A stretch of 64,000 nucleotides of DNA, taken from Bacillus sp. J37. GTDB lineage: Bacteria > Bacillota > Bacilli > Bacillales > Bacillaceae. Below are positions 1 to 64,000 of the stretch, piece after piece. The translations under genes were made by a program, and so were the position numbers. Positions within the stretch are counted from its first letter, which is position 1; every line of letters starts with the position of its first letter. Location: positions 1 to 64,000 of the forward strand of contig NZ_JAEK01000023.1 of assembly GCF_000518865.1 (NCBI RefSeq). Direction: 5' to 3'. The notes below the pieces were generated by a model, which saw nothing but the letters and a program-made list of their open reading frames with translations, ran no database searches and had not been told where the DNA came from.

Positions 1-7
1 CAAAGGA

Positions 8-88
8 ATTCGGCCACTTCTCAACTTAATTCGACCACTTTTGACTAAAATTCAACCACTATCAAATTTTTATCAACCACACTTCATT
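8..88 (-). repeat. 21-bp phased degenerate repeat (left-edge copy)
   Basis: Read on the minus strand, three to four units begin AGTGGTTGAATT, AGTGGTCGAATT and AGTGGCCGAATT, each starting 21 bp after the previous one. The outermost unit may continue past the left edge of the window. The same unit and the same 21-bp spacing occur at 9606-9720. No coding sense was found. Confidence 0.6.
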
Positions 89-130
89 TTGAGCCATCTA
101 AAAGTGATGCCAATCAAAGTACGTCTCTAC

Positions 131-163
131 AAAAAAGAGGATGTGCACCAGCACATCCTCTTC
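131..163 (-). terminator. Rho-independent terminator of the efflux gene
   Basis: A 12-bp perfect inverted repeat (135-146 and 151-162) has a 4-nt loop and is followed by a T run on the minus strand. It lies just downstream of the stop codon at 171. Confidence 0.85.
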
Positions 164-170
164 CACTAAT

Positions 171-1772
171 TTAAGATCTTTCAACCTCGACTTCCTGATT
201 CTCTTCCTCATCATTATTAGTTGTTCTGAGAGGAATTTCCTTTAAGAAAAGTGTCACAATAAAGGCCAATCCGATAATACCTGCACTTACAGTAAAGACA
301 GTTGTTAATGAAGTGTTTAAGGCTTCCTTTAACACCTGAATAAATTGTTCAAAGAATGGTGCCATTTCAGCAGGTAATTCTGATTGAATGCTTTCTAGTT
401 TTTCAGAATCCATTAATACTTGTGGATTTTGCAGTTGTGACATTGTTTCCGCCATTTCCGGCGGTGGAGTAGGCGCATTTTCTACCTGTGTGGTAGATGA
501 AAGCTCATTTGCCATCTTATTCCCCATAACAGAGCCGAGTAAAGCAACACCAACGGTTCCGCCAATTTGCCTGAATGTTTGCATAGCTGATGTAGCAACG
601 CCAAGATATTTATGACTGACCGCATTTTGGACGGTAATATTAAAAACAGGCATGTTGACTCCAAGGCCAATTCCAACAACGATTAGTTGAAGAATTAATC
701 GTGTTAGGGACGATTCCACCTGTAATGTTGAATTCAGAATTAAGCCTATTGCCATGATGATTAAACCAAGTAGAGCAAAGATCTTATATTTCCCTGTTTT
801 TGTGATTAAATTACCGACAAGGATACTTGATGAAACCATCGCAATGGTCATGACCATCTCAACAAGACCCGATACTGTGGCTGATTCGCCTTGTACCCCT
901 TGAACGTAAAAAGGAACATACATGATCGTTCCGAACATGCCCATACCCATCAGCATCCCCGCAATATTTGAAACGGTGAAAACACTGTTTTTAAAAAGAT
1001 AAAGCGGCAGCACAGGACTTTTTACTTTTAGTTCGATAAAAATAAAGGCAAGTAAGGAGATAAGTGTTAATGAAAATAAGCCTATGATTTGAAAAGATGC
1101 CCATTCAAATTTATCTCCGGCCCAAGTGAAGCCTAATAATAATGAAACAATTGTAATTGTTAATGTAAGAGATCCAAGAAAATCGATTGGTTCTTTTTCT
1201 TTTGCTTTTTGTGAAGGATATAGTTTTAAAATTAAGGCAAATGCGAAAAAACCAATTGGGAGGAACACCCAAAAAATCCAATGCCAATCGAAGTTATCAA
1301 CAATATAACCGCCGAGAGTTGGTCCGAATAAGCTTGATAATCCAAAGACGGCACCAAGTAACCCCTGCCATCTTCCCCGTTCACGCGGGCTGAATAAATC
1401 ACCAACTGTTGTAAACGCAGAAGACATGATCATCCCACCGCCAAATCCTTGAAGACCGCGATACATAATAAGTTGAATAATATCATCAGAAGTTCCGCAT
1501 AAAAATGCGCCGATCATAAAAATTCCAATACCGATTAAAATAAAGATTTTTCTTCCGTAAATATCGGAAAGCTTACCAACTAACATCGCCGTAATCGTGG
1601 AAGTTAACATATAGACGGTGAAAACCCAGTCAAAGTACTCCATACCCCCGATTTGAGAGACGATTTTTGGCAAAGCTGTCCCAACAATTGTCATATTCAC
1701 AGCTGCAAAAAACATTGCAGACATGATCGCAATCATAATCAGAACCTTTTGCCTGTTCTCCAAATGTTCCAT
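171..1772 (-). CDS. MFS drug efflux transporter, DHA2/EmrB-QacA type
   Basis: A 533-residue, very hydrophobic protein of the 14-helix DHA2 drug:proton antiporter family, expected in the cytoplasmic membrane. Family motif A appears as GKLSDIYGRK at residues 66-75, and a motif C-like GLSSLFGPTLGG follows near residue 145. A Pro/Met/Glu-rich stretch of about 60 residues before the last helix (near 430-490) is probably the long external loop of the family. The start has a strong GAGGAGG site about 7 nt upstream. It is transcribed alone and ends at its own hairpin. The substrate cannot be told from sequence. The family call is firm; multidrug export is inferred. Confidence 0.9.
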   Translation of the reverse strand: MEHLENRQKVLIMIAIMSAMFFAAVNMTIVGTALPKIVSQIGGMEYFDWVFTVYMLTSTITAMLVGKLSDIYGRKIFILIGIGIFMIGAFLCGTSDDIIQLIMYRGLQGFGGGMIMSSAFTTVGDLFSPRERGRWQGLLGAVFGLSSLFGPTLGGYIVDNFDWHWIFWVFLPIGFFAFALILKLYPSQKAKEKEPIDFLGSLTLTITIVSLLLGFTWAGDKFEWASFQIIGLFSLTLISLLAFIFIELKVKSPVLPLYLFKNSVFTVSNIAGMLMGMGMFGTIMYVPFYVQGVQGESATVSGLVEMVMTIAMVSSSILVGNLITKTGKYKIFALLGLIIMAIGLILNSTLQVESSLTRLILQLIVVGIGLGVNMPVFNITVQNAVSHKYLGVATSAMQTFRQIGGTVGVALLGSVMGNKMANELSSTTQVENAPTPPPEMAETMSQLQNPQVLMDSEKLESIQSELPAEMAPFFEQFIQVLKEALNTSLTTVFTVSAGIIGLAFIVTLFLKEIPLRTTNNDEEENQEVEVERS

Positions 1773-1950
1773 AACATTCCTCCTCTTTCCCCTATAAAAA
1801 GATGTTGTGCCTTAAGTAAGGATGCTCTTAGAGATGTATTTTACCCATAAATATGTATGCATCTTTAAAAATTCATTACCCTAGAATACCGATACTAGAA
1901 AAAAATGTTCATGAAGTCAACTATTATTTTCGGAAAGTATAAGATTTTAT

Positions 1951-2000
1951 AGGATGATCGTTTACACCATTAGGGTATAGCGATAAGCCAAGTTTTTCTA
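1951..2000 (-). repeat. Double-hairpin intergenic repeat, degenerate copy
   Basis: Shares the segment CGATAAGCCAAGTTTTTCTA and the CCATTAG core with a better-preserved copy at 10012-10076. It sits in the 327-bp gap between the efflux gene and the small membrane protein gene; nothing else was recognised in that gap. Confidence 0.55.
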
Positions 2001-2099
2001 ATGATTTTTATCATTTATCATTTAATAGCTACATGAGCTTACTCCTTTTTCTACTATATAGAATATAGATAATAAAAAAGATGTAGAAGGATGATGAAT

Positions 2100-2369
2100 A
2101 TGAAGGAAACAGATAAGCTGCGTGAACTTGAACAGAGAATCGATGAATTGGAACAACAGCTTGAACATTTCGAAAAGTTCCATTCAAATCATCTAAATGA
2201 GAATGATGTACGTGTCGTAGTGGACAAGGTCCTGATGGAAAAAAAGATTGCGTCACAAGAAGAAATTGACAGTAAAATCTATCAAAGTCATCTGCAACTA
2301 ATTAAATGGATTATTGGGACGGGAATTAGTATAGGGGCAGCCATTTTAGGTATGTTTCAATTTTTTTAA
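2100..2369 (+). CDS. Small coiled-coil protein with C-terminal membrane anchor
   Basis: An 89-residue protein. Residues 1-35 are rich in Leu, Glu and Gln in a heptad-like pattern (RELEQRIDELEQQLEHF), a likely coiled coil. The last 20 residues (LIKWIIGTGISIGAAILGMF) form one membrane helix. The ATG at 2100 was preferred over 2091 because AGAAGG lies 9 nt upstream of it. The layout recalls XhlA-like or DUF1640-like small proteins, but I do not recognise it securely. Function unknown. Confidence 0.65.
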   Translation: MKETDKLRELEQRIDELEQQLEHFEKFHSNHLNENDVRVVVDKVLMEKKIASQEEIDSKIYQSHLQLIKWIIGTGISIGAAILGMFQFF

Positions 2370-2447
2370 TAAATCCGCCAAGAAACGCTTGCCTCCAATA
2401 ATCATGAATGCAAGCGTCTCCCGCAGTCAAAAGTTCAAAAACCTATA

Positions 2448-2756
2448 TCAGTAGTAATAGTACCCACGAAATGGACCATCATTATTGTTAAGAACAGCTC
2501 CGCCGAGAAGACCTGCGCCAAAGCCTAAAAGACCTGTTGTAAGCGGGTTTAATCCATAACCCCCAAAACCGGGACCATATCCTGGGCCATAGCCATACCC
2601 CGGGTAGCCGCCACCACCAAAACCATATCCAGGGTATCCATATCCGGAACCAGGATAGCCTTGACCAGCATTATAACCATACCCTGCTCCCGGATAGTTA
2701 TATCCAGGACTTCCATAGCCACCACCAAATCCAAAGCGTCCATTTCTATATCTCAT
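2448..2756 (-). CDS. Gly/Tyr-rich low-complexity protein, possible spore-surface protein
   Basis: A 102-residue protein dominated by GYG, YPG and GGG repeats, with a short hydrophobic Gly-rich patch (TTGLLGFGAGLLGGAVLNN) and a terminal YYYY. GGAAGG precedes the ATG. Such composition occurs in exosporium, coat and other surface proteins of spore formers, but no family was recognised. Upstream on the same strand the sequence CATATAGTA (plus positions 2793-2801) fits the sigma-K -10 pattern CATANNNTA; no convincing -35 was seen. A coat role is inference. Confidence 0.6.
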   Translation of the reverse strand: MRYRNGRFGFGGGYGSPGYNYPGAGYGYNAGQGYPGSGYGYPGYGFGGGGYPGYGYGPGYGPGFGGYGLNPLTTGLLGFGAGLLGGAVLNNNDGPFRGYYYY

Positions 2757-3024
2757 GCTACCATCCTTCCCAAATGTTAATGATTTACTCTGTACTATAT
2801 GTGAAGATCGGGAAATTGGGGAATATGTTTAGGAAGAATGGGCATCAGTTTAGGTATTGTCTATTAATGAAGGAAAATGTAGAAAAGAAACATGAATAAA
2901 AAGAATAAAAAAGGCAATAAATTAATAAAAAACGCTTGATTATTTATGAGACAAGATTTATACTTATAAAGTAACTTTTTACGACTGTTATCGACTTATT
3001 TCGACAAATTTCTTCAAAATCCTG
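2757..3024. other. Intergenic, no gene seen
   Basis: AT-rich stretch between the Gly/Tyr-rich gene and the tRNA promoter. Apart from the possible sigma-K-like -10 at 2793-2801 (minus strand), nothing was recognised. Confidence 0.5.
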
Positions 3025-3053
3025 TTGATTTTTGAAAGGAGATTTGTTATAAT
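3025..3053 (+). promoter_or_regulatory. Sigma-A promoter of tRNA-Gly
   Basis: -35 TTGATT (3025-3030), 17-bp spacer, perfect -10 TATAAT (3048-3053). The tRNA begins 15 nt after the -10. Confidence 0.8.
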
Positions 3054-3067
3054 AAATTACATGTTTT

Positions 3068-3141
3068 GCGGGTGTAGTTTAGTGGTAAAACCTCAGCCTT
3101 CCAAGCTGATGATGAGGGTTCGATTCCCTTCACCCGCTCCA
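3068..3141 (+). tRNA. tRNA-Gly (TCC)
   Basis: A complete cloverleaf. The acceptor stem GCGGGTG pairs with CACCCGC. The anticodon stem TCAGC/GCTGA (3093-3097 and 3105-3109) encloses the loop CTTCCAA, giving anticodon TCC. The T arm is AGGG-TTCGATT-CCCT, and CCA is encoded. Own promoter and terminator. Confidence 0.97.
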
Positions 3142-3155
3142 TACATATTGCTTAC

Positions 3156-3202
3156 AACGCAGTGTCTCGTTTCTTAGATAAACGATGCATTGCGTTTTTT
3201 AA
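3156..3202 (+). terminator. Terminator after tRNA-Gly
   Basis: An imperfect 16-bp stem (ACGCAGTG... against ...CATTGCGT) is followed by TTTTTT. Confidence 0.75.
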
Positions 3203-3251
3203 TTGTCATAAATAGGAACTCTTCTTGATAAAGAGTTCCTTAATGACGAAA

Positions 3252-3917
3252 CTAAATAATTTGATAAGACGCCGTGCCACCATGTATTTGTGTAAACATT
3301 GTAGACAATGCTTGTAAAAGCTGGTCAGCTTCATTATGTGGCATGGATGGTTGTAAATAAACGATATGAAGTGAATTAGTTGTAGCAGTTGAAACAGCAG
3401 ATCTTTTTGAATCAACATAAGGGCTGCCAAATGCTCCTTCGTTATCAGATGATAATAATTTTTTCGTTAACTGAACTTCCCGTTCGTTAATAGCTATATA
3501 GGAATCGTCTTCAGATCCGATTTTGATTGTTATGGGACCTGAAAGCTTGTCCAGATCATAAATTCCTAGTGGGATGCGATACTGTAACGAAAGAAAATTA
3601 TTTAAATCCACTGCAGAATTAACAGGCTGAAGAAATTGCTGTTTTTGAACACGACGATATAGTGCCTCATTTGATGGACGATATCGATTTGGATCTGTTC
3701 CGATTGATTTGAAAACTTTTCTCCATTCAAGTATTGCAGGGATCTCGGTGACTTTTTTATCTTCATAATCAAAGAAAAGAGATTCTTGAAACAACTGTAA
3801 TCTCCCTTTTAACATTTGTGGGGAGTCTCCTACCTGGATATCTTGATAGTGCACAATAGCTATTTTAAAATCAGGAATGAGTTGTTTTAGCTTGTCCTGA
3901 ACCGTAATTTCCATCAT
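3252..3917 (-). CDS. B3/B4 tRNA-binding domain protein
   Basis: A 221-residue soluble protein resembling the B3/B4 domain of the PheRS beta subunit, which in that enzyme houses the editing site. The family-like core runs from about residue 55 (WRKVFKSIGTDPNRYRPS) to 190. Free-standing relatives are thought to act on tRNA or mischarged amino acids, but the role is unproven. The first ATG of the ATGATG pair at 3917 was chosen because GGAGG lies 7 nt upstream. It lies next to tRNA-Gly and divergent from queG, a tRNA-modification gene. Confidence 0.75.
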   Translation of the reverse strand: MMEITVQDKLKQLIPDFKIAIVHYQDIQVGDSPQMLKGRLQLFQESLFFDYEDKKVTEIPAILEWRKVFKSIGTDPNRYRPSNEALYRRVQKQQFLQPVNSAVDLNNFLSLQYRIPLGIYDLDKLSGPITIKIGSEDDSYIAINEREVQLTKKLLSSDNEGAFGSPYVDSKRSAVSTATTNSLHIVYLQPSMPHNEADQLLQALSTMFTQIHGGTASYQII

Positions 3918-4006
3918 TTTATACCTCCACAATATAGTCTAGTTATTTTACCATAGTGTGAGTGGATGTTTCTGTATATAAGTCTCATAAAAAGGAGGGG
4001 AAGGAA

Positions 4007-5152
4007 ATGAACATAGAACAATTGAAAAAAGAAGTGATTGAATACAGTAAACAGATCGGAATTGATAAAATCGGTTTTACAACTGCAGATATGTTTGAAG
4101 AACTAAAGCAGCGCTTAGTAACACAACAGGAACTGGGCTATCAATCAGGCTTTGAGGAATCTGACATCGAAAAGCGTGTGAATCCAATAAAGTTGCTGCC
4201 AAAAGCAAGCTCGATTATATCCATTGCGTTGGCCTATCCTTCTAAAATGAAAAATGCTCCCAGAAGTACGAAAGAAGACCGACGGGGAATTTTTTGCCGT
4301 GCATCATGGGGAAAAGATTATCATGATGTACTACGTGATCGCTTGACGAAATTAGAAGCTTTTATAAAAGAGAAGCTGCCTGATGCACAAATGAAATCAA
4401 TGGTCGATACAGGTGAACTATCTGATCGTGCAGTGGCGGAACGAGCCGGTATTGGCTGGAGTGGAAAAAATTGTTCCATCATTACACCTGAATTTGGATC
4501 TTATGTATATTTAGGGGAAATGATTACAAATATTCCTTTTCCACCAGATCAACCGATTGAAAACCAATGTGGAAGCTGTACAAAATGCTTGGATATTTGT
4601 CCAACAGGAGCTCTTGTACAAGGTGGACAGCTTGATTCTACTAAGTGCATTGCGTTCCTCACCCAAACAAAAGGATTTCTCCCTGAACAATACCGAACAA
4701 AAATCGGTAATCGAGTTTATGGGTGTGATACGTGTCAAACAATCTGTCCAATCAATAAAGGGAAGGACTTTCATTTTCACGAAGAAATGGAGCCCGATCC
4801 TGAAATCGCAAAGCCGAAACTTAAGCCGTTATTAACGATAAGTAACCGTGACTTCAAGGAAAAGTTCGGTCATATCTCCGGTTCATGGAGAGGTAAAAAA
4901 CCCCTCCAGCGAAATGCAATCCTGGCACTTGCTCATTACAAAGACACCACCGCTCTTGAAGACTTAGTCAAAGTTATGCACAAAGACCCAAGACCTGTCA
5001 TAAGAGGCACAGCGGCGTGGGCCATCGGAAAAATCGGCGACACCACGATGGAACCTGAATTAAAAAAGGCTCTCGCAAATGAGAAGGATGACGAGGCAAA
5101 ACAGGAAATTGAAAAAGGTTTGTCTTTTTTAGCTGAAAAAGCGGGAATATAA
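4007..5152 (+). CDS. queG: Epoxyqueuosine reductase QueG
   Basis: A 381-residue cytoplasmic enzyme for the last step of queuosine synthesis: cobalamin-dependent reduction of epoxyqueuosine to queuosine at the wobble base of tRNAs. Two [4Fe-4S] ligand clusters are visible, CGSCTKCLDICP (Cys188, 191, 194, 198) and CDTCQTICP (Cys240, 243, 247). Asp134 in DTGELSDR sits where the proposed catalytic acid of QueG lies. The C-terminal 80 residues look like HEAT repeats. ATG at 4007 follows AAAGGAGGGG and beats the upstream in-frame ATG at 3962. B. subtilis yhbA is the counterpart, in the same gene order. Confidence 0.95.
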   Translation: MNIEQLKKEVIEYSKQIGIDKIGFTTADMFEELKQRLVTQQELGYQSGFEESDIEKRVNPIKLLPKASSIISIALAYPSKMKNAPRSTKEDRRGIFCRASWGKDYHDVLRDRLTKLEAFIKEKLPDAQMKSMVDTGELSDRAVAERAGIGWSGKNCSIITPEFGSYVYLGEMITNIPFPPDQPIENQCGSCTKCLDICPTGALVQGGQLDSTKCIAFLTQTKGFLPEQYRTKIGNRVYGCDTCQTICPINKGKDFHFHEEMEPDPEIAKPKLKPLLTISNRDFKEKFGHISGSWRGKKPLQRNAILALAHYKDTTALEDLVKVMHKDPRPVIRGTAAWAIGKIGDTTMEPELKKALANEKDDEAKQEIEKGLSFLAEKAGI

Positions 5153-5194
5153 GGTGAAACTTCTACTATTTATGTAGATGTTTCGCCTTTTTTG
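5152..5194 (+). terminator. Terminator after queG
   Basis: AGGTGAAAC...GTTTCGCCT stem with further pairing inside, followed by TTTTTT. It overlaps the queG stop. Confidence 0.8.
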
Positions 5195-5227
5195 TTTTGA
5201 AAAGATTCATTGAATTAAAACTGAGCT

Positions 5228-5357
5228 GGTTGATTGGAGTGGAAGGTACGATACTCTGCGGGAGTGCGTGTTGATGGAGACCACGTAAGCGCAAAGCAAT
5301 GTGAGGAGGTTCCAGAGACCGCTCGCGGAAAGCGAGTACCTGCAACGGAAATCAACC
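5228..5357 (+). repeat. GC-rich Bacillaceae-type intergenic repeat, copy 1
   Basis: Begins GGTTGATTGGAGTGGAAGG and ends with GGAAATCAACC, so the ends can pair. The inside holds CTCTGCGGGAG and GCGGAAAGCGAG. Related copies are at 30773-30874 and 44933-45063, with shorter relatives at 39731, 41470, 51945 and 58920. It fills the gap between queG and the amidase-domain gene. Confidence 0.75.
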
Positions 5358-5477
5358 CGGATTATTCCTGAACACTTTTTATAAGCAACAAAGTTTGTGA
5401 AAACAGTTAAATCACGACTATTTCCAATCAGTCACCTCATATCCTGTAATAACGATAAAATATGGTGGTGACAAAAC

Positions 5478-6377
5478 GTGAAACAACAACTCACTGAAAT
5501 AAACGAAGCACGACTTCAAATGCTCATAAATGCTAAACACATAAAAAACGAACGAAATGACCAAGAACTTCAAGCAATTGAAAGAAAGCTACAATCTGCT
5601 CAAAAAAGAAAAACGGAAATTATCAAAGGTAACTCAAAAATCCAAATCATAAACCTGGACAAAAGAACAGACCAATTAAAAGAAGCAATATACGCCTGTC
5701 ACAATAAATGGTTACATAAACAAAAAGATCTCTTTTACCTCGAAGAAAGAATCGAATATCGAAAAGCAAGCTTCTATAAAGATGAGCTTGTAGATGATCA
5801 ATTAGTCACATCTGAAGGAGAAAAAGATATTATTTCGGATATCCAGGTATCTGAGGAAGTGAGAAACAAAGAACATGATTTTCGTTACGACCGTATGGCT
5901 GCTGTCCAATATGCCGAGCGGTGGTGGAACAGCAGCAATCCTCAATACAAGAACTTTGATGTGAACTGTACGAACTTTATTTCTCAATGCTTACATGCCG
6001 GCGGAGCCAAGATGAGGGGCTATCCAAATCGGTCAAATGGATGGTGGATGCAATCGAATAATTGGAGCTATAGCTGGACTGTTGCCCATTCCATGAAGAC
6101 ATTTTTGTCTAATTCCAGAACCGGCTTAAGAGCAGAAGTTGTTTCATCTCCTGAACAGCTAATGCCTGGTGATGTTATTTGCTATGATTTTCAAGGGGAT
6201 GGACGTTATGACCATACAACATTTGTCGTTGCTAAGGATGAAGAGAATATGCCGTTAGTAAATGCACAAACTTATAATAGTAGAATGCGCTATTGGGCCT
6301 ACGAAGATTCAACTGCCTATACACCAAATATCAAATATGCATTTTTTCGGATTCTCGATGATACCAGTTCGAAGTAA
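5478..6377 (+). CDS. Amidase_6-domain protein, YhbB-like
   Basis: A 299-residue protein. Residues 1-100 are highly charged and helical, likely coiled coil. Residues about 135-295 resemble the amidase_6 domain: NCTNFISQC at 163-171 carries the putative nucleophile Cys164, and YDHTTFVV near 240 supplies a candidate His. No signal peptide was seen, so cytoplasmic or spore-compartment action is more likely than export. GTG start; GGTGGTGA lies upstream. Its place between queG and trmL matches B. subtilis yhbB. The substrate is unknown. Confidence 0.8.
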   Translation: MKQQLTEINEARLQMLINAKHIKNERNDQELQAIERKLQSAQKRKTEIIKGNSKIQIINLDKRTDQLKEAIYACHNKWLHKQKDLFYLEERIEYRKASFYKDELVDDQLVTSEGEKDIISDIQVSEEVRNKEHDFRYDRMAAVQYAERWWNSSNPQYKNFDVNCTNFISQCLHAGGAKMRGYPNRSNGWWMQSNNWSYSWTVAHSMKTFLSNSRTGLRAEVVSSPEQLMPGDVICYDFQGDGRYDHTTFVVAKDEENMPLVNAQTYNSRMRYWAYEDSTAYTPNIKYAFFRILDDTSSK

Positions 6378-6455
6378 CAATGGTATAATGACTAGTGGAT
6401 TAAAATTAACAGGGAACACGTATCCCTTTTTACAGACTTAGATGAGGTGAATAAA

Positions 6456-6929
6456 TTGGCTTTACATGTCGTACTATATCAACCAGAGATTCCAGCAAAT
6501 ACTGGAAATATTGCACGTTCTTGTGCTGCAACAAATACAACTCTACATTTAATACGTCCACTGGGTTTTTCAACAGATGATAAAATGCTAAAGAGAGCCG
6601 GATTGGATTACTGGGAATATGTGAATGTTGTGTATCATGATTCACTTGATGAACTATTTGAAAAATACGCATCAGGTGAATTTTTCTTCTTAACAAAATT
6701 CGGTCAACAACCACACACAACCTTTGACTACAGTGATGTTGAAAAAGATTATTTCTTTGTTTTCGGAAGAGAAACAACAGGCTTGCCAAAAGACTTAATT
6801 CAAGCAAACATGGACAAATGCCTGCGTCTTCCAATGACAGACAAAGTTCGTTCCTTAAACCTGTCAAATACAGCTGCGATCTTAATTTATGAAGCATTAA
6901 GACAACAAAACTATCCGGGCCTTACTTAA
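6456..6929 (+). CDS. trmL: tRNA (cytidine/uridine-34 2'-O) methyltransferase TrmL (CspR)
   Basis: A 157-residue SPOUT-class methyltransferase for the wobble base of tRNA-Leu. Conserved SPOUT features include IPANTGNIARSC at the N-terminus, GRETTGLP and the knot segment LSNTAAILIYEALRQ. TTG at 6456 was chosen because GAGGTGA (6445-6451) is correctly spaced and the resulting N-terminus begins where the family begins; the GTG at 6447 overlaps the ribosome site. It corresponds to B. subtilis cspR and lies with two other RNA-related genes. Confidence 0.95.
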   Translation: MALHVVLYQPEIPANTGNIARSCAATNTTLHLIRPLGFSTDDKMLKRAGLDYWEYVNVVYHDSLDELFEKYASGEFFFLTKFGQQPHTTFDYSDVEKDYFFVFGRETTGLPKDLIQANMDKCLRLPMTDKVRSLNLSNTAAILIYEALRQQNYPGLT

Positions 6930-6935
6930 AAAACA

Positions 6936-6990
6936 AGGGAGATTCACGTGATACAGATCTTTATAAAAGATCAATCAAGTGAATCTCCCT
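6936..6990. terminator. Nested hairpin, bidirectional terminator
   Basis: A 12-bp perfect outer stem (6936-6947 and 6979-6990) encloses a second near-palindrome around GATCTTTATAAAAGATC. It separates trmL from the small minus-strand gene at 7002-7094 and can serve both. Confidence 0.75.
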
Positions 6991-7001
6991 ATTTGTGTTC
7001 A

Positions 7002-7094
7002 TTATTTTTTTACGCCCGGCTTTGACTCGTAGCCAGCTGTAAAAATTGCCGTAAGGAATGCTAAGCTAACACCTAAAATGAGAATGAAACCCAT
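7002..7094 (-). CDS. 30-residue single-helix membrane protein
   Basis: A small gene with a good GGAGG ribosome site 7 nt before the ATG. The product starts MGFILILGVSLAFLTAIF and ends TAGYESKPGVKK: one membrane helix and a short basic tail. It has its own hairpin downstream. No family recognised. A strong ribosome site, a clean start and stop and a shared terminator argue that it is real. Confidence 0.7.
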   Translation of the reverse strand: MGFILILGVSLAFLTAIFTAGYESKPGVKK

Positions 7095-7287
7095 CGGTTT
7101 ACCTCCTTGAATTGTTCAAAGTTAAGGATACCTATTATGTATAGTTTCCCTCTTCTAGCTAGTTTTTATTATAACCCAATCAGAAGTTGATGTGAATGCG
7201 TAACCAATTTTTTCGTTAAGGAATTTGTTTAAGTTTTGAAGTTTCTTTCATAAGGATAAAAGAAAAAGGGGGATCGAGGCTATGCGA

Positions 7288-7486
7288 AATGTCTTGATTA
7301 AATGTATGAATGACAAAAATAGGACCGGCGGCCAATTGAATGTCTTTCATCATGAGTATGAAAGACAAAAGTAGGACCGAGACCAATTGAAATGTCTTTC
7401 ATCAGGAGTATGATAGACAAAAGTAAGTCCCAGACCAATCAAAATGTCTTTCATCTAAAGAATGAAAGACAAAGAACCAAGAGAAC
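7288..7486 (+). repeat. 52-bp tandem hairpin repeat, about 3.7 units
   Basis: Units start at 7288, 7339, 7391 and 7443, a period of 51-52 bp. A typical unit is AATGTCTTTCAT, a short spacer, ATGAAAGAC and then a tail like AAAAGTAGGACCGAGACC. Each unit can fold as GTCTTTCAT/ATGAAAGAC. The period is not a multiple of three throughout, so this is not coding. A partial two-unit copy lies at 25669-25735. It occupies the long gap before prkA. Confidence 0.75.
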
Positions 7487-7564
7487 CCCCCTCATCATTG
7501 TGCATTAAAGACCAATCAAAACTACCTCCACTTAAAAAGATTCAACCTTTTTCCCTCCAATGAA

Positions 7565-7593
7565 GAATGTTAAAGGACATCCTCGCATAAAGT
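7565..7593 (+). promoter_or_regulatory. Sigma-E-like promoter of prkA
   Basis: -35 GAATGTT (7565-7571), 14-bp spacer, -10 CATAAAGT (7586-7593). This is close to the mother-cell sigma-E pattern GAATATT-14-CATACANT and fits the sporulation role of PrkA. Confidence 0.6.
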
Positions 7594-7647
7594 GTATTAA
7601 ACTGCACGAGTTAGTCACAAGTACGACCAATGATGAAGGAGGTCCTT

Positions 7648-9543
7648 ATGGATATCTTAAAAAAAATTGAAAAGTACAGGGAAGATGAACAGCGCTTAAA
7701 GTGGGAAGGAACCTTCGTAGAGTATTTGGATATTGTAAAAGAAAAACCATGGGTTGCCCAATCAGCACATTCCAGGGTTTACAATATGATAAAAGATGCT
7801 GGAATTGAAGAAGTTGATGGGAAACGTACTTATAAGTTTTTTGATCATCAGTTATATGGATTAGAAGATGCTCTTGAAAGATTGGTGGAAGAATATTTTC
7901 ACCCTGCTGCCAAACGACTGGATGTTAGAAAGCGGATTTTGCTCTTAATGGGTCCGGTAAGTGGTGGTAAATCAACATTAGTGACAATGTTAAAAAGAGG
8001 ATTGGAGTCGTATTCGTTAACTGACCGCGGTGCAGTGTATGCGATTAAAGGTTGTCCAATGCATGAAGATCCGCTTCATTTAATTCCACATCATTTACGT
8101 GAAGATTTCTATGATGAATATGGAATTCGAATTGAAGGTAACTTATCGCCACTTAATGTGATGCGATTAGAGCAAGATTACGGTGGCCGAATTGAAGATG
8201 TTCGCGTTGAGAGAGTCTTCCTATCTGAAGATAAACGTACTGGTATCGGTACCTTCAGTCCATCAGATCCAAAGTCACAGGATATTGCCGACTTAACTGG
8301 AAGCATTGACTTCTCGACGATCGCAGAATATGGTTCTGAGTCGGATCCCCGTGCGTATCGTTTCGATGGAGAGTTAAACAAAGCGAACCGGGGAATGATG
8401 GAGTTCCAAGAGATGTTAAAATGTGATGAAAAGTTTTTATGGCATTTACTTTCTCTTACACAAGAAGGGAATTTCAAAGCAGGTCGGTTTGCGTTAATCT
8501 CAGCTGATGAGCTTATTGTGGCACATACGAATGAAACCGAGTATCGCTCGTTTATTTCGAATAAAAAGAACGAAGCCCTTCATTCGCGGATTATCGTTAT
8601 GCCGGTTCCATACAACCTGAAGGTCACGGAAGAAGAGCGTATTTATGAAAAAATGATCTCAGAAAGTGATGTATCAGATGTTCATATTGCTCCACATACG
8701 TTAAAGGTGGCTGCTATGTTCACGATTCTAACCCGCTTAAAAGAACCAAAGCGTGGAGATATCGATCTAGTGAAGAAAATGAGATTGTATGATGGAGAAA
8801 GTGTGGAAGGCTTTAACTCTGTTGATGTGAATGAGCTTAGAAAAGAATACAATGATGAGGGTATGTCCGGTATTGACCCGCGTTATGTCATCAATCGTAT
8901 TTCTTCTACTATTATTCGTAAAGAAGTACCATCTATTAATGCTCTGGATGTATTAAGAGCACTAAAAGAAGGTCTTGATCAGCATGCCTCTATTTCGAAT
9001 GAAGATCGTGAAAGATACTTAAACTTCATTTCGGTTGCACGTCAGCTTTACGATGATATGGCGAAAAAAGAAGTTCAAAAAGCATTTGTTTATTCATATG
9101 AAGAGTCTGCTAAAACGCTTATGGACAATTATCTGGATAATGTGGAAGCATATTGTAATAAAAATAAACTTCGCGATCCATTAACTGGTGAAGAAATGAA
9201 TCCGGATGAAAAATTAATGAGATCCATCGAAGAGCAAATCGGCATTTCAGAAAATGCGAAAAAAGCATTCCGTGAAGAAATCTTAATCCGAATTTCTGCT
9301 TATGCCAGAAAAGGAAAACGATTTGATTACAATTCGCATGAGCGCTTACGTGAAGCAATTCAAAAGAAACTATTTGCAGACCTAAAAGATGTAGTGAAAA
9401 TTACAACATCATCGAAAACACCAGACGAGCAACAGCTTAAGAAAGTCAACGAAGTTGTCGCACGCCTCATTGATGAGCACGGCTACAACTCAAACTCTGC
9501 AAATGATTTACTTCGCTATGTCGGAAGCTTATTAAATCGATAA
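7648..9543 (+). CDS. prkA: PrkA, AAA+ family sporulation-associated Ser kinase/protease-like protein
   Basis: A 631-residue protein. The N-terminal PrkA AAA domain has Walker A GPVSGGKST at residues 102-110. The C-terminal domain resembles the kinase-like PrkA C-terminus. The length equals that of B. subtilis PrkA. Members are described as Ser kinases and more recently as AAA+ proteases that promote sporulation; which activity applies here cannot be read from sequence. ATG at 7648 follows AAGGAGG. Upstream lies a sigma-E-like promoter, and yhbH follows after one small gene, as in related genomes. Confidence 0.95.
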   Translation: MDILKKIEKYREDEQRLKWEGTFVEYLDIVKEKPWVAQSAHSRVYNMIKDAGIEEVDGKRTYKFFDHQLYGLEDALERLVEEYFHPAAKRLDVRKRILLLMGPVSGGKSTLVTMLKRGLESYSLTDRGAVYAIKGCPMHEDPLHLIPHHLREDFYDEYGIRIEGNLSPLNVMRLEQDYGGRIEDVRVERVFLSEDKRTGIGTFSPSDPKSQDIADLTGSIDFSTIAEYGSESDPRAYRFDGELNKANRGMMEFQEMLKCDEKFLWHLLSLTQEGNFKAGRFALISADELIVAHTNETEYRSFISNKKNEALHSRIIVMPVPYNLKVTEEERIYEKMISESDVSDVHIAPHTLKVAAMFTILTRLKEPKRGDIDLVKKMRLYDGESVEGFNSVDVNELRKEYNDEGMSGIDPRYVINRISSTIIRKEVPSINALDVLRALKEGLDQHASISNEDRERYLNFISVARQLYDDMAKKEVQKAFVYSYEESAKTLMDNYLDNVEAYCNKNKLRDPLTGEEMNPDEKLMRSIEEQIGISENAKKAFREEILIRISAYARKGKRFDYNSHERLREAIQKKLFADLKDVVKITTSSKTPDEQQLKKVNEVVARLIDEHGYNSNSANDLLRYVGSLLNR

Positions 9544-9605
9544 ATATGTCCAACACCTCCCCATGCTGCTGGCAGAAACTTGTCAGCTTTTCTTTTTTAA
9601 AGAGA

Positions 9606-9720
9606 GTGGCTGAAAAAGTTGGCAAAGTGGTTGAAATATGATTAAAAGTGGTTGGAAAAGTTAGCGGAATGAACGAAATATTGTTCGCAATGAATGGAAA
9701 AACGAGTGTAATGGTTGATA
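9606..9720 (+). repeat. 21-bp phased degenerate repeat
   Basis: Five complete units, each exactly 21 bp, start AGTGGCTGAAAA, AGTGGTTGAAAT, AGTGGTTGGAAA, AATGAACGAAAT and AATGAATGGAAA, followed by a partial AATGGTTGATA. The same unit lies inverted at the left edge of the window. The reading frame contains stops, so the 21-bp register is not explained by a peptide. Confidence 0.65.
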
Positions 9721-9807
9721 TCCGTAGGAACTATCACCCTTCGTGTAAGTTTACCCTCAATAAAAAGCGGGAATAGAAAAACAAATGTCACAAGAGGTGA
9801 TAGACGA

Positions 9808-9966
9808 ATGAAAAAAGTTGTAAATACAATGGTACGTAACCAAAAAGATCTGGAAGAACAGTCAAAGATGATGGAAAAAATGCAAACAAATAAACAAGTT
9901 AAAGAAAATGGTAAAATTCCAGATCCAATTCAATATGAAACGAATAGTAAAGAGAGTTCGCAGTAA
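9808..9966 (+). CDS. 52-residue charged small protein
   Basis: Starts at an ATG preceded by AGAGGTGAT. The product is hydrophilic and helical (MVRNQKDLEEQSKMMEKMQ in the first half) with a polar tail; no Cys, no membrane segment. It sits between prkA and yhbH on the same strand and ends in its own terminator. I do not recognise a family. Upstream in-frame sequence is repeat-derived and was not used as a start. Confidence 0.6.
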   Translation: MKKVVNTMVRNQKDLEEQSKMMEKMQTNKQVKENGKIPDPIQYETNSKESSQ

Positions 9967-9984
9967 ATGTAACTCTCTTTTTTG
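9951..9984 (+). terminator. Terminator of the 52-residue protein gene
   Basis: AGAGAGTT/AACTCTCT stem with the stop codon in the loop, then TTTTTT. Confidence 0.8.
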
Positions 9985-10011
9985 TACTATTAAAAGTATA
10001 TAAATTTTATG

Positions 10012-10076
10012 GATGATTGTATAAGAAAAACGAAGGCTTTCGCCATTAGGACTTGGCGATAAGCCAAGTTTTTCTA
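10012..10076 (-). repeat. Double-hairpin intergenic repeat
   Basis: On the minus strand AGAAAAAC...GTTTTTCT can form an outer stem that encloses ACTTGGC-TTATC-GCCAAGT and GGC-GAAA-GCC hairpins, a compact three-way fold. A second, degenerate copy is at 1951-2000. The rest of the gap up to 10340 holds a possible sporulation -10 (CATAGGATA, 10168-10176) and nothing else recognised. Confidence 0.65.
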
Positions 10077-10340
10077 AACTTGTCCAATATAGGTTTGGGA
10101 CCTTGTCTTATTTTTAAAGATTACCGTTTTATTTTCTAAATTATTTGTCAATAAATTAAATCTTTCGCATAGGATAGAGTAATCCACAGAAATCGACGGA
10201 GCTAGTACGTATCTATTTACTCATCCACGTTAATGTATGCTGATCATTTGAAAAATGTGACACTTATTTTTAAAACGATTGAAAAATGGCAAAACACGGG
10301 CAATGAATTTAATAAAATTACCGGAGGGGGAATTGTTTAT

Positions 10341-11510
10341 ATGTCTAGTCAAGAACAAAACTTTGTTGTTTCACAAGAAGATTGGACCCTCCATCGCAAA
10401 GGCCATGATGATCAAACACGCCATCAAGAAAAAGTACAAGAAGCTATTCGTAACAACCTTCCAGACCTTATCACAGAAGAAAGCATTGTCATGTCAAATG
10501 GGAAGGATGTAGTGAAAATTCCAATTCGTTCACTCGACGAATACAAAATCCGTTATAACTATGATAAAAATAAGCATGTTGGCCAAGGTGATGGGGAGAG
10601 TCAGGTCGGTGATGTTGTTGCGAGAGATGGATCACAAGCAGATGCGAAGGGTCCCGGCAAAGGTCAGGGAGCAGGAGACCAAGCTGGAGAAGATTACTAT
10701 GAAGCGGAAGTTTCCATAATAGAATTGGAGGCAGCGTTATTTAAGGAGTTAGAGCTTCCAAATTTAAAACAAAAAGAACGCGACAATATTGTCATTGAAA
10801 ATATTGAATTTAATGATATAAGACGAACCGGGTTAATGGGCAATGTTGATAAAAAACGTACCATGCTTTCTGCCTATAAACGAAATGCTATGGCAGGAAA
10901 GTCCAAATTCCATCCAATCTATCCAGAGGATTTAAAATTTAAAACATGGAATGAAGTTGTGAAACCAGAGTCCAAAGCTGTTGTGATCGCGATGATGGAT
11001 ACGAGCGGCTCGATGGGGTTATGGGAAAAATATATGGCACGAAGCTTTTTCTTCTGGATGACAAGATTCCTGCGAACAAAATATGAAAAAGTGGATATTG
11101 AATTTATCGCCCATCATACCGAAGCAAAAGTTGTATCAGAAGAGGATTTCTTTTCAAAAGGTGAAAGTGGAGGTACCATCTGTTCTTCTGCCTATCGAAA
11201 AGCACTTGAAGTCATTGAAGAGAAGTATAGTCCAGCAAGATATAATATTTATCCATTTCATTTCTCAGACGGAGATAATTTAACATCAGATAACGCACGT
11301 TGTGTCAAACTTGTTGGCGAACTCATGAAGGTTTCAAATATTTTTGGTTATGGAGAAGTTAATCAGTACAACCGTCACTCAACCCTAATGTCCGCATATA
11401 AAAATATTAATGATGAGAATTTCCGCTATTATATCCTCAAACAAAAAGCAGATGTTTTCCAAGCGATGAAAAGTTTCTTTAGGAAAGAAGAAAACGAAAT
11501 GTATGCTTAA
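10341..11510 (+). CDS. yhbH: YhbH, DUF444 VWA-like sporulation protein
   Basis: A 389-residue protein of the DUF444/YhbH family. A Gly/Asp-rich low-complexity linker spans about 81-115. A von Willebrand A-like domain follows with the metal-site motif DTSGSM at 220-225. Family members are encoded with prkA in many bacteria and are linked to sporulation and stress; the biochemical role is unsettled. ATG at 10341 is preceded by GGAGGGGG with a 10-nt spacer; an upstream in-frame ATG has no ribosome site. Confidence 0.93.
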
Positions 11511-11512
11511 AC

Positions 11513-11542
11513 AAAAGCCCCGGTGAATAGGGGCTTTTCTTA
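11513..11542 (+). terminator. Terminator after yhbH
   Basis: AAAAGCCCC/GGGGCTTTT stem followed by TCTT. Confidence 0.85.
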
Positions 11543-11580
11543 ATGAATGCAATGCTTACACGTAATTATCTGTCTAATAT

Positions 11581-11896
11581 TTACCCATCCATTGAATTTT
11601 TCTTCACACGTTTAATATCATCTCGTGGTGGAAGTCCAAACATACGGGCATATTCCCGGCTGAATTGTGATTGACTTTCGTATCCAACTCGAAAAGCAAT
11701 ATCAGTGATATCTGTCGAATCTGCTAGCAACATGCGTCTTGCTTCTTGGAGTCTCAGTTGTTTTTGGAACTGAATGGGGCTCATAGCAGTAACCTCTTTA
11801 AAGTTCCGATGAAGTGAGGCAACACTCATATTCGCAATCTCCGCGAGCTCATGGATTTAAAGAATTTTCATACTGTATGTAGATTTCCTCATTCAT
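11581..11896 (-). pseudogene. Decayed AraC-family regulator (YqhC type)
   Basis: Residues encoded by 11581-11850 form a good AraC DNA-binding domain (HELAEIANMSVASLHRNF ... ITDIAFRVGYESQSQFSREY) with the ending typical of the YqhC/CmrA type. The approximately 200-residue N-terminal domain is missing. A start with a GGAGA site survives at 11896 but reads only 15 residues before a TGA; the HTH frame is different and has a TAA just before it. This looks like a large internal deletion plus frame loss. It faces an aldo/keto reductase gene, the usual target of such regulators. Confidence 0.85.
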
Positions 11897-11962
11897 GTCG
11901 AATTCTCCTATAAATATAATAGTCACATTCTAGCCTACACTTGCCGATCATGTAAACAGTCC

Positions 11963-11993
11963 TGATAGGATTAGGCAAAAACTTGATAGGATT
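11963..11993 (+). promoter_or_regulatory. Direct-repeat operator for the AraC-type regulator
   Basis: TGATAGGATT occurs twice (11963-11972 and 11984-11993) exactly 21 bp apart, the two-helical-turn spacing typical of AraC-family half sites. It lies in the gap between the decayed regulator and the aldo/keto reductase gene. Confidence 0.5.
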
Positions 11994-12085
11994 GAGATAC
12001 CGCTTTCTTTTTATATTGTTGCATAATAAAGAAGGACATGATGCTCATTCATTCTAGGGCAAGAAAAAAAGTGAGGGTGATGAAC

Positions 12086-13066
12086 ATGGAATACGTAAAA
12101 CTTGGAAACACAGGCTTGGATGTATCGCGGTTATGTCTTGGGTGTATGGGTTTTGGGGACGCCAGCAAATGGATTCACCAATGGGTCCTTAATGAAGAAA
12201 ACTCTCGTACCGTTATAAAAAAAGCACTTGAATTGGGAATTAACTTTTTCGATACAGCAAATGTGTACTCTCTTGGGACAAGTGAGGAATACCTTGGACG
12301 TGCACTTCAGGAATATGCGAATCGTGATGAAGTAGTAATTGCAACTAAAGTTCACGGGCAAATGCATAAGGGTCCAAACGGGTCCGGACTTTCCCGAAAA
12401 GCCATTATGAGTGAAATTGATAAAAGTCTTAAGAGGTTGGAAACTGATTATGTGGACCTTTATATCATCCACCGATGGGATTACCATACACCGATTCAAG
12501 AAACAATGGAAGCATTACATGATATTGTGAAGGCTGGAAAAGCAAGATACATCGGTGCCTCGGCCATGTTTGCTTGGCAATTCCAAAAAGCATTACATGT
12601 AGCAGAAAAAAATGGATGGACTAAGTTTGTATCCATGCAAAATCATGTAAACCTCATTTACCGTGAAGAGGAGCGTGAGATGCTGCCACTCTGTAAGGAA
12701 GAAGGAATTGGGATAACACCATATAGCCCGCTCGCATCAGGAAGATTAACACGTGATTGGTCGGAAACAACTCATCGGTCCGAAACAGATCAAATTCAAA
12801 AATCCAAATATGATGCAACCGCTGATGCAGATCGACTTGTAGTTGAACGAGTTGCAGCCATCGCAGAAAAATATGGCGTTCCCCGCAGCTATATTGCACT
12901 TGCCTGGTTACTACAGAAAGAAACAGTAACATCTCCAATTATCGGAGCTACAAAAATATCGCATCTTGAAGATGCTGTAAGTGCATTGTCTGTAAAGTTA
13001 ACAGTGGAAGATGTGGCATTTTTAGAAGAACCATATGTCCCACACTCAATCGTTGGACATTATTAA
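12086..13066 (+). CDS. Aldo/keto reductase
   Basis: A 326-residue NADPH-dependent TIM-barrel oxidoreductase. The AKR tetrad is visible: Asp56 and Tyr61 in FFDTANVY, Lys in IATKVHG and His in YIIHRWD. The C-terminal cofactor-binding segment is PIIGATKISHLEDAV. The likely role is reduction of reactive aldehydes, given the adjacent YqhC-type regulator; the exact substrate is unknown. ATG at 12086 (MEYVKLG) was chosen because GAGGGTG is well spaced there and the family starts at this point. Confidence 0.92.
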   Translation: MEYVKLGNTGLDVSRLCLGCMGFGDASKWIHQWVLNEENSRTVIKKALELGINFFDTANVYSLGTSEEYLGRALQEYANRDEVVIATKVHGQMHKGPNGSGLSRKAIMSEIDKSLKRLETDYVDLYIIHRWDYHTPIQETMEALHDIVKAGKARYIGASAMFAWQFQKALHVAEKNGWTKFVSMQNHVNLIYREEEREMLPLCKEEGIGITPYSPLASGRLTRDWSETTHRSETDQIQKSKYDATADADRLVVERVAAIAEKYGVPRSYIALAWLLQKETVTSPIIGATKISHLEDAVSALSVKLTVEDVAFLEEPYVPHSIVGHY

Positions 13067-13103
13067 GCTTTGAACAAAGTCTTGGAGTATCTACGAGAAA
13101 CGT

Positions 13104-13295
13104 ATGGAGCTGAGAATATCATTTATACCAGTTATGGAAGAGTACAGACTTAATGCGAATCATATATTTTCGAGGTTAGACTTGGCTATGCTTCAAGATG
13201 ATATTCTTAACCAAATGAATGAAGAGGGATTTGATTTGAAACGGGCAGTTTCGATTAATCAGGAAGATATAGAAAAATACTTTTATTCCATGTAG
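13104..13295 (+). CDS. Hypothetical small protein
   Basis: A 63-residue reading frame, acidic, no membrane segment, no motif recognised, with only a weak ribosome site (GGAG about 17 nt upstream). It may be a real small gene or a remnant, since the frame stays open for some 10 codons upstream of the ATG. Confidence 0.3.
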   Translation: MELRISFIPVMEEYRLNANHIFSRLDLAMLQDDILNQMNEEGFDLKRAVSINQEDIEKYFYSM

Positions 13296-13343
13296 CAGTG
13301 TCGAGCTCAATTTATAAGAAGACAATTATTTAAAAGGATTAGG

Positions 13344-13370
13344 CGTGTTGGCAGAACAACACGTCTTTTT
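13344..13370 (+). terminator. Likely terminator
   Basis: CGTGTTG/CAACACG hairpin followed by TCTTTTT. Confidence 0.65.
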
Positions 13371-13522
13371 GTGTGCTACTAACCATATATATAATTGGAT
13401 ATATATGTTAAAATAATGTGGAGTTTTGGCAAATATCCTTAAAGTAATGAATCGATATCAAGATTATCAAACTGTAATTTTTAACAATATAAAGGAAACC
13501 TATCAGAATAGGAGTGTTGTAG

Positions 13523-14299
13523 TTGAGGATACTTGTTACAGGTTCAACAGGAAAACTAGGTTCAGCCTTACTTCATCAATTAGAAAGTTCTGGTTATAAA
13601 ATCAAACTTACTTCTAGAAGAAAGCCTGAGAGAATGGTGAATGGTGAATGGGTTTATAGTGATTTATTGTCAGGTGAAGGTTTAGAGGAAGCAGTAAAAG
13701 ATGTAGATGTGATCATCCATGCAGCAACAAGTCCTGTTAAGCATTCAAAAATCGTTGAAGTTTCAGGTTTTAAAGAATTCCTAGGGAAAATGCAACACAT
13801 AAAAAATATCATCTATCCTTCAATTGTTGGAATCGATGATATACCATTTACCTATTATAAGAAAAAACTAGAAGCAGAAGAGTTGTTGAGAAAAAGCGCC
13901 ATCCCACACACAATTGTACGCTCCACACAGTTCCACCATTTTGTCGAAAATATATTTCTATCAAAACCTTTCTTTAGTAGATATATTGTCCCCGGGAACT
14001 TTAAATTTCAAAGTGTTGATGTAAATGAATTTGCAAAACATCTTATAGGCTTAGTTGAAGAAGAGCCACAAGGCAGGATAGCAGACTTTGCAGGGCCAGA
14101 AATTTTAACATTAAAAGAAATGGCTGAACTGAAAATCAACATCAATAATGAGTCAAATAAAGTTTTAAGCATAGCTTTACCAGGCAAACTGTCCAAATCT
14201 TTTTCTGAAGGGAAAAATACGAATCCTCTACAAAAACATGAGGGAATATCATTTGAGGAATATTTAAGGGACAAGGTGAACGAAACCCTTTTAAAGTAA
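13523..14299 (+). CDS. NAD(P)-binding SDR/NmrA-like protein
   Basis: A 258-residue atypical short-chain dehydrogenase with the Rossmann motif VTGSTGKLGSA near the N-terminus and HAATSP, as in NmrA/HSCARG-like NAD(P) sensors or reductases. The SDR YxxxK region appears as YYKKKLEAEELL. Translation starts at TTG with GGAG 8 nt upstream. The substrate is unknown. It stands alone, followed by a tiny membrane-protein gene. Confidence 0.8.
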   Translation: MRILVTGSTGKLGSALLHQLESSGYKIKLTSRRKPERMVNGEWVYSDLLSGEGLEEAVKDVDVIIHAATSPVKHSKIVEVSGFKEFLGKMQHIKNIIYPSIVGIDDIPFTYYKKKLEAEELLRKSAIPHTIVRSTQFHHFVENIFLSKPFFSRYIVPGNFKFQSVDVNEFAKHLIGLVEEEPQGRIADFAGPEILTLKEMAELKININNESNKVLSIALPGKLSKSFSEGKNTNPLQKHEGISFEEYLRDKVNETLLK

Positions 14300-14359
14300 C
14301 TGAAACCTATCGCGTTTAAATACGTATAATAATTAAGTACAAAAAAGGCGGTGGAAGTG

Positions 14360-14449
14360 ATGAGTTTCGCTTCATGGTTTGCTGTAGCTATTGGGGTTGC
14401 GGTTGCAATAGGTTTGTTTGATAATAGATCAAAAAAGAAGAAAAGATAA
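14360..14449 (+). CDS. 29-residue single-helix membrane protein
   Basis: GGCGGTGGAAG precedes the ATG. The product is MSFASWFAVAIGVAVAIG followed by LFDNRSKKKKR: one membrane helix with a strongly basic tail, expected inside the cell. A terminator follows directly. No family recognised. Confidence 0.65.
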   Translation: MSFASWFAVAIGVAVAIGLFDNRSKKKKR

Positions 14450-14453
14450 AAAG

Positions 14454-14488
14454 GGCACTCGAAAAAAATTGAGTGTTTTTTCTTTTTG
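14454..14488 (+). terminator. Terminator of the 29-residue protein gene
   Basis: CACTC/GAGTG hairpin followed by a long T-rich tract. Confidence 0.75.
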
Positions 14489-14523
14489 AGTAAAATGATT
14501 CGTTTTAGAGGAGATGTTATATC

Positions 14524-14937
14524 ATGCAAAAAAATGACTGTGTTTTCTGTCATCCAGATCTAAATGCTAAACAAAAAGTAATAGCAAGTAATGATCATTG
14601 TATGTTCTTACAGTTGGAACAATCTGAAATAAAAGGGAGCCAACTTGAAGGGGCTGGACTTATTGTTCCCAAAAAACATCGAGAAACTGCATTCGATTTG
14701 AGCCGAGAAGAATGGGATGCAACCTACTCGCTTCTTATAGAAGTAAAAAAATACCTGGATGAAAAACATCAACCACAGGGCTATAACATCGGATGGAATT
14801 GTGGAGAAATTGGCGGACAACATATTTTTCATTCTCATCTACATGTAATTCCAAGATATAAAGATGAAGTGATGGCTGGTAAGGGTATTAGATATCTTTT
14901 CAAGAGTACGGAGAATAAAAGAGTAGATAAAAGATAA
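14524..14937 (+). CDS. HIT-family nucleotide-binding protein
   Basis: A 137-residue histidine-triad protein with the active motif H-x-H-x-H at His103, 105 and 107 (FHSHLHVIPR). HIT enzymes hydrolyse or transfer nucleoside monophosphates from dinucleotides or AMP conjugates. A GAGGAG site precedes the ATG. It lies directly upstream of Nudix and phosphotransferase genes with tiny gaps, suggesting one transcript of nucleotide and small-molecule housekeeping enzymes. Confidence 0.9.
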   Translation: MQKNDCVFCHPDLNAKQKVIASNDHCMFLQLEQSEIKGSQLEGAGLIVPKKHRETAFDLSREEWDATYSLLIEVKKYLDEKHQPQGYNIGWNCGEIGGQHIFHSHLHVIPRYKDEVMAGKGIRYLFKSTENKRVDKR

Positions 14938-14961
14938 TAAACTATGGGAAGGAAGAATGGG

Positions 14962-15417
14962 GTGGATTACATTAACTATATAAGAAAGATGGTCGGAAAT
15001 AATTATGTTATTTTAGTTGCAGCAGGAGCGATAGTTTTAGATGATAACAATCATTTATTACTTCATAAACGTTCGGATAACGGATATTGGGGGCTGCCTG
15101 GTGGATTTATGGAATTAGGAGAGTCTGCTGAAGAAACAGCAAGAAGGGAAATTTACGAAGAAACGGGAATTATTCTAGGTGATATGGAATTATTTAATGT
15201 CTATTCAGGTAATGGCAGGCAACAGATTCTAGATAATGGGCACAAATTTTATGATGTAATCATTCTCTTTAAGTGTAAAGATTTTAAAGGTGACATTACT
15301 CTAAATCATGAATCTTTGGAAATTGAATTTTTTTCATTAGATTCATTGCCTGATAGGCTGTTTCCATCTCAGAAAGACATTTTTGAAGATTTATTATCCC
15401 AAATACATAAGATATAG
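14962..15417 (+). CDS. Nudix hydrolase
   Basis: A roughly 151-residue pyrophosphohydrolase with a complete Nudix box of the form G(x5)E(x7)REUxEExGU: GGFMELGE then ARREIYEETG. It hydrolyses an NDP-X type substrate that the sequence does not identify. The start is a choice between ATG at 14944 and GTG at 14962. I prefer the GTG because AGGAAG is spaced correctly and the product then begins VDYINYIRKMVG, where relatives begin. Confidence 0.88.
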   Translation: MDYINYIRKMVGNNYVILVAAGAIVLDDNNHLLLHKRSDNGYWGLPGGFMELGESAEETARREIYEETGIILGDMELFNVYSGNGRQQILDNGHKFYDVIILFKCKDFKGDITLNHESLEIEFFSLDSLPDRLFPSQKDIFEDLLSQIHKI

Positions 15418-15438
15418 ATAAGTAAAGGGGGAGAGGTT

Positions 15439-16344
15439 TTGATTGAAACAATAACGAAACATATACCCTTAATAAGTAACTGCAAAGAAATTATACAAAT
15501 TACAAAGGGATTTTCTTTAGATGAAAAATTTCTACTACATATGCATGACGAGAACAAAACGTTACTTCTTCGATTATTTGATCTGGAAGACGTTGAATCA
15601 AAAAAGAATGAATATTCTATTTTAGAAAGGATGAAAGACTATAACGTTACTTGCTCAGAACCTATTTCCTTTGGTGTGTTAGAAAATAGAGGATATATGA
15701 TCACGTCATATATAGAGGGGAAGGATGCTGAAGAAGTAATATCAATATATTCAAATCTAGAACAATATAATATCGGCGTTGAGGCTGCGAAAGAACTAAA
15801 AAAAATGCATCAATATCCTGCTTCACATACTATAGCTTCATGGTATTCAAGAAAAGTGGAAAAACATAATAACTACATGAAAGCTTACTTAGGATGTGGA
15901 ATAAAGGTAAAAAATGACCAAAAGATAATAGATTTCATTGAGAAGAATATTCACCTTATGAAAAAGCGCCCAAGCGTATTTCAACATGATGATTATACAC
16001 TTGGAAATATTATTGTGAATAATAAAGAGTTTGCTGGAGTAATAGATTTTGGCAGGTATGATTGGGGAGATCCTATCCATGACTTTCTTAAAATAGGGAT
16101 TTTTAGTAGAGGAAAAAGCATACCTTTTTCAATAGGTCAAATTAAAGGTTATTTTAATAACAATGAACCCGATGAATATTTTTGGAGGTTGTACTCACTT
16201 TACCTAGCAATGTGTGTGTTTTCAACTGTTATATGGACGTTAAAAACTATTCCGGATAGCTTAAATGAAATGTTAGATAAAGTGTATATGTTTTTAGAGG
16301 ACCATGATTATTTTAGTGAATTTAAACCTAAATGGTATATCTGA
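15439..16344 (+). CDS. APH/choline-kinase-type phosphotransferase
   Basis: A 301-residue kinase-fold protein of the aminoglycoside phosphotransferase family. The catalytic loop QHDDYTLGN (HxDxxxxN) and the metal-binding IDFGRYDWGDP are present. The substrate could be an antibiotic, an amino sugar or another metabolite; sequence alone does not decide, and resistance should not be assumed. TTG start with GGGGGAGAGG upstream. It lies 21 nt after the Nudix gene, probably in the same operon. Confidence 0.85.
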   Translation: MIETITKHIPLISNCKEIIQITKGFSLDEKFLLHMHDENKTLLLRLFDLEDVESKKNEYSILERMKDYNVTCSEPISFGVLENRGYMITSYIEGKDAEEVISIYSNLEQYNIGVEAAKELKKMHQYPASHTIASWYSRKVEKHNNYMKAYLGCGIKVKNDQKIIDFIEKNIHLMKKRPSVFQHDDYTLGNIIVNNKEFAGVIDFGRYDWGDPIHDFLKIGIFSRGKSIPFSIGQIKGYFNNNEPDEYFWRLYSLYLAMCVFSTVIWTLKTIPDSLNEMLDKVYMFLEDHDYFSEFKPKWYI

Positions 16345-16356
16345 GAAAACGGAATA

Positions 16357-16387
16357 TAAAAATGGACCCATTATTACAGGTCCATTC
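16357..16387 (-). terminator. Terminator of the minus-strand small membrane protein gene
   Basis: AATGGACC/GGTCCATT hairpin overlapping the stop codon, T run on the minus strand. Confidence 0.75.
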
Positions 16388-16580
16388 TTGATCTTATCTT
16401 CTCGATTCTTTGTACACCTATGTTTAATAGTAAAGCAAACGAACTTGATATAAGTAGCAATGTAGAAATTAAGACAGTTGTTCCATAGATGAATGGAGAT
16501 AAGCTTGCCGTAGTTGCAATGCTCCTTAAACTAAGTCCAACAAGAAATATAGCTAGTAGCAATGGTAAGTTCCTAATCAA
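16374..16580 (-). CDS. Small two-helix membrane protein
   Basis: A 68-residue hydrophobic protein with two predicted membrane helices (PLLLAIFLVGLSL, and the LISTLLLISSSFALLL region) and a basic tail. TTG at 16580 has GGAG 8 nt upstream; the GTG at 16589 overlaps that site. No family recognised. Confidence 0.55.
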   Translation of the reverse strand: MIRNLPLLLAIFLVGLSLRSIATTASLSPFIYGTTVLISTLLLISSSFALLLNIGVQRIEKIRSRMDL

Positions 16581-16711
16581 TTCAAACACTCCAAAAATAT
16601 AATATTGTTAAATTATAACATGTTGGAGATGGCTTGTATCTTTAATTTATTTGATCTTTACTAACTCATATAGAATAAGATAATGTTTTTATAAAACAAG
16701 GAGGAAAATAT

Positions 16712-17233
16712 ATGCTATACGATTTACAAGGCGAAGCAAATATGGCACAAATGGTTGGGATATTGTATTCAACTGTAAAGGAGAATAGCCAACGATTACA
16801 ATCTATTACGGCTGGCATGTCGCAAGAAGAAGTAGATTACAAGGGTCCTAATAACAAATATAATAGTACAGCTCAGTTAATAAAACATATCATGTATGTT
16901 GACCTTAATTGGGTTTATAGTATAAAAGAAAAACCACTTCCGGATTCGTTAAAAGAACAATATGGTCCCATGATTGATGAAAATGATAGACTTCCAATGG
17001 TTAAGGGTGTGTCTTTGAACACACTTATGGATCAGTATGAAGGTATATTAAACACATTGAAAGATACATGTATACAATTGACAGATGCTGACTTAGATAA
17101 AGTTGTCACTTTTGGTCATGAGAATGAAAAGAAAGCAACCATTCGATGGGGCCTTTGGCATATGGCTGACCATAATCGCTATCATCAAGCACATATCAAT
17201 CAGCTTAGAAAGTGGTATAGAGAAAATCTTTAA
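16712..17233 (+). CDS. DinB/YfiT-family metal-dependent protein
   Basis: A 173-residue four-helix protein of the DinB superfamily. The His residues that bind metal in the family can be assigned to LIKHIMYVD and to the C-terminal HMADHNRYHQAH. Such proteins are thiol or metal-dependent transferases or damage-induced proteins of unclear role. AAGGAGG precedes the ATG. It stands alone. Confidence 0.85.
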   Translation: MLYDLQGEANMAQMVGILYSTVKENSQRLQSITAGMSQEEVDYKGPNNKYNSTAQLIKHIMYVDLNWVYSIKEKPLPDSLKEQYGPMIDENDRLPMVKGVSLNTLMDQYEGILNTLKDTCIQLTDADLDKVVTFGHENEKKATIRWGLWHMADHNRYHQAHINQLRKWYRENL

Positions 17234-17282
17234 CGAAAAATCTGGAACATTCATGTGATTGGTATACACAGGGGGAAAGTAT

Positions 17283-17465
17283 TTGAAACGTATTTTGTAT
17301 AAGTCTTTAGCCTATTTTTTAGGATTCTTTATCTGTAATTTAATGATAAATGCATTTTTTAAGCCATCTTTGAATGTGTTAACAGCATTTTCTGTCGCAT
17401 TGGGAACATCTGTAGGTATTGTTTTCGTTGAACATTACATAACCAAGAGGAACTCCGGAAAATGA
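17283..17465 (+). CDS. Small two-helix membrane protein
   Basis: A 60-residue protein with two hydrophobic segments (LAYFLGFFICNLMINAFF and FSVALGTSVGIVFV) and a basic tail. TTG at 17283 follows AGGGGGA with good spacing. Unknown function. A weak CCGG hairpin follows the stop. Confidence 0.55.
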   Translation: MKRILYKSLAYFLGFFICNLMINAFFKPSLNVLTAFSVALGTSVGIVFVEHYITKRNSGK

Positions 17466-17592
17466 ACCGGGGTTTCTTCATTGGATTTAAATCATTGCTG
17501 CATATTTTCTCAGCTGCCCCACCTAATAAGAGTGTATAATAGAATGAGAACTATATTCACTTAGTTGATTGTCTCTTATGGGAGGGATAACG

Positions 17593-19137
17593 ATGAAATC
17601 GGGAGAGTTGTATCGTACACTGATTGTGGATGATGAGAAGTTAATTAGACAAGGGATCAAGCATTATATAAATTGGGAGCAAGAGGGTTTTCAAGTTATT
17701 GGTGAAGCATCGAATGGGCAGGAGGCTCTTGAATTAATTGAGCAAACAAATCCACATATTATTTTAACTGATATTGTTATGCCAATCATGGACGGAGAAG
17801 AGTTAACAAGGATTGTAAAGGAGAAATATCCACATATTCAAATCATTATTTTAAGCAGCTTTGGGGAGTTTGATTATGTTCGATCAACATTCCAGCATGG
17901 AGCTGTAGATTATATGTTAAAGCCAAAACTTGATGCTGAGGGTTTGCTTCAGGTATTAAAAACAGCGGTAAGCAAAATACCTGCTACACCTGAATCTCAA
18001 AAGAGTAAAGATCATTCGATTTCTGTCACTTACCTTATTGATCGGTTAATGTCAGGTTATCAGGAAGATCTTGATGAGGAGTTGGTATCAGGGATTTTTC
18101 CGAATTCCACATTTTATTTAATGGCAGTAAATGTATGTGATAGGGAAGAAGAATTTGAGCAGTCAATAAAGGAGAAGCTTGCATCTTTTTTTGATGATGT
18201 GTTAAAGGATGTTGTGCATTATTGTTTTAATGGTGAGCAGAACGACATTGTTTTTCTAATGAATATGGAGAAAAACCATTTTACAGAGATGCTTGAGTTT
18301 GTTAAAGCTGAAGCGGATTCTGAGATTGGAGCTTGTTTTGCGGTAAGTAATGGATTCATGGACTTCTCTGAGATCGGTCATGTCTATAAAGAAGGAATAA
18401 AGAAGATGTTGAACTACCGTTTTTATTTCCCTGATGTAACCGTATTAACTGAAGAAGAGATACCTGAAGAATCTATTAAAACCTCGTTGTTTAATTTGGA
18501 TTGGTTTACGAATGAACTGAAGCATGAACGGTTTGAGATTGCTTTTGATTATTTGCAAACATATGTAAAAGAGCTATCAACAAGTTTTACTACGAATATT
18601 TTTGAATACAAGTCATTCTATGAAAATATGATTTTTACAATAACCGTTTTGCTCAATAATATGGATTATGAAGTGGCTGAGTTGGAAAATGGTAAATTCC
18701 AATATTTTAACTCGATAGATGAAGCAAAATCAGCTAGAGAGGTTGTGGAATTGTTCCATCAATTTTTAGCAGTTGTCAAAAAAATTGTTTATGCAAAAAG
18801 CAGCCATTCATCTAAGTCAAATATGAAAATGATTTTGGAATATATTCAGGAACATTATGCAGAGCCGCTTACACTTACAGGTGTAGCAAACCATTTCCAT
18901 TTTAATCCGACCTATCTATCAAGTTATTTTTCTTCAAATAATAATGAAGGATTTAATGAATATTTAAATAAAGTGCGAATTGAGGAAGCCAGTAAGCTGT
19001 TAATTCATGATACGTTACCGATTGCAGAAATAGGCGGAAAAGTTGGATACTCAGATCATAGTTATTTTTGCAAAGTGTTTAAAAAGTTAAAGGGAGTATC
19101 TCCTAGTCAATATAGAAGAAAAGAATATATGAAATAG
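17593..19137 (+). CDS. YesN-type response regulator with AraC output domain
   Basis: A 514-residue response regulator. The receiver domain is at 1-125 with acidic VDDEK, phospho-acceptor Asp60 (ILTDIVMPIMDG) and Lys in MLKPK. A long middle region is followed by an AraC HTH domain at about 410-514 ending KLKGVSPSQYRR. In Firmicutes such regulators work with YesM-type kinases and switch on neighbouring sugar importers. ATG at 17593 has GGGAGG upstream. The kinase follows after 13 nt and the importer after that. Confidence 0.93.
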   Translation: MKSGELYRTLIVDDEKLIRQGIKHYINWEQEGFQVIGEASNGQEALELIEQTNPHIILTDIVMPIMDGEELTRIVKEKYPHIQIIILSSFGEFDYVRSTFQHGAVDYMLKPKLDAEGLLQVLKTAVSKIPATPESQKSKDHSISVTYLIDRLMSGYQEDLDEELVSGIFPNSTFYLMAVNVCDREEEFEQSIKEKLASFFDDVLKDVVHYCFNGEQNDIVFLMNMEKNHFTEMLEFVKAEADSEIGACFAVSNGFMDFSEIGHVYKEGIKKMLNYRFYFPDVTVLTEEEIPEESIKTSLFNLDWFTNELKHERFEIAFDYLQTYVKELSTSFTTNIFEYKSFYENMIFTITVLLNNMDYEVAELENGKFQYFNSIDEAKSAREVVELFHQFLAVVKKIVYAKSSHSSKSNMKMILEYIQEHYAEPLTLTGVANHFHFNPTYLSSYFSSNNNEGFNEYLNKVRIEEASKLLIHDTLPIAEIGGKVGYSDHSYFCKVFKKLKGVSPSQYRRKEYMK

Positions 19138-19150
19138 GAGATGTGAAGAG

Positions 19151-20929
19151 GTGAAGGTACTTCATAATCATTTCAAACATAATGGGTTATTTTTTATCAT
19201 GTTTATTGTAACCGTTATCACAATTGTGTCTGTTTCTATCATTATTACATGGACGACATTTAAGATGTCCGAGAAATTTTTTATCGATAAGTTTAGTATT
19301 ACAAATGCAAAAGTGATGGACCAGGTGAAGGAGAACTTAGAGGCGTTTCATTATGCTGTTGTCATTGCATCAAACAATATTTCACAAAGTGGTACGATCA
19401 AAAGCATCCTAACAGATGAACAAACAAATAGGCAGGAAATGAGATCCATTTATGATATGAGCCAGCAGATCAATCGGATTAATTCCCCGATGGAAACGTA
19501 TGAAGTTGAAATTATGATTACAGGGAAAAATGGCTTTAATTATGCAACAGGCCGTACGTATTGGCCTATTACATTTGAAAGCTTAAGATCAACGGAGCTG
19601 ACTGAAAATACGTTAAAAGATCCGAATCGGTTGATTTATCAATTTGGTCAGAAGGAAAACAACGTGGACGATCATTTTATTGTGATTTCCAAAGCATTGC
19701 AAGACCGTATTTCGAGGAACATATATGGTGCCTTGTATTTTGTTATTCAAGAAAGTGAATTTAAATCATTTTATAACAGTTTTACGAGCGCGGGGAATGA
19801 TGTGTTTGTATTAAATAAATCCGGTTACATCGTTTCCAGTAATCAAACCTCTAACATAGGGCATAAAGCGGACGAGCTTATCACCTATTTGAAGTCAAAT
19901 GAAGATGTAATGAATCATTATGAAATTGGAGAAATAAAGGGAGAAGATCATATTATTTTTACGAAATATCTCCCTTCGATGGATTTATATTTTGTTAATG
20001 TGATTGATAAGAAAACAGCTATAGGCGGTTTATTTAATAAGAAGCAAATTGTTTTGTTATCAGTTGGGATTGTATTAGTCGCGCTGGTTATTGTTTTTCT
20101 TGTCACCAGGAGAGTGACGAATTCCTTATCAACGTTAGTAAGGCAAATTGAAAATACCTCCAGGCACAACTTTGTTTCATATGTTTCGGTAACAGGCACA
20201 TATGAAACAAGACAAATTGGGTTGGCTTATAATTCGATGCTGGATGAATTACAGGAGTACTTGGAGAAACTTGTGCAATATCAGAAGGAAAAACGCCATG
20301 CTGAACTTGCTGCCTTACAGCAACAAATCAATCCCCATTTCTTATATAATACCCTCACTTCCATCAAATTTTTGGTACAGCAAGGAGGGAAGGCAGAGGC
20401 TGAAGAGACGATTCGTTCGTTGATTACTCTGCTGCAAAACACGTTAGGAAACGGGAGTGAAACCATTACAATCAAACAAGAAGTAGATAACTTGAAAGCA
20501 TATGTCTACATCAATCAAATGCGCTATGGCGATCGAATTAAAGTAAACTATTTCGTATCACCAGATTGTGAAAAGTATCAAATTCCAAAACTTATTTTAC
20601 AGCCTTTTATTGAAAATTCCTTCTTTCATGGATTTAATTCAAAAACAGAAGGCTTTATTAATCTCATGATCTGGAAGAAAGATCATACATTATTATTTGA
20701 AATAATGGACAATGGTGATGGGATGGAGATTTCATCTGAGAATACACTTCCTGATACAAAAAGAAAGCAACAACACTTTACGGGTATTGGTGTCCGAAAT
20801 GTACATGAGCGCTTACAGCTTATTTATGGTGAAAAATATGGTGTAGAAATTTCTAGCAAACTAGGTGAAGGAACAAGTGTGAAAATAAGAATTCCTATTG
20901 GTGTGGATGAAAATTTTACAAAAATCTAA
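19151..20929 (+). CDS. YesM-type sensor histidine kinase
   Basis: A 592-residue membrane kinase. Helix 1 is near 13-37, an extracellular sensor region of about 260 residues follows, and helix 2 is near 299-318. A HAMP region leads into the His_kinase domain with phospho-His396 in QQINPHFLYNTL, and the ATPase domain has NGDGM and GIGVRNVHERL. GTG start with AGGAGATG upstream. The ligand is probably the sugar carried by the adjacent importer. Confidence 0.93.
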   Translation: MKVLHNHFKHNGLFFIMFIVTVITIVSVSIIITWTTFKMSEKFFIDKFSITNAKVMDQVKENLEAFHYAVVIASNNISQSGTIKSILTDEQTNRQEMRSIYDMSQQINRINSPMETYEVEIMITGKNGFNYATGRTYWPITFESLRSTELTENTLKDPNRLIYQFGQKENNVDDHFIVISKALQDRISRNIYGALYFVIQESEFKSFYNSFTSAGNDVFVLNKSGYIVSSNQTSNIGHKADELITYLKSNEDVMNHYEIGEIKGEDHIIFTKYLPSMDLYFVNVIDKKTAIGGLFNKKQIVLLSVGIVLVALVIVFLVTRRVTNSLSTLVRQIENTSRHNFVSYVSVTGTYETRQIGLAYNSMLDELQEYLEKLVQYQKEKRHAELAALQQQINPHFLYNTLTSIKFLVQQGGKAEAEETIRSLITLLQNTLGNGSETITIKQEVDNLKAYVYINQMRYGDRIKVNYFVSPDCEKYQIPKLILQPFIENSFFHGFNSKTEGFINLMIWKKDHTLLFEIMDNGDGMEISSENTLPDTKRKQQHFTGIGVRNVHERLQLIYGEKYGVEISSKLGEGTSVKIRIPIGVDENFTKI

Positions 20930-20952
20930 AGAATTTACAAGTCAACGGTTAA

Positions 20953-20966
20953 TGAAAGCGTATACA
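20953..20966. promoter_or_regulatory. cre-like site 1 (CcpA)
   Basis: TGAAAGCGTATACA matches the cre consensus TGWAANCGNTNWCA at 13 of 14 positions. It lies between the kinase gene and the solute-binding protein gene. Confidence 0.6.
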
Positions 20967-21047
20967 ATTACTGAAAAAATCACAAGTTTATAAAAATATC
21001 TTCCTACAAGAAAAATCTCTTGAGATGATACGATAAGGTTGTAAGTT

Positions 21048-21061
21048 AGATAACGCTTACA
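21048..21061. promoter_or_regulatory. cre-like site 2 (CcpA)
   Basis: AGATAACGCTTACA matches the cre consensus at 12 of 14 positions, 32 bp before the start of the binding-protein gene. Confidence 0.5.
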
Positions 21062-21092
21062 TTGTATAAACTAAAGAGATGGGGGTACGTGT

Positions 21093-22388
21093 ATGAAGAA
21101 GGTATTTGCATTATTTTTAGTTAGTCTCTTGTTATTATTAACTGCATGTTCAGGATCAAATGAACAGGCGCAAACAGAATCCGGTGATTCAAAAGATCCG
21201 AATGAATTAACGATCTGGACATGGGATCCAAATTTTAACGTAAAGGCAATGAATTTAGCAGCAGAGGCATATCAAGCTGATAATCCTGATTTTAAAATTA
21301 AGATTATCGAAAATGCCCAAGAAGATGTTGTACAAAAACTAAATACGAGCTTAAGCTCTGGAACAACAAAAGGGTTACCAAATATCGTGTTAATTGAAGA
21401 TTATCGGGCACAAAGCTTCTTGCAAGCATATCCTGATGCATTTCATGAGTTAACAGACGTTTTTAATACGGAAGATTTTGCTTCCTATAAGCTTGGTCCA
21501 ACGAGCTTGGATGATAAAGTTTACGGATTACCGTTTGACTCCGGTGTAACAGGTTTATATGTAAGAACAGACTATTTATCTGAAGCTGGTTACACAGTAG
21601 AAGATCTTAACAATGCTGATTGGGATAAATATATTGAAATCGGGAAAGCAGTAAAAGAAAAAACAGGGAAATTCATGTTATCTCTAGACCCTAATGATAT
21701 GGGAATTGTTCGTATTATGGTTCAATCCGCAGGCTCTTGGTTTACTGAAGAAGATGGGGTTACTCCTCAATTAGCGGGAAATGAAGCACTAAAGAAATCG
21801 TTTGAAGTTTATAAAAAACTAATAGAAGCAGATATTGCTAGACCTATTTCTGATTGGAATCAATTGCTGGAAGGATTTAATAGCGGTGAAGTAGCTTCTG
21901 TACCAACAGGAAACTGGATAACAGCATCTGTAAAAGCTGAAGCATCACAATCAGGGAAATGGGCAGTTGCTCCAATTCCAAAACTTCCAGGTATGGACAG
22001 TTCTGTTAATGCATCAAACTTAGGTGGAAGCTCTTGGTATGTTCTTGATGTACCAGGAAAAGAGAAAGCAGCTGACTTCCTGGCAAAAACATTTGGATCA
22101 AATGCTGATTTCTACCAAACATTGGTCACTGAAATTGGTGCAATTGGTACCTATATCCCTGCAGCAGAGGGTGAAGCATACAAAGCAGCAGATGAATTTT
22201 TCAGTGGGCAAGCAACCGTTACAGATTTCTCAGCATGGACAGAGGAAATCCCACGTATTAACTACGGTTTACACACTTACGCAATCGAGGATATTTTAGT
22301 AGTTGAGATGCAAAACTACCTTAACGGAAAAGAAGTTGATCAAGTACTGGAAGATGCACAAGCGCAAGCTGAAGCACAACTCAAGTAA
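21093..22388 (+). CDS. Sugar ABC transporter substrate-binding lipoprotein (CUT1)
   Basis: A 431-residue extracellular solute-binding protein, family 1. The lipoprotein signal ends in the lipobox LTAC with Cys19. The start of the mature region, ELTIWTWDPNF, is typical of oligosaccharide binders, as is the conserved GNW near residue 277. It docks to the permeases encoded at 22718-24464. The sugar is not identified. The preceding kinase-regulator pair and two cre-like sites indicate induction by sugar and repression by CcpA. Confidence 0.92.
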   Translation: MKKVFALFLVSLLLLLTACSGSNEQAQTESGDSKDPNELTIWTWDPNFNVKAMNLAAEAYQADNPDFKIKIIENAQEDVVQKLNTSLSSGTTKGLPNIVLIEDYRAQSFLQAYPDAFHELTDVFNTEDFASYKLGPTSLDDKVYGLPFDSGVTGLYVRTDYLSEAGYTVEDLNNADWDKYIEIGKAVKEKTGKFMLSLDPNDMGIVRIMVQSAGSWFTEEDGVTPQLAGNEALKKSFEVYKKLIEADIARPISDWNQLLEGFNSGEVASVPTGNWITASVKAEASQSGKWAVAPIPKLPGMDSSVNASNLGGSSWYVLDVPGKEKAADFLAKTFGSNADFYQTLVTEIGAIGTYIPAAEGEAYKAADEFFSGQATVTDFSAWTEEIPRINYGLHTYAIEDILVVEMQNYLNGKEVDQVLEDAQAQAEAQLK

Positions 22389-22398
22389 TCTCTAAATA

Positions 22399-22470
22399 AG
22401 CCTTAGGAACTCCCCTACTTCTTCTTAGGATAGAGTCATGAAGTTTCAGGCGAGGGCCTAAGGCTTTTTT
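22399..22470 (+). terminator. Internal terminator-like hairpin in the transport operon
   Basis: AGCCTTAGG (22399-22407) pairs with CCTAAGGCT (22457-22465), followed by TTTTT. The loop is about 50 nt, long for a simple terminator. It may partly uncouple the binding protein from the permeases and raise its expression. Confidence 0.6.
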
Positions 22471-22511
22471 CTAAAAGAGTAAGAAAGTGTTAAGTTTTGT
22501 ACTTAGTTTTG

Positions 22512-22690
22512 GTGTCTAGCGCAAGCGCCTAGCCTTAGATCGCACAGGACGAGCAAGTGCAGTCGGTGGACAGGATGTCGCGATATAGACTGCCTCTAGG
22601 GTCTAGTCAATTTGAAATTGAAGGCAAAGAACGCCTTCTATTCCAAATCATCTTATTTGCCCTAGGCTAATCAAGGCACTTGCGCTTTTC
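22512..22690 (+). repeat. Folded intergenic element, copy 1 (GTGTCTAG...GCGCTTTTC)
   Basis: A 179-bp element. Its ends pair (AGCGCAAGCGCCT near the start, AGGCACTTGCGCT near the end) and it has an inner hairpin GAAGGC-AAAGAAC-GCCTTC. Other copies are at 26509-26630 and 42241-42421. It lies inside the transport operon between binding-protein and permease genes. Confidence 0.75.
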
Positions 22691-22717
22691 TAATCAAATG
22701 TTAAGGAGTGACTACAG

Positions 22718-23647
22718 TTGATCCCAACTAAAACGACTCAGACTCAATCTGTTTCAGTGGTAAAACCAAAACGAAATATTCGCTTGAAAAATGCTGTAAT
22801 CGGTTGGTCTTTTATAGCTGTTGCTACACTGATGATTGTGTTGTTTTATTTTTACCCAATGCTTCAAGCCTTACTTTTATCATTTCAATCAGGTGCCGGC
22901 ACTAATTTGACTTTTATAGGTTTAGATAATTATATCCGTCTGATTAAGGATCCTACATTTCTTACAGCAGTAAAAAATACGGTTTTTTATCTTATTATTC
23001 AAGTGCCGTTAATGATTCTATTAGCCTTGTTCATCTCGGTATTGTTAAACGATAAAACCCTGAAGATGAAAGGATTCTTCCGTACAGCCATCTTTTTACC
23101 GTGTGTGACATCACTTGTAGCTTATTCTGTTGTTTTTAAATATTTATTTGGAACAGAGGGCATGATTAATTTATTCCTCATGAAGGTTTCAATAATAGAC
23201 GCACCGATTCAATGGCTGACAGATCCATTCTGGGCGAAAATTGCCATCGTTATTGCGATTACTTGGCGTTGGACCGGCTATAATATGATTTTTTACTTAT
23301 CAGCCTTGCAAAATATTGATCATTCCATTTATGAAGCAGCAAAGATAGACGGTGCTTCATCTGTTCAACAATTCTTTAAGATTACCATTCCAATGCTAAA
23401 ACCTATTATTCTCTTTACATCGATTACATCAACGATTGGGACATTACAGTTATTCGATGAAGTCATGAACATTACAAAAGGTGGACCTGGTAATGCAACG
23501 ATGACGATTTCTCAGTATATTTACGATTTATCTTTTAAATACACACCAGACTTTGGGTATGCAGCAACTGTCTCCTATGCAATCGTGATTATGATCGTGA
23601 TCTTCTCTATCATTCAATTCAAAGTGGCAGGTGATCGAAATGGCTAA
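22718..23647 (+). CDS. Sugar ABC transporter permease 1 (CUT1, MalF-like)
   Basis: A 309-residue inner-membrane permease with six helices and the EAA loop EAAKIDGASSVQQFFKI that contacts the ATPase. TTG start with AAGGAG upstream. The next permease overlaps its end by 8 nt, so the two are translationally coupled. No ATP-binding gene is present in the cluster; a shared MsmX-type ATPase encoded elsewhere is the likely partner. Confidence 0.93.
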   Translation: MIPTKTTQTQSVSVVKPKRNIRLKNAVIGWSFIAVATLMIVLFYFYPMLQALLLSFQSGAGTNLTFIGLDNYIRLIKDPTFLTAVKNTVFYLIIQVPLMILLALFISVLLNDKTLKMKGFFRTAIFLPCVTSLVAYSVVFKYLFGTEGMINLFLMKVSIIDAPIQWLTDPFWAKIAIVIAITWRWTGYNMIFYLSALQNIDHSIYEAAKIDGASSVQQFFKITIPMLKPIILFTSITSTIGTLQLFDEVMNITKGGPGNATMTISQYIYDLSFKYTPDFGYAATVSYAIVIMIVIFSIIQFKVAGDRNG

Positions 23648-24464
23648 ACTGAAGCGAATTTTAAGCTATGTATTCTTAGCATTAGCAACAATCGTCTCTG
23701 TATTTCCATTCATATGGATGGTTGTAAGTGCAACAAATAAGTCGGTTGACGTGACACAAGGAAGATTACTGCCCGGCAGTCATTTGCTACAAAACTTTCA
23801 AAATCTATTAAATACGGTAGACCTTGTACCCGCATTAGTAAATTCAGCAAAAATTTCGATTACAACGACCTTGTTATCCCTGCTTATAGCATCACTGGCC
23901 GGATACGGTTTTGAGATTTTTAAAAGTAAAGCAAAGGATGTTGTTTTTAATATTTTGCTGCTTTCAATGATGATTCCTTTTGCAGCATTAATGGTTCCGT
24001 TATTCCGAATGTTCGGTACCGTTTCTCAAACAGCACCATTCATGGGAATCGATACGCTTACTGCAGCCGTTTTGCCATCTGTTACAACAGCTTTTCTAAT
24101 CTTTTTCTTTCGCCAAAGCACAAAGATGTTTCCGAAGGACATTCTTGAAGCAGGGCGTATTGACGGGCTAAGTGAAATAGGAGTGTTTTTCAGAATTTAT
24201 GTACCAACAATGAAAACAACATATGCGGCGGCGGCTATCATCACTTTCATGGGCAGCTGGAATAACTATTTATGGCCGCTCGTTGTGTTACAATCACCTG
24301 AAAATCAAACAATTCCATTGCTTATCTCTAATCTTGGCTCAGGATATTCCCCAGACTTTGGAGTCATTATGACAGCCATCGTCATCGCAACACTACCAGC
24401 ATCGGTTATCTTCTTCATTATGCAAAAGCACTTCGTTGCCGGAATGATGGGTTCTGTGAAATAA
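23640..24464 (+). CDS. Sugar ABC transporter permease 2 (CUT1, MalG-like)
   Basis: A 274-residue second permease of the importer with the EAA loop EAGRIDGLSEIGVFFRI and the family's C-terminal FVAGMMGSVK. ATG at 23640 has GGTGA upstream and overlaps the end of permease 1; the in-frame GTG at 23631 is less likely. It forms the translocation pore with the preceding gene product. Confidence 0.93.
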   Translation: MAKLKRILSYVFLALATIVSVFPFIWMVVSATNKSVDVTQGRLLPGSHLLQNFQNLLNTVDLVPALVNSAKISITTTLLSLLIASLAGYGFEIFKSKAKDVVFNILLLSMMIPFAALMVPLFRMFGTVSQTAPFMGIDTLTAAVLPSVTTAFLIFFFRQSTKMFPKDILEAGRIDGLSEIGVFFRIYVPTMKTTYAAAAIITFMGSWNNYLWPLVVLQSPENQTIPLLISNLGSGYSPDFGVIMTAIVIATLPASVIFFIMQKHFVAGMMGSVK

Positions 24465-24474
24465 GAAGAATGAA

Positions 24475-24505
24475 AGAGCTTGGATTCCCGGGCTCTTTTA
24501 TTTTG
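24475..24505 (+). terminator. Terminator after the permease genes
   Basis: AGAGCTTGG/CCGGGCTCT hairpin with G-U pairs, then TTTTATTTT. Confidence 0.7.
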
Positions 24506-24564
24506 GAAAAATATGAAGTTATGAAGTAAAATAGAATGAGTGAAATGAAAGGGGATACATAATC

Positions 24565-25557
24565 ATGACATACAAAGCAAACGATGGGCGTTATAAAGAA
24601 ATGAAATATAATCGTGTTGGAAGATCAGGTCTACTGCTGCCGGCTATATCACTAGGATTGTGGCATAACTTCGGTGGTGTGGATTCTTTTGAAAATGGAA
24701 GAGCTATGCTGCGCAGAGCATTTGATTTAGGGATTACCCATTTTGATTTAGCCAATAATTACGGCCCGCCTCCAGGAAGTGCTGAGGAGATGTTCGGGAA
24801 GATTTTAAACACTGACTTTGCACCATATCGCGATGAACTCGTTATTTCAACCAAAGCCGGCTATCATATGTGGGATGGACCATATGGTGAGTGGGGATCT
24901 AAGAAATACTTGATTGCAAGTCTTGATCAAAGCCTGAAAAGAATGGGCCTTGATTATGTTGATGTTTTTTATTCACATCGCCCAGACCCGAATACACCGC
25001 TTGAAGAAACAATGGGAGCTCTTGATCAAATTGTCCGTCAAGGAAAAGCTTTATATGTAGGGATTTCCAGTTATGATGCTGAACAAACAGAAGAAGCTGT
25101 AAAAATACTAAATGATCTTGGTACTCCACTGTTAATTCATCAACCAAGCTATTCGATGTTCAATCGTTGGATAGAAAATGGACTGCAGGACGTGTTGCAG
25201 GAAAACGGGGTAGGCTCAATTGCATTCTGTCCATTAGAACAAGGACTATTAACAAATAAATACATCTCTGGAATTCCGACAGATTCAAGAGCGGCCAAAG
25301 CAAATACATTCCTTAGTGAAGAACGAGTAACAGAGGATGTTATTAGCAAAGTAAAGCAATTAAATGAAATCGCTCAAAACCGCGATCAAAATCTGGCACA
25401 AATGGCTTTAGCTTGGGTCCTGCGCGAAGGCAGAGTCACATCCGCATTAATCGGAGCTAGCAAAGTAAGCCAAATAGAAGAAAACGTCGCAGCCCTTAAT
25501 CATTTAGAATTTAGTAATGAAGAGCTATCACAGATTGAGAGAATACTAAAAGGATAA
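24565..25557 (+). CDS. Aldo/keto reductase, YghZ (L-glyceraldehyde 3-phosphate reductase) type
   Basis: A 330-residue AKR14-like reductase. The tetrad residues are visible in FDLANNYGPPPGSAEE (Asp, Tyr), STKAGY (Lys) and YSHRPDP (His). The Pro-rich loop after the catalytic Tyr is the mark of the YghZ/Kv-beta-like group. Close relatives reduce L-glyceraldehyde 3-phosphate or methylglyoxal. Placement after a sugar importer suggests a role with the imported sugar, but it has its own upstream gap. Confidence 0.88.
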   Translation: MTYKANDGRYKEMKYNRVGRSGLLLPAISLGLWHNFGGVDSFENGRAMLRRAFDLGITHFDLANNYGPPPGSAEEMFGKILNTDFAPYRDELVISTKAGYHMWDGPYGEWGSKKYLIASLDQSLKRMGLDYVDVFYSHRPDPNTPLEETMGALDQIVRQGKALYVGISSYDAEQTEEAVKILNDLGTPLLIHQPSYSMFNRWIENGLQDVLQENGVGSIAFCPLEQGLLTNKYISGIPTDSRAAKANTFLSEERVTEDVISKVKQLNEIAQNRDQNLAQMALAWVLREGRVTSALIGASKVSQIEENVAALNHLEFSNEELSQIERILKG

Positions 25558-25570
25558 AGGAAATACTTGA

Positions 25571-25601
25571 GAAATCAGCTCAATGGGGCTGATTTCTTTT
25601 T
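25571..25601 (+). terminator. Terminator after the aldo/keto reductase
   Basis: GAAATCAGC/GCTGATTTC perfect stem followed by TTTTTA. Confidence 0.88.
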
Positions 25602-25610
25602 AGTTATAAG

Positions 25611-25630
25611 TTAATTAAACGTTTGTTTAA
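25611..25630. promoter_or_regulatory. Palindrome shared with the sortase upstream region
   Basis: TTAATTAAACGTTTGTTTAA contains TTAAAC-N4-GTTTAA and is identical over 20 bp to 37986-38005. It resembles a TetR-type operator. The nearest downstream gene is at 25839. Confidence 0.4.
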
Positions 25631-25668
25631 GGGCATTATTGCCTATCTTTTGTAGTTGGACATATAGA

Positions 25669-25735
25669 AATGTCTTTGATTAGGGGATGAAAGACATTTA
25701 GGTGGAGAGACCAAGAAGAAAAGTCTTTCATCAAA
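25669..25735 (+). repeat. 51-bp hairpin repeat, about 1.3 units
   Basis: AATGTCTTTGAT...ATGAAAGAC at 25669-25695 and GTCTTTCATC at 25723, 51 bp apart, with a GGAGAGACCAAG tail. Clearly related to the tandem array at 7288-7486. Confidence 0.6.
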
Positions 25736-25838
25736 GCAAAATAGTTTCTTATTAGAAAGTTAGACTTCAGAAAGTAATTTACAACCATTCTCAAAAAACG
25801 TATCATTTTTATAAAAAGGAAGATACGGGAGCCGAACA

Positions 25839-26228
25839 ATGAAAGAATTAACCTTCAAATCTTACGAACAATTTCTACAATTCAACGAACATAAAGCAAT
25901 GGAAAAGGCAATCATGAAAGGACTTCAGGGAGAGGAGTTAGAGACATTCAAACATGAATTCCAAGAAAGAGCCAAAGCGATGTGGAAAGAGTACGACTGT
26001 GATCATTGGGTACAGAAGCATGGATATGTCATCATAAACGTATGGAAAGACGGCATAGGGAAGAGGAAAATCACAAGAGGCAGACCAAAAAAACTAGACT
26101 CAGAAAAATACATACATTCTGTTCATGTAAGGTTAGATGACGATGCATATCGTAAACTCACAAACCACTGCCAGGAAAATCAAATGGATGTTTCTGAAGC
26201 AATTCGGGATCTTATTAAAACGTTATAA
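25839..26228 (+). CDS. Ribbon-helix-helix-like DNA-binding protein
   Basis: A 129-residue protein. The last 40 residues (VHVRLDDDAYRKL, then DVSEAIRDLIKTL) fit a ribbon-helix-helix DNA-binding domain, preceded by a basic GRPKK segment like an AT-hook. The first 75 residues are charged and helical with no match I recognise. GGGAG precedes the ATG. Possible regulator; no toxin partner is adjacent. Confidence 0.65.
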   Translation: MKELTFKSYEQFLQFNEHKAMEKAIMKGLQGEELETFKHEFQERAKAMWKEYDCDHWVQKHGYVIINVWKDGIGKRKITRGRPKKLDSEKYIHSVHVRLDDDAYRKLTNHCQENQMDVSEAIRDLIKTL

Positions 26229-26235
26229 GTTTCAT

Positions 26236-26280
26236 AAAAAGAAGATTTGACAAGTGTAATTGTTTGAATCTTCTTTTTAT
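26236..26280 (+). terminator. Terminator of the ribbon-helix-helix gene
   Basis: AAAAAGAAGATT/AATCTTCTTTTT perfect stem, T-rich tail. Confidence 0.85.
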
Positions 26281-26439
26281 TTGTGAAAATAATGTGAATA
26301 TAGTTAGACAAATTCCATAATTTGAAATATACCTCTTTTCTCTGGTTATTTTTTGTGATACATTAATTATTGTGGTTGATAATCAATCTCAACAGGCACA
26401 AAAGAAAGATAAAGCAAGGTTCTTTTTTTTATTATTTGA

Positions 26440-26454
26440 TGATAATGATTATCA
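26440..26454. promoter_or_regulatory. Fur box upstream of the yclN-type gene
   Basis: TGATAATGATTATCA is a perfect 7-1-7 Fur box. A weaker TTGATAATCAATCTCA lies at about 26376. A folded repeat stands between these sites and the coding region. Confidence 0.9.
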
Positions 26455-26508
26455 TCTGTTTTTGGGAAGTCTAATAGAATCAATTATTGAATTTTGAACT
26501 TAGTTTGA

Positions 26509-26630
26509 GTGTCTAGCTCCAGCGCCTAGCCACTCGAGGTCATAAGTCAATTTGGAATTGAAGGCAAAGGACGCCTTCAATTCCAAATTTCCTTATTTGC
26601 CCAAGGCTGATCAAGGCGCTTGCGCTTTTC
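26509..26630 (+). repeat. Folded intergenic element, copy 2
   Basis: A 122-bp copy of the element at 22512, lacking the GC-rich left-middle section. It retains GTGTCTAGCTCCAGCGCCTAG, a 12-bp perfect hairpin GGAATTGAAGGC/GCCTTCAATTCC and the GGCGCTTGCGCTTTTC end. It lies between the Fur box and the permease gene, so it is part of the 5' leader of that transcript. Confidence 0.75.
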
Positions 26631-26704
26631 TGAATAGATTCAACTTGGAATAATAATTGGTTTCAATTGTTGTGCTGAGAATAAACATGTGATGAGGGTT
26701 TTAC

Positions 26705-27658
26705 ATGAGATTATGGATGTTAGGAATTGTAGCTATCGTCCTGTCATTTATCTCGCTATTTATTGGAGCAATTGATATAACACCACTTGATTTACTGGAT
26801 TGGGAATCAGATGAAACACAAATTTTCCTTATAAGTCGGGTACCACGATTAATTGCCATTATATTAGCAGGGGCAGGGATGAGTATTGCCGGCTTAATTA
26901 TGCAGTCTTTAAGCCGAAATAAGTTTGTTTCACCAACAACTGCCGGGACATTGGATGCAGCAAAACTAGGTATTTTAATTTCAATGTTATTTTTTACGAA
27001 TGTAACGTATACACAACAAGTTCTCTTTAGTTTTGCGTTTGCTTTGGCAGGAACATTCGTATTTATGCAAATATTGGATCGTATTAAATTTAAGGATGTC
27101 ATTTTTGTCCCATTGATTGGAATTATGTATGGAAATATTTTGTCTTCCATTACAACATTCTTAGGATATGAAGCTGATCTTTTGCAAAATATCTCTTCAT
27201 GGCTTATGGGCAGCTTCACGTTAGTTATTGCCGGCCGTTATGAACTTTTATATGTTAGTATTCCGGCTCTTATTCTAGCGTATCTTTATGCAAATAAGTT
27301 CACAGTCGCAGGAATGGGAGAAGAGTTTGCGAAGAATCTCGGTTTAAGTTATAAGCTGGTACTTAATATTGGCTTAATTCTTGTTGCTATTATATCGACA
27401 ACAGTAGTCCTCACAGTGGGTGTCATTCCGTTCTTAGGACTGATTGTGCCAAATATTGTTTCTCTTTACTTAGGGGATAACTTACGTAAAACGATTCCGC
27501 ATACAGCTGTATTAGGTGTTGTTTTTTTACTAATATGTGACATTCTAGGACGTATCATTATTCATCCTTATGAGATTCCAGTTAATGTAACTGTGGCAGT
27601 AATAGGCAGTGCGATCTTCTTAACGATGTTACTTAGGGGGAGAGCATATGCGAAATAG
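26705..27658 (+). CDS. yclN: Siderophore ABC transporter permease YclN-like
   Basis: A 317-residue FecCD-type permease with about nine membrane helices and the family segment RVPRLIAIILAGAGMSIAGLI. It resembles YclN of the B. subtilis petrobactin importer, and the four-gene order N-O-P-Q is the same here. ATG follows GAGG. It overlaps the next gene by 11 nt. Regulation by iron through the Fur box is expected. Petrobactin as the substrate is inferred from orthology. Confidence 0.88.
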   Translation: MRLWMLGIVAIVLSFISLFIGAIDITPLDLLDWESDETQIFLISRVPRLIAIILAGAGMSIAGLIMQSLSRNKFVSPTTAGTLDAAKLGILISMLFFTNVTYTQQVLFSFAFALAGTFVFMQILDRIKFKDVIFVPLIGIMYGNILSSITTFLGYEADLLQNISSWLMGSFTLVIAGRYELLYVSIPALILAYLYANKFTVAGMGEEFAKNLGLSYKLVLNIGLILVAIISTTVVLTVGVIPFLGLIVPNIVSLYLGDNLRKTIPHTAVLGVVFLLICDILGRIIIHPYEIPVNVTVAVIGSAIFLTMLLRGRAYAK

Positions 27659-28601
27659 AACCAAACTGATCATACTAGCAGTGATTGCAATTGTATGTAT
27701 TTTGCTTTATGGCTTTTATGATATAAAAGGCGGCTTTGATTATGCCTTTCCAAAGCGTATGCTCCGTGTTTCAGCCATGATTGTAACAGGAATTGCCATT
27801 GCGTATTCAACGGTTGTGTTCCAAACCATTACACATAATCGAATATTAACACCTTCTGTTATGGGACTTGATTCTATGTATCAAGTTGTACAAACATTAA
27901 TCTACTTTTTTGCAGGTTCGATGTCTGTTTGGGTGTTAAATAAATACTTAAACTTTGGTGTTGCGATTTTGGCGATGGTTGTCTTTGCCTTAGCTTTATA
28001 TCGATTTTTGTTTAGGGCAGATAAACATCCGATTTATTTTCTTCTATTAATAGGGATGATTATAGGCACACTTCTGGGAAGCTTTGTCACATTCCTGCAA
28101 GTATTGATTGATCCTGTTGAATATTTAAGTCTTCAAAGCCGTTTGTTTGCGACCTTTACAAACGTAAAAGCGGAGTTACTTTTTATTTCAATTGGCATTC
28201 TGTTCTTTGCATTCCTTTATGGGTATTTTATTATGGGGAAACTGGATGTCATGTCTCTTGGGCGTGAAAATGCGATGAATCTGGGAATTAATTATGACGG
28301 TATGGTCATGAAGATCTTAATATTATCGTCTGTATTAATAGCCACATCGACAGCGCTTGTTGGGCCTATTACATTTTTTGGCTTAATTGTTGCCAATCTT
28401 TCTTATCAATATTTGGCAACATATAAACACTCTATCCACATTTTAGGAGCAAGTTTGATCAGTATCATTGCATTGGTCGGCGGTAATTTTCTTGTAGAAC
28501 ATATTTTTGAGTTGCGTACAACATTAAGTGTCATTATTAACTTTATCGGCGGTATTTACTTTATTTATCTATTACTTAAAGAAAGTAGGGCAGCAGGATG
28601 A
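27648..28601 (+). CDS. yclO: Siderophore ABC transporter permease YclO-like
   Basis: A 317-residue second FecCD permease, paired with the preceding one. The segment NLGINYDGMVMKILILSS corresponds to the cytoplasmic contact region, and GPITFFGLIVANL is conserved. GGGGGAGAG lies upstream of its ATG. The end overlaps the ATPase start as ATGA, indicating coupled translation. Confidence 0.88.
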   Translation: MRNRTKLIILAVIAIVCILLYGFYDIKGGFDYAFPKRMLRVSAMIVTGIAIAYSTVVFQTITHNRILTPSVMGLDSMYQVVQTLIYFFAGSMSVWVLNKYLNFGVAILAMVVFALALYRFLFRADKHPIYFLLLIGMIIGTLLGSFVTFLQVLIDPVEYLSLQSRLFATFTNVKAELLFISIGILFFAFLYGYFIMGKLDVMSLGRENAMNLGINYDGMVMKILILSSVLIATSTALVGPITFFGLIVANLSYQYLATYKHSIHILGASLISIIALVGGNFLVEHIFELRTTLSVIINFIGGIYFIYLLLKESRAAG

Positions 28602-29365
28602 TCGAAATCAAAGGATTAACAAAGCAATTTGGTAAAAAACCTGTTGTAGAGGATGTTACTGTTACAATCGAGCCTGGGACCATTACATCGTTTATTGGGC
28701 CGAATGGTGCCGGTAAGTCAACACTTCTTTCGATGGTGAGCCGTCTATTAGAGGCAGATACAGGTGAAGTTTTACTCGATCAAAATAATGTGAAGAAATG
28801 GAAGTCCTCTGAATTTGCGAAACGTGTATCCATTTTGAAACAAGCAAACTATCTTAATGTGCGTTTAACGGTACGTGAGCTTGTAGCATTTGGCCGTTAT
28901 CCGTATTCAAAGGGACGTCTAACAGCTGAAGATGAAAAATTTGTTGATCAAGCAATCGAATATATGAATCTAGCTGAGATGCAGGACAAATTTCTAGATG
29001 AATTGTCAGGTGGTCAAAAACAGCGTGCATTTATTGCGATGGTGATTGCTCAGGATACAGATTATGTCCTGCTGGATGAGCCTTTAAATAACTTGGATAT
29101 GAAGCATTCTGTGCAAATCATGAAAATCCTTCGTAAACTAGTGGATGAACTTGGCAAAACCGTTGTCATTGTTTTGCATGACATTAACTTTGCTTCTGTC
29201 TATTCAGACCGTATCGTTGCGTTAAAAAATGGAAAGTTGATGAAAAACGGGCCAACCCATGAAATCATTAATTCTGATGCGTTACGTGAAATATATGATA
29301 TGGATATTCCGATTCAAGAACAAAATGGATGTAGAATATGTGTGTATTTTAACTCACATACGTAA
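28598..29365 (+). CDS. yclP: Siderophore ABC transporter ATPase YclP-like
   Basis: A 255-residue ATP-binding subunit. Walker A GPNGAGKST at 34-42, signature LSGGQKQR near 137, Walker B VLLDEPLNNLDM and switch His in VLHDINF are all intact. It energises the two permeases. It overlaps yclO by 4 nt. Confidence 0.92.
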   Translation: MIEIKGLTKQFGKKPVVEDVTVTIEPGTITSFIGPNGAGKSTLLSMVSRLLEADTGEVLLDQNNVKKWKSSEFAKRVSILKQANYLNVRLTVRELVAFGRYPYSKGRLTAEDEKFVDQAIEYMNLAEMQDKFLDELSGGQKQRAFIAMVIAQDTDYVLLDEPLNNLDMKHSVQIMKILRKLVDELGKTVVIVLHDINFASVYSDRIVALKNGKLMKNGPTHEIINSDALREIYDMDIPIQEQNGCRICVYFNSHT

Positions 29366-29371
29366 AAGGTT

Positions 29372-29436
29372 GCCTGGAGAATGAGCTTTCTCCAGGCTGG
29401 ATTGTAACCATTTTAAAAATTACAACATGGTTACAA
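29372..29436 (+). promoter_or_regulatory. Two hairpins between yclP and yclQ, first without T run
   Basis: GCCTGGAGA/TCTCCAGGC (29372-29397) is a perfect stem followed by TGGATTG rather than T residues. A second stem GTAACCA/TGGTTAC follows (29404-29435). It may protect or process mRNA rather than end it. Confidence 0.5.
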
Positions 29437-29491
29437 GAATTTTAAAAAGATGTCAAAAGGCTATTGACATTAAAACTTTAATAGAGCATAA

Positions 29492-29522
29492 TGATAATCG
29501 TTATCAATGATAATGATTATCA
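29492..29522. promoter_or_regulatory. Tandem Fur boxes upstream of yclQ
   Basis: TGATAATCGTTATCA (29492-29506, one mismatch to the 7-1-7 consensus) and TGATAATGATTATCA (29508-29522, perfect) are adjacent. They indicate a separate iron-regulated promoter for the binding protein. Confidence 0.88.
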
Positions 29523-29564
29523 TTAACAATAAAAAATACATATAGTAGAGGGAGAGGAAGAAAG

Positions 29565-30608
29565 ATGAAAAAAAGAAATTTATTTATCGCATTGTTAGCA
29601 GCTATGATGTTACTGCTTGCCGCATGTGGATCTAACGAAGAAGCTTCAACAGATGAATCAAAGGATAAAGAAACAACTGCAGCTGAAGGTCAAGCAGAAG
29701 AAACAACTGGAGCAGAATCTGAAGGTCCTGCATATCCAATGACTGTATCTCCAACGGTTGCTTCAGTTGAAGGTGAAGAAGCAGCAATTAATTTTGAAGA
29801 TATAGAATTTGATAAAATGCCGGAAAAAATTGCTGTATTTGATTATGGGTTCTTAGATACACTGGATGCACTGGGTGTTGAAGGAATTGTAGGGGTTGCA
29901 AAAGACTCTGCCCTACCAGCTCACCTTGAAAAATACGCTTCTGATGAGTATCAAAGTGTTGGTGGCTTAAAAGAGCCATTACTTGAAGATATCGCAGAAA
30001 TGGATCCGGATGTAATCTTCATCTCGGGCCGTCAGTCGGCTTTCTATGAAGAATTAAAAGAAATCGCTCCTGTTGTGTTTGTCGGTACTTCTGAAGATGA
30101 CTACTGGAACACGTTCTTATCTTCAGTAGATTTAGCAGCTAAAATGTTTGGTAAAGAAGCAGAAGCTGAGGAATACACAGCAAAATTCGATTCAGCGCTA
30201 GAAGAAATCAATACTTTAGCTGGAAACTATGACACTTCATTAGTAACAATGTACAACGAAGGTAAATTATCCGGTTTCGCGAAAAACTCTCGCTTTGGTT
30301 ATATTTATGATATTTACGGGTTCAAGCCTGTAACAGATAATATCGAATCTTCTTCTCACGGTTCTAACTTTGGTTTCGAAGCCATTTTAGAATTAAATCC
30401 ACAAGTGTTATTCGTTATTGACCGTACAGCAGCAGTTGGAGACAAGTCTAATATCGATACTGACATGGAAAATGACATCGTTAAGAAAACAGACGCTTAT
30501 CAAAACGAAAAGATCGTATACTTAGATGGCCCGCTATGGTACCTAAGCGGCGGCGGTTTACAATCTGAACTCGCAAAAATCGAAGAAGTATTAGCAGAAT
30601 TAAAATAA
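29565..30608 (+). CDS. yclQ: Siderophore-binding lipoprotein YclQ-like
   Basis: A 347-residue periplasmic-binding-type lipoprotein. The signal ends in LLAAC with Cys21, an acidic linker rich in E, T and S follows (about 22-60), then the class III binding fold. It resembles YclQ/FpuA-type petrobactin receptors. GGGAGAGGAAG lies upstream of the ATG. Its own tandem Fur boxes should give higher expression than the permeases, usual for binding proteins. Confidence 0.88.
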   Translation: MKKRNLFIALLAAMMLLLAACGSNEEASTDESKDKETTAAEGQAEETTGAESEGPAYPMTVSPTVASVEGEEAAINFEDIEFDKMPEKIAVFDYGFLDTLDALGVEGIVGVAKDSALPAHLEKYASDEYQSVGGLKEPLLEDIAEMDPDVIFISGRQSAFYEELKEIAPVVFVGTSEDDYWNTFLSSVDLAAKMFGKEAEAEEYTAKFDSALEEINTLAGNYDTSLVTMYNEGKLSGFAKNSRFGYIYDIYGFKPVTDNIESSSHGSNFGFEAILELNPQVLFVIDRTAAVGDKSNIDTDMENDIVKKTDAYQNEKIVYLDGPLWYLSGGGLQSELAKIEEVLAELK

Positions 30609-30632
30609 TAGAAAATAAAATAGATTTATGAA

Positions 30633-30686
30633 AAGGACTGTCTAAAAGTAAGTGGAAACTTACAAAACAAAGGCAGTCCTTTTTTC
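30633..30686 (+). terminator. Terminator after yclQ
   Basis: AAGGACTG/CAGTCCTT stem with an inner GTAAGT...ACTTAC hairpin, then TTTTTT. Confidence 0.82.
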
Positions 30687-30772
30687 TATCACATAAATTA
30701 AAGTATGCATGTTAAGTAAGGTTTTTTATAAGTGAACAAATTTTAAAGGTGTGTATAACTAATACTAATTTG

Positions 30773-30874
30773 GGTAGATTGAAGCGGAAGGTGTGAGACC
30801 CCACAGACGCGGAGCGTTGAGGAGGCTCACCGCCCGCCCCGCTTAAGATGAGCAACCTGGAGCTCCAATCAACC
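30773..30874 (+). repeat. GC-rich intergenic repeat, copy 2
   Basis: Starts with GATTGAAGCGGAAGGTG and ends with CCTGGAGCTCCAATCAACC. The middle holds TGAGACCCCACAGACGCGG and GAGGAGGCTCACCGCCCGC. Same family as 5228 and 44933. It fills the gap between yclQ and the kinase gene. Confidence 0.75.
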
Positions 30875-31005
30875 ATTCACAATTCAAATTTCATAAAAAC
30901 AAAGTCTGAAAAACAACTTACAGAAAACAACTACTTTCCACAAACAAGCCGAACTTTTGTTCCACCATATTATCCCATATGGTATAATATGAAAAAACGC
31001 TTGGA

Positions 31006-33069
31006 GTGGTTTCTATTTTTAAGCTAGAGGAAATATTCAAAGATAAAAGCTCCTCTTTTTTAGAAAAAGAAGAGCGAAGATTAATAGAATTATATAGCCT
31101 TAATTTGATCCATACTCCAAATGAACAACCTTTTGATCGTATTACAGAATTGGCCAGTCGCATTTTCCAAGCGCCAATCTCTCTTATTTCATTACTTACA
31201 GAGGATAAACAATGGTTTAAATCATGTGTAGGTCTGACCGGAGAGCTATTAACCGAAAGATCAACAAAACGAGATGAATCAATCTGTCAGCATGTATTAC
31301 TTGATGGAGAGCCATTAGTCATTGAAGACACACATCTCGACCAGCGATTTAAACATAATCCTTTAGTTATACAACATCAAATTCGCTTTTACGCTGGAGC
31401 TCCGATCATAACAAAGAATCATCATATCATAGGTACTCTTTGTATTATCGATGTGAAGCCGCGCTCATTTACTGAGGATGAATTACAAACATTAGTTGAC
31501 TTAAGCAAGTGGGTCAACACCGAAATAGAACTCAGGGCCGATTTACTTGAAAGAACGATGAATGAACAATCGATTCGTACTCTATATGAAGTAACGAGCA
31601 ATAATTGTTTATCTTTTCATGAGAAATTAAAGAGACTGCTCAAAATTGGATGTGAACGCTTTCGTTTGACGGATGGAAATATTTCCAAGATCACCGGAGA
31701 TGTTTATGAAATCCTCCAAACAATTAGTAAGTCATCAAAGTTTAGAAAAACCGGTGATATACTTCCACTTCATCAAACTTGTGCGGGAAAAGTTTTCGAG
31801 AGACTTGAGCCTGTTCATATTAAACAATCAGCTTTAGAAACAGAATCAGCTTTGATAAATGAATATGTTGGTGCACCTATATTTGTTAATAACGTTTTCT
31901 ATGGAACATTTTGCTTTTTCTCTGCAGATCAAACATTTCGAACGATTACCAACTCGGATCTTGAGTTTTTACAACTAATGACACAGTGGGTTGGCTATGA
32001 AATTGAACGATTACTGGTTCATACAGAATTGAGTGAGAGCCAGGAGCGGTTTCAGCAAATCGCAAACAATATAAAGGATGCATTTTGGATATTTGATGTG
32101 GAGGAAAACCGGCTGCTGTATATGAGTTCAGCTTGGGAAGAAATTACCGGAAGAACGTGTGAGCAATTTATAGAAGACAAAACCTTATGGGATACTATTA
32201 TGCTTCCTGAAGATCGCGATGAAACGATGGAGCAATTCCAAAACGTTTGGAAGAATAAAGAATTTGAATATAGACTCACACATACCGATGGTACAATTCG
32301 CTGGGTCAGGAATCGAATCGTACCTGTCTTCAATAAAGATGGTGACTTATATCGAGTGGTTGGGGTAGCTGCAGATATAACTGATGCCAAGTTAAATCAA
32401 GACTTAATAAGGAAATCGGATAAACTCGCCGCTGTTAGCCAGCTGGCTGCTAGTATAGCGCATGAAATACGGAATCCATTGACAAGTGTTAAGGGCTTTA
32501 TTCAGTTAAAGCATAATGAAAGTTGTTCTTTTAAAGAGCTTATTTTATCAGAGCTCGGACAAATAGAGGATTTTATCAATGAAATACTGATTTTGGCTAA
32601 TTCACATCTTGGTATCCAACTTAATCACCATAATGTCATTGACATCATGTCTGAAGTTTTACATGCCAATAAGGAAGTTAGTCACCTATTTCATCTTACA
32701 TTTGAATATGATCCTAGAGCAAATGTAGAAATCATCTGTGACGAGAACCAATTAAAATTGGTTTTCCAGAATATCATTAGCAATGCAATTGAATCAATGT
32801 CAACTGGCGGTACCATTCATATCGCGATTGGTATGGAAAATGAAGAATATATTTATATTCACGTAAAAGATCAGGGTGTTGGAATAGCACAGGAAAGAAT
32901 CGCTAAGCTCGGTGAACCCTATTATTCAAATAAAGAAAAAGGAAGCGGACTGGGCTTAATGATTAGTTATAAAATTATTGAAAATCATAAAGGGAAAATC
33001 CTCTTCACCAGTGAACTTGAAAAAGGAACAACAGTGAAAATTATCCTTCCGATTGAACACCAAGCATAA
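31006..33069 (+). CDS. GAF-PAS sensor histidine kinase
   Basis: A soluble kinase of about 687 residues. A first GAF domain is near 30-165 (ASRIFQAPISLISLLTEDKQ), a second GAF-like region near 180-335 and a PAS domain with PAC near 345-465. The HisKA domain carries the phospho-His in [15 protein letters not shown], and the ATPase domain ends in GSGLGLMISYKII. The architecture resembles Kin-type sporulation kinases. No response regulator is adjacent, so it may feed a phosphorelay. The GTG start is uncertain: GGAG lies too close to it. An extended -10 (TGGTATAAT) is at 30981-30989. Confidence 0.85.
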   Translation: MVSIFKLEEIFKDKSSSFLEKEERRLIELYSLNLIHTPNEQPFDRITELASRIFQAPISLISLLTEDKQWFKSCVGLTGELLTERSTKRDESICQHVLLDGEPLVIEDTHLDQRFKHNPLVIQHQIRFYAGAPIITKNHHIIGTLCIIDVKPRSFTEDELQTLVDLSKWVNTEIELRADLLERTMNEQSIRTLYEVTSNNCLSFHEKLKRLLKIGCERFRLTDGNISKITGDVYEILQTISKSSKFRKTGDILPLHQTCAGKVFERLEPVHIKQSALETESALINEYVGAPIFVNNVFYGTFCFFSADQTFRTITNSDLEFLQLMTQWVGYEIERLLVHTELSESQERFQQIANNIKDAFWIFDVEENRLLYMSSAWEEITGRTCEQFIEDKTLWDTIMLPEDRDETMEQFQNVWKNKEFEYRLTHTDGTIRWVRNRIVPVFNKDGDLYRVVGVAADITDAKLNQDLIRKSDKLAAVSQLAASIAHEIRNPLTSVKGFIQLKHNESCSFKELILSELGQIEDFINEILILANSHLGIQLNHHNVIDIMSEVLHANKEVSHLFHLTFEYDPRANVEIICDENQLKLVFQNIISNAIESMSTGGTIHIAIGMENEEYIYIHVKDQGVGIAQERIAKLGEPYYSNKEKGSGLGLMISYKIIENHKGKILFTSELEKGTTVKIILPIEHQA

Positions 33070-33080
33070 TAATCATCTGA

Positions 33081-33108
33081 AAGGAGCGAGTAAGTCGCTC
33101 CTTTTTGT
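33081..33108 (+). terminator. Terminator after the GAF-PAS kinase
   Basis: AAGGAGCGA/TCGCTCCTT stem followed by TTTGTCT. Confidence 0.82.
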
Positions 33109-33357
33109 CTACTCTTGGAATAGCAATATTGAAAATAATGGTTTTATTTAAGAAATAAGAACTAGTTATTAGTTTTAACTCCAGATGATAACTGATATCA
33201 TAAAATTATCCCATTATTGCGTTCGCTATAAAATTATTCAGGTGAAATAGATCATCTACTAAATGAATCTAAAAGAATTTTTTTCCTTTTTTGCTAACAG
33301 GAAATTACTAGCATTTGTCGAATGTTTTTATTGGCAGTGTTTAAGGGAGGATATTAG

Positions 33358-36300
33358 ATGTTACAAGCACAAGACGGGCAAATGGAAATAAATCATACAA
33401 AATCTGTATCTGAAGTTCCCTATGTGGTAGGAATCGGCGCCTCAGCTGGAGGACTGGAAGCAATTCAACAGTTTTTTCAAAATATTGTTCCTTATATTGA
33501 TGCAGCTTTCGTAGTTGTTCAACACTTATCATCGAAGTACAAAAGTTATATGCCGGAATTACTTGCGAAATCTACCAACATGAAAATTATTATAGCAGAA
33601 AAAGGACTGCGGCTTTCGGGGAAAACTGTTTATTTATGTCCGCCAAACCACTACATAACCATTAATAAACAAGGATTTATTCATTTGGAAGAATATGATG
33701 ATAAACAATCTGTCCATTATCCCATTGATATCTTTTTATCTTCACTCGCTACTTATGCTGAAACAAAAGCAATCGGTGTTATTTTATCAGGAAAAGGAAC
33801 AGATGGGACAAAAGGGCTTAACGATATACGTGCAAAAAGTGGACTTTGTCTGATTCAAGATGAAACAGCAAAATTTATGGACATGCCTGAAAGTGCAATG
33901 AAGTCAGGGGCTGGGGACTACATATTGGCTCCAAAAGCAATGCCGGAACGGATTAGTGATTATATCGCAACAAAGCCAATTGATTATACAGATAATGCGT
34001 TAAAACAAGTGTTAATGATGATACATAAAAAAAGTGGAATTGATTTTTCCATGTATAAAAAGAATACGGTGTTAAGAAGAATTGAACGCCGTATGAGTCT
34101 GGTTGAGGAGGAATTACCGACTCTAGAGGCTTATAAAAACTATTTATTAGAAAACCCTATGGAAATCCGTTATTTACAAGAAGATTTACTCATCGGGGTT
34201 ACTCACTTTTTTAGAGATACAGAGGCATTCAACTATTTGCAGCAATCTCTTATTCCTAAAATGATAGATGAGAATATACATAGAGGAAGAAATAAAATAA
34301 GAATATGGGTTGCAGGCTGTTCATCAGGTCAGGAAGCGTATTCTCTGGCGATTCTCTTTCATGACGAAATTGAAAAGCGAGGATGTGAAATGGATCTTCA
34401 GATATTCGCAACAGATATTGACCGTGATTCGGTGAAATTTGCTAGTCAAGGCTGCTATTCAGAGCAAATTGTTTCAGTGATTCCAAAACATCTGCTAGTG
34501 AAATACTTTGATAAAGATGGAAGTGATTATCAAGTAAAAAGGGAAATCAGACATAAAATTGTCTTTGCACCTCATAACATGACAAAGGATTCACCGTTTG
34601 TCAATTTGGATATGGTGAGCTGTCGAAATGTCATGATTTACTTTCAAACCGAGCTTCAGCAAAAAGTATTGTCTCTTTTTCATTTTGCATTAAAAGAGAA
34701 AGGGTATTTATTTTTAGGACCGAGTGAAACAATCGGCAAGCTAACAACTTTGTTTACTGCAGTGGATCATAAATGGAAGATTTTCAGCAATGAGATATCA
34801 GATAACCAACATGTCTCTCAAGCATTTCTTACTCCTAAAGAATCATTTAAAGAACAAGGGAAGGACAGAAGAAATTTGGAGCATCTTCGTGAATTAAATC
34901 GGTTTCAACACCCGGATGAACTATATGTTTCGTTAATGGATGAAATATTACCTCCATGTATTGTTGTTAATGAGCATAATGAGGTTTTATTAGTCTCAGG
35001 GAATGCAGGAGAGTATTTGAATCTTCCAAAAGGGAAAGTGAACTATAATATTTTTAATATGGTTCCTACGAATTTATCAGTGGCAATCGGAACAGCGATT
35101 AAAAAGGCAAGAGAGGAACTTAAAGAAATTAAATATAAAAACCTCCTTATTAATCAAAATGAAAATAAACAAGTAAAACTTATTGTAAAGCCTTTAGAGA
35201 GAGCAGGAAAGGGATATGTATCGCTGTTTTTAGAAGAGAATAAGCTGGATTCTTCAACTGAATTTAAAGCGGATTCTATCATGTTTGATCATGATTCAGC
35301 CTATAACCAAAGAATCTTTGACCTGGAGCAGGAGCTTTTTTACACAAAAAAAAGTCTGCAAACAACGATAGAAGAGCTTGAAACATCGAATGAAGAGCTG
35401 CAGTCTACAAATGAAGAATTAATTGCCGCAAATGAGGAATTGCAAAGTACAAATGAAGAAATGCAGTCTGTAAATGAAGAGTTAATAACCGTAAATACCG
35501 AGTATGAAAAGAAAATCAAAGAGTTAACGAACTTAAATAATGATATGGACAACCTCCTCATTAATACGAACATCGCCACGATTTTCTTAAATAAAAACCT
35601 CGATATTAAGCTCTATACACCTGAAGCTATGAAGATCTTTCATCTCATAGAGCGTGATATAGGAAGGCCGATTTATCACATTTCACATCGACTTGATTAT
35701 GATCTGTTTCTACAGGATATCGAGGAAGTGTTAGTAACAACAAAATCGATCATCAAGGAATTGCCCTCAAAGGATGGAAAATGGTACAGCGTTAAAATCA
35801 TGCCATATCGAACAAGTGAAAACTTAATCGACGGTATTGTGATTACGTTTATTGATATTTCAAATATTAAAAAGGTGAATCGCGAGTTACAATTGAGTAT
35901 GCAAGCAATTGAGCTTGGACCTGCGTATACGGCTTTTACCGATTTTCTAGGAACAATTGAATATGCAAACAGTAAGTTTGCAGAACAGTTGGGTATAGAT
36001 GTGCACCAAATTATTGGCCGTAAAATAAAAGATATTTATTCTAAATACTATCAAGAAAGTGAATTTGAACAGTATTGGAAAAAAGTCCGTGCCGGTGAGA
36101 CATGGACGGGCGAGTTGTCTTATAAAGGGAAAGATGGTAAGGAGAAATGGGAACATTTATCTCTAATACCTGTTGAAAATGAAGAAAATGATGTTGTCCA
36201 AATCTTACTAGTTGGTGAGGATATTACAAGCAGAAAAAGTTCAGAACAAATGCTGATTAAATCTGAAATGCTCTCTGGGATTGGTCAGCTGGCAGCAGGA

Positions 36301-36921
36301 ATTGCACATGAAATTCGAAATCCGTTAACTTCTTTACGAGGGTTTCTTCAATTAATGATCCAAACGAATACATATAGTAAGGAATATGCGGAAGTGATGA
36401 TGACGGAATTTATCAGGCTTGAAGAAATCATCAATGAATTCCTTGTGCTATCAAGAAAGAAAACAGCTGAATTTAAAGATGTCAATATTAATAAAATTAT
36501 TCAAGATATATCAAAGATATGGGAAACACAGGCGATCCTTAATAATGTGACAATTGAAACCTCCATTGACCCAATGAATTTTACTGTTAAAGGGATAGAA
36601 AATGAACTAAAGCAGGTGTTTATCAATATTGTAAAAAATGGAATAGAGGCAATGGAAGGACGTACAGGCCAGCTCAAAATTGAAGCTAAGAAACTCGAAG
36701 ATGATCGAGTACTTCTGCGATTTGAGGATCAAGGAAAAGGCATTCCTAAGGAGCAGCTTGAAAAAATGGGTGAACCATTTTTTACAACCAAAGAAAAAGG
36801 AACAGGTTTGGGGTTAATGGTAAGCTTTAAAATTATTGAAAGTCATAATGGTAAGCTCATTTTTACAAGTGAACCGGATAAAGGAACGACAGTTGAAATT
36901 ACGTTACCTTTATCTCATTAA
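33358..36921 (+). CDS. CheB-CheR-PAS-histidine kinase fusion protein
   Basis: A 1187-residue multidomain protein. A CheB methylesterase domain (about 20-200) has [16 protein letters not shown] and [11 protein letters not shown], so the Ser-His-Asp triad looks intact. A CheR methyltransferase domain (about 215-480) has the SAM motif [14 protein letters not shown] coiled coil of repeated NEELQST-type units spans about 680-720. Two PAS domains (about 730-960) and a kinase with [15 protein letters not shown] and [12 protein letters not shown] close the protein. No receiver domain was seen. GGGAGG precedes the ATG. It probably methylates or demethylates a sensory partner and feeds the sporulation-type phosphorelay; both are inference. 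Confidence 0.9.
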
Positions 36922-37547
36922 TCTAAGCGGTCTAGAAGGGGCAGTAGTGTAATATAAAAATCAATGGAAGAGCGAAGTTCATTTAGTTCATCAATAATAA
37001 CCTCATAGTGGGCACTTTTCCCACACTCGATAATATCCGGTCGAAGAAGGCTTAATAAATCTTGGATTTTCTCTAATTTTCCTGGAAGTTGCTTCATGTG
37101 GTCGGTAGAACTAAATAAATTATAAAGATCTGAATCTGTTAAAAATGGTTGAAACAATGAAATAATTTCTTTCCTTTGATGCTGCTCCATCCTGTCCTTG
37201 TCAGTCACCATCAATTTCTCCCGAAGCAAATGAACTTGATGGCTGACTTTTTTAAGATTCTCTTTAAGAGGGATACAAACAACATAAAAATAATCTTCAC
37301 GATTTTGGGTAACATATATTTCAAAAAGCTCTAACTCATTTTCTGCTGTCATAATATTTGCTACAAATCTTTGCTTTTCTTTCGTAGATAAAAAATAATG
37401 TACTTTGTTTTTACTTTCATCATCTACTATATCCAGGAAGTTTTTTCTTATAGAAAAGAGTGTTATAGAAATAGATGAACGATCTAGTATATTAAGTTCG
37501 GCATCAAGAATAAAAACAGGAACAGGAATATCTTCCAGAGCAAACAT
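36918..37547 (-). CDS. PAS-like signalling protein of unknown output
   Basis: A 209-residue protein. The first 100 residues read like a PAS domain (IPVPVFILDAELNILDRS), followed by a helical region without a recognisable output domain. ATG at 37547 was chosen because GGAGG is 8 nt upstream; the upstream ATG at 37562 overlaps that site. Its last 4 nt overlap the end of the fusion kinase on the opposite strand. It may be a partner of that kinase. Confidence 0.65.
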   Translation of the reverse strand: MFALEDIPVPVFILDAELNILDRSSISITLFSIRKNFLDIVDDESKNKVHYFLSTKEKQRFVANIMTAENELELFEIYVTQNREDYFYVVCIPLKENLKKVSHQVHLLREKLMVTDKDRMEQHQRKEIISLFQPFLTDSDLYNLFSSTDHMKQLPGKLEKIQDLLSLLRPDIIECGKSAHYEVIIDELNELRSSIDFYITLLPLLDRLD

Positions 37548-37691
37548 ATTGTTGTCCTCCATAGTTTTTAAAAAGATTATCGTAATGAGTGAGCAGCTTC
37601 ATTTGTAATAATTGAAGTCATCTCTGATGAATCCCGAACGATTTTTGTTCGGTTTGGTAAGATATGTCTTCACTTTCAACGCAAAAGATCA

Positions 37692-37975
37692 TCACTTGTT
37701 TTTTCTCTCAATTTGCTGTTTGTCCTGTTCTAAACGGAATTGCAGCCTTGTTAAAACATAGTCAGCTGTACCTGTTATCAGATGTTCATCAGCAACACTA
37801 CTTTCATCTATTTCCAATAAGTATCCGATGTAATACATGGCATCTCTTACAACATTTTCATAGATAGTGAGTGTAGTAAAAGCTTCAAATAATAGATCTT
37901 CAACTAAATTTGTGAGAGTTCATCGTATCGCCAAGTAATAACAGTTGATAAAAGCTATCCCACTCTTATATTCCC
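37692..37975 (-). pseudogene. Frameshifted remnant of a B12-binding-domain protein
   Basis: On the minus strand, one frame gives WDSFYQLLLLGDTMNSHK and then stops; another frame continues LVEDLLFEAFTTLTIYENV and, further on, ESSVADEHLITGTADYVL. Together they resemble the helical cap of methionine-synthase-type B12-binding modules, where SVADEH is typical. Traces (KFREYK) extend upstream in a third register. There is no start codon and no ribosome site. The C-terminal cobalamin-binding Rossmann part is absent. Either a decayed gene or sequencing errors. Confidence 0.65.
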
Positions 37976-37985
37976 TAAATTTCTC

Positions 37986-38005
37986 TTAATTAAACGTTTG
38001 TTTAA
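37986..38005. promoter_or_regulatory. Palindrome upstream of the sortase gene
   Basis: TTAATTAAACGTTTGTTTAA, identical to 25611-25630. TTAAAC-N4-GTTTAA symmetry suggests a TetR-family operator. It lies 128 bp before the sortase start, upstream of an extended -10 (TGCTATAAT, 38090-38098). Confidence 0.4.
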
Positions 38006-38133
38006 CTATATTCTGTGCTTATTTACAAAAAATTAATAAAAAAACTGGTGTAATTCTAGCAACTTACTCCATATGGAAAATTTCTTCTATGCTATAATAT
38101 GTGTAAGAAATTAACAGAAAGCGTGGATGGTTC

Positions 38134-38712
38134 ATGAAGAAGCTTTCCTATTTATTCATAATTGTAGGACTTTGTATTGTAGGCTATGCCGTTTGGGAAA
38201 TTGTTGATACAAAAATGCAAACATCCAATTCTTTAGCAGAAGCTCAAGCGATTGTTACATCACCGCCGGATAAGGAAGTCTATAAAGAAGAGGACGGCAC
38301 ATTTAAACCGCCAATAGGTGAAGCCGCTGGTATTTTACATATACCAAGATTAGAGGCAGACCTCCCAATTGTGGAAGGAACCGATCCTGATGATCTTGAA
38401 AAAGGTGTTGGTCACTATAAAGGCAGCTATTACCCTGACGAAAATGGACAAATCGTCTTATCCGGTCATAGAGATACGGTGTTTCGTAAGGCAGGGGAGC
38501 TGGAACTTGGTGATTCGTTAGAAATCAAACTGCCTTATGGAGATTTTGAATATGAAATCATCGATACGAAGATCGTAGAAGCTGACGATCGTAGTATTAT
38601 TACCCTCCAAAATGAGAAGGAAGAACTTATCTTAACAACATGCTATCCTTTTAGCTATGTGGGAAATGCGCCGCAAAGGTATATTATTTATGCGAAAAAG
38701 AAAAATATATAA
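38134..38712 (+). CDS. yhcS: Class D sortase (YhcS-like)
   Basis: A 192-residue membrane-anchored transpeptidase. One N-terminal helix (about 5-24) anchors it; the catalytic domain has His112 (LSGHRDTVF), Cys170 (ILTTCYPF) and Arg182. It attaches proteins with an LPxTx-type C-terminal signal to peptidoglycan. No substrate gene with such a signal lies next to it here. GGATGG precedes the ATG. The pairing with the downstream pseudouridine synthase gene matches B. subtilis yhcS-yhcT. Confidence 0.92.
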   Translation: MKKLSYLFIIVGLCIVGYAVWEIVDTKMQTSNSLAEAQAIVTSPPDKEVYKEEDGTFKPPIGEAAGILHIPRLEADLPIVEGTDPDDLEKGVGHYKGSYYPDENGQIVLSGHRDTVFRKAGELELGDSLEIKLPYGDFEYEIIDTKIVEADDRSIITLQNEKEELILTTCYPFSYVGNAPQRYIIYAKKKNI

Positions 38713-38727
38713 TTTCTGATACTAAAA

Positions 38728-38764
38728 CAAACAATCCAGCTTTTTTAAAAGCTGGATTGTTTGT
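38728..38764. terminator. Bidirectional terminator between sortase and pseudouridine synthase genes
   Basis: CAAACAATCCAGC/GCTGGATTGTTTG perfect 13-bp stem with T residues on both strands. It overlaps the 3' end of the minus-strand gene. Confidence 0.9.
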
Positions 38765-39659
38765 TTTGTATAATCGAAAGGATATCTGCTGGTATGCTGG
38801 CTTCGACTTCAATTTTTTCTTGTGTTAGAGGGTGTAAAAGAGTAATCCTCCTTGCGTGTAATGCCTGCCTTTTGATAAGGTCCTTGTTTCCGCCGTATAA
38901 AGTATCACCGATAATAGGGTGGTTCATGGAACTTAAGTGAACACGAATTTGGTGTGTTCGTCCTGTTTCTAATTGTACGGACAAAAGCGACAGATTTATT
39001 TTTGGATTAAATGTTTCAACCTTGTAATGGGTAATGGCTTTTTGACCATTTGGCGAGACTCTTCTTCGTGTTGCATGATGCCGATCCCGTCCGATTGGCT
39101 TATCAATCGTTCCATTTGTTTTGGGGAGTTTACCTTTTACAATCGCAAGATATGTTCTTTTGATTTTTTTTATTTGTAAATTCTGATCTAAAATAGTGTG
39201 AGCCAGATCATGCTTTGCAAATATGATGGCACCGGAAGTATCACGATCAAGGCGGTGAATATGTCGTACACGAATTTGTAACCCTTTAAGCTGGTAATAA
39301 AAAGCAATCGCATTTGCCAGGGTTCCTTTTTGGTTTGGTTCGTTCGGATGTGTATCCATTCCTGCGGGTTTATTCACAATGATTAAATGGTCATCTTCGT
39401 AAAGGATGTCTATGGAGACATTTTCAGGTAATACTCCATATTCTTCTTTTTTAAATAATTGAAGATAAAGCCGATCATTTTGTTCCAGTTTATGGTTAAC
39501 ATCTGCTTTGTTTTGATTTTTTTTGATAGCTGCTGATTGATTCCATTTTTGGATAAGTGCTTTAGAGGCGCCGAGTTTGTTGGACAAAACGGAAAAAACA
39601 GTGGCATTCGCCCAATCCTTTGGAATCGTTATCTCAAGCCATTCACCTACACGTTTCAA
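38745..39659 (-). CDS. yhcT: RluA-family pseudouridine synthase (YhcT-like)
   Basis: A 304-residue RNA pseudouridine synthase. The catalytic motif HRLDRDTSGAIIF carries the essential Asp. An S4-like N-terminal region (about 1-80) precedes the catalytic domain, and the end has GRTHQIRVHLSSMNHPIIGD, typical of RluA/RluD. TTG start with AGGAA upstream. The position in uridine of rRNA or tRNA cannot be predicted. Confidence 0.92.
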   Translation of the reverse strand: MKRVGEWLEITIPKDWANATVFSVLSNKLGASKALIQKWNQSAAIKKNQNKADVNHKLEQNDRLYLQLFKKEEYGVLPENVSIDILYEDDHLIIVNKPAGMDTHPNEPNQKGTLANAIAFYYQLKGLQIRVRHIHRLDRDTSGAIIFAKHDLAHTILDQNLQIKKIKRTYLAIVKGKLPKTNGTIDKPIGRDRHHATRRRVSPNGQKAITHYKVETFNPKINLSLLSVQLETGRTHQIRVHLSSMNHPIIGDTLYGGNKDLIKRQALHARRITLLHPLTQEKIEVEASIPADILSIIQNKQSSF

Positions 39660-39730
39660 TGGTCTATCATTCCTTGCTATATTATTTTGTCGTACTGTAT
39701 TCTAAACATTATAGTTTTATAATAATAATA

Positions 39731-39806
39731 GTGGAGTGTAGCGGAAGACACTTGACTCCTGCGGGATGCAGAGGAAAGGAAGTGTCTGAAGCGAAATAGA
39801 ACGAAT
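39731..39806 (+). repeat. GC-rich intergenic repeat, short copy
   Basis: GTGGAGTGTAGCGGAAGAC, CTTGACTCCTGCGGGATG and an end GAAGCGAAATAGAACGAAT. A 76-bp relative of 58920-59047, missing the middle. Confidence 0.65.
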
Positions 39807-39950
39807 AAATTAAAAACAGCCATATTAAAACAGTATACAAAACATCGAATGGATGTACAATCTAGTTCCGGTAACACTTTCCTCTGCAATCTTGAAATGT
39901 CCTGTGTTATGCTTAATGCAGTGAAACAGATGAAAGAGAAAGGTGATAAA

Positions 39951-40355
39951 ATGAAGGTTGTTGTGGCATCGACAAACGAACAGGAACATCATATTTCTGA
40001 GTTAGTTGATCAATTGTACACAGAGATATTTCCGAAATTTTTCCCGGATGAAAAAATTGTAGAATTAAAGAAACTTAATGTGCTTCAGCCACAGGCTTCT
40101 GACCAAATCTATAATGCAACATTGAAGGATGCATTTCAAATAATCTCTAGTCTCCAAGCTTTAATAGCTGTACTCGAATTACTACATGAGAACAAACATG
40201 AAAATGAGTATAAAGAAATGTTTGAGCGTAATACCCAAAACTTAAATGATTACGGTTATTTCTTTCCTCTAACATTTTCCGATTTTAAAGAAGCTGATTG
40301 TCAAAAAGGGCAATTTAGTCAGTTTATCAGACCGGCTAATCAATATATGATCTAA
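39951..40355 (+). CDS. yhcU: YhcU-like protein (DUF5365)
   Basis: A 134-residue cytoplasmic protein of unknown function, resembling B. subtilis YhcU by position after yhcT and by size. Acidic and helical, no motif with known catalysis. ATG at 39951 has AAAGGTGAT upstream; in-frame upstream ATGs at 39849 and 39894 lack ribosome sites. Confidence 0.75.
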   Translation: MKVVVASTNEQEHHISELVDQLYTEIFPKFFPDEKIVELKKLNVLQPQASDQIYNATLKDAFQIISSLQALIAVLELLHENKHENEYKEMFERNTQNLNDYGYFFPLTFSDFKEADCQKGQFSQFIRPANQYMI

Positions 40356-40362
40356 TTAAAAC

Positions 40363-40388
40363 GGACAGTTCATGATGAACTGTCCTCT
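40363..40388. terminator. Bidirectional terminator
   Basis: GGACAGTTCAT/GATGAACTGTCC near-perfect palindrome between convergent genes. Confidence 0.8.
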
Positions 40389-40391
40389 TGT

Positions 40392-40865
40392 TTATTCAGC
40401 TTTCCATTCATTTAGTAAAGTACGGAGAGCTTCTTTATCCGTATTGCCGCCTTCTGCACGTGCAACTTCTTTTCCGTCTTGGAAATGAACAAGGGTTGGT
40501 GTGCCAGTAATGCCATATTGGTTCCATGCATCTTCATATTCCAATAAATTGAATTGATCAATTTCGACACCTAGATCATCAGCAACAGGCATTAATACAG
40601 GTGTAGTTGCTTTACAATGAGAACATTCCGGGCTGAAAAAATAAACGATTGTATCTTCTTTGTTATCAAGCTTTGATTCGAGTTCATCAGGAAGAATGAT
40701 GTTTTGGTAATTAGGATCGTCAAGCTGATCAATTGTAGCTGGTTTGAGATCACTTTTACCATATACATTTCCTTCCGCTTGCTGATTGTTTTGGTAAGAT
40801 GTTACAAAGGCTAGTCCACCGAATAGGATAAGAATAATGGCTCCGAAAATGAGTAGTTTTTTCAT
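40392..40865 (-). CDS. Membrane-anchored thioredoxin-like thiol-disulfide oxidoreductase (BdbA-like)
   Basis: A 157-residue protein with an N-terminal helix (about 4-22) and an extracellular thioredoxin fold with active site CSHC at Cys81-Cys84 and the cis-Pro loop GTPTLVHF. It exchanges disulfides in exported proteins. The DsbB-like gene lies just upstream with a 1-nt gap, so the two are expressed together and the pair forms an oxidation system. The pair is inserted into the yhcU-yhcV interval. Confidence 0.85.
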   Translation of the reverse strand: MKKLLIFGAIILILFGGLAFVTSYQNNQQAEGNVYGKSDLKPATIDQLDDPNYQNIILPDELESKLDNKEDTIVYFFSPECSHCKATTPVLMPVADDLGVEIDQFNLLEYEDAWNQYGITGTPTLVHFQDGKEVARAEGGNTDKEALRTLLNEWKAE

Positions 40866-40866
40866 C

Positions 40867-41298
40867 TTACTTACCTGCTTCCTTTAAAATTAAAAGACTT
40901 GTGATAAAAACAATTGAAAATCCGATTAACGCTAAAAATGGAATCGTGATAAATCCTAACCAATTTATGTATTCCCCTGTACATGGTACAATTCCGCAAG
41001 AGACGGAATTTTCTCCTAAGAAGTCAATCTTTTGCACACCATAATGATAAATGGAAATACATCCACCTATGGCAGATAGAATTAGTGTATAAAAGGCGAT
41101 TTTATAGTCCTTTTTAAAGACACCAATTCCCAGGATGATGACAAGAGGATACATAAAGATCCGTTGATACCAGCAGAGGTCACAAGGTGTATATTGAAGA
41201 ACTTCCGAAAAATAAAGACTTCCTAATGTGGAGATAAATGCCGCAACCCAACCGATTGAAAGTACATTCTCCAGTTTTTTTTCATTTGAACTTGACAT
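40867..41298 (-). CDS. bdbC: DsbB/BdbC-type thiol oxidoreductase
   Basis: A 143-residue four-helix membrane protein. The quinone-facing pair Cys39-Cys42 (CDLC) and a second external pair in SCGIVPC are intact. It reoxidises the thioredoxin-like partner and passes electrons to quinone. ATG at 41298 has GAGGG upstream; the ATG at 41310 contains that site and is not used. BdbC is chosen by resemblance; BdbB is an alternative. Confidence 0.85.
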   Translation of the reverse strand: MSSSNEKKLENVLSIGWVAAFISTLGSLYFSEVLQYTPCDLCWYQRIFMYPLVIILGIGVFKKDYKIAFYTLILSAIGGCISIYHYGVQKIDFLGENSVSCGIVPCTGEYINWLGFITIPFLALIGFSIVFITSLLILKEAGK

Positions 41299-41469
41299 AA
41301 CATCCCTCATTTATCTTTGTAGATACTTCTAAATTATAATCGCAAGCGTTTTTACTTGTAAAAGAATACATATTAAAATTCATATGTTTTTGAACATTTT
41401 TTGAAAATTGGAAATTTCCTGGTGGCTATTTTGAGATTGACTGTTTTCTCAAACTGTCTGAGAAATGTC

Positions 41470-41524
41470 CGTTCCATTACGCTCCAGACACAAGATTCGC
41501 CGGGGAGGAAGCTGAGCCTCCTCA
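41470..41524 (-). repeat. GC-rich intergenic repeat, reversed fragment
   Basis: On the minus strand it reads GAGGAGGCTCAGCTTCCTCC ... TGGAGCGTAATGGAAC, matching the right half of the copy at 58920-59047. The rest of the gap 41311-41743 showed nothing else. Confidence 0.6.
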
Positions 41525-41743
41525 TTTAAACTAGTTTTAAGCACAATAATTATTTTGGAAAAAGTATAAGGGTTCTTAATAAAATCATAAATAAAGTCCT
41601 TAATTAACCATCACAACACTTACGATTATTTATGGTATTAAACTTTCCTTTATTTTTATAACGACAACGTTCATCTATCCCCAAAAAATTTTTCTAATTA
41701 TAAAGGAACGTTCCCTTTCTCATACTATATTTGAAAGGGGAGG

Positions 41744-42175
41744 ATGATTTTGAATACGATTCAAGAATGCATGACAACAAGTGTAGCAACTGTTTCTTCT
41801 TCACAATCGATTAAAGAAGCAGCTGAGATGATGAGTCAAAATAATGTTGGGTCCATTCCAGTTGTTGATAATGGTCAATTAAGAGGGATTATTACGGACC
41901 GTGATATCACACTTCGTTCAACAGCAGAAGGACTTGATAGCAACATACCTGTCTCACAAGTCATGACCACAAACCTTGTTTCAGGACATACGAATATGTC
42001 TGCTGCTGAAGCAGCAAAAGTAATGGCGCAGCATCAAATTCGTCGTTTGCCAATTGTTGAGAACAACCAATTGGTAGGGATTGTGGCACTAGGTGATTTA
42101 GCTGTAAATCAAATGTCTGACGAAGCAGCAGGACATGCGTTAACGAACATTTCAGAACAAACGAAAACACATTAA
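41744..42175 (+). CDS. yhcV: CBS-domain protein YhcV-like
   Basis: A 143-residue protein made of two CBS domains (about 6-60 and 70-125: GIITDRDITLRS and GIVALGDLAVNQ), which bind adenine nucleotides and sense energy state in other proteins. The partner is unknown. Follows yhcU in B. subtilis as here, apart from the inserted redox pair. The initiator is TTG (TTGAATACG) with GGGGAGGA upstream. Confidence 0.88.
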   Translation: MILNTIQECMTTSVATVSSSQSIKEAAEMMSQNNVGSIPVVDNGQLRGIITDRDITLRSTAEGLDSNIPVSQVMTTNLVSGHTNMSAAEAAKVMAQHQIRRLPIVENNQLVGIVALGDLAVNQMSDEAAGHALTNISEQTKTH

Positions 42176-42184
42176 TCTTTCTTG

Positions 42185-42216
42185 GAGGTTTGACACTTTT
42201 GTCAAACCTCTTTTCT
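42185..42216 (+). terminator. Terminator after yhcV
   Basis: GAGGTTTGACA/TGTCAAACCTC perfect stem followed by TTTTCT. Confidence 0.9.
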
Positions 42217-42240
42217 ATTGTTCATATACTGAGAAGAAGA

Positions 42241-42421
42241 GTGTTGACATCCAGCTCCGAAGCACAGGAAGTGCAAGTGCAGTTTTTGCGACAGGACGTT
42301 GCGTTCTTAAACTGCCAGCGCCAAGCCCCTCTAGGGTCTAGCCACAAATGAATTGAAGACAAAGAACGTCTTCTATTCATTTGCGTCTTATTTGCGGCTG
42401 ATCAAGGCACTTGCGCTTTTG
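42241..42421 (+). repeat. Folded intergenic element, copy 3
   Basis: A 181-bp relative of 22512-22690. It keeps CCTCTAGGGTCTAGCC, the inner hairpin GAAGAC-AAAGAAC-GTCTTC and the terminal GGCACTTGCGCTTTTG. The inner hairpin differs in sequence from copy 1 (GGC to GAC on one arm, GCC to GTC on the other), so base pairing is kept by compensating changes. Confidence 0.7.
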
Positions 42422-42501
42422 TAAATAAATTTGAAATATAAACGAAGTTCCTTTATATATTATACATAGAAGGACACTTTTTTAGGGGAGTTGTATGATA
42501 C

Positions 42502-43161
42502 ATGATAAAAGCGGTTATTTTTGATTTTGACGGATTAATCCTTGATACAGAAACACATGAATATGAGGTGTTATGTGAAATATTTCGTGAGCATGAATGT
42601 GAATTGCCATTAGAAGTTTGGGGAAAATTGATTGGAACAAAGTCAGACTTTAATCCTTATACATACTTGGAGGAACAAACTAAAAGAAAATTAGACCATG
42701 CTGAACTTAAGGTAGTTGAGAAGGATCGTTTTTACAAAAGAATACAGGTAGAAAAGGCAAGACCTGGAGTGATTGAATATTTAGATGCTGCTAAAGAACT
42801 CGGTTTAAAAGTAGGGTTAGCCTCAAGTTCTAATTATGAATGGGTTTCCTCTCATTTAAGTAGACTAAACTTATTAGACCGTTTTGAATGCATTCGAACT
42901 TCCGATGATGTTGAACATGTGAAACCGGATCCTGCCTTATACTTGGAGGCTGCTAAATGCTTAGGTGTGAAGCCTGAGGAATGTATTGCTTTTGAAGATT
43001 CAGCAAATGGTGCCCTAGCTGCGAAAAGAGCAGGGATGAAATGTGTTACTGTGCCTAATACAGTGACAAAGGGTCTTGAGTTTTGTGAAGTCGATCATCG
43101 CGTTGAATCAATGGCACAAATGGAGCTTAAGGAATTACTGATGTTTCTGGATAAAGGATAA
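42502..43161 (+). CDS. yhcW: HAD-family phosphatase YhcW-like
   Basis: A 219-residue haloacid-dehalogenase phosphatase, beta-phosphoglucomutase-like subgroup: nucleophile motif FDFDGLILDTE (Asp8, Asp10), SSSN motif II, Lys in HVKPDPALY and acidic FEDSANG. The substrate is an unknown phosphorylated metabolite. It sits in the conserved yhcV-yhcW-yhcX order. Confidence 0.9.
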   Translation: MIKAVIFDFDGLILDTETHEYEVLCEIFREHECELPLEVWGKLIGTKSDFNPYTYLEEQTKRKLDHAELKVVEKDRFYKRIQVEKARPGVIEYLDAAKELGLKVGLASSSNYEWVSSHLSRLNLLDRFECIRTSDDVEHVKPDPALYLEAAKCLGVKPEECIAFEDSANGALAAKRAGMKCVTVPNTVTKGLEFCEVDHRVESMAQMELKELLMFLDKG

Positions 43162-43204
43162 AGGGTATATAAATGTATTAATTATTGTTCAAAGGAGAAC
43201 CACT

Positions 43205-44743
43205 ATGTCTGAGAAACTTGATTTAACAAAATTTGAGAAAAAAATGATCATTCGCAATATCCTGGAAACTGATATTGATGCCATTATTGAACTTCAAGCA
43301 AAATGTTTTCCGGGGATGGAACCATGGAAAAGAGAGCATTTGGAAAGTCATCTTGATCATTTTCCGGAAGGTCAATTTTGTGCTGAGTTTGAAGGGATTA
43401 TCATCGGTTCATGCTCAAGTCTTTTAGTGAATTTCGACGAGTATGATGATCGTCATACATGGGATGATATTACCGATAATGGATATATTACGAATCATGA
43501 TCCTGATGGATATAATATGTATGGAATCGAAGTCATGGTTCACCCTGATTATCGCCGAATGAAAATTGGCCACCGTCTATATGAAGCAAGAAAGGACTTA
43601 GCCAGAAGGCTAAATTTAAAAAGTATTATTATCGGAGGAAGAATTCCGAATTATTATAAATATGCTGATGAGTTGACGGCAAGAGAATATGTTCAACAGG
43701 TTACATTACATAAAATTTATGACCCTGTTTTATCGTTTCAGCTTTTAAATGAATTTACCCTTATGAGGATTAATCCAAACTATTTATCTGATGATGTTGC
43801 TTCAAATAAATACGCAACATTGATGGAATGGAATAATGTTGATTATCAGCCGAACACGAAACGTTTTTACAAAACATCCAATCCTGTTCGCATTTGTGTT
43901 GTTCAGTATATGATGAAGCAAATACGTTCATTTGAAGAATTTGCAAAACAAGTAGAGTATTATACAAATGTAGCTTCAGATGCAGGCTCAGACTTTGCTG
44001 TTTTCCCTGAAATCTTTACAACACAGCTCATGTCATTTTTAGATGAAAAAGTTCCAAGCTTGGCTATTCAACGTTTAACTGAATTTACAGAAGAATATAT
44101 TGAATTATTTACTGAACTGGCAGTCAAGTATAATGTGAACATAATTGGTGGCTCACATGTCGTAGAAGAAGAAGGGCGCATATATAATATTGCTTACCTT
44201 TTTAGAAGAGACGGAACAATTGAGAAGCAATATAAGCTCCACATTACACCGAATGAAAGAAAATGGTGGGGGATCAGCCGCGGTGACCAAGTGAAGGTGT
44301 TTAATACAGACTGTGGAAAAATCGCCATCCAAATTTGTTATGATATTGAGTTCCCAGAGCTGGCGCGAATTGCTACAGACAAAGGAGCAAAAATTATCTT
44401 TACTCCTTTCTGTACTGAAGACCGCCAAGGATATTTACGCGTACGCTACTGTGCCCAGGCACGTGCTGTGGAAAATCAAATTTACACCGTTATCGCTGGA
44501 ACTGTTGGAAATCTTCCGCAAACAAAAAATATGGACATTCAATATGCTCAATCTGCCATCTTTGCACCATCAGATTTTGAATTTGCCAGAGACGGAGTCG
44601 TGGGAGAATGTGATCCAAATATTGAAATGGTCATCATCGGTGACGTCGATCTCGAAATCCTAAGACGCCAACGCCAATCAGGTACTGTGAATCAATTGAA
44701 AGACCGCAGGAAAGATATTTATTCGATACAATATAAAAAATAA
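43205..44743 (+). CDS. yhcX: GNAT-nitrilase fusion protein YhcX-like
   Basis: A 512-residue two-domain protein. Residues 1-210 form a GNAT acetyltransferase-like domain (VHPDYRRMKIGHRLYEARK). Residues about 225-500 are a carbon-nitrogen hydrolase with Glu in FPEIFTTQL, Lys in YKLHITPNE and Cys in QICYDIEFPE, so the catalytic triad is intact. The amide substrate is not known. AAAGGAG precedes the ATG. Confidence 0.92.
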   Translation: MSEKLDLTKFEKKMIIRNILETDIDAIIELQAKCFPGMEPWKREHLESHLDHFPEGQFCAEFEGIIIGSCSSLLVNFDEYDDRHTWDDITDNGYITNHDPDGYNMYGIEVMVHPDYRRMKIGHRLYEARKDLARRLNLKSIIIGGRIPNYYKYADELTAREYVQQVTLHKIYDPVLSFQLLNEFTLMRINPNYLSDDVASNKYATLMEWNNVDYQPNTKRFYKTSNPVRICVVQYMMKQIRSFEEFAKQVEYYTNVASDAGSDFAVFPEIFTTQLMSFLDEKVPSLAIQRLTEFTEEYIELFTELAVKYNVNIIGGSHVVEEEGRIYNIAYLFRRDGTIEKQYKLHITPNERKWWGISRGDQVKVFNTDCGKIAIQICYDIEFPELARIATDKGAKIIFTPFCTEDRQGYLRVRYCAQARAVENQIYTVIAGTVGNLPQTKNMDIQYAQSAIFAPSDFEFARDGVVGECDPNIEMVIIGDVDLEILRRQRQSGTVNQLKDRRKDIYSIQYKK

Positions 44744-44754
44744 TAATAATGTGT

Positions 44755-44797
44755 AAAGCCAACTCAAAGATTATGATATAGAGTTGGCTTTTTTTAG
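44755..44797 (+). terminator. Terminator after yhcX
   Basis: AAAGCCAACTC/GAGTTGGCTTT perfect 11-bp stem, then TTTTTT. Confidence 0.9.
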
Positions 44798-44932
44798 GGA
44801 TGTATTTTTAGATGTTTAACCCAAGATCAGGTTCATGTCATTGTGCTTTATAAGCAGTCTTATAACATTTCCTTGCACTTTGGTAAAAGGAATATTATTA
44901 TTTTTTTTTCAAAGTTCTATAAAAAACTAATT

Positions 44933-45063
44933 TGGTTAATTGAAGCGGATGTGCGAGACTCCTGTGGGAGATGTGGGATAGGTGAGACCCCGCAGACGCA
45001 AAGCGGCGAGAAGGCACACCGCCGACCCCACGGAAAGCGAGCATCCTGGAGCTTCAAACAACC
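44933..45063 (+). repeat. GC-rich intergenic repeat, copy 3
   Basis: TGGTTAATTGAAGCGGATG at the start, GGAGCTTCAAACAACCA at the end, with AGACTCCTGTGGGAGATG, TGAGACCCCGCAGACGC and GCGAGCATCC inside. Full-length copy of the family. The rest of the 570-bp gap before pgcA shows nothing else recognised. Confidence 0.75.
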
Positions 45064-45316
45064 ATACCTCTAGACTTATTACATAGCAACTAAGTAAAAA
45101 ATGAGAACCTCAAAAATTTTGTCGAAAAACAAATATAGTAATAAAGCAAATCCACCAGCTATATACACATTACTTTATTCCGATAATTGTTCTAAAATAA
45201 CGTCTCCCTAACAACCTAAGCAAATGCGCGGAATTTGTAGAAATTCAACTATGTGGAAAGTTCTATAATATGCTAAAATTAAGATGAAATTTTAGTAAAA
45301 CTCCTAGGAGGTAAAA

Positions 45317-47062
45317 ATGAGCTGGGAACAAAGCTATCAACGTTGGAATCAAAAACAAGATTTAGATCAGGAACTACGAACTCTATTAACAAACTTAGAA
45401 GGAAATGAAAAGGCTTTAGAAGATTGCTTCTATAAAGAACTAGAGTTTGGAACAGGTGGGATGCGTGGTGAAATCGGACCGGGTACCAACCGTATGAACA
45501 TATATACAATCCGTAAAGCTTCTGAAGGTTTAGCAACATACATAAATTCTTTTGGTGATGAAGCCAAAAAACGCGGAGTTGCGATAGCGTATGATTCCCG
45601 TCATAAATCACCTGAATTTGCGATGGAAGCAGCAAAAACATTAGCTTCACATGGCATTCAAACATATGTATTTGAAGAATTACGTCCTACTCCTGAATTA
45701 TCATTTGCTGTAAGACACTTACATGCATTTTCAGGAATCGTGATAACAGCCAGCCACAATCCACCTGAATATAACGGATATAAAGTGTACGGCGAAGATG
45801 GCGGACAATTACCCCCAGCTGCAGCAGACACTGTGATCTCTTATGTAAATCAAGTTGAAGATGAGCTGGAAATTGAGGTTAAAGACGAGAGTGAATTGAA
45901 ATCTCAAGGTTTAATCAACATGATCGGTGAAGAAATTGACCAGGCTTATACAGAAAAGCTAACAACCATTTCAGTGAATCCATCATTATCACAAGAAGTC
46001 GATCTGAAGGTTGTATTCACGCCGCTACACGGTACTGCAAATAAACCTGTTCGTCGCGGTTTAGAAGCATTAGGTTATAAAAATGTAACAGTTGTAAAAG
46101 AACAAGAGCTGCCTGATCCAAACTTCTCAACTGTTAAATCTCCTAACCCCGAGGAACATGATGCATTCACTCTAGCAATCCGTGATGGAAAAGAGATCGA
46201 TGCGGATGTCCTGATTGGAACAGATCCAGATGCAGACAGACTTGGAGTGGCGGTTAAAAACAATGATGGAGAATATGTTGTTTTAACTGGTAACCAAACA
46301 GGTGCATTACTCCTGAATTATCTATTGTCAGAGAAAAAGGAACAAGGAACACTTCCTGAAAATGGAGTCGTCCTAAAAACAATCGTTACATCAGAAATCG
46401 GCAGAGAGATCGCAAAATCATACGGTCTTGATACAATTGATACACTAACAGGATTCAAATTTATTGGTGAAAAAATCAATGAATATGAACGTACAGGACA
46501 ATATCAATTCCAGTTTGGATATGAAGAAAGCTATGGCTACCTCATCGGTGATTTTGCTCGTGATAAAGATGCTGTGCAAGCAGCGTTATTATCAGTTGAA
46601 GTAGCGGCGTATTATAAAAAGAAAGGTCTTACTTTGTACCAAGGCTTACTTGAAATCTTTAAAAAGTACGGCTACTACAAAGAAGGACTTCAGTCTCTAA
46701 CGTTAAAAGGAAAAGAAGGGGCAGAGCAAATTCAAAGCATTCTGCAGTCATTTAGATCAAATCCTCCTGCTGATGTTGCAGGGAAGAAAATTGTAGCAAT
46801 TGAGGATTATAAAAGCAGTGAACGTCAGGATGTTGCGGCAGGTACCAAGGCTAAAATCGAACTACCTGGTTCAAACGTGTTGAAATACATTTTAGAGGAT
46901 AATTCATGGTTCTGTGTAAGACCATCTGGAACTGAACCAAAAGCTAAGTTCTATTTTGGAGTGAAAAGTGACACACTTGAACAAAGTGAACAAGACTTAT
47001 CAACTCTGGAAGCAGGAGTTATGGAAATCGTAAATGAATTAATCGCAGCATTATCGAAGTAA
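45317..47062 (+). CDS. pgcA: Alpha-phosphoglucomutase PgcA
   Basis: A 581-residue phosphohexomutase interconverting glucose 1- and 6-phosphate for UDP-glucose, lipoteichoic acid and wall polymer synthesis. Active phosphoserine Ser146 in [13 protein letters not shown], metal loop [10 protein letters not shown], sugar loop GYEESYGYL and phosphate loop [10 protein letters not shown] are all present. Strong TAGGAGG site. In B. subtilis pgcA (yhxB) also precedes yhcY. Confidence 0.95.
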
Positions 47063-47065
47063 TAC

Positions 47066-47101
47066 CAAAAGCGGACAAGCTCATATTTGTCCGTTTTTTT
47101 G
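47066..47101 (+). terminator. Terminator after pgcA
   Basis: CGGACAA/TTGTCCG stem followed by TTTTTTT. Confidence 0.85.
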
Positions 47102-47209
47102 CGTTTCAAAAATACTCCAAAAGTCGTAGCAAAATTAAGTCAGAAAGAGAAGGTCGCTAAAAGGGAGTTGTTGATATAATAAAGATAAGAAGACTAGGGA
47201 GAAAAGCAA

Positions 47210-48343
47210 ATGACTGGAACTGATAAACGGATACAAGACTTAAATACGCTCAAAATCATTGCAGAAAAGTTAAATGAAGCCACGGATATTAAAGATATGT
47301 TAAATGACGTGTTAAAGGAACTCCTGCATGTAACAGATCTTTCTACAGGGTGGATTTTTTTAATCGATAAAAAAGGTCATTATAAGTTAGCAGCTGATCA
47401 TGATTTGCCAACAGGGTTAACATGGAAACAGAAGAAGCCAATGTGTGAAGGCGGCTGTTGGTGTGTGGATAGATATCAGGCTGGACGATTAAAAAAGGCG
47501 ATTAACATTATTTCATGTAAGCGAATTGAAGAGGCGATCGAACATAATTGGGGAGAGACGAACGGAATTACCCATCATGCAACAGTCCCTCTGAGAGCCG
47601 GAAAAGAAAACTTCGGACTGCTTAATGTTGCGTCACCAAATAAGAAGCATTTTTCAGAAGAGGAACTTGCCTTATTAGAGTCTGTTGCTTTTCAAATTGG
47701 AACAGCTATAAAACGAATACAATTAGTCGAGAAGGAAAGAGCTCATGCATTGGTCAAAGAAAGAAACAGACTTGCGCAGGATCTGCATGATTCAGTTAAT
47801 CAGCTGTTGTTTTCCATTATGTTAACAGCCAGAGGGACGAAGGAAATGACAGATCAGGCAGATGTGAAAGAGATGCTGACATATATGCAGGAGCTTTCAC
47901 AGGAAGCATTGAACGAGATGAAGGGTCTGATATGGCAGCTTCGACCACAAGGGTTGGAAGATGGGATTGCAACAGCACTTATTCATTATGGAAATGTGCT
48001 CGGATTAAACATATCTTGTGATATAGAAGGTATATGTACATTGCCTCAGTATATTGAAGAAGAGCTGTGGCGTATTGGTCAGGAGGCGTTAAATAATTGC
48101 AAAAAACATGCTGAAACAACTGTGGTGAATGTCGCTCTTTCTAAAAAAGATGTATATGTAAAAATGATGATAGAGGATCATGGAAGAGGTTTTTATTATG
48201 ATGAAAGTGTTGCCATTCCTTCTTTAGGGCTAAAAGGAATGAAAGAAAGAGTTGAACGTTTGAACGGGAATTTTAAGTTAGTAAGTCTGCCAGGTAAAGG
48301 GACAAAGATTGAAGTTGAGATTCCAGTAAGTAAAGGGGGATAA
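47210..48343 (+). CDS. yhcY: GAF-domain sensor histidine kinase YhcY-like
   Basis: A 377-residue soluble HisKA_3 kinase. A GAF domain (about 20-175) contains Cys79, Cys83, Cys85 and Cys103 (MCEGGCWCVDRY), suggesting a redox, metal or cofactor sensor. Phospho-His193 lies in LAQDLHDSVNQ. It pairs with the adjacent NarL-type regulator, whose start abuts its stop. AGGGAG precedes the ATG. The signal is unknown. Confidence 0.9.
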   Translation: MTGTDKRIQDLNTLKIIAEKLNEATDIKDMLNDVLKELLHVTDLSTGWIFLIDKKGHYKLAADHDLPTGLTWKQKKPMCEGGCWCVDRYQAGRLKKAINIISCKRIEEAIEHNWGETNGITHHATVPLRAGKENFGLLNVASPNKKHFSEEELALLESVAFQIGTAIKRIQLVEKERAHALVKERNRLAQDLHDSVNQLLFSIMLTARGTKEMTDQADVKEMLTYMQELSQEALNEMKGLIWQLRPQGLEDGIATALIHYGNVLGLNISCDIEGICTLPQYIEEELWRIGQEALNNCKKHAETTVVNVALSKKDVYVKMMIEDHGRGFYYDESVAIPSLGLKGMKERVERLNGNFKLVSLPGKGTKIEVEIPVSKGG

Positions 48344-48346
48344 ATG

Positions 48347-48994
48347 ATGTCCAAAATAAAAGTGTTAATTGCAGATGATCACCATGTTGTGCGGAGAGGG
48401 TTGCTTTTCTTTCTAAAAACCCAGAAGGATATAGACATTATCGGAGAAGCAACAAACGGGAAAGAAGCTGTAAAGCTGGTTTCAGAATTAAATCCGGATG
48501 TTGTTTTAATGGACTTATCAATGCCTGAAATGGATGGAGTGATGGCTACACAAATTATTAGGGAAACAAACACAACAGTTAAAATCATCATACTAACAAG
48601 CTATGGTGATCAAGATCATGTCATCCCTGCATTACGTGCAGGTGCATCCGGATACCAATTGAAGGATATTGAACCAGATGATCTTGTTCAAACCATAAGA
48701 GACGTGTTACAAGGACAAAGTAAACTTCATCCGAAGGTTACTTCACATGTTATGGCTCACTTGTCTACACCAATGATTCAGCCCCAAACAAAACTAGACG
48801 ACTTAACGAAGCGGGAAAAGGAAGTTTTAAACGAGCTGGCGAAAGGGAAAAGCAATAAAGAGATTGCAAGTGCGTTATTTATCACAGAAAAAACGGTTAA
48901 GACACATATATCAAATATCCTTTCCAAATTACAACTGTCAGATCGCACACAAGCAGCTATATATGCGGTGAAAAATGGATATGTAGAATCTTAA
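48347..48994 (+). CDS. yhcZ: NarL-family response regulator YhcZ-like
   Basis: A 215-residue regulator. The receiver domain has IADDHH, phospho-Asp in VVLMDLSMPEMDG and Lys in YQLKD. The LuxR-type HTH is at about 150-212 (LTKREKEVLNELAKGKSNK). Partner of the preceding kinase. ATGATG start; the second ATG was taken because GGGGGA is better spaced, but 48344 is possible. Confidence 0.9.
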   Translation: MSKIKVLIADDHHVVRRGLLFFLKTQKDIDIIGEATNGKEAVKLVSELNPDVVLMDLSMPEMDGVMATQIIRETNTTVKIIILTSYGDQDHVIPALRAGASGYQLKDIEPDDLVQTIRDVLQGQSKLHPKVTSHVMAHLSTPMIQPQTKLDDLTKREKEVLNELAKGKSNKEIASALFITEKTVKTHISNILSKLQLSDRTQAAIYAVKNGYVES

Positions 48995-49012
48995 AAATAA
49001 AGGAGAATGAAA

Positions 49013-49540
49013 ATGAAATTATTGATTATCAATGGGGGTCCAAGAAAATCAGGGAGAACAAAAATGGCCGCCACATACATGGCAAAGGTCTATAAGGCGG
49101 AACACTTTGATTTAAGTGAAAAGGAATTCCCGCTTTTTAATGGAGAAGAAGCAGCTTCACAACATCAACATGTTCAACAATTAAGAAAAATGGTTGTAGA
49201 GGCAGATGCTATTGTTTTATTATCACCCGAGTATCATAACGCAATGAGCGGTGCGTTGAAGAATGCATTAGACTTTTTAAGCAGTGAGCATTTTTCTCAT
49301 AAGCCTGTTGCACTTGTAGCTGTTGCGGGTGGAGGCAAAGGTGGAATTAATGCGTTAAATAACATGAGAACGGTGATGCGGGGATTGTATGCCCACTCGA
49401 TTCCGAAACAAGTTGTACTTGATCCAAATTGTTTTGACTATGAACAAAAAGAATTACAATCGGAATCTGCATTGCTCATTGAACAATTAGTAAAAGAATT
49501 AGCTGTTTATACAGAAGCGCTTCAAAATATTCATCAATAA
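49013..49540 (+). CDS. azr: NADPH-dependent FMN reductase/azoreductase YhdA-like
   Basis: A 175-residue flavodoxin-fold reductase. NGGPRKSGRT binds FMN phosphate; LLSPEYHNAMSGALKNALDF and AVAGGGKGG are family hallmarks. Reduces quinones or azo compounds with NADPH. ATG at 49013 was chosen since GGAG lies 7 nt upstream. It follows yhcYZ after 18 nt, so the two-component system may control it. Confidence 0.92.
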   Translation: MKLLIINGGPRKSGRTKMAATYMAKVYKAEHFDLSEKEFPLFNGEEAASQHQHVQQLRKMVVEADAIVLLSPEYHNAMSGALKNALDFLSSEHFSHKPVALVAVAGGGKGGINALNNMRTVMRGLYAHSIPKQVVLDPNCFDYEQKELQSESALLIEQLVKELAVYTEALQNIHQ

Positions 49541-49589
49541 AGACTGACTAAGGGTAGGTGTGTGTATACTATCCTAAGTCAGTCTTTTT
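49540..49589. terminator. Terminator between azr and yhdB
   Basis: AGACTGACTAAGG/CCTAAGTCAGTCT with two mismatches, T run on plus strand; it serves convergent genes. Confidence 0.8.
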
Positions 49590-49590
49590 C

Positions 49591-49830
49591 TTAATGTAAA
49601 GCCTCTAGAGCAAATGGTTCTTCCTCCACTGCGTGGTCGATATATCGCAAAAGGGAATACAGTTGTTTTTCAACCTCTTTATAGTCATGTTCGAAATTAT
49701 AGGCATGTAAGAAATGTTCTATTTTCTTTGATAAAAAATCATCTTTCGTTCGAACCATTAAAATGAGTAAGTTATCCCACTGTGAACGATGTGTGTAATA
49801 CAATGCTTTGTCATAATCAACATTGTTCAT
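49591..49830 (-). CDS. yhdB: YhdB-like small protein
   Basis: A 79-residue hydrophilic protein (MNNVDYDKALYYTHRSQWDN) resembling B. subtilis YhdB in position and length. Unknown function. Strong GGGAGG site. Confidence 0.8.
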   Translation of the reverse strand: MNNVDYDKALYYTHRSQWDNLLILMVRTKDDFLSKKIEHFLHAYNFEHDYKEVEKQLYSLLRYIDHAVEEEPFALEALH

Positions 49831-49987
49831 AATCTTCCCTCCCTTAAGGAGATATGATTATTGTATGTGATTTATGTTTTTTGTTACTGTGAAAATCTTG
49901 GTGTCGTTGCTATAAAAGGAATGGTAGTCATTACCCACATAAAACACTCCAGAGGTGGTAACCTAAAAATCAAAAAAGGATGAAAAA

Positions 49988-50974
49988 ATGAAGAATTGTT
50001 CGATCTTAATTCTCATATTCTTAATAGCGTTAGGACAAAGTGTACAAGCGAAGGATATCGAGCAACAGATGTATACATATCAACTCATGAAAAAAGATCT
50101 TCTTTCGATTGCAAAAGAGTATGACCTGGAAGTAAGAAGATTTGGTAAGTCAGAATTTGGACGAGATCTTCTTGCGGTGAAAATCGGTCATGGAGAGAAT
50201 AGCGTTTTTATTACAGGAAGTCATCACGGACGCGAATGGCTGTCAACACACATCATGATGGAAATGATCAAGCAATACGCGGAGGCTTATAAGCATTCCC
50301 GTCCATTTTCAGGGCATTCTCCTAAGATTTTAGATGATGTTGCGATTTGGTTTATCCCGATGGTGAATCCTGACGGTGTGACAATTCAACAAAATGGGGT
50401 TAGCTCATTTCCCTATCTATTTCAAGAGGTCTATATCGATATGAATGAAGGAAATACAGATTTTTCCCGTTGGAAAGCAAATGGTTTAGGAGTGGATTTA
50501 AATAGACAGTATCCAGCCGGATGGGACAATATTGAAGGAGATACGGCATATGCATCCTACTCACATTTTAAAGGGGATAAGCCTTTGGAATCAAAGGAAA
50601 CGAAAGCTTTAACACATTTTACAAAGCAAATAAAGCCTCTTACAGCTGCTGCCTATCATACCTCTGGCCGAGAGCTGTATTGGTATTATTTTAATTCTTT
50701 TCACCATCTTCAGCGTGACTACTCGCTTATTGAAAAAATCTCAGAGAAAACAGGCTATGAAATCTCCTATCCGCCCTTTGATGCTATAGGCGGGGGATAC
50801 ACTGACTGGTTTATTCAAGCATATGAACGACCGGCTGTAACGATTGAACTTAGTTATCTTGTTGAGGATACAAACCCTCCATTGTCAGTGTTTGTCGAGG
50901 AGTGGAAACGGAATAAAGAAATTGGATTTATTCTCTGTGAATATGCAAAGAAAGAGTTGCTGGTAGAAAAATAA
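49988..50974 (+). CDS. Secreted M14 zinc carboxypeptidase
   Basis: A 328-residue metallocarboxypeptidase with a signal peptide (about 1-21, ending VQA). Zinc ligands His80 and Glu83 (HHGREW), a third His in AAYHTSG, substrate Arg in DLNRQYP and catalytic Glu in TIELSYL are all present. Resembles peptidoglycan or gamma-D-glutamyl peptidases of bacilli. It stands between yhdB and a yhdC-like gene. Confidence 0.9.
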   Translation: MKNCSILILIFLIALGQSVQAKDIEQQMYTYQLMKKDLLSIAKEYDLEVRRFGKSEFGRDLLAVKIGHGENSVFITGSHHGREWLSTHIMMEMIKQYAEAYKHSRPFSGHSPKILDDVAIWFIPMVNPDGVTIQQNGVSSFPYLFQEVYIDMNEGNTDFSRWKANGLGVDLNRQYPAGWDNIEGDTAYASYSHFKGDKPLESKETKALTHFTKQIKPLTAAAYHTSGRELYWYYFNSFHHLQRDYSLIEKISEKTGYEISYPPFDAIGGGYTDWFIQAYERPAVTIELSYLVEDTNPPLSVFVEEWKRNKEIGFILCEYAKKELLVEK

Positions 50975-51049
50975 ATTATTTCTTTAGAGAATATGGACAA
51001 AATGTCGGGGCAGATTAATTGATAGAAAGCCGTAATGGAGGTCTGTCTT

Positions 51050-51394
51050 ATGAAAACATTATCAAAAGTTTTTTTTGTGTTCATTGCTCTCTCAATTATT
51101 TTTACTGCAGGATTAAAAGCTTACGGGGAACAAAATGTACAGGAAGTGGATTACAAAAAATGGAGCCGTATTGCTATATCTTCTGCAAAAGAAAAATATC
51201 CTGACGCTGAGTTTGTTGATTATAAGTATGATGGAAGAGAAGCTGTAAATGAAGAAGAGTCAAAAGATGTTTTCCATGTGAAGGGAAAACAAAACAATAA
51301 ACCGTTTATTGTAAAGGTTGATGTTGTATTTAACCCGAAAACAGGGCAATTGATTACCGTGAATGTTTCCGAAATGAGAGAAGGCAACCTGTGA
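51050..51394 (+). CDS. yhdC: Exported DUF3889 protein, YhdC-like
   Basis: A 114-residue protein with a signal peptide (about 1-26) and a soluble domain of DUF3889 type (AEFVDYKYDGREAV ... VDVVFNPKTGQL). Unknown function. ATG at 51050 follows TGGAGGT with good spacing. Confidence 0.8.
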   Translation: MKTLSKVFFVFIALSIIFTAGLKAYGEQNVQEVDYKKWSRIAISSAKEKYPDAEFVDYKYDGREAVNEEESKDVFHVKGKQNNKPFIVKVDVVFNPKTGQLITVNVSEMREGNL

Positions 51395-51410
51395 GGTCGC
51401 CTTTTTTCAT
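51381..51410 (+). terminator. Terminator after the DUF3889 gene
   Basis: AAGGC-AACC/GGTC-GCCTT stem containing the stop, then TTTTTT; it reads into the 3' end of nsrR on the other strand. Confidence 0.78.
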
Positions 51411-51844
51411 TTAGATAAAAAATAGGAGAGTAGAGCAGATTGATTCCTTGCTACGTCAGCTAAAGTATATTGATCAAGGACTTCCAAATATGCTTGTAAT
51501 GCTTTGTTTAATACATGTTTTAAGCCACATGCAGGAGAGATAATGCATTGATTGTTGTCTTGATCAAAACACTCCACAAGATGGAAATCTTCCTCAGTTT
51601 TGCGAACAATTTCTCCGATATTAATTTCCTCTGGAGGCATTGCTAACCGAATTCCGCCATTCCGCCCGCGGATTGTTTCGATGACATTCATTTTTCCGAG
51701 CTCATATGTGACCTTCATTAAATGGTTTTTTGAAATATTATAAACTTCTGCAATTTCTTTTATATTTGAAAGATCTTCTTTAGGTTTTGTAGCAAGATAT
51801 ACCAAGACTCTTAACGAGTAGTCTGTATAAAGGGTTAGTCGCAT
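51407..51844 (-). CDS. nsrR: Nitric-oxide-sensing repressor NsrR
   Basis: A 145-residue Rrf2-family regulator. The winged-helix N-terminus includes NISKNHLMKVTYELG; cluster ligands Cys92, Cys100 and Cys106 (ECFDQDNNQC, PACGLKH) hold an NO-sensitive [4Fe-4S]. It represses hmp, which lies divergently here. ATG at 51844 has GAGGT upstream; the upstream in-frame ATG is not supported. B. subtilis yhdE is the counterpart. Confidence 0.93.
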   Translation of the reverse strand: MRLTLYTDYSLRVLVYLATKPKEDLSNIKEIAEVYNISKNHLMKVTYELGKMNVIETIRGRNGGIRLAMPPEEINIGEIVRKTEEDFHLVECFDQDNNQCIISPACGLKHVLNKALQAYLEVLDQYTLADVARNQSALLSYFLSK

Positions 51845-51944
51845 AAAACATACCTCACATTTATTTTTAAAAAGATTTAGTCGGACTGAAATGGATTTTT
51901 TGGTCATGATATTACTTCATAATTAGTATAGCGTATGGTTGAAT

Positions 51945-51976
51945 GAAGCTCCAGGATGCTCGCTTCAATCAACCAA
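51945..51976 (-). repeat. Internally deleted GC-rich repeat
   Basis: On the minus strand: GGTTGATTGAAGCGAGCATC then CTGGAGCTTCA. The left end of the family (TGATTGAAGCG) joins the right end (GCGAGCATCCTGGAGCTTCA) at the shared GCG, losing about 90 bp. It lies between nsrR and hmp. Confidence 0.6.
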
Positions 51977-52085
51977 AACAGTTTTCTTAATAGAACCTAT
52001 GTTTAAAAGTAACTTTAGACCTATCTTACCATAGGGTGTGTACGTTATAGATATTATTGTAGGAAAATGTGACAGCTTTTTTAAA

Positions 52086-52152
52086 GATGTATTTTATATA
52101 TTGCTTTTAAATTATGGTTTATCTATGATAAAGATGTATTCAAAATACTTCT
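52086..52152. promoter_or_regulatory. NsrR-type operators upstream of hmp
   Basis: Site 1, GATGTATTTTATATATT (52086-52102), and site 2, AGATGTATT-CAA-AATACTTCT (52132-52152), a near-perfect dyad. Both resemble the ATGTATTTTAAATATAT-type NsrR box. Site 2 lies 17 bp before the hmp start. Confidence 0.6.
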
Positions 52153-52168
52153 TTAGGAGTTGGAATAG

Positions 52169-53395
52169 ATGTTATCTAATAAAACAATTGAAATTGTGAA
52201 ATCAACAGCACCAATCTTAGCTGAGCGTGGAGTGGAAATAACATCTTATTTTTACAAAAGCCTGTTTGAAGCACACCCTGCACTATTAAATATTTTTAAT
52301 CATGCAAATCAAAAACAAGGTCGTCAGCAAACTGCTTTAGCTAATACGGTTTATGCAGCAGCAACATATATTGATCAACTAGAAGTATTATTACCAGCGG
52401 TTAAACAAATAGCTCACAAGCATAGAAGTTTAAATGTAAAAAAAGAACATTATCCAATTGTAGGAGAATTCCTATTAAAAGCGATTAAAGATGTATTAGG
52501 AGATGCAGCAACACCTGACATTATTGAAGCTTGGGGAGAAGCATATGGAGTGATCGCCCAAGTCTTTATCGATGTTGAGGAAGAAATGTATAACAAAGCC
52601 AAGAATGAGGCTTGGGAAGAATTCAAGGCATTTAAGGTTGTTAAAAAGGAACAAGAAAGCTCTGTTATTACATCATTCTATCTTGAAGCTTCTGATGGTA
52701 AGCCAGTTCCAAATTTTCAAGCGGGTCAGTATATTACGATAAGATTATCTATTCCAGGTGAAGAGTATTTACTTAATCGTCAATACAGTCTTTCTGACTC
52801 TCCGGGGAAACAAACATTACGAATTTCCGTTAAGAAAGAAACAGGAGAAAACATAGATCAAAATGGTAAAGTATCAAACTATCTTCATGATTCAGTCAAT
52901 GTTGGTGATAAAGTAGAAATGACTGCTCCTGCAGGTGACTTTGTTCTAGATGGATCAGCAAATTCTCCGCTTTATCTCATTAGTGGTGGTGTCGGCATTA
53001 CACCGATGCTTAGTATGCTAAAAACAGTTCGAGATAACCAGCCAAGTCGAATGGTAACATTTATCCAGGCAGCAAATGATGGAAATGTACAAGCCTTTGG
53101 ACAAGAAGTTAGTGAAACGGTTCAATCAATGCCAAATGCAAAGAAATATGTCATCCTCCAACAGCCAACTGCATCTGACCGTGAGGAAAATAAATTTGAT
53201 TTTGAAGGATACTTAGATTTACAAAAGCTGGAACAACTTGTGAAAGAAAAGGATGCAACATTTTATGTATGTGGTCCAGCACCATTTATGGGAAGTGTAA
53301 TCGAAAACCTTCAAAGACTTGGTGTGAAATCAGAGAATATTAATTATGAATTTTTTGGTCCTGCAATTGATTTGAAGCAGTATCAGGAAGCGTAA
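52169..53395 (+). CDS. hmp: Flavohemoglobin / nitric oxide dioxygenase Hmp
   Basis: A 408-residue three-domain protein: globin (1-140) with proximal His85, distal Tyr29 and Gln53; FAD domain with RQYSLSDSP; NAD domain with SGGVGITPMLSML and VCGPAPFMG. It oxidises NO to nitrate using O2 and NADH. TAGGAG precedes the ATG. Regulated by NsrR from the adjacent gene. Confidence 0.96.
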   Translation: MLSNKTIEIVKSTAPILAERGVEITSYFYKSLFEAHPALLNIFNHANQKQGRQQTALANTVYAAATYIDQLEVLLPAVKQIAHKHRSLNVKKEHYPIVGEFLLKAIKDVLGDAATPDIIEAWGEAYGVIAQVFIDVEEEMYNKAKNEAWEEFKAFKVVKKEQESSVITSFYLEASDGKPVPNFQAGQYITIRLSIPGEEYLLNRQYSLSDSPGKQTLRISVKKETGENIDQNGKVSNYLHDSVNVGDKVEMTAPAGDFVLDGSANSPLYLISGGVGITPMLSMLKTVRDNQPSRMVTFIQAANDGNVQAFGQEVSETVQSMPNAKKYVILQQPTASDREENKFDFEGYLDLQKLEQLVKEKDATFYVCGPAPFMGSVIENLQRLGVKSENINYEFFGPAIDLKQYQEA

Positions 53396-53411
53396 AGTTA
53401 ATTTTGAAGCC

Positions 53412-53458
53412 AGCCACTCACTTAGGAATCGTATTCCTTACAGTAAGTGGTTTTTTTG
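53412..53458 (+). terminator. Terminator after hmp
   Basis: AGCCACTCACTTAGGAA... pairs imperfectly with ...TTCCTTACAGTAAGTGG, followed by TTTTTTT. Confidence 0.78.
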
Positions 53459-53562
53459 TATTTATAGGGCTTTATTGTTCAGAGTAATTTTTCCTTGGAA
53501 GGGTATAGATAAACTTATCAACTAGTATTATGCTTATATATTTGTAAAGTTAGGTGAGATAG

Positions 53563-53940
53563 ATGGAGAAAGACTTGGAACAAAAGCAAAAGACAATCGA
53601 TTCCAAATACATACAACAACACCTGGCAAATGAGCGAACATTTTTAGCTTGGATCCGAACGGCGATTGCGATTATTGGAGTGGGATTTCTCGTTTCAAAT
53701 TTACATGAAAATATGGAACCGAATCTTTCACAGACTAGTGATTATTTAGCCAATATTATTGGGATAACATCAGTTGGAGTAGGAATTTTAACGATCATTA
53801 TGGCAACCATTGCTTATTTACGAAAATATAAAGCAATTAACGACCAGACATTTAGAACCCCGAAAATAACCGTGATTACACTTGGGATTTTTGTGATCGT
53901 TATTGCGTTTATTTTTGGGATTTACTTTTTATTAATGTAG
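53563..53940 (+). CDS. DUF202/YidH-family membrane protein
   Basis: A 125-residue protein with three membrane helices and the DUF202 signature LANERTFLAWIRTAIAIIG. Function unknown across the family. AGGTGAG precedes the ATG. Confidence 0.88.
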   Translation: MEKDLEQKQKTIDSKYIQQHLANERTFLAWIRTAIAIIGVGFLVSNLHENMEPNLSQTSDYLANIIGITSVGVGILTIIMATIAYLRKYKAINDQTFRTPKITVITLGIFVIVIAFIFGIYFLLM

Positions 53941-53972
53941 AAGATACTAGCGTCTCCCCTTGAACAAGATTA

Positions 53973-54001
53973 GCATGTTTTTCAACTAAGGCTCATACAT
54001 T
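53973..54001 (+). promoter_or_regulatory. Sigma-E promoter of spoVR
   Basis: -35 GCATGTT (53973-53979), 14-bp spacer, -10 CATACATT (53994-54001), a full match to CATACANT. The start codon of spoVR is 30 bp downstream. Confidence 0.72.
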
Positions 54002-54030
54002 ATTGTAAGATTTGCTTTAGGGGGGAGACC

Positions 54031-55449
54031 ATGAAAGCAGCTGATCAAAAGGCTTTGGAATATGCTATTAGTGAAATAACCGAGGTTGCGAAAGGCTTCG
54101 GACTTGATTTTTATCCAATGAGATATGAGATATGTCCTGCTGATATTATTTATACATTTGGTGCATATGGTATGCCTACAAGGTTTTCACACTGGAGCTT
54201 TGGGAAACAATTTCACAAAATGAAGCTTCAATATGATTTAGGGTTGAGTAAAATTTATGAACTTGTCATTAACTCAGATCCTTGCTACGCATTTCTTTTG
54301 GATACAAACTCTTTAATCCAAAATAAATTAATCGTCGCTCACGTTTTGGCACATTGTGACTTTTTTAAAAATAATTCACGTTTTAGTAATACAAAACGTG
54401 AAATGGTTGAGAGTATGTCTGCCACAGCAGAGCGAATTAAGAAATATGAACTCATTCATGGAAGGCAAGAGGTAGAAACATTTTTAGATGCGGTTCTTTC
54501 CATACAGGAACATATTGATCCTTCCCTTGTTCGTCCAAAGCTTTCTTGGACGATTGATGATATTGAATTTGACGAGGATGCGGAAGAGCCGAAGGTTACT
54601 CCATATGATGACCTTTGGAATCTTGATAAAAAGGCTGAACCAAAGTCTACAATAAAAAAGAAGAAAAAAAAATTTCCGCCTTCACCAGAGAAAGATATTT
54701 TATTATTTATTGAAGAATACAGCCGGGAATTAGAGGATTGGCAACGTGATATTTTAACGATGATGAGAGAAGAAATGCTCTATTTCTGGCCTCAGCTTGA
54801 AACAAAAATCATGAATGAAGGATGGGCTTCATATTGGCACCAACGCATTATCAGGGAGCTTGATTTAACTTCTGATGAAGCTATAGAATTTGCGAAGCTT
54901 AATGCAGGTGTTGTACAGCCATCAAAAACAAGCATCAATCCATATTATTTAGGGCTGAAAATTTTTGAAGACATTGAAGAAAAATACGATAACCCGACAG
55001 AAGAAATGATAATGTTCGGTGCGCAACCCGGGTCAGGCCGTGAAAAAATGTTTGAAGTCCGTGAAGTGGAATCCGATATATCGTTTATCCGTAATTATTT
55101 AACAAAAGACCTTGTCATGCGTGAGGATATGTACTTATTCCAGAAGCAAGGCCGGGATTATAAAATTGTAGATAAAGGCTGGGAATCAGTTCGCGATCAG
55201 CTTGTCAGCATGAGGGTGAACGGCGGCTTCCCATATATTACGGTTAATGATGGGGACTATTTGAAAAATAATGAACTTTACTTAAAGCACTGGTTTGAAG
55301 ACATTGAGCTTGATCTAAAATACTTAGAGAAGGTGCTTCCATATATTTATCAATTATGGGGCAGACCTGTTCATATGGAAAGTATGCTGGAAGGAAAAAA
55401 TGTGTTATTTTCTTATGATGGGAAAAGTGTATCGAGAAGATATTTGTAA
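54031..55449 (+). CDS. spoVR: Stage V sporulation protein SpoVR
   Basis: A 472-residue SpoVR-family protein. Family segments [25 protein letters not shown] and RDYKIVDKG are present. In B. subtilis it is sigma-E dependent and affects spore cortex formation; the biochemical activity is unknown. GGGGGGAG precedes the ATG and a sigma-E-type promoter stands upstream. An unusual basic linker rich in Lys (about 210-220) is seen. Confidence 0.95.
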
Positions 55450-55451
55450 AA

Positions 55452-55482
55452 AAATCGCTGCTTAGGCAGTGATTTTTTTATT
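55452..55482 (+). terminator. Terminator after spoVR
   Basis: AATCGCTGC/GCAGTGATT stem with G-U pair, then TTTTT. Confidence 0.85.
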
Positions 55483-55535
55483 AGCATAAGGATATGCATG
55501 AATGTAGAAACTATATTTAGCTATTGAATGTATAA

Positions 55536-55559
55536 GTAAATTATTATATATTAATTTAC
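55536..55559. promoter_or_regulatory. Palindromic operator of the arsRBC operon
   Basis: A 24-bp near-perfect palindrome with arms GTAAATTA and TTAATTTAC, 23 bp before the arsR start. Likely ArsR operator overlapping the promoter. Confidence 0.6.
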
Positions 55560-55582
55560 GGATACAAGTGGAGGTGTAAGCA

Positions 55583-55927
55583 ATGTCAGAAACAACTCTT
55601 GAAATAGATAAAGCTGCGACAGTATTAAAACTATTAGGTGACAGAACACGTTTAACAATGGTGAAAATGTTGGATTCAAATGATTGTTGTGTGTGTGAGT
55701 TTGTTGAAATTTTTAAAGCAAGTCAACCAGCTATCAGTCAACATCTCAGAAAACTAAAAGATGCAGGAATTGTTCAAGAAACGAGAAGAGGGCAGTGGAT
55801 CATTTATTCATTAAACAAAAGCAGTGATTATTATCCATTTGTTCAAAACGTACTTGAACACCTTCCGAATCAGGATTATCGAATAAAAGAATTAGAAGAA
55901 CAAGGATTACGTATTTCGTGTGAATAA
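55583..55927 (+). CDS. arsR: Arsenic-responsive repressor ArsR (CVC type)
   Basis: A 114-residue ArsR/SmtB winged-helix repressor. The As(III) site is DCCVCEF with Cys35, Cys36 and Cys38 in the first recognition-helix region, the classical R773/pI258 arrangement. HTH is QPAISQHLRKLKDAG. It releases the palindrome at 55536 on binding As(III). Followed by arsB after 12 nt. GGAGGTG precedes the ATG. Confidence 0.94.
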   Translation: MSETTLEIDKAATVLKLLGDRTRLTMVKMLDSNDCCVCEFVEIFKASQPAISQHLRKLKDAGIVQETRRGQWIIYSLNKSSDYYPFVQNVLEHLPNQDYRIKELEEQGLRISCE

Positions 55928-55939
55928 TGGAGGGATGAA

Positions 55940-57238
55940 ATGACATCAGTAATTTTGGCATCAGTTATCTTTTTACTCACACTTACGCTCGTCATATGGC
56001 AACCAAAAGGGTTATCCATTGGCTGGTCTGCATGTGGCGGGGCGATTTTAGCCCTTCTTGTAGGTGTTGTTGATTTTAAAGATGTAATCGATGTAACGTC
56101 AATTGTTTGGAACGCAACCTTAGCATTTATTGCGATTATTATTATTTCTTTAATATTAGATGAAATAGGTTTCTTTGAGTGGTCAGCTTTACACATGGCA
56201 AGGGCTGCAAAAGGAAACGGCATGAAAATGTTTGTTTATGTCAGTTTATTAGGTGCAATTGTGGCTGCACTTTTTGCAAATGATGGAGCAGCACTAATCC
56301 TTACACCGATTGTCCTTGCGATGGTAAGAAACTTAAACTTTAATGAAAAGATGGTGTTTCCATTTATTATGGCTAGTGGATTTATTGCAGATACAACCTC
56401 ACTTCCATTAGTCGTTAGTAATTTAGTGAATATCGTATCAGCAGACTTTTTCGGGATAGGATTTGTCGAGTTTGCATCAAGAATGATTATTCCTAACTTT
56501 TTCTCACTAGGTGCAAGTATTTTGGTTTTATTTCTCTTTTTCCGTAAAAGCATCCCGAGAAATTATGATATATCCCAATTGAAAAAACCAGTAGAAGCCA
56601 TTCGTGATAAAAAGATGTTTAAATTGTCCTGGGCTGTATTGGGAATCTTACTTGTTGGATACTTTGCAAGTGAGTTCATCGGCATCCCTGTATCGTTCAT
56701 TGCCGGTATTGTTGCCATCTTCTTTTTAATCATGGCAAAAAGAAGTCCTGTTGTTAACACAAAAACCGTCATTAAAGGGGCACCTTGGGCAATTGTCTTT
56801 TTCTCAATCGGAATGTATGTCGTTGTTTACAGCTTACGAAACGTTGGTTTAACAAATGTATTAGCCGATTTAATTCAAGTAACAGCAGACCAAGGGTTGT
56901 TTTCAGCGACAGTTGGAATGGGTTTTATTGCGGCAATCTTATCGTCAATCATGAACAACATGCCTACTGTTATGATTGATGCACTTGCCATTTCGGATAC
57001 AAATACTACAGGTGTAATAAGAGAAGCTCTTATCTATGCTAATGTAATTGGTTCCGATTTAGGACCGAAAATTACACCAATCGGCTCTTTAGCCACTTTA
57101 TTATGGCTTCATGTCTTATCTTTAAAAGGTGTGAAAATCTCTTGGGGAACCTATTTTAAAACAGGAATTATCCTAACCATTCCAACATTGTTTATTACCC
57201 TTGTTGGTTTATATATTTGGTTACTTATCATCCATTAA
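55940..57238 (+). CDS. arsB: Arsenite efflux pump ArsB
   Basis: A 432-residue membrane permease with about 12 helices. [16 protein letters not shown] near 114 and [13 protein letters not shown] near 340 are conserved in ArsB. It expels As(III) and Sb(III) by ion exchange. GGAGGGATG lies upstream of the ATG. Middle gene of arsRBC. Confidence 0.94.
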
Positions 57239-57263
57239 TCTTATTTTAAAAGGAGAAATGAAC

Positions 57264-57683
57264 ATGTCTAAAAAAACAATCTACTTCTTATGTACAGGAA
57301 ATTCTTGCAGAAGCCAAATGGCAGAAGGATGGGCAAAAAAACATTTAGGTGATGAGTGGGAAGTAAAAAGTGCCGGACTAGAAGCACATGGTTTAAATCC
57401 AAATGCAGTGAAAGCAATGAAAGAAGCGGGTATCGATATTTCAAATCAAACATCTGATGTAATTGATCCGGAAATTTTAAATCATGCTGATTTAGTTGTA
57501 ACACTTTGTGGTCATGCGGCAGACAATTGCCCAGTTACTCCTCCACATACTAAACGAGTACACTGGGGGTTTGATGATCCGGCGAAAGCAGAAGGAACTG
57601 ATGAAGAAAAATGGGCATTCTTTGGGCGTGTACGTGATGAAATCGGAGAAAGAATTGAACGTTTCGCAAAAACGGGAGAATAA
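57264..57683 (+). CDS. arsC: Thioredoxin-coupled arsenate reductase ArsC
   Basis: A 139-residue low-molecular-weight phosphatase-like reductase. P-loop CTGNSCRS (Cys10) and the redox pair Cys82 and Cys89 (LCGHAADNC) are in the exact positions of the pI258-type enzyme. It reduces arsenate to arsenite for export by ArsB. ATG at 57264 has GGAG 8 nt upstream; an earlier in-frame ATG is too close to that site. Confidence 0.95.
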
Positions 57684-57687
57684 TAAA

Positions 57688-57713
57688 AAGCCGTGGGACA
57701 TCCCGCGGCTTTG
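57688..57713. terminator. Bidirectional terminator between the two ars operons
   Basis: AAGCCGTGGGA/TCCCGCGGCTT stem between convergent arsC and arsI-like genes. Confidence 0.85.
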
Positions 57714-57730
57714 CCTTTACCAATACATAT

Positions 57731-58129
57731 TCATTCATCACAACAAGTATCGATGGTGTCTACTTCAGTGTCTTCTTTTGTTAAGAAAAATTCCCATTCA
57801 TGACCATCAGGATCTGTGATCCAAAACTTATCTTGCTTAGCATAGCAACATGTAGTATCACTTTCATTACGAGAGAAAAAACCTTCCGTTTCCAGCCTCT
57901 CTTTATGTTTTACCAACTCATTAGTACTGAATACTTGAAAACCAAAATGGTTGATATGATTACCCTCTACACGATCTACCGGTCGTAATGTAAAGTTTAA
58001 CCCCGGGTTCTCTAACAAAAACTTCACATAATCTGGTTTTACCTTTACAGGTTTTACACCAAATAACTTAGAGTAAAAGATAAGGGAAGTCTCTAAATTT
58101 GTTACATTTAAACCAATATGGATGTTCAT
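57731..58129 (-). CDS. arsI: ArsI/CadI-type VOC dioxygenase (C-As lyase-like)
   Basis: A 132-residue vicinal-oxygen-chelate protein. Candidate iron ligands are His4, His61 and Glu113. The vicinal pair Cys94-Cys95 (TTCCYAKQDKF) is the substrate-binding mark of ArsI, which cleaves the carbon-arsenic bond of trivalent methyl- or aromatic arsenicals. A second CC pair (129-130) closes the protein. ATG at 58129 follows AGGAGGAAAGG. Last gene of the second ars operon. Cadmium-induced CadI is the other name for this family. Confidence 0.85.
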   Translation of the reverse strand: MNIHIGLNVTNLETSLIFYSKLFGVKPVKVKPDYVKFLLENPGLNFTLRPVDRVEGNHINHFGFQVFSTNELVKHKERLETEGFFSRNESDTTCCYAKQDKFWITDPDGHEWEFFLTKEDTEVDTIDTCCDE

Positions 58130-58175
58130 ATTTCCTTTCCTCCTAAGGGTCGATTTCGTCATTAATTCTACGTTA

Positions 58176-58331
58176 TTAACAACAAACTGTTTGACAACAG
58201 GTTATTTCAATTGATTTCGTTTCAACGGTGCGCTTATCCTTTTGGGTTAAAGGTATTGAAAAAAGACTTAATTCGGTCATTTCATTTTGTTTTATTTTTG
58301 AAAGCATATAAACCTCATAATCATTAAACAT
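58176..58331 (-). CDS. 51-residue small protein with CC...CC tail, ars operon
   Basis: A strong AGGAGG stands 7 nt before the ATG. The product starts MFNDYEVYMLSKIKQNEM, is polar with a TELSLFSIPL segment and ends EITCCQTVCC: two vicinal cysteine pairs four residues apart at the extreme C-terminus. It lies between arsR2 and the arsI-like gene, same strand, 46 nt before the latter. I know no named family. Cys pairs suit soft metal or As(III) binding, so a chaperone, buffer or accessory to ArsI is possible; this is inference. Confidence 0.7.
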   Translation of the reverse strand: MFNDYEVYMLSKIKQNEMTELSLFSIPLTQKDKRTVETKSIEITCCQTVCC

Positions 58332-58366
58332 AACTTCCTCCTAAAACAAATTTATTTGATTTATTA

Positions 58367-58382
58367 ATCGAAAAAAATTGAT
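58367..58382. promoter_or_regulatory. ArsR-type palindrome, inner copy
   Basis: ATCGA-N6-TTGAT, 36 bp upstream of the 51-residue protein gene, with TATAAT-like sequence beside it. A variant of the outer sites at 58744 and 58801. Confidence 0.45.
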
Positions 58383-58401
58383 ATAATACAGAAAAAATTT
58401 A

Positions 58402-58725
58402 TCAGCAAGTTGGCCGAAATAGACAACAAAGCTCTGCTGATAATAGGTGATTTACTTCATCGAGGTTAAGTTTGTAATAATTCCATGTACCTCTTGTTTC
58501 TCTTATAATAAGGTTGGCATCTAAAAGTATTTTTAAATGATATGACAACTTTGATTGTGTCATATTTACCATTGGAGCTAGATCATTTACATTAATTTCA
58601 CCTTTCTGTGTTAGAAGGTTCATGATCTGCAATCTTTTTTTGTCCGCAATGGCTTTAAACTTACTCTCATACATTTCAAAGGTTTTTTCTAAAGACACAT
58701 CTTGGAAGTTGATTTCCTGTTTCAT
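58402..58725 (-). CDS. Arsenic-responsive repressor ArsR (C-terminal CCx5C type)
   Basis: A 107-residue ArsR/SmtB protein. HTH region MTQSKLSYHLKILLDANL. The sensor cysteines are at the C-terminus: Cys100, Cys101 and Cys107 (CCLFRPTC), the CCx5C spacing of the Acidithiobacillus-type ArsR, not the CVC type of the first repressor. ATG at 58725 has AAAGGTG upstream. It likely controls itself, the small peptide and the ArsI-like gene. Confidence 0.88.
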   Translation of the reverse strand: MKQEINFQDVSLEKTFEMYESKFKAIADKKRLQIMNLLTQKGEINVNDLAPMVNMTQSKLSYHLKILLDANLIIRETRGTWNYYKLNLDEVNHLLSAELCCLFRPTC

Positions 58726-58743
58726 GAGATACACCTTTTCTAT

Positions 58744-58815
58744 ATCAATTTTTTTTGATATTTAAACTATATATCCAAATTTTTCTTTTGTCAACTATTA
58801 ATCAAAAAAATTGAT
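58744..58815. promoter_or_regulatory. Two ArsR-type palindromes upstream of arsR2
   Basis: ATCAA-N6-TTGAT at 58744-58759 and ATCAA-N5-TTGAT at 58801-58815, flanking the promoter region of arsR2. Confidence 0.6.
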
Positions 58816-58919
58816 GTAAATGGATTTTTTAATATGTATATAATGTAAAAGATATCTGAGTTTTTTATCACAACTGTTTTTGCATAGATCGTTGCTATAA
58901 ATTATTATGTAATGATAGA

Positions 58920-59047
58920 TAGTGGAATGGAGCGGAAGACACTTGACTCCTGCGGGATGTGAGGAAAGGCTGAGACCCCACAGGCGAAGCCGAGGCTCAG
59001 CTTCCTCCCCGGCGAATCTTGTGGCTGGAGCGCAATGGAACGAATCG
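58920..59047 (+). repeat. GC-rich intergenic repeat, full copy of the GTGGAATGGAGCGG type
   Basis: Starts AGTGGAATGGAGCGGAAGAC and ends TGGAGCGCAATGGAACGAAT; the middle has GACTCCTGCGGGATGTG, TGAGACCCCACAGGCG and GAGGCTCAGCTTCC. It shares the middle with the 5228/30773/44933 set but has different ends. Confidence 0.72.
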
Positions 59048-59115
59048 GTTTTTATATTCAACTATTTAAATTACAACATAGAAACCTTTATTTTAGATAA
59101 AAAGTGTGAAGTAAC

Positions 59116-59151
59116 AAAAGAAGCTACCAGATTAGGTAACTTCTTTTTGTT
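59116..59151 (-). terminator. Terminator after chrA
   Basis: AAAAGAAG-CTACC/GGTAA-CTTCTTTT stem with T residues on the minus strand. Confidence 0.8.
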
Positions 59152-59156
59152 CGACA

Positions 59157-60341
59157 TTAAATCAATCCAATAAGTAAACCTCCAACAGCCCCGGTCAACA
59201 CAATGATCCATGGAGGAAGCTTCCAGTAAACTAACATACTGAATAATACGGCAGCAAAGGCAAAGTCAATTGGTGCCAGTATACTGCTGGTCCAAATAGG
59301 ATGATAAAACGCAGAGATTAAGATCCCGACAACCGCTGCATTTACTCCAAGTAACGCGCCCTTAATCTTAGGATTACGGCGCAAAGTATCCCAAAATGGC
59401 AATGTTCCTAAAATTAATAGAAATGCGGGTAAGAAAATAGCAACTGTTGCTACTAATCCACCTTGCCAACCATTTATAACGGCACCTAAATAGGCTGCAA
59501 ATGTGAAAAGTGGGCCGGGAACTGCTTGTGCTGCTCCATAACCGGCTAAGAAGGCTTCTTCAGACAGCCACCCGGTTGGAACAAATTCACGTTCCAATAA
59601 AGGCAAGACGACATGCCCTCCGCCAAATACTAATGATCCTGAGCGGTAAAAGCTATCAAACATTGCAATCCAACTTATCGAAGTCATTTCTCTTAAGATT
59701 GGTAGTAGAATGAGTAACCCGAAAAATAATGATAAGCAAACAATGGCAAATCCTTTTGAAATAGGAAACTCAACTCTTGATTCTTCAGATTCTGCGTGAT
59801 CTTTATATAAGAGAAATCCAACGAATGCGGCGATGATAATCACACCGACTTGTGTAAAGGCTGTTTGCCATAAAAGTGTTCCTACTAAGGCAAATAAAGC
59901 AATTGTTTTCCTCTTTAAATCTGGAGTTAATTTTTGTGCCATTCCTAGGATTGCATGGGCAACCACGGCAACGGCGACTATTTTCAGGCCGTGAATCCAT
60001 CCGGCATCAGCGACATCAAAGCCCTGAAGAATTAAAGCAAAGATAATAAGTGCAAAAACCGAGGGAAGGGTAAAGCCTATAAAGGAAGTGATTCCTCCCA
60101 ATACTCCCGCACGCATGACACCAATCCCAATCCCTACCTGGCTACTGGCCGGCCCGGGTAGAAACTGGCAAAGTGCTACTAGATCCGCATAGCTTTTTTC
60201 ATCCATCCATTTCCTTCGTCGAATATATTCTTCATGGAAATAACCTAAGTGTGCAATGGGTCCACCAAATGATGTAAAACCGAGTCTTGTTGAAACAATT
60301 AGTATTTCAAGCAACGTCTTTAGTGTATTTTTTTGTTCCAT
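59157..60341 (-). CDS. chrA: Chromate transporter ChrA (long form)
   Basis: A 394-residue membrane protein with two homologous CHR halves. First half: GFTSFGGPIAHLGYFHEEY and LCQFLPGPASSQ; second half: SGSLVFGGGHVVLPLLE and AQAVPGPLFTFAAYLG. It exports chromate. AGGCAGGT lies before the ATG. Preceded by a padR gene at 19 nt, so the two form an operon. Confidence 0.93.
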   Translation of the reverse strand: MEQKNTLKTLLEILIVSTRLGFTSFGGPIAHLGYFHEEYIRRRKWMDEKSYADLVALCQFLPGPASSQVGIGIGVMRAGVLGGITSFIGFTLPSVFALIIFALILQGFDVADAGWIHGLKIVAVAVVAHAILGMAQKLTPDLKRKTIALFALVGTLLWQTAFTQVGVIIIAAFVGFLLYKDHAESEESRVEFPISKGFAIVCLSLFFGLLILLPILREMTSISWIAMFDSFYRSGSLVFGGGHVVLPLLEREFVPTGWLSEEAFLAGYGAAQAVPGPLFTFAAYLGAVINGWQGGLVATVAIFLPAFLLILGTLPFWDTLRRNPKIKGALLGVNAAVVGILISAFYHPIWTSSILAPIDFAFAAVLFSMLVYWKLPPWIIVLTGAVGGLLIGLI

Positions 60342-60360
60342 TATTATTTACCTGCCTTTC

Positions 60361-60669
60361 CTAGTCTATTATTTCTTTGAATAACTCATATGCTTTTGCC
60401 CGAGCTTCATTTAGAACCATGTTCCCTTTTTCTGTAGTTGTATAATATTTTCGTATTTTTCCTTCTACATTTCGGTCTTCTCTTATTAAGAGACCATCTG
60501 ACTCCATGGTGTGAAGGATAGGATAAAGGGTGCCGGGACTGATATTATACCCATGTTCTCTGAGTTCTTCTAGCATCCAGATACCAAAAATTGGATGTTC
60601 ATTTGCATGGTGAAGGATGTGAATGTGAATAAAACCGAGAAACAATTTCCGCAGGACTTTGTCTTCCAA
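60361..60669 (-). CDS. PadR-family repressor
   Basis: A 102-residue PadR winged-helix regulator (ISPGTLYPILHTMESDGLL). Single-domain class. TTG start with GAGGTGA upstream. It probably represses itself and chrA; the effector may be chromate. PadR-ChrA pairs are known in Firmicutes. Confidence 0.88.
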   Translation of the reverse strand: MEDKVLRKLFLGFIHIHILHHANEHPIFGIWMLEELREHGYNISPGTLYPILHTMESDGLLIREDRNVEGKIRKYYTTTEKGNMVLNEARAKAYELFKEIID

Positions 60670-60693
60670 TAAATCACCTCATTAATTTATGTT

Positions 60694-60724
60694 GATATCG
60701 AACTTCAATATTGGGTTCCGATAT
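60694..60724. promoter_or_regulatory. Possible PadR operator
   Basis: GATATCGAAC and GTTCCGATAT form an inverted repeat 25 bp upstream of the padR start. Confidence 0.45.
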
Positions 60725-60930
60725 TAGGTATTGTAACATCTTCATCTAATTTTTCCACTCATACCTACAATATTTACAAAACCTTTACATTTCTAAGAAA
60801 TTAATAAAGTTGATATGATTTTTGCATACTTTCTGCAAAGTCATTTGTTATGTTAGAAATATAGAGACCTATAAATAAGAAAATATAGGGAATTACTTTA
60901 ACAACTAAAATAAGAAAAAGGAGTAGTAAA

Positions 60931-61515
60931 ATGAAAAAAATCCACCTAATTATTTTGACAAGTTTATTAGCCATTTTATTAGCTGCATGTACTAGTAATA
61001 ATGAGGAAACAACTGAAAATAATGAGGATACAAATACAAATACGGCAAAACATTCTGAAATGGATCATTCTGAGATGAACCATTCAAGTTCTGGTGAGGT
61101 TCCGGTAGGTTTAAAGGAAGCAGAAAACCCAACATATAAAGTGGGGAGCCAGGCTATCCTTGAAACAGATCATATGGAGGGTATGAAGGGAGCAGAAGCA
61201 ACAATTGCTGGGGCTTATGATACAGAAGTTTATGCTGTTTCTTATACACCAACAACAGGCGGAGATATAGTTGAAAATCATAAGTGGATCATTCATGAGG
61301 AAATCGAAGATGCAGGGAATACACCATTTAAGCCAGGTGAAGAAGTTGTTTTAAATGCTGATCATATGGAAGGTATGAATGGTGCAGAAGCTGTAATTGA
61401 CTCTGTTGAAGAGACGACTGTGTATATGGTTGATTACATACCTGCAACGGGTGGAGAAGAAGTGAAAAACCATAAATGGGTAACAGAAAGTGAATTATCA
61501 CCAATAGAAGAGTAA
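60931..61515 (+). CDS. ydhK: YdhK-like lipoprotein with two DUF1541 repeats
   Basis: A 194-residue lipoprotein (lipobox LLAAC, Cys20). A His/Met-rich linker (HSEMDHSEMNHSS) is followed by two copies of a repeat with DHMEGMKGAEATI/DHMEGMNGAEAVI and NHKWI/NHKWV. The His and Met content suggests binding of copper or another metal outside the cell. AAAGGAG precedes the ATG. Convergent with the two-component system. Confidence 0.88.
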   Translation: MKKIHLIILTSLLAILLAACTSNNEETTENNEDTNTNTAKHSEMDHSEMNHSSSGEVPVGLKEAENPTYKVGSQAILETDHMEGMKGAEATIAGAYDTEVYAVSYTPTTGGDIVENHKWIIHEEIEDAGNTPFKPGEEVVLNADHMEGMNGAEAVIDSVEETTVYMVDYIPATGGEEVKNHKWVTESELSPIEE

Positions 61516-61528
61516 GTATGAAGGAAAA

Positions 61529-61556
61529 GAGAACTTGGGATAACCCGAGTTCTCTG
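61529..61556. terminator. Bidirectional terminator
   Basis: GAGAACTTGGG/CCCGAGTTCTC stem with one G-U pair between convergent genes. Confidence 0.8.
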
Positions 61557-61571
61557 TTCAATATCGTTTAT

Positions 61572-62261
61572 TTATTTGTCGGAAACCCATTTATAACCTA
61601 TTCCCCAAACTGTTTTTAAATATTGTTCTACAGGGAAGTTTGCTTTACGCAGCTTTTCTCTCATATTCCGTATATGTGAGTCAATGGTTCGATCCTCTGT
61701 TTCAGCCTTTAGGCCCCATAAAGTTGAAAGTAAATGTTCTCTTGAAAATACTTTATTTTGGTTTTCTAAGAACAACCCGAGTAAGCCGTATTCCTTAGGT
61801 GTCAGAACAAGTTCTTTCTCTTGATATGTTACCTGATATGTGGACTGATTTAGTAATAACCCTTCAAAATAAATTATGTTTTCAGAGTGAGAAGTTCTGC
61901 TTGTTCTTCTCATAATGGCTTCTAAACGAGCGATTAACTCGTCTTCATGAAATGGTTTGATCAGGTAATCGTCAGCACCTTTTTTTAAGCCTTTTACAAT
62001 ATCTTCCTTTTCGCTTCTGGCTGTTAACATGATTATTGGTACATCAGATATTTTTCTTATTTTTTCACAGGTTTTCCATCCATCCAATTCAGGCATCATA
62101 ATATCAAGGATTACAAGGTCAATGCTTTTGTGATACAGAATTTCTAAGCCCTCATTACCAGATCTCTTTTTAATACAGGTATATCCATAAGGTTCTATAT
62201 ATAAAGATAATAAATCGAGCATTCTTTGCTCATCATCTATCAGCAAAACGGTTTTCATCAT
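61572..62261 (-). CDS. OmpR-family response regulator
   Basis: A 229-residue regulator: receiver with LIDDEQR, phospho-Asp53 (LVILDIMMPELDG) and Lys in YLIKPFHED; winged-helix output ending RDxTIDSHIRNMREKLRK-like. Its start overlaps the kinase end by 29 nt (kinase first), so the two are coupled. A start at 62258 is also possible. Target genes are unknown; metal-stress neighbours make a metal response plausible. Confidence 0.92.
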   Translation of the reverse strand: MMKTVLLIDDEQRMLDLLSLYIEPYGYTCIKKRSGNEGLEILYHKSIDLVILDIMMPELDGWKTCEKIRKISDVPIIMLTARSEKEDIVKGLKKGADDYLIKPFHEDELIARLEAIMRRTSRTSHSENIIYFEGLLLNQSTYQVTYQEKELVLTPKEYGLLGLFLENQNKVFSREHLLSTLWGLKAETEDRTIDSHIRNMREKLRKANFPVEQYLKTVWGIGYKWVSDK

Positions 62262-63624
62262 ACAGCCCCTTTAACGTAATTTTAAAGCATGTTCCCTTAT
62301 TCACTTGACTTTCTACCGAAATAGTTCCACCATGGGCATCAATTATTTCTTTCACTATTGATAATCCTAACCCATAACCTCCTGTTAACCTTGAGCGTGA
62401 TTTATCTACTCGATATAGGCGGTCAAAGATATATGGTAAATCTTCAGCAGGTATTCCTGGACCTTGGTCTCTGACATAAATATCTATTATCTCTTCTTCC
62501 TTTTTTATTTCAATTGCAGTCAATGAATTGGTATCAGAGTATTTTAGTGCGTTATCCAACAAATTTAAGAAGACTTGTTCAAATCGAATAGGATCGATAT
62601 ATGCAAAAGTTTCTTTTTGACAAATAAACTCAAGTTTTACTCCTTTGTTTTCAAAAGCCGGTTTCATTTTTTGAAAAATGGATTGTATGAATAAGCAGAT
62701 GTTAACTTTGTCCTTTGAAATAGAAAAAGTATGTTGATCCATTTTAGCTAAATCAAATAGTTCTGTTAGAAGATCACTCACATGGTTTGATTCTTCATAA
62801 ATAATATGTATGTAATGAAGTCTGTCCGTTTCTGATATGTTGTTTCTTTTTGCGATATCTGCATAACCCTTAATATAGGTAAGAGGGGTACGTAGTTCAT
62901 GAGAAATACTTCCTAAAAATTCATTTCTTTCTTTTTTTAAATAGTTTAAGTCGTTAGCTAAAATATGAATGGAAGTTGATAACTCTCCTATTTCATCATT
63001 TGAAGTTTTAGGCAGGGAAACTGAAAAATCCCCCTTGCTTATTCTTCTTGTGGCTTCCTTCATTAAAATCAAAGGTTTAGTTAGAGCGTTTGATAAGAAG
63101 AATATGGTAAACAGCATGAGAAAGATAATGAGAACTGAAGCAAGGATAAAATGTTCATTTAATCGTGATATAACATGTTGTATTTGGTCGGTACTTTTGA
63201 ACATATAAACAAACCCAACCTCTCCATTACGAGCCTGGAATGAAGAAACCGTCGAAATATATCGTTCATGTTGCCAGTCAGGTTGAATGAGAAGACCATT
63301 TTTAGATTCTTCAAGTTTTGTTTTTAGGATTTTGTTCATTTCTTTGTCTATTGTTTTAGATGAAGTAATGACTTTTCCAACGTCATTTGTTATAACCACC
63401 TCAGTATCTGTTTGTGACTCCATTATTTTAATGTGATGTAATGTTGCCTCATCATAAGAAATTTCAATAACATCACGATGGCTGTTTCCTCGTAATTTTA
63501 GGGCGTTTAACTCTTCATTAACAAGAGAATGGACAACATTACGATGTAAGAAAAACATAGAAGATGCTTCAATGATAAAAATGCAGATAAAAAACCATAG
63601 ACCGAGTTTAATAGAAATTTTCAT
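62233..63624 (-). CDS. Sensor histidine kinase (HAMP, HisKA, HATPase)
   Basis: A 463-residue membrane kinase. Helix 1 is near 8-27, an external sensor loop of about 130 residues follows, helix 2 is near 160-180, then HAMP (ALTKPLILMKEATRRISKGD), phospho-His in SISHELRTPLTYIKGYA and ATPase GGYGLGLSIVKEI. ATG at 63624 has GAAGGTG upstream; an in-frame extension up to 63747 lacks a ribosome site. Partner of the downstream regulator. Confidence 0.92.
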   Translation of the reverse strand: MKISIKLGLWFFICIFIIEASSMFFLHRNVVHSLVNEELNALKLRGNSHRDVIEISYDEATLHHIKIMESQTDTEVVITNDVGKVITSSKTIDKEMNKILKTKLEESKNGLLIQPDWQHERYISTVSSFQARNGEVGFVYMFKSTDQIQHVISRLNEHFILASVLIIFLMLFTIFFLSNALTKPLILMKEATRRISKGDFSVSLPKTSNDEIGELSTSIHILANDLNYLKKERNEFLGSISHELRTPLTYIKGYADIAKRNNISETDRLHYIHIIYEESNHVSDLLTELFDLAKMDQHTFSISKDKVNICLFIQSIFQKMKPAFENKGVKLEFICQKETFAYIDPIRFEQVFLNLLDNALKYSDTNSLTAIEIKKEEEIIDIYVRDQGPGIPAEDLPYIFDRLYRVDKSRSRLTGGYGLGLSIVKEIIDAHGGTISVESQVNKGTCFKITLKGLYDENRFADR

Positions 63625-63689
63625 AGGATACACCTTCTTAATTTTTATATGAATATTGTAAAGGTAAATTGTTGAGAAAATATGCAGAA

Positions 63690-63724
63690 ATAAAAGAGCA
63701 AAGCTAATCACGCTCTGCTCTTTG
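63690..63724 (-). terminator. Terminator of the DUF326 gene
   Basis: AAAGAGCA/TGCTCTTT stem followed by TTTTATTT on the minus strand. Confidence 0.78.
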
Positions 63725-63760
63725 ACTATAACCCTTAGATTCTCCAATTTCTAGTGCTGC

Positions 63761-64000
63761 TTATGAAACCATTTGTCGACATGCTTCAGCACATTTAAAG
63801 CAAGAATCGGCACAGTTTTTGCAATGGTCATGTTCATGTTTCTGACACTCTTGACCACATGCCTCACAAATATCGGCACATAGCTTACAAATTTGTTCAG
63901 CAAAAGGACTATTCGATTGCATAGCTTTTACTGCAAAACCGCAAATATCGGCACACTCCCTGTCCAGACGGATACAGTTTGACATCATAGTTACATCATC
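63761..64000 (-). CDS. DUF326 four-helix copper-binding-type protein, 5' end cut off
   Basis: The reading frame stays open to the right edge of the window, so the N-terminus is missing. The visible part has CxxxC pairs (CADIC, CKLCADIC, CKNCADSCFKC) and HEHDHC, the pattern of DUF326 proteins related to copper-storing four-helix bundles. The missing 35-40 residues should hold further cysteines. It suits the metal-resistance context. Confidence 0.85.
   Translation of the reverse strand, partial: DDVTMMSNCIRLDRECADICGFAVKAMQSNSPFAEQICKLCADICEACGQECQKHEHDHCKNCADSCFKCAEACRQMVS

Follow-up and report, generated by a model that had tools for sequence, protein, structure and literature searches.

A small cysteine-tailed gene recurs in arsenic operons of Bacilli and may encode an arsenical-binding helper

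The window analyzed here is a 64,000-nt stretch of DNA from Bacillus sp. J37 (contig NZ_JAEK01000023.1, positions 1 to 64,000). On its minus strand lies a compact operon in the order arsR, 70 nt, peptide ORF, 46 nt, arsI. The features of the locus are as follows.

58801..58815, no strand assigned: ATCAA-N5-TTGAT palindrome beyond the promoter as seen from arsR, by sequence reading (spacing N6 in the relative L003)
58766..58794, minus strand: sigma-70-like arsR promoter, TTGACA-17-TATAGT, matching 11/12 consensus positions (a consensus match only)
58744..58759, no strand assigned: perfect copy of the ATCAA-N6-TTGAT palindrome, lying between arsR and its promoter
58402-58725, minus strand: arsR, 107 aa from its own ATG, with a C-terminal CCx5C (tail ELCCLFRPTC)
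58345-58360 and 58367-58382, no strand assigned: tandem pair of ATCAA-N6-TTGAT palindromes in the gap between arsR and the peptide gene, each with 1 mismatch
58337-58342, minus strand: ribosome-binding site (AGGAGG) serving the peptide gene, 5 nt 5' of its ATG, by sequence reading
58331->58176, minus strand: gene for the 51-aa cysteine-tailed peptide, 51 codons, tail CCQTVCC; product MFNDYEVYMLSKIKQNEMTELSLFSIPLTQKDKRTVETKSIEITCCQTVCC
57731-58129, minus strand: arsI, encoding an ArsI/CadI VOC C-As lyase of 132 aa from an ATG behind its own AGGAGG, ending DTCCDE
55583..57683, plus strand: convergent arsR-arsB-arsC operon for inorganic arsenic resistance, separate from the peptide operon

A sequence-only reading had placed a small gene with an AGGAGG site between ArsR and ArsI and had pointed to CC pairs near the C-terminus of all three products; coordinates, sequences and the tails listed above bear out both statements. 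ArsI scored 157.7 bits against NCBIfam NF041414 (cut-off 116) and matched PDB entries 5d4f and 5c4p at E ~2e-25 in alignments that span the CCYA pair (vicinal CC present); 5c4p is the T. curvata ArsI, according to the Figure 4 legend of PMC12607644. The C-terminal CCx5C of ArsR has the same spacing as that of AfArsR type 2, whose As(III) site is given in a passage of PMC11868830 as Cys95, Cys96 and Cys102. The genome of the window encodes one ArsI above cut-off and one ArsP_1 at another place, and no ArsM above cut-off was found in it. Any MAs(III) that this organism meets would therefore be made by others.

The peptide gene was compared with that of the closest relative found, Metabacillus niabensis (L003), in which the three-gene order is the same and the peptide is 84% identical. 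The two genes differ at 9 of 28 synonymous and 9 of 125 non-synonymous sites, giving a dN/dS of 0.18 (binomial p 0.0024 for the synonymous excess). For the same pair, dN/dS was 0.09 for arsI and 0.02 for arsR. Pooled over six groups of relatives, pN/pS was 0.20 in the group g64 and 0.22, 0.49, 0.50, 0.53 and 0.56 in the others. By these measures the peptide gene is constrained, yet several groups of relatives evolve fast. In g64, and in that group only, pN was lower in the N-terminal 28 residues (0.055) than in the middle (0.164), which suggests a docking site. Comparison with relatives thus confirmed the 51-residue ORF as a real, conserved coding gene. Loss of the reading frame in relatives had been named as one finding that would refute the early claim; the proposed search of relatives for short ORFs with a CC tail close to arsI was likewise positive.

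Neobacillus cucumis (L004) has a 63-aa member of the same kind, which follows a similar ArsR, starts with MFNDYEVY like the window peptide and ends CDCVCCC. We searched first with this protein and afterwards with a 20-member alignment. Within the order, 44 of 397 genomes, from 24 of 136 genera, gave matches at E<=0.01. Among the 29 listed matches outside the training set, a held-out table from which G085 was excluded as a near copy of training members, 14 had a CC-tailed ArsR on their own strand <=800 nt upstream; the remaining 15 had no CC-tailed ArsR that near among those listed. Since the profile search is blind to position, the linkage to ArsR in these 14 is independent support.

On these comparisons the peptide is a member of an unnamed, fast-changing family, mostly of 50-75 aa, whose cysteines sit almost exclusively in the C-terminal tail. 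In 39 aligned members, the last 14 positions contribute 124 cysteines among 546 residues and the rest of the chain 1 among 1712, and 37 members have CC within the last 14 residues; many rows had been selected partly for their cysteine tail, whereas absence of cysteine elsewhere was never a selection criterion. The number of tail cysteines varies (two in 19, three in 7 and four in 24 of 50 tails). The N-terminal segment follows a loose YExxxxxKxxExExxAxxAWK pattern. In the window member, which is short for the family, this segment reads MFNDYEVYMLSKIKQNEM; the start MFNDYEVY is common to L004 and the AWK motif is absent. The window, L003, L004 and the tabulated loci all have the combination by which we define the family, a CC or CxC tail beside a CC-tailed ArsR or beside arsI, arsP or arsM. 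Because the N-terminus is strongly divergent, some CC-tailed ORFs, such as those at L103, L108 and L116, may be analogues instead of homologues. The hydrophobic moment of residues 4-27 was only mildly raised (mean z 0.85; positive in 32 of 39 members, negative in the window member), so we do not claim an amphipathic helix.

Several variants of the gene occur. At L047 (1086-1671), one arsR is followed by three tandem, diverged copies of the cysteine-tailed gene. On a Cytobacillus pseudoceanisediminis plasmid (L196:4380-4559), a frame change has removed the cysteine tail, and the L195 copy is intact. Proteins with a similar N-terminal segment and no ars neighbor in the flank examined occur at L050, L051, L052, L023, L046, L183, L185, L189 and L192, some of them without a cysteine tail. 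Segments of this type away from ars genes may mark a small-protein module of broader occurrence in Bacilli.

To place the gene in its operons, we took a census at ArsR loci. Relatives of the window ArsR (E<=1e-15) were found in 190 of the 397 genomes of the order, and the census covered 121 loci that are part of those matches (30 from the search output itself, a further 80 selected from the list and 11 reached through the peptide search). All but one of these ArsR proteins (120/121) have CC in their last 30 residues. We looked, <=700 nt after arsR, for ORFs encoding 35-90 aa that have a ribosome site and whose final 12 residues include >=2 Cys. Such an ORF was present at 52 of 121 loci; four (L115, L147, L148 and L153) proved to be mere in-frame ArsI tails and were dropped, leaving 48/121. 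Without the 11 loci reached through the peptide search, the count was 37/110. Controls gave far fewer: 2/121 on the opposite strand and 28/2420 in dinucleotide shuffles. By hand count, the 48 loci spread over 15 family labels.

The neighbors of the 48 ORFs were ArsP_1 in 28 cases, ArsI in 12, a VNHGG-type small protein alone in 4 and none of these in 4; the flanks examined were unequal, ~1.5 to 2.6 kb, so these counts are lower bounds. The ArsP_1 family (PF03773) is broad, and the single putative arsenical permease scanned reached no NCBIfam cut-off. The gene orders seen were arsR-peptide-arsP-DCC (the last gene is described below), arsR-peptide-arsI and arsR-arsI-peptide. At the other 73 of 121 loci, many arsR-arsI operons among them, the cysteine-tailed ORF was absent, which indicates that the peptide is dispensable for ArsI. 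The earlier suggestion of a small gene dedicated to arsenic operons is supported, but not its tie to ArsI alone: ArsP_1 is the more frequent neighbor, and ArsM occurs in some other orders.

The palindrome of the arsR promoter region recurs immediately 5' of the peptide gene. In the 5.3-Mb genome of the window, the tandem pattern (<=2 mismatches) occurs in one place, 58345-58382. Across loci, a palindrome lies <=100 nt after the arsR stop at 89 of 123, compared with 39 of 732 control windows, and the spacer is 6 nt long in 135 of 145 matches. A palindrome upstream of arsR was found at 35 of the 43 loci having sufficient flank. Where the cysteine-tailed ORF starts <=200 nt from arsR, 34 of 37 loci have a palindrome, in 27 cases in at least two copies. 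Of the 73 loci lacking the ORF, 42 also have the palindrome after arsR, so it is a general mark of whatever gene follows arsR. The tandem palindromes at 58345-58382 are likely the ArsR operator, an assignment from position alone. A weak terminator-like site, 58417-58402, lies at the arsR end, 5' of the peptide gene. Promoter-like sites in 57650-58900 numbered 4, no excess over the shuffle mean of 6.2, and no Rfam family reached its gathering score over 50000-64000.

The sequence-only reading had added that a dedicated arsenical-binding peptide would be new. The window peptide matched 0 families in Pfam and NCBIfam. For 39 members there were only weak single-member matches, 19 in Pfam (best E 0.0073) and 5 in NCBIfam (best E 0.0034), and no family member reached a curated Pfam or NCBIfam cut-off wherever one was given. 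Three of four members had no match in PHROGs, and the fourth, from L004, gave E 0.044. A PDB sequence search with the family alignment A3 returned two matches, at E 1.4 or worse. A convincing match is thus absent from Pfam, NCBIfam and PHROGs; with a length below usual cut-offs as well, the gene is easily missed, as had been anticipated. In listings from the open-access literature (5.39 million papers, a set outside which most subscription papers lie), we recognized no such peptide and found no metallochaperone for methylarsenite.

The nearest parallel among known systems is ArsD, described in passages of PMC12607644 and PMC4562236 as a metallochaperone for inorganic arsenite, with its As(III) site at Cys12-13-18 (PMC4562236). 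Like ArsD, the peptide is a small ars-operon protein with vicinal cysteines and, as proposed below, a hand-off role, and its tail CCQTVCC resembles the CC-x4-C site of ArsD (CCPTGVC in the L195 ArsD). Homology was not detected, however: hhalign of A3 against the L195 ArsD gave probability 1.4% and E 0.037 over 9 columns. The L195 ArsD has 117 aa and an N-terminal site, whereas the family has nearly all its cysteines in the last 14 residues. ArsD works with ArsA, and the window operon has neither arsD nor arsA. Bacterial metallothioneins are also small and thiol-rich and would buffer soft metals. Their cysteines are distributed along the chain, unlike those of the family, and no metallothionein was among the Pfam families listed for the 39 members. 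The operon partners, ArsI and the AfArsR-type ArsR, have CC pairs of their own and belong to known families; the peptide matches neither.

Another small protein of the same operons, unnamed and here labeled DCC, is short, with an IKEV-like core and several CC pairs. Its gene follows ArsP_1 or precedes ArsI (L017:2584-2724, L195:3136-3300 on the minus strand, L083, L125 and others), and the one member scanned had no convincing Pfam or NCBIfam match. It is similar to the peptide in being small, unnamed, rich in CC pairs and next to ArsP_1 or ArsI. Its CC pairs run along the whole chain, in contrast to the peptide, and the one member compared showed no likeness beyond CC.

Beyond the order, 26 of 398 genomes in a class-wide sample matched the family at E<=0.01. 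Members outside the order with a CC-tailed ArsR, ArsI or ArsP were found at L171, L173, L175, L177, L182 and L184; L184 has just one tail cysteine. At L172, L180 and L194, an ArsM gene follows the peptide gene on the same strand (360-372 bits; NCBIfam cut-off 263), and L178 has an ArsO-like gene that falls below its cut-off (284 versus 425 bits). At least two tail cysteines were present in 35 of 37 distinct family matches with an ars neighbor and in 11 of 20 without (Fisher p 6e-4), a contrast weakened by the fact that the profile contains the tail columns. That 11 of 20 matches without an ars neighbor in their flanks are still tailed means that other soft metals are possible ligands. A phylum-wide sample (398 genomes, E<=0.001) yielded three matches, two from the order of the window and a third that we rejected as partial, inside a 247-aa frame; matches of this kind give no good evidence outside class Bacilli. 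CC-pair MarR-like regulators, possibly arsenical sensors, lie near the ArsM or ArsO-like and cysteine-tailed genes at L172 (2443-2901, minus strand), L180 (1739-2206, minus strand) and L178 (2-349, plus strand).

In mobile elements, plasmid tblastn found no match with the window peptide and two Cytobacillus plasmids with the L004 member, where the products are annotated 'hypothetical protein'. Phage records searched with the window ArsR gave none. Two weak matches of the L004 member in viral contigs, one antisense to and one within a longer ORF, were put down to chance, as was a second site in the genome of the window (C75, E 0.17), antisense to a longer ORF.

Coding constraint and linkage to arsenic genes are both read from sequence; from the cysteine tails and the neighbors we infer a small arsenical-binding helper, probably under ArsR control, whose dithiol tail would buffer trivalent (organo)arsenicals or pass them to ArsI, ArsP or ArsM. 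We give this reading a probability of roughly 0.5. As(III) or a trivalent organoarsenical would free ArsR from DNA, so that peptide and ArsI would be co-produced. The flexible C-terminal dithiol (CC..CC) would take the arsenical by thiol exchange, while the conserved N-terminal segment might dock to a partner or to the membrane. The arsenical could then be handed to the CC pair of the partner, which here would be the CCYA pair or the CC tail of ArsI, and elsewhere ArsP or ArsM. Alternatively, the peptide may merely keep the arsenical sequestered.

A passage of PMC11868830 states that MAs(III) requires two cysteines and that three are used in the ArsR sites known to respond to As(III); two to four tail cysteines would thus suit both. 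MAs(III) is broken by ArsI, exported by characterized ArsP members and made by ArsM, according to passages of PMC12607644 and PMC11868830, so the neighbors ArsI, ArsP_1 and ArsM point to organoarsenicals more than to inorganic arsenite. A bolder form of the idea, tentative and somewhat doubtful in our judgment, is that the ArsR-controlled family acts across class Bacilli as an organoarsenical chaperone, carrying MAs(III) between the CC pairs of ArsM, ArsI and ArsP_1 with a tail of two to four cysteines tuned to the operon. If confirmed, the family would supply a missing step in organoarsenical resistance. A passage of a 2025 review (PMC12607644) has arsP so far undetected in Bacillus arsenic operons, a point on which the ArsP_1-family permease gene near the cysteine-tailed gene at 28 of 48 loci of the order bears. 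The family is also an example of a short gene missing from the family libraries searched.

The peptide might instead be a passive thiol sink that, like a metallothionein, buffers inorganic As(III) or other soft metals and has neither a partner protein nor a hand-off step. The three or four cysteines of 31 of 50 tails are sufficient for As(III), the shifting operon position and the triplicated gene at L047 suit a dosage-type buffer, and tailed members exist without ars neighbors. Yet the 19 tails with just two cysteines would be poor for As(III), and the slower N-terminal segment in g64 suggests docking. We regard a sink of this kind as rather unlikely.

A small regulatory protein that tunes ArsR, as an anti-repressor or feedback sensor, and handles no arsenical for enzymes would fit the 37 of 48 loci at which the ORF starts <=200 nt from arsR, 34 of them with a palindrome between. 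It would also fit the choice of ArsR: the ORF follows 31 of 46 ArsR proteins with a third C-terminal cysteine (CCx5-6C) and 17 of 75 without, although the association is possibly phylogenetic, as the counts ignore relatedness. However, the ORF starts later at 11 of 48 loci, often behind arsI, and members at L178, L180 and L194 adjoin genes for ArsM or an ArsO-like protein, and the flanks examined there contain no CC-tailed ArsR. Regulation of this kind seems improbable.

Less credible still is a leader peptide, in which translation of the cysteine codons would gate arsI, arsP or other genes by attenuation and the product would be irrelevant. The ORF is short, ends in cysteine codons, lies 5' of an enzyme or permease gene and has the weak terminator-like site immediately 5', at the arsR end. 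But the 101 nt around the 46-nt peptide-arsI gap fold like shuffles (z -0.59) and contain no terminator-like site, and an attenuator there is not supported. Moreover, the peptide gene sometimes comes after arsI or last of the labeled genes, and amino-acid constraint extends to the N-terminus of products 50-75 aa long. A spurious ORF inside an intergenic gap is scarcely conceivable: its length under usual cut-offs and the lack of a convincing database family are outweighed by the low dN/dS, the frame and tail preserved across genera, the 48 of 121 loci against 28 of 2420 shuffles, and the 'hypothetical protein' annotation of relatives in RefSeq plasmids.

Other small genes and repeats were noted nearby. 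An unnamed VNHGG-type protein (MxVNHGGxLxKEYF...) recurrently adjoins the cysteine-tailed gene (L005:1942-2145, L006:1687-1884, L009:1703-1918, L022:1740-1952); the one member scanned did not reach family cut-offs. In the window, a GC-richer repeat at 58915-59060, between arsR and a chromate transporter gene, has no Rfam match and 43 matches in the same genome, itself counted. At 59157-60669 (minus strand) lie the chromate efflux transporter, above cut-off for TIGR00937, and an Rv3488-type regulator, below cut-off; the transporter places the arsenic genes within a metal-resistance neighborhood. A 75-aa cysteine-rich protein at 63761-63988 (minus strand) matches the C-terminal half of a Csp1-type copper storage profile, below cut-off (45 versus 100 bits).
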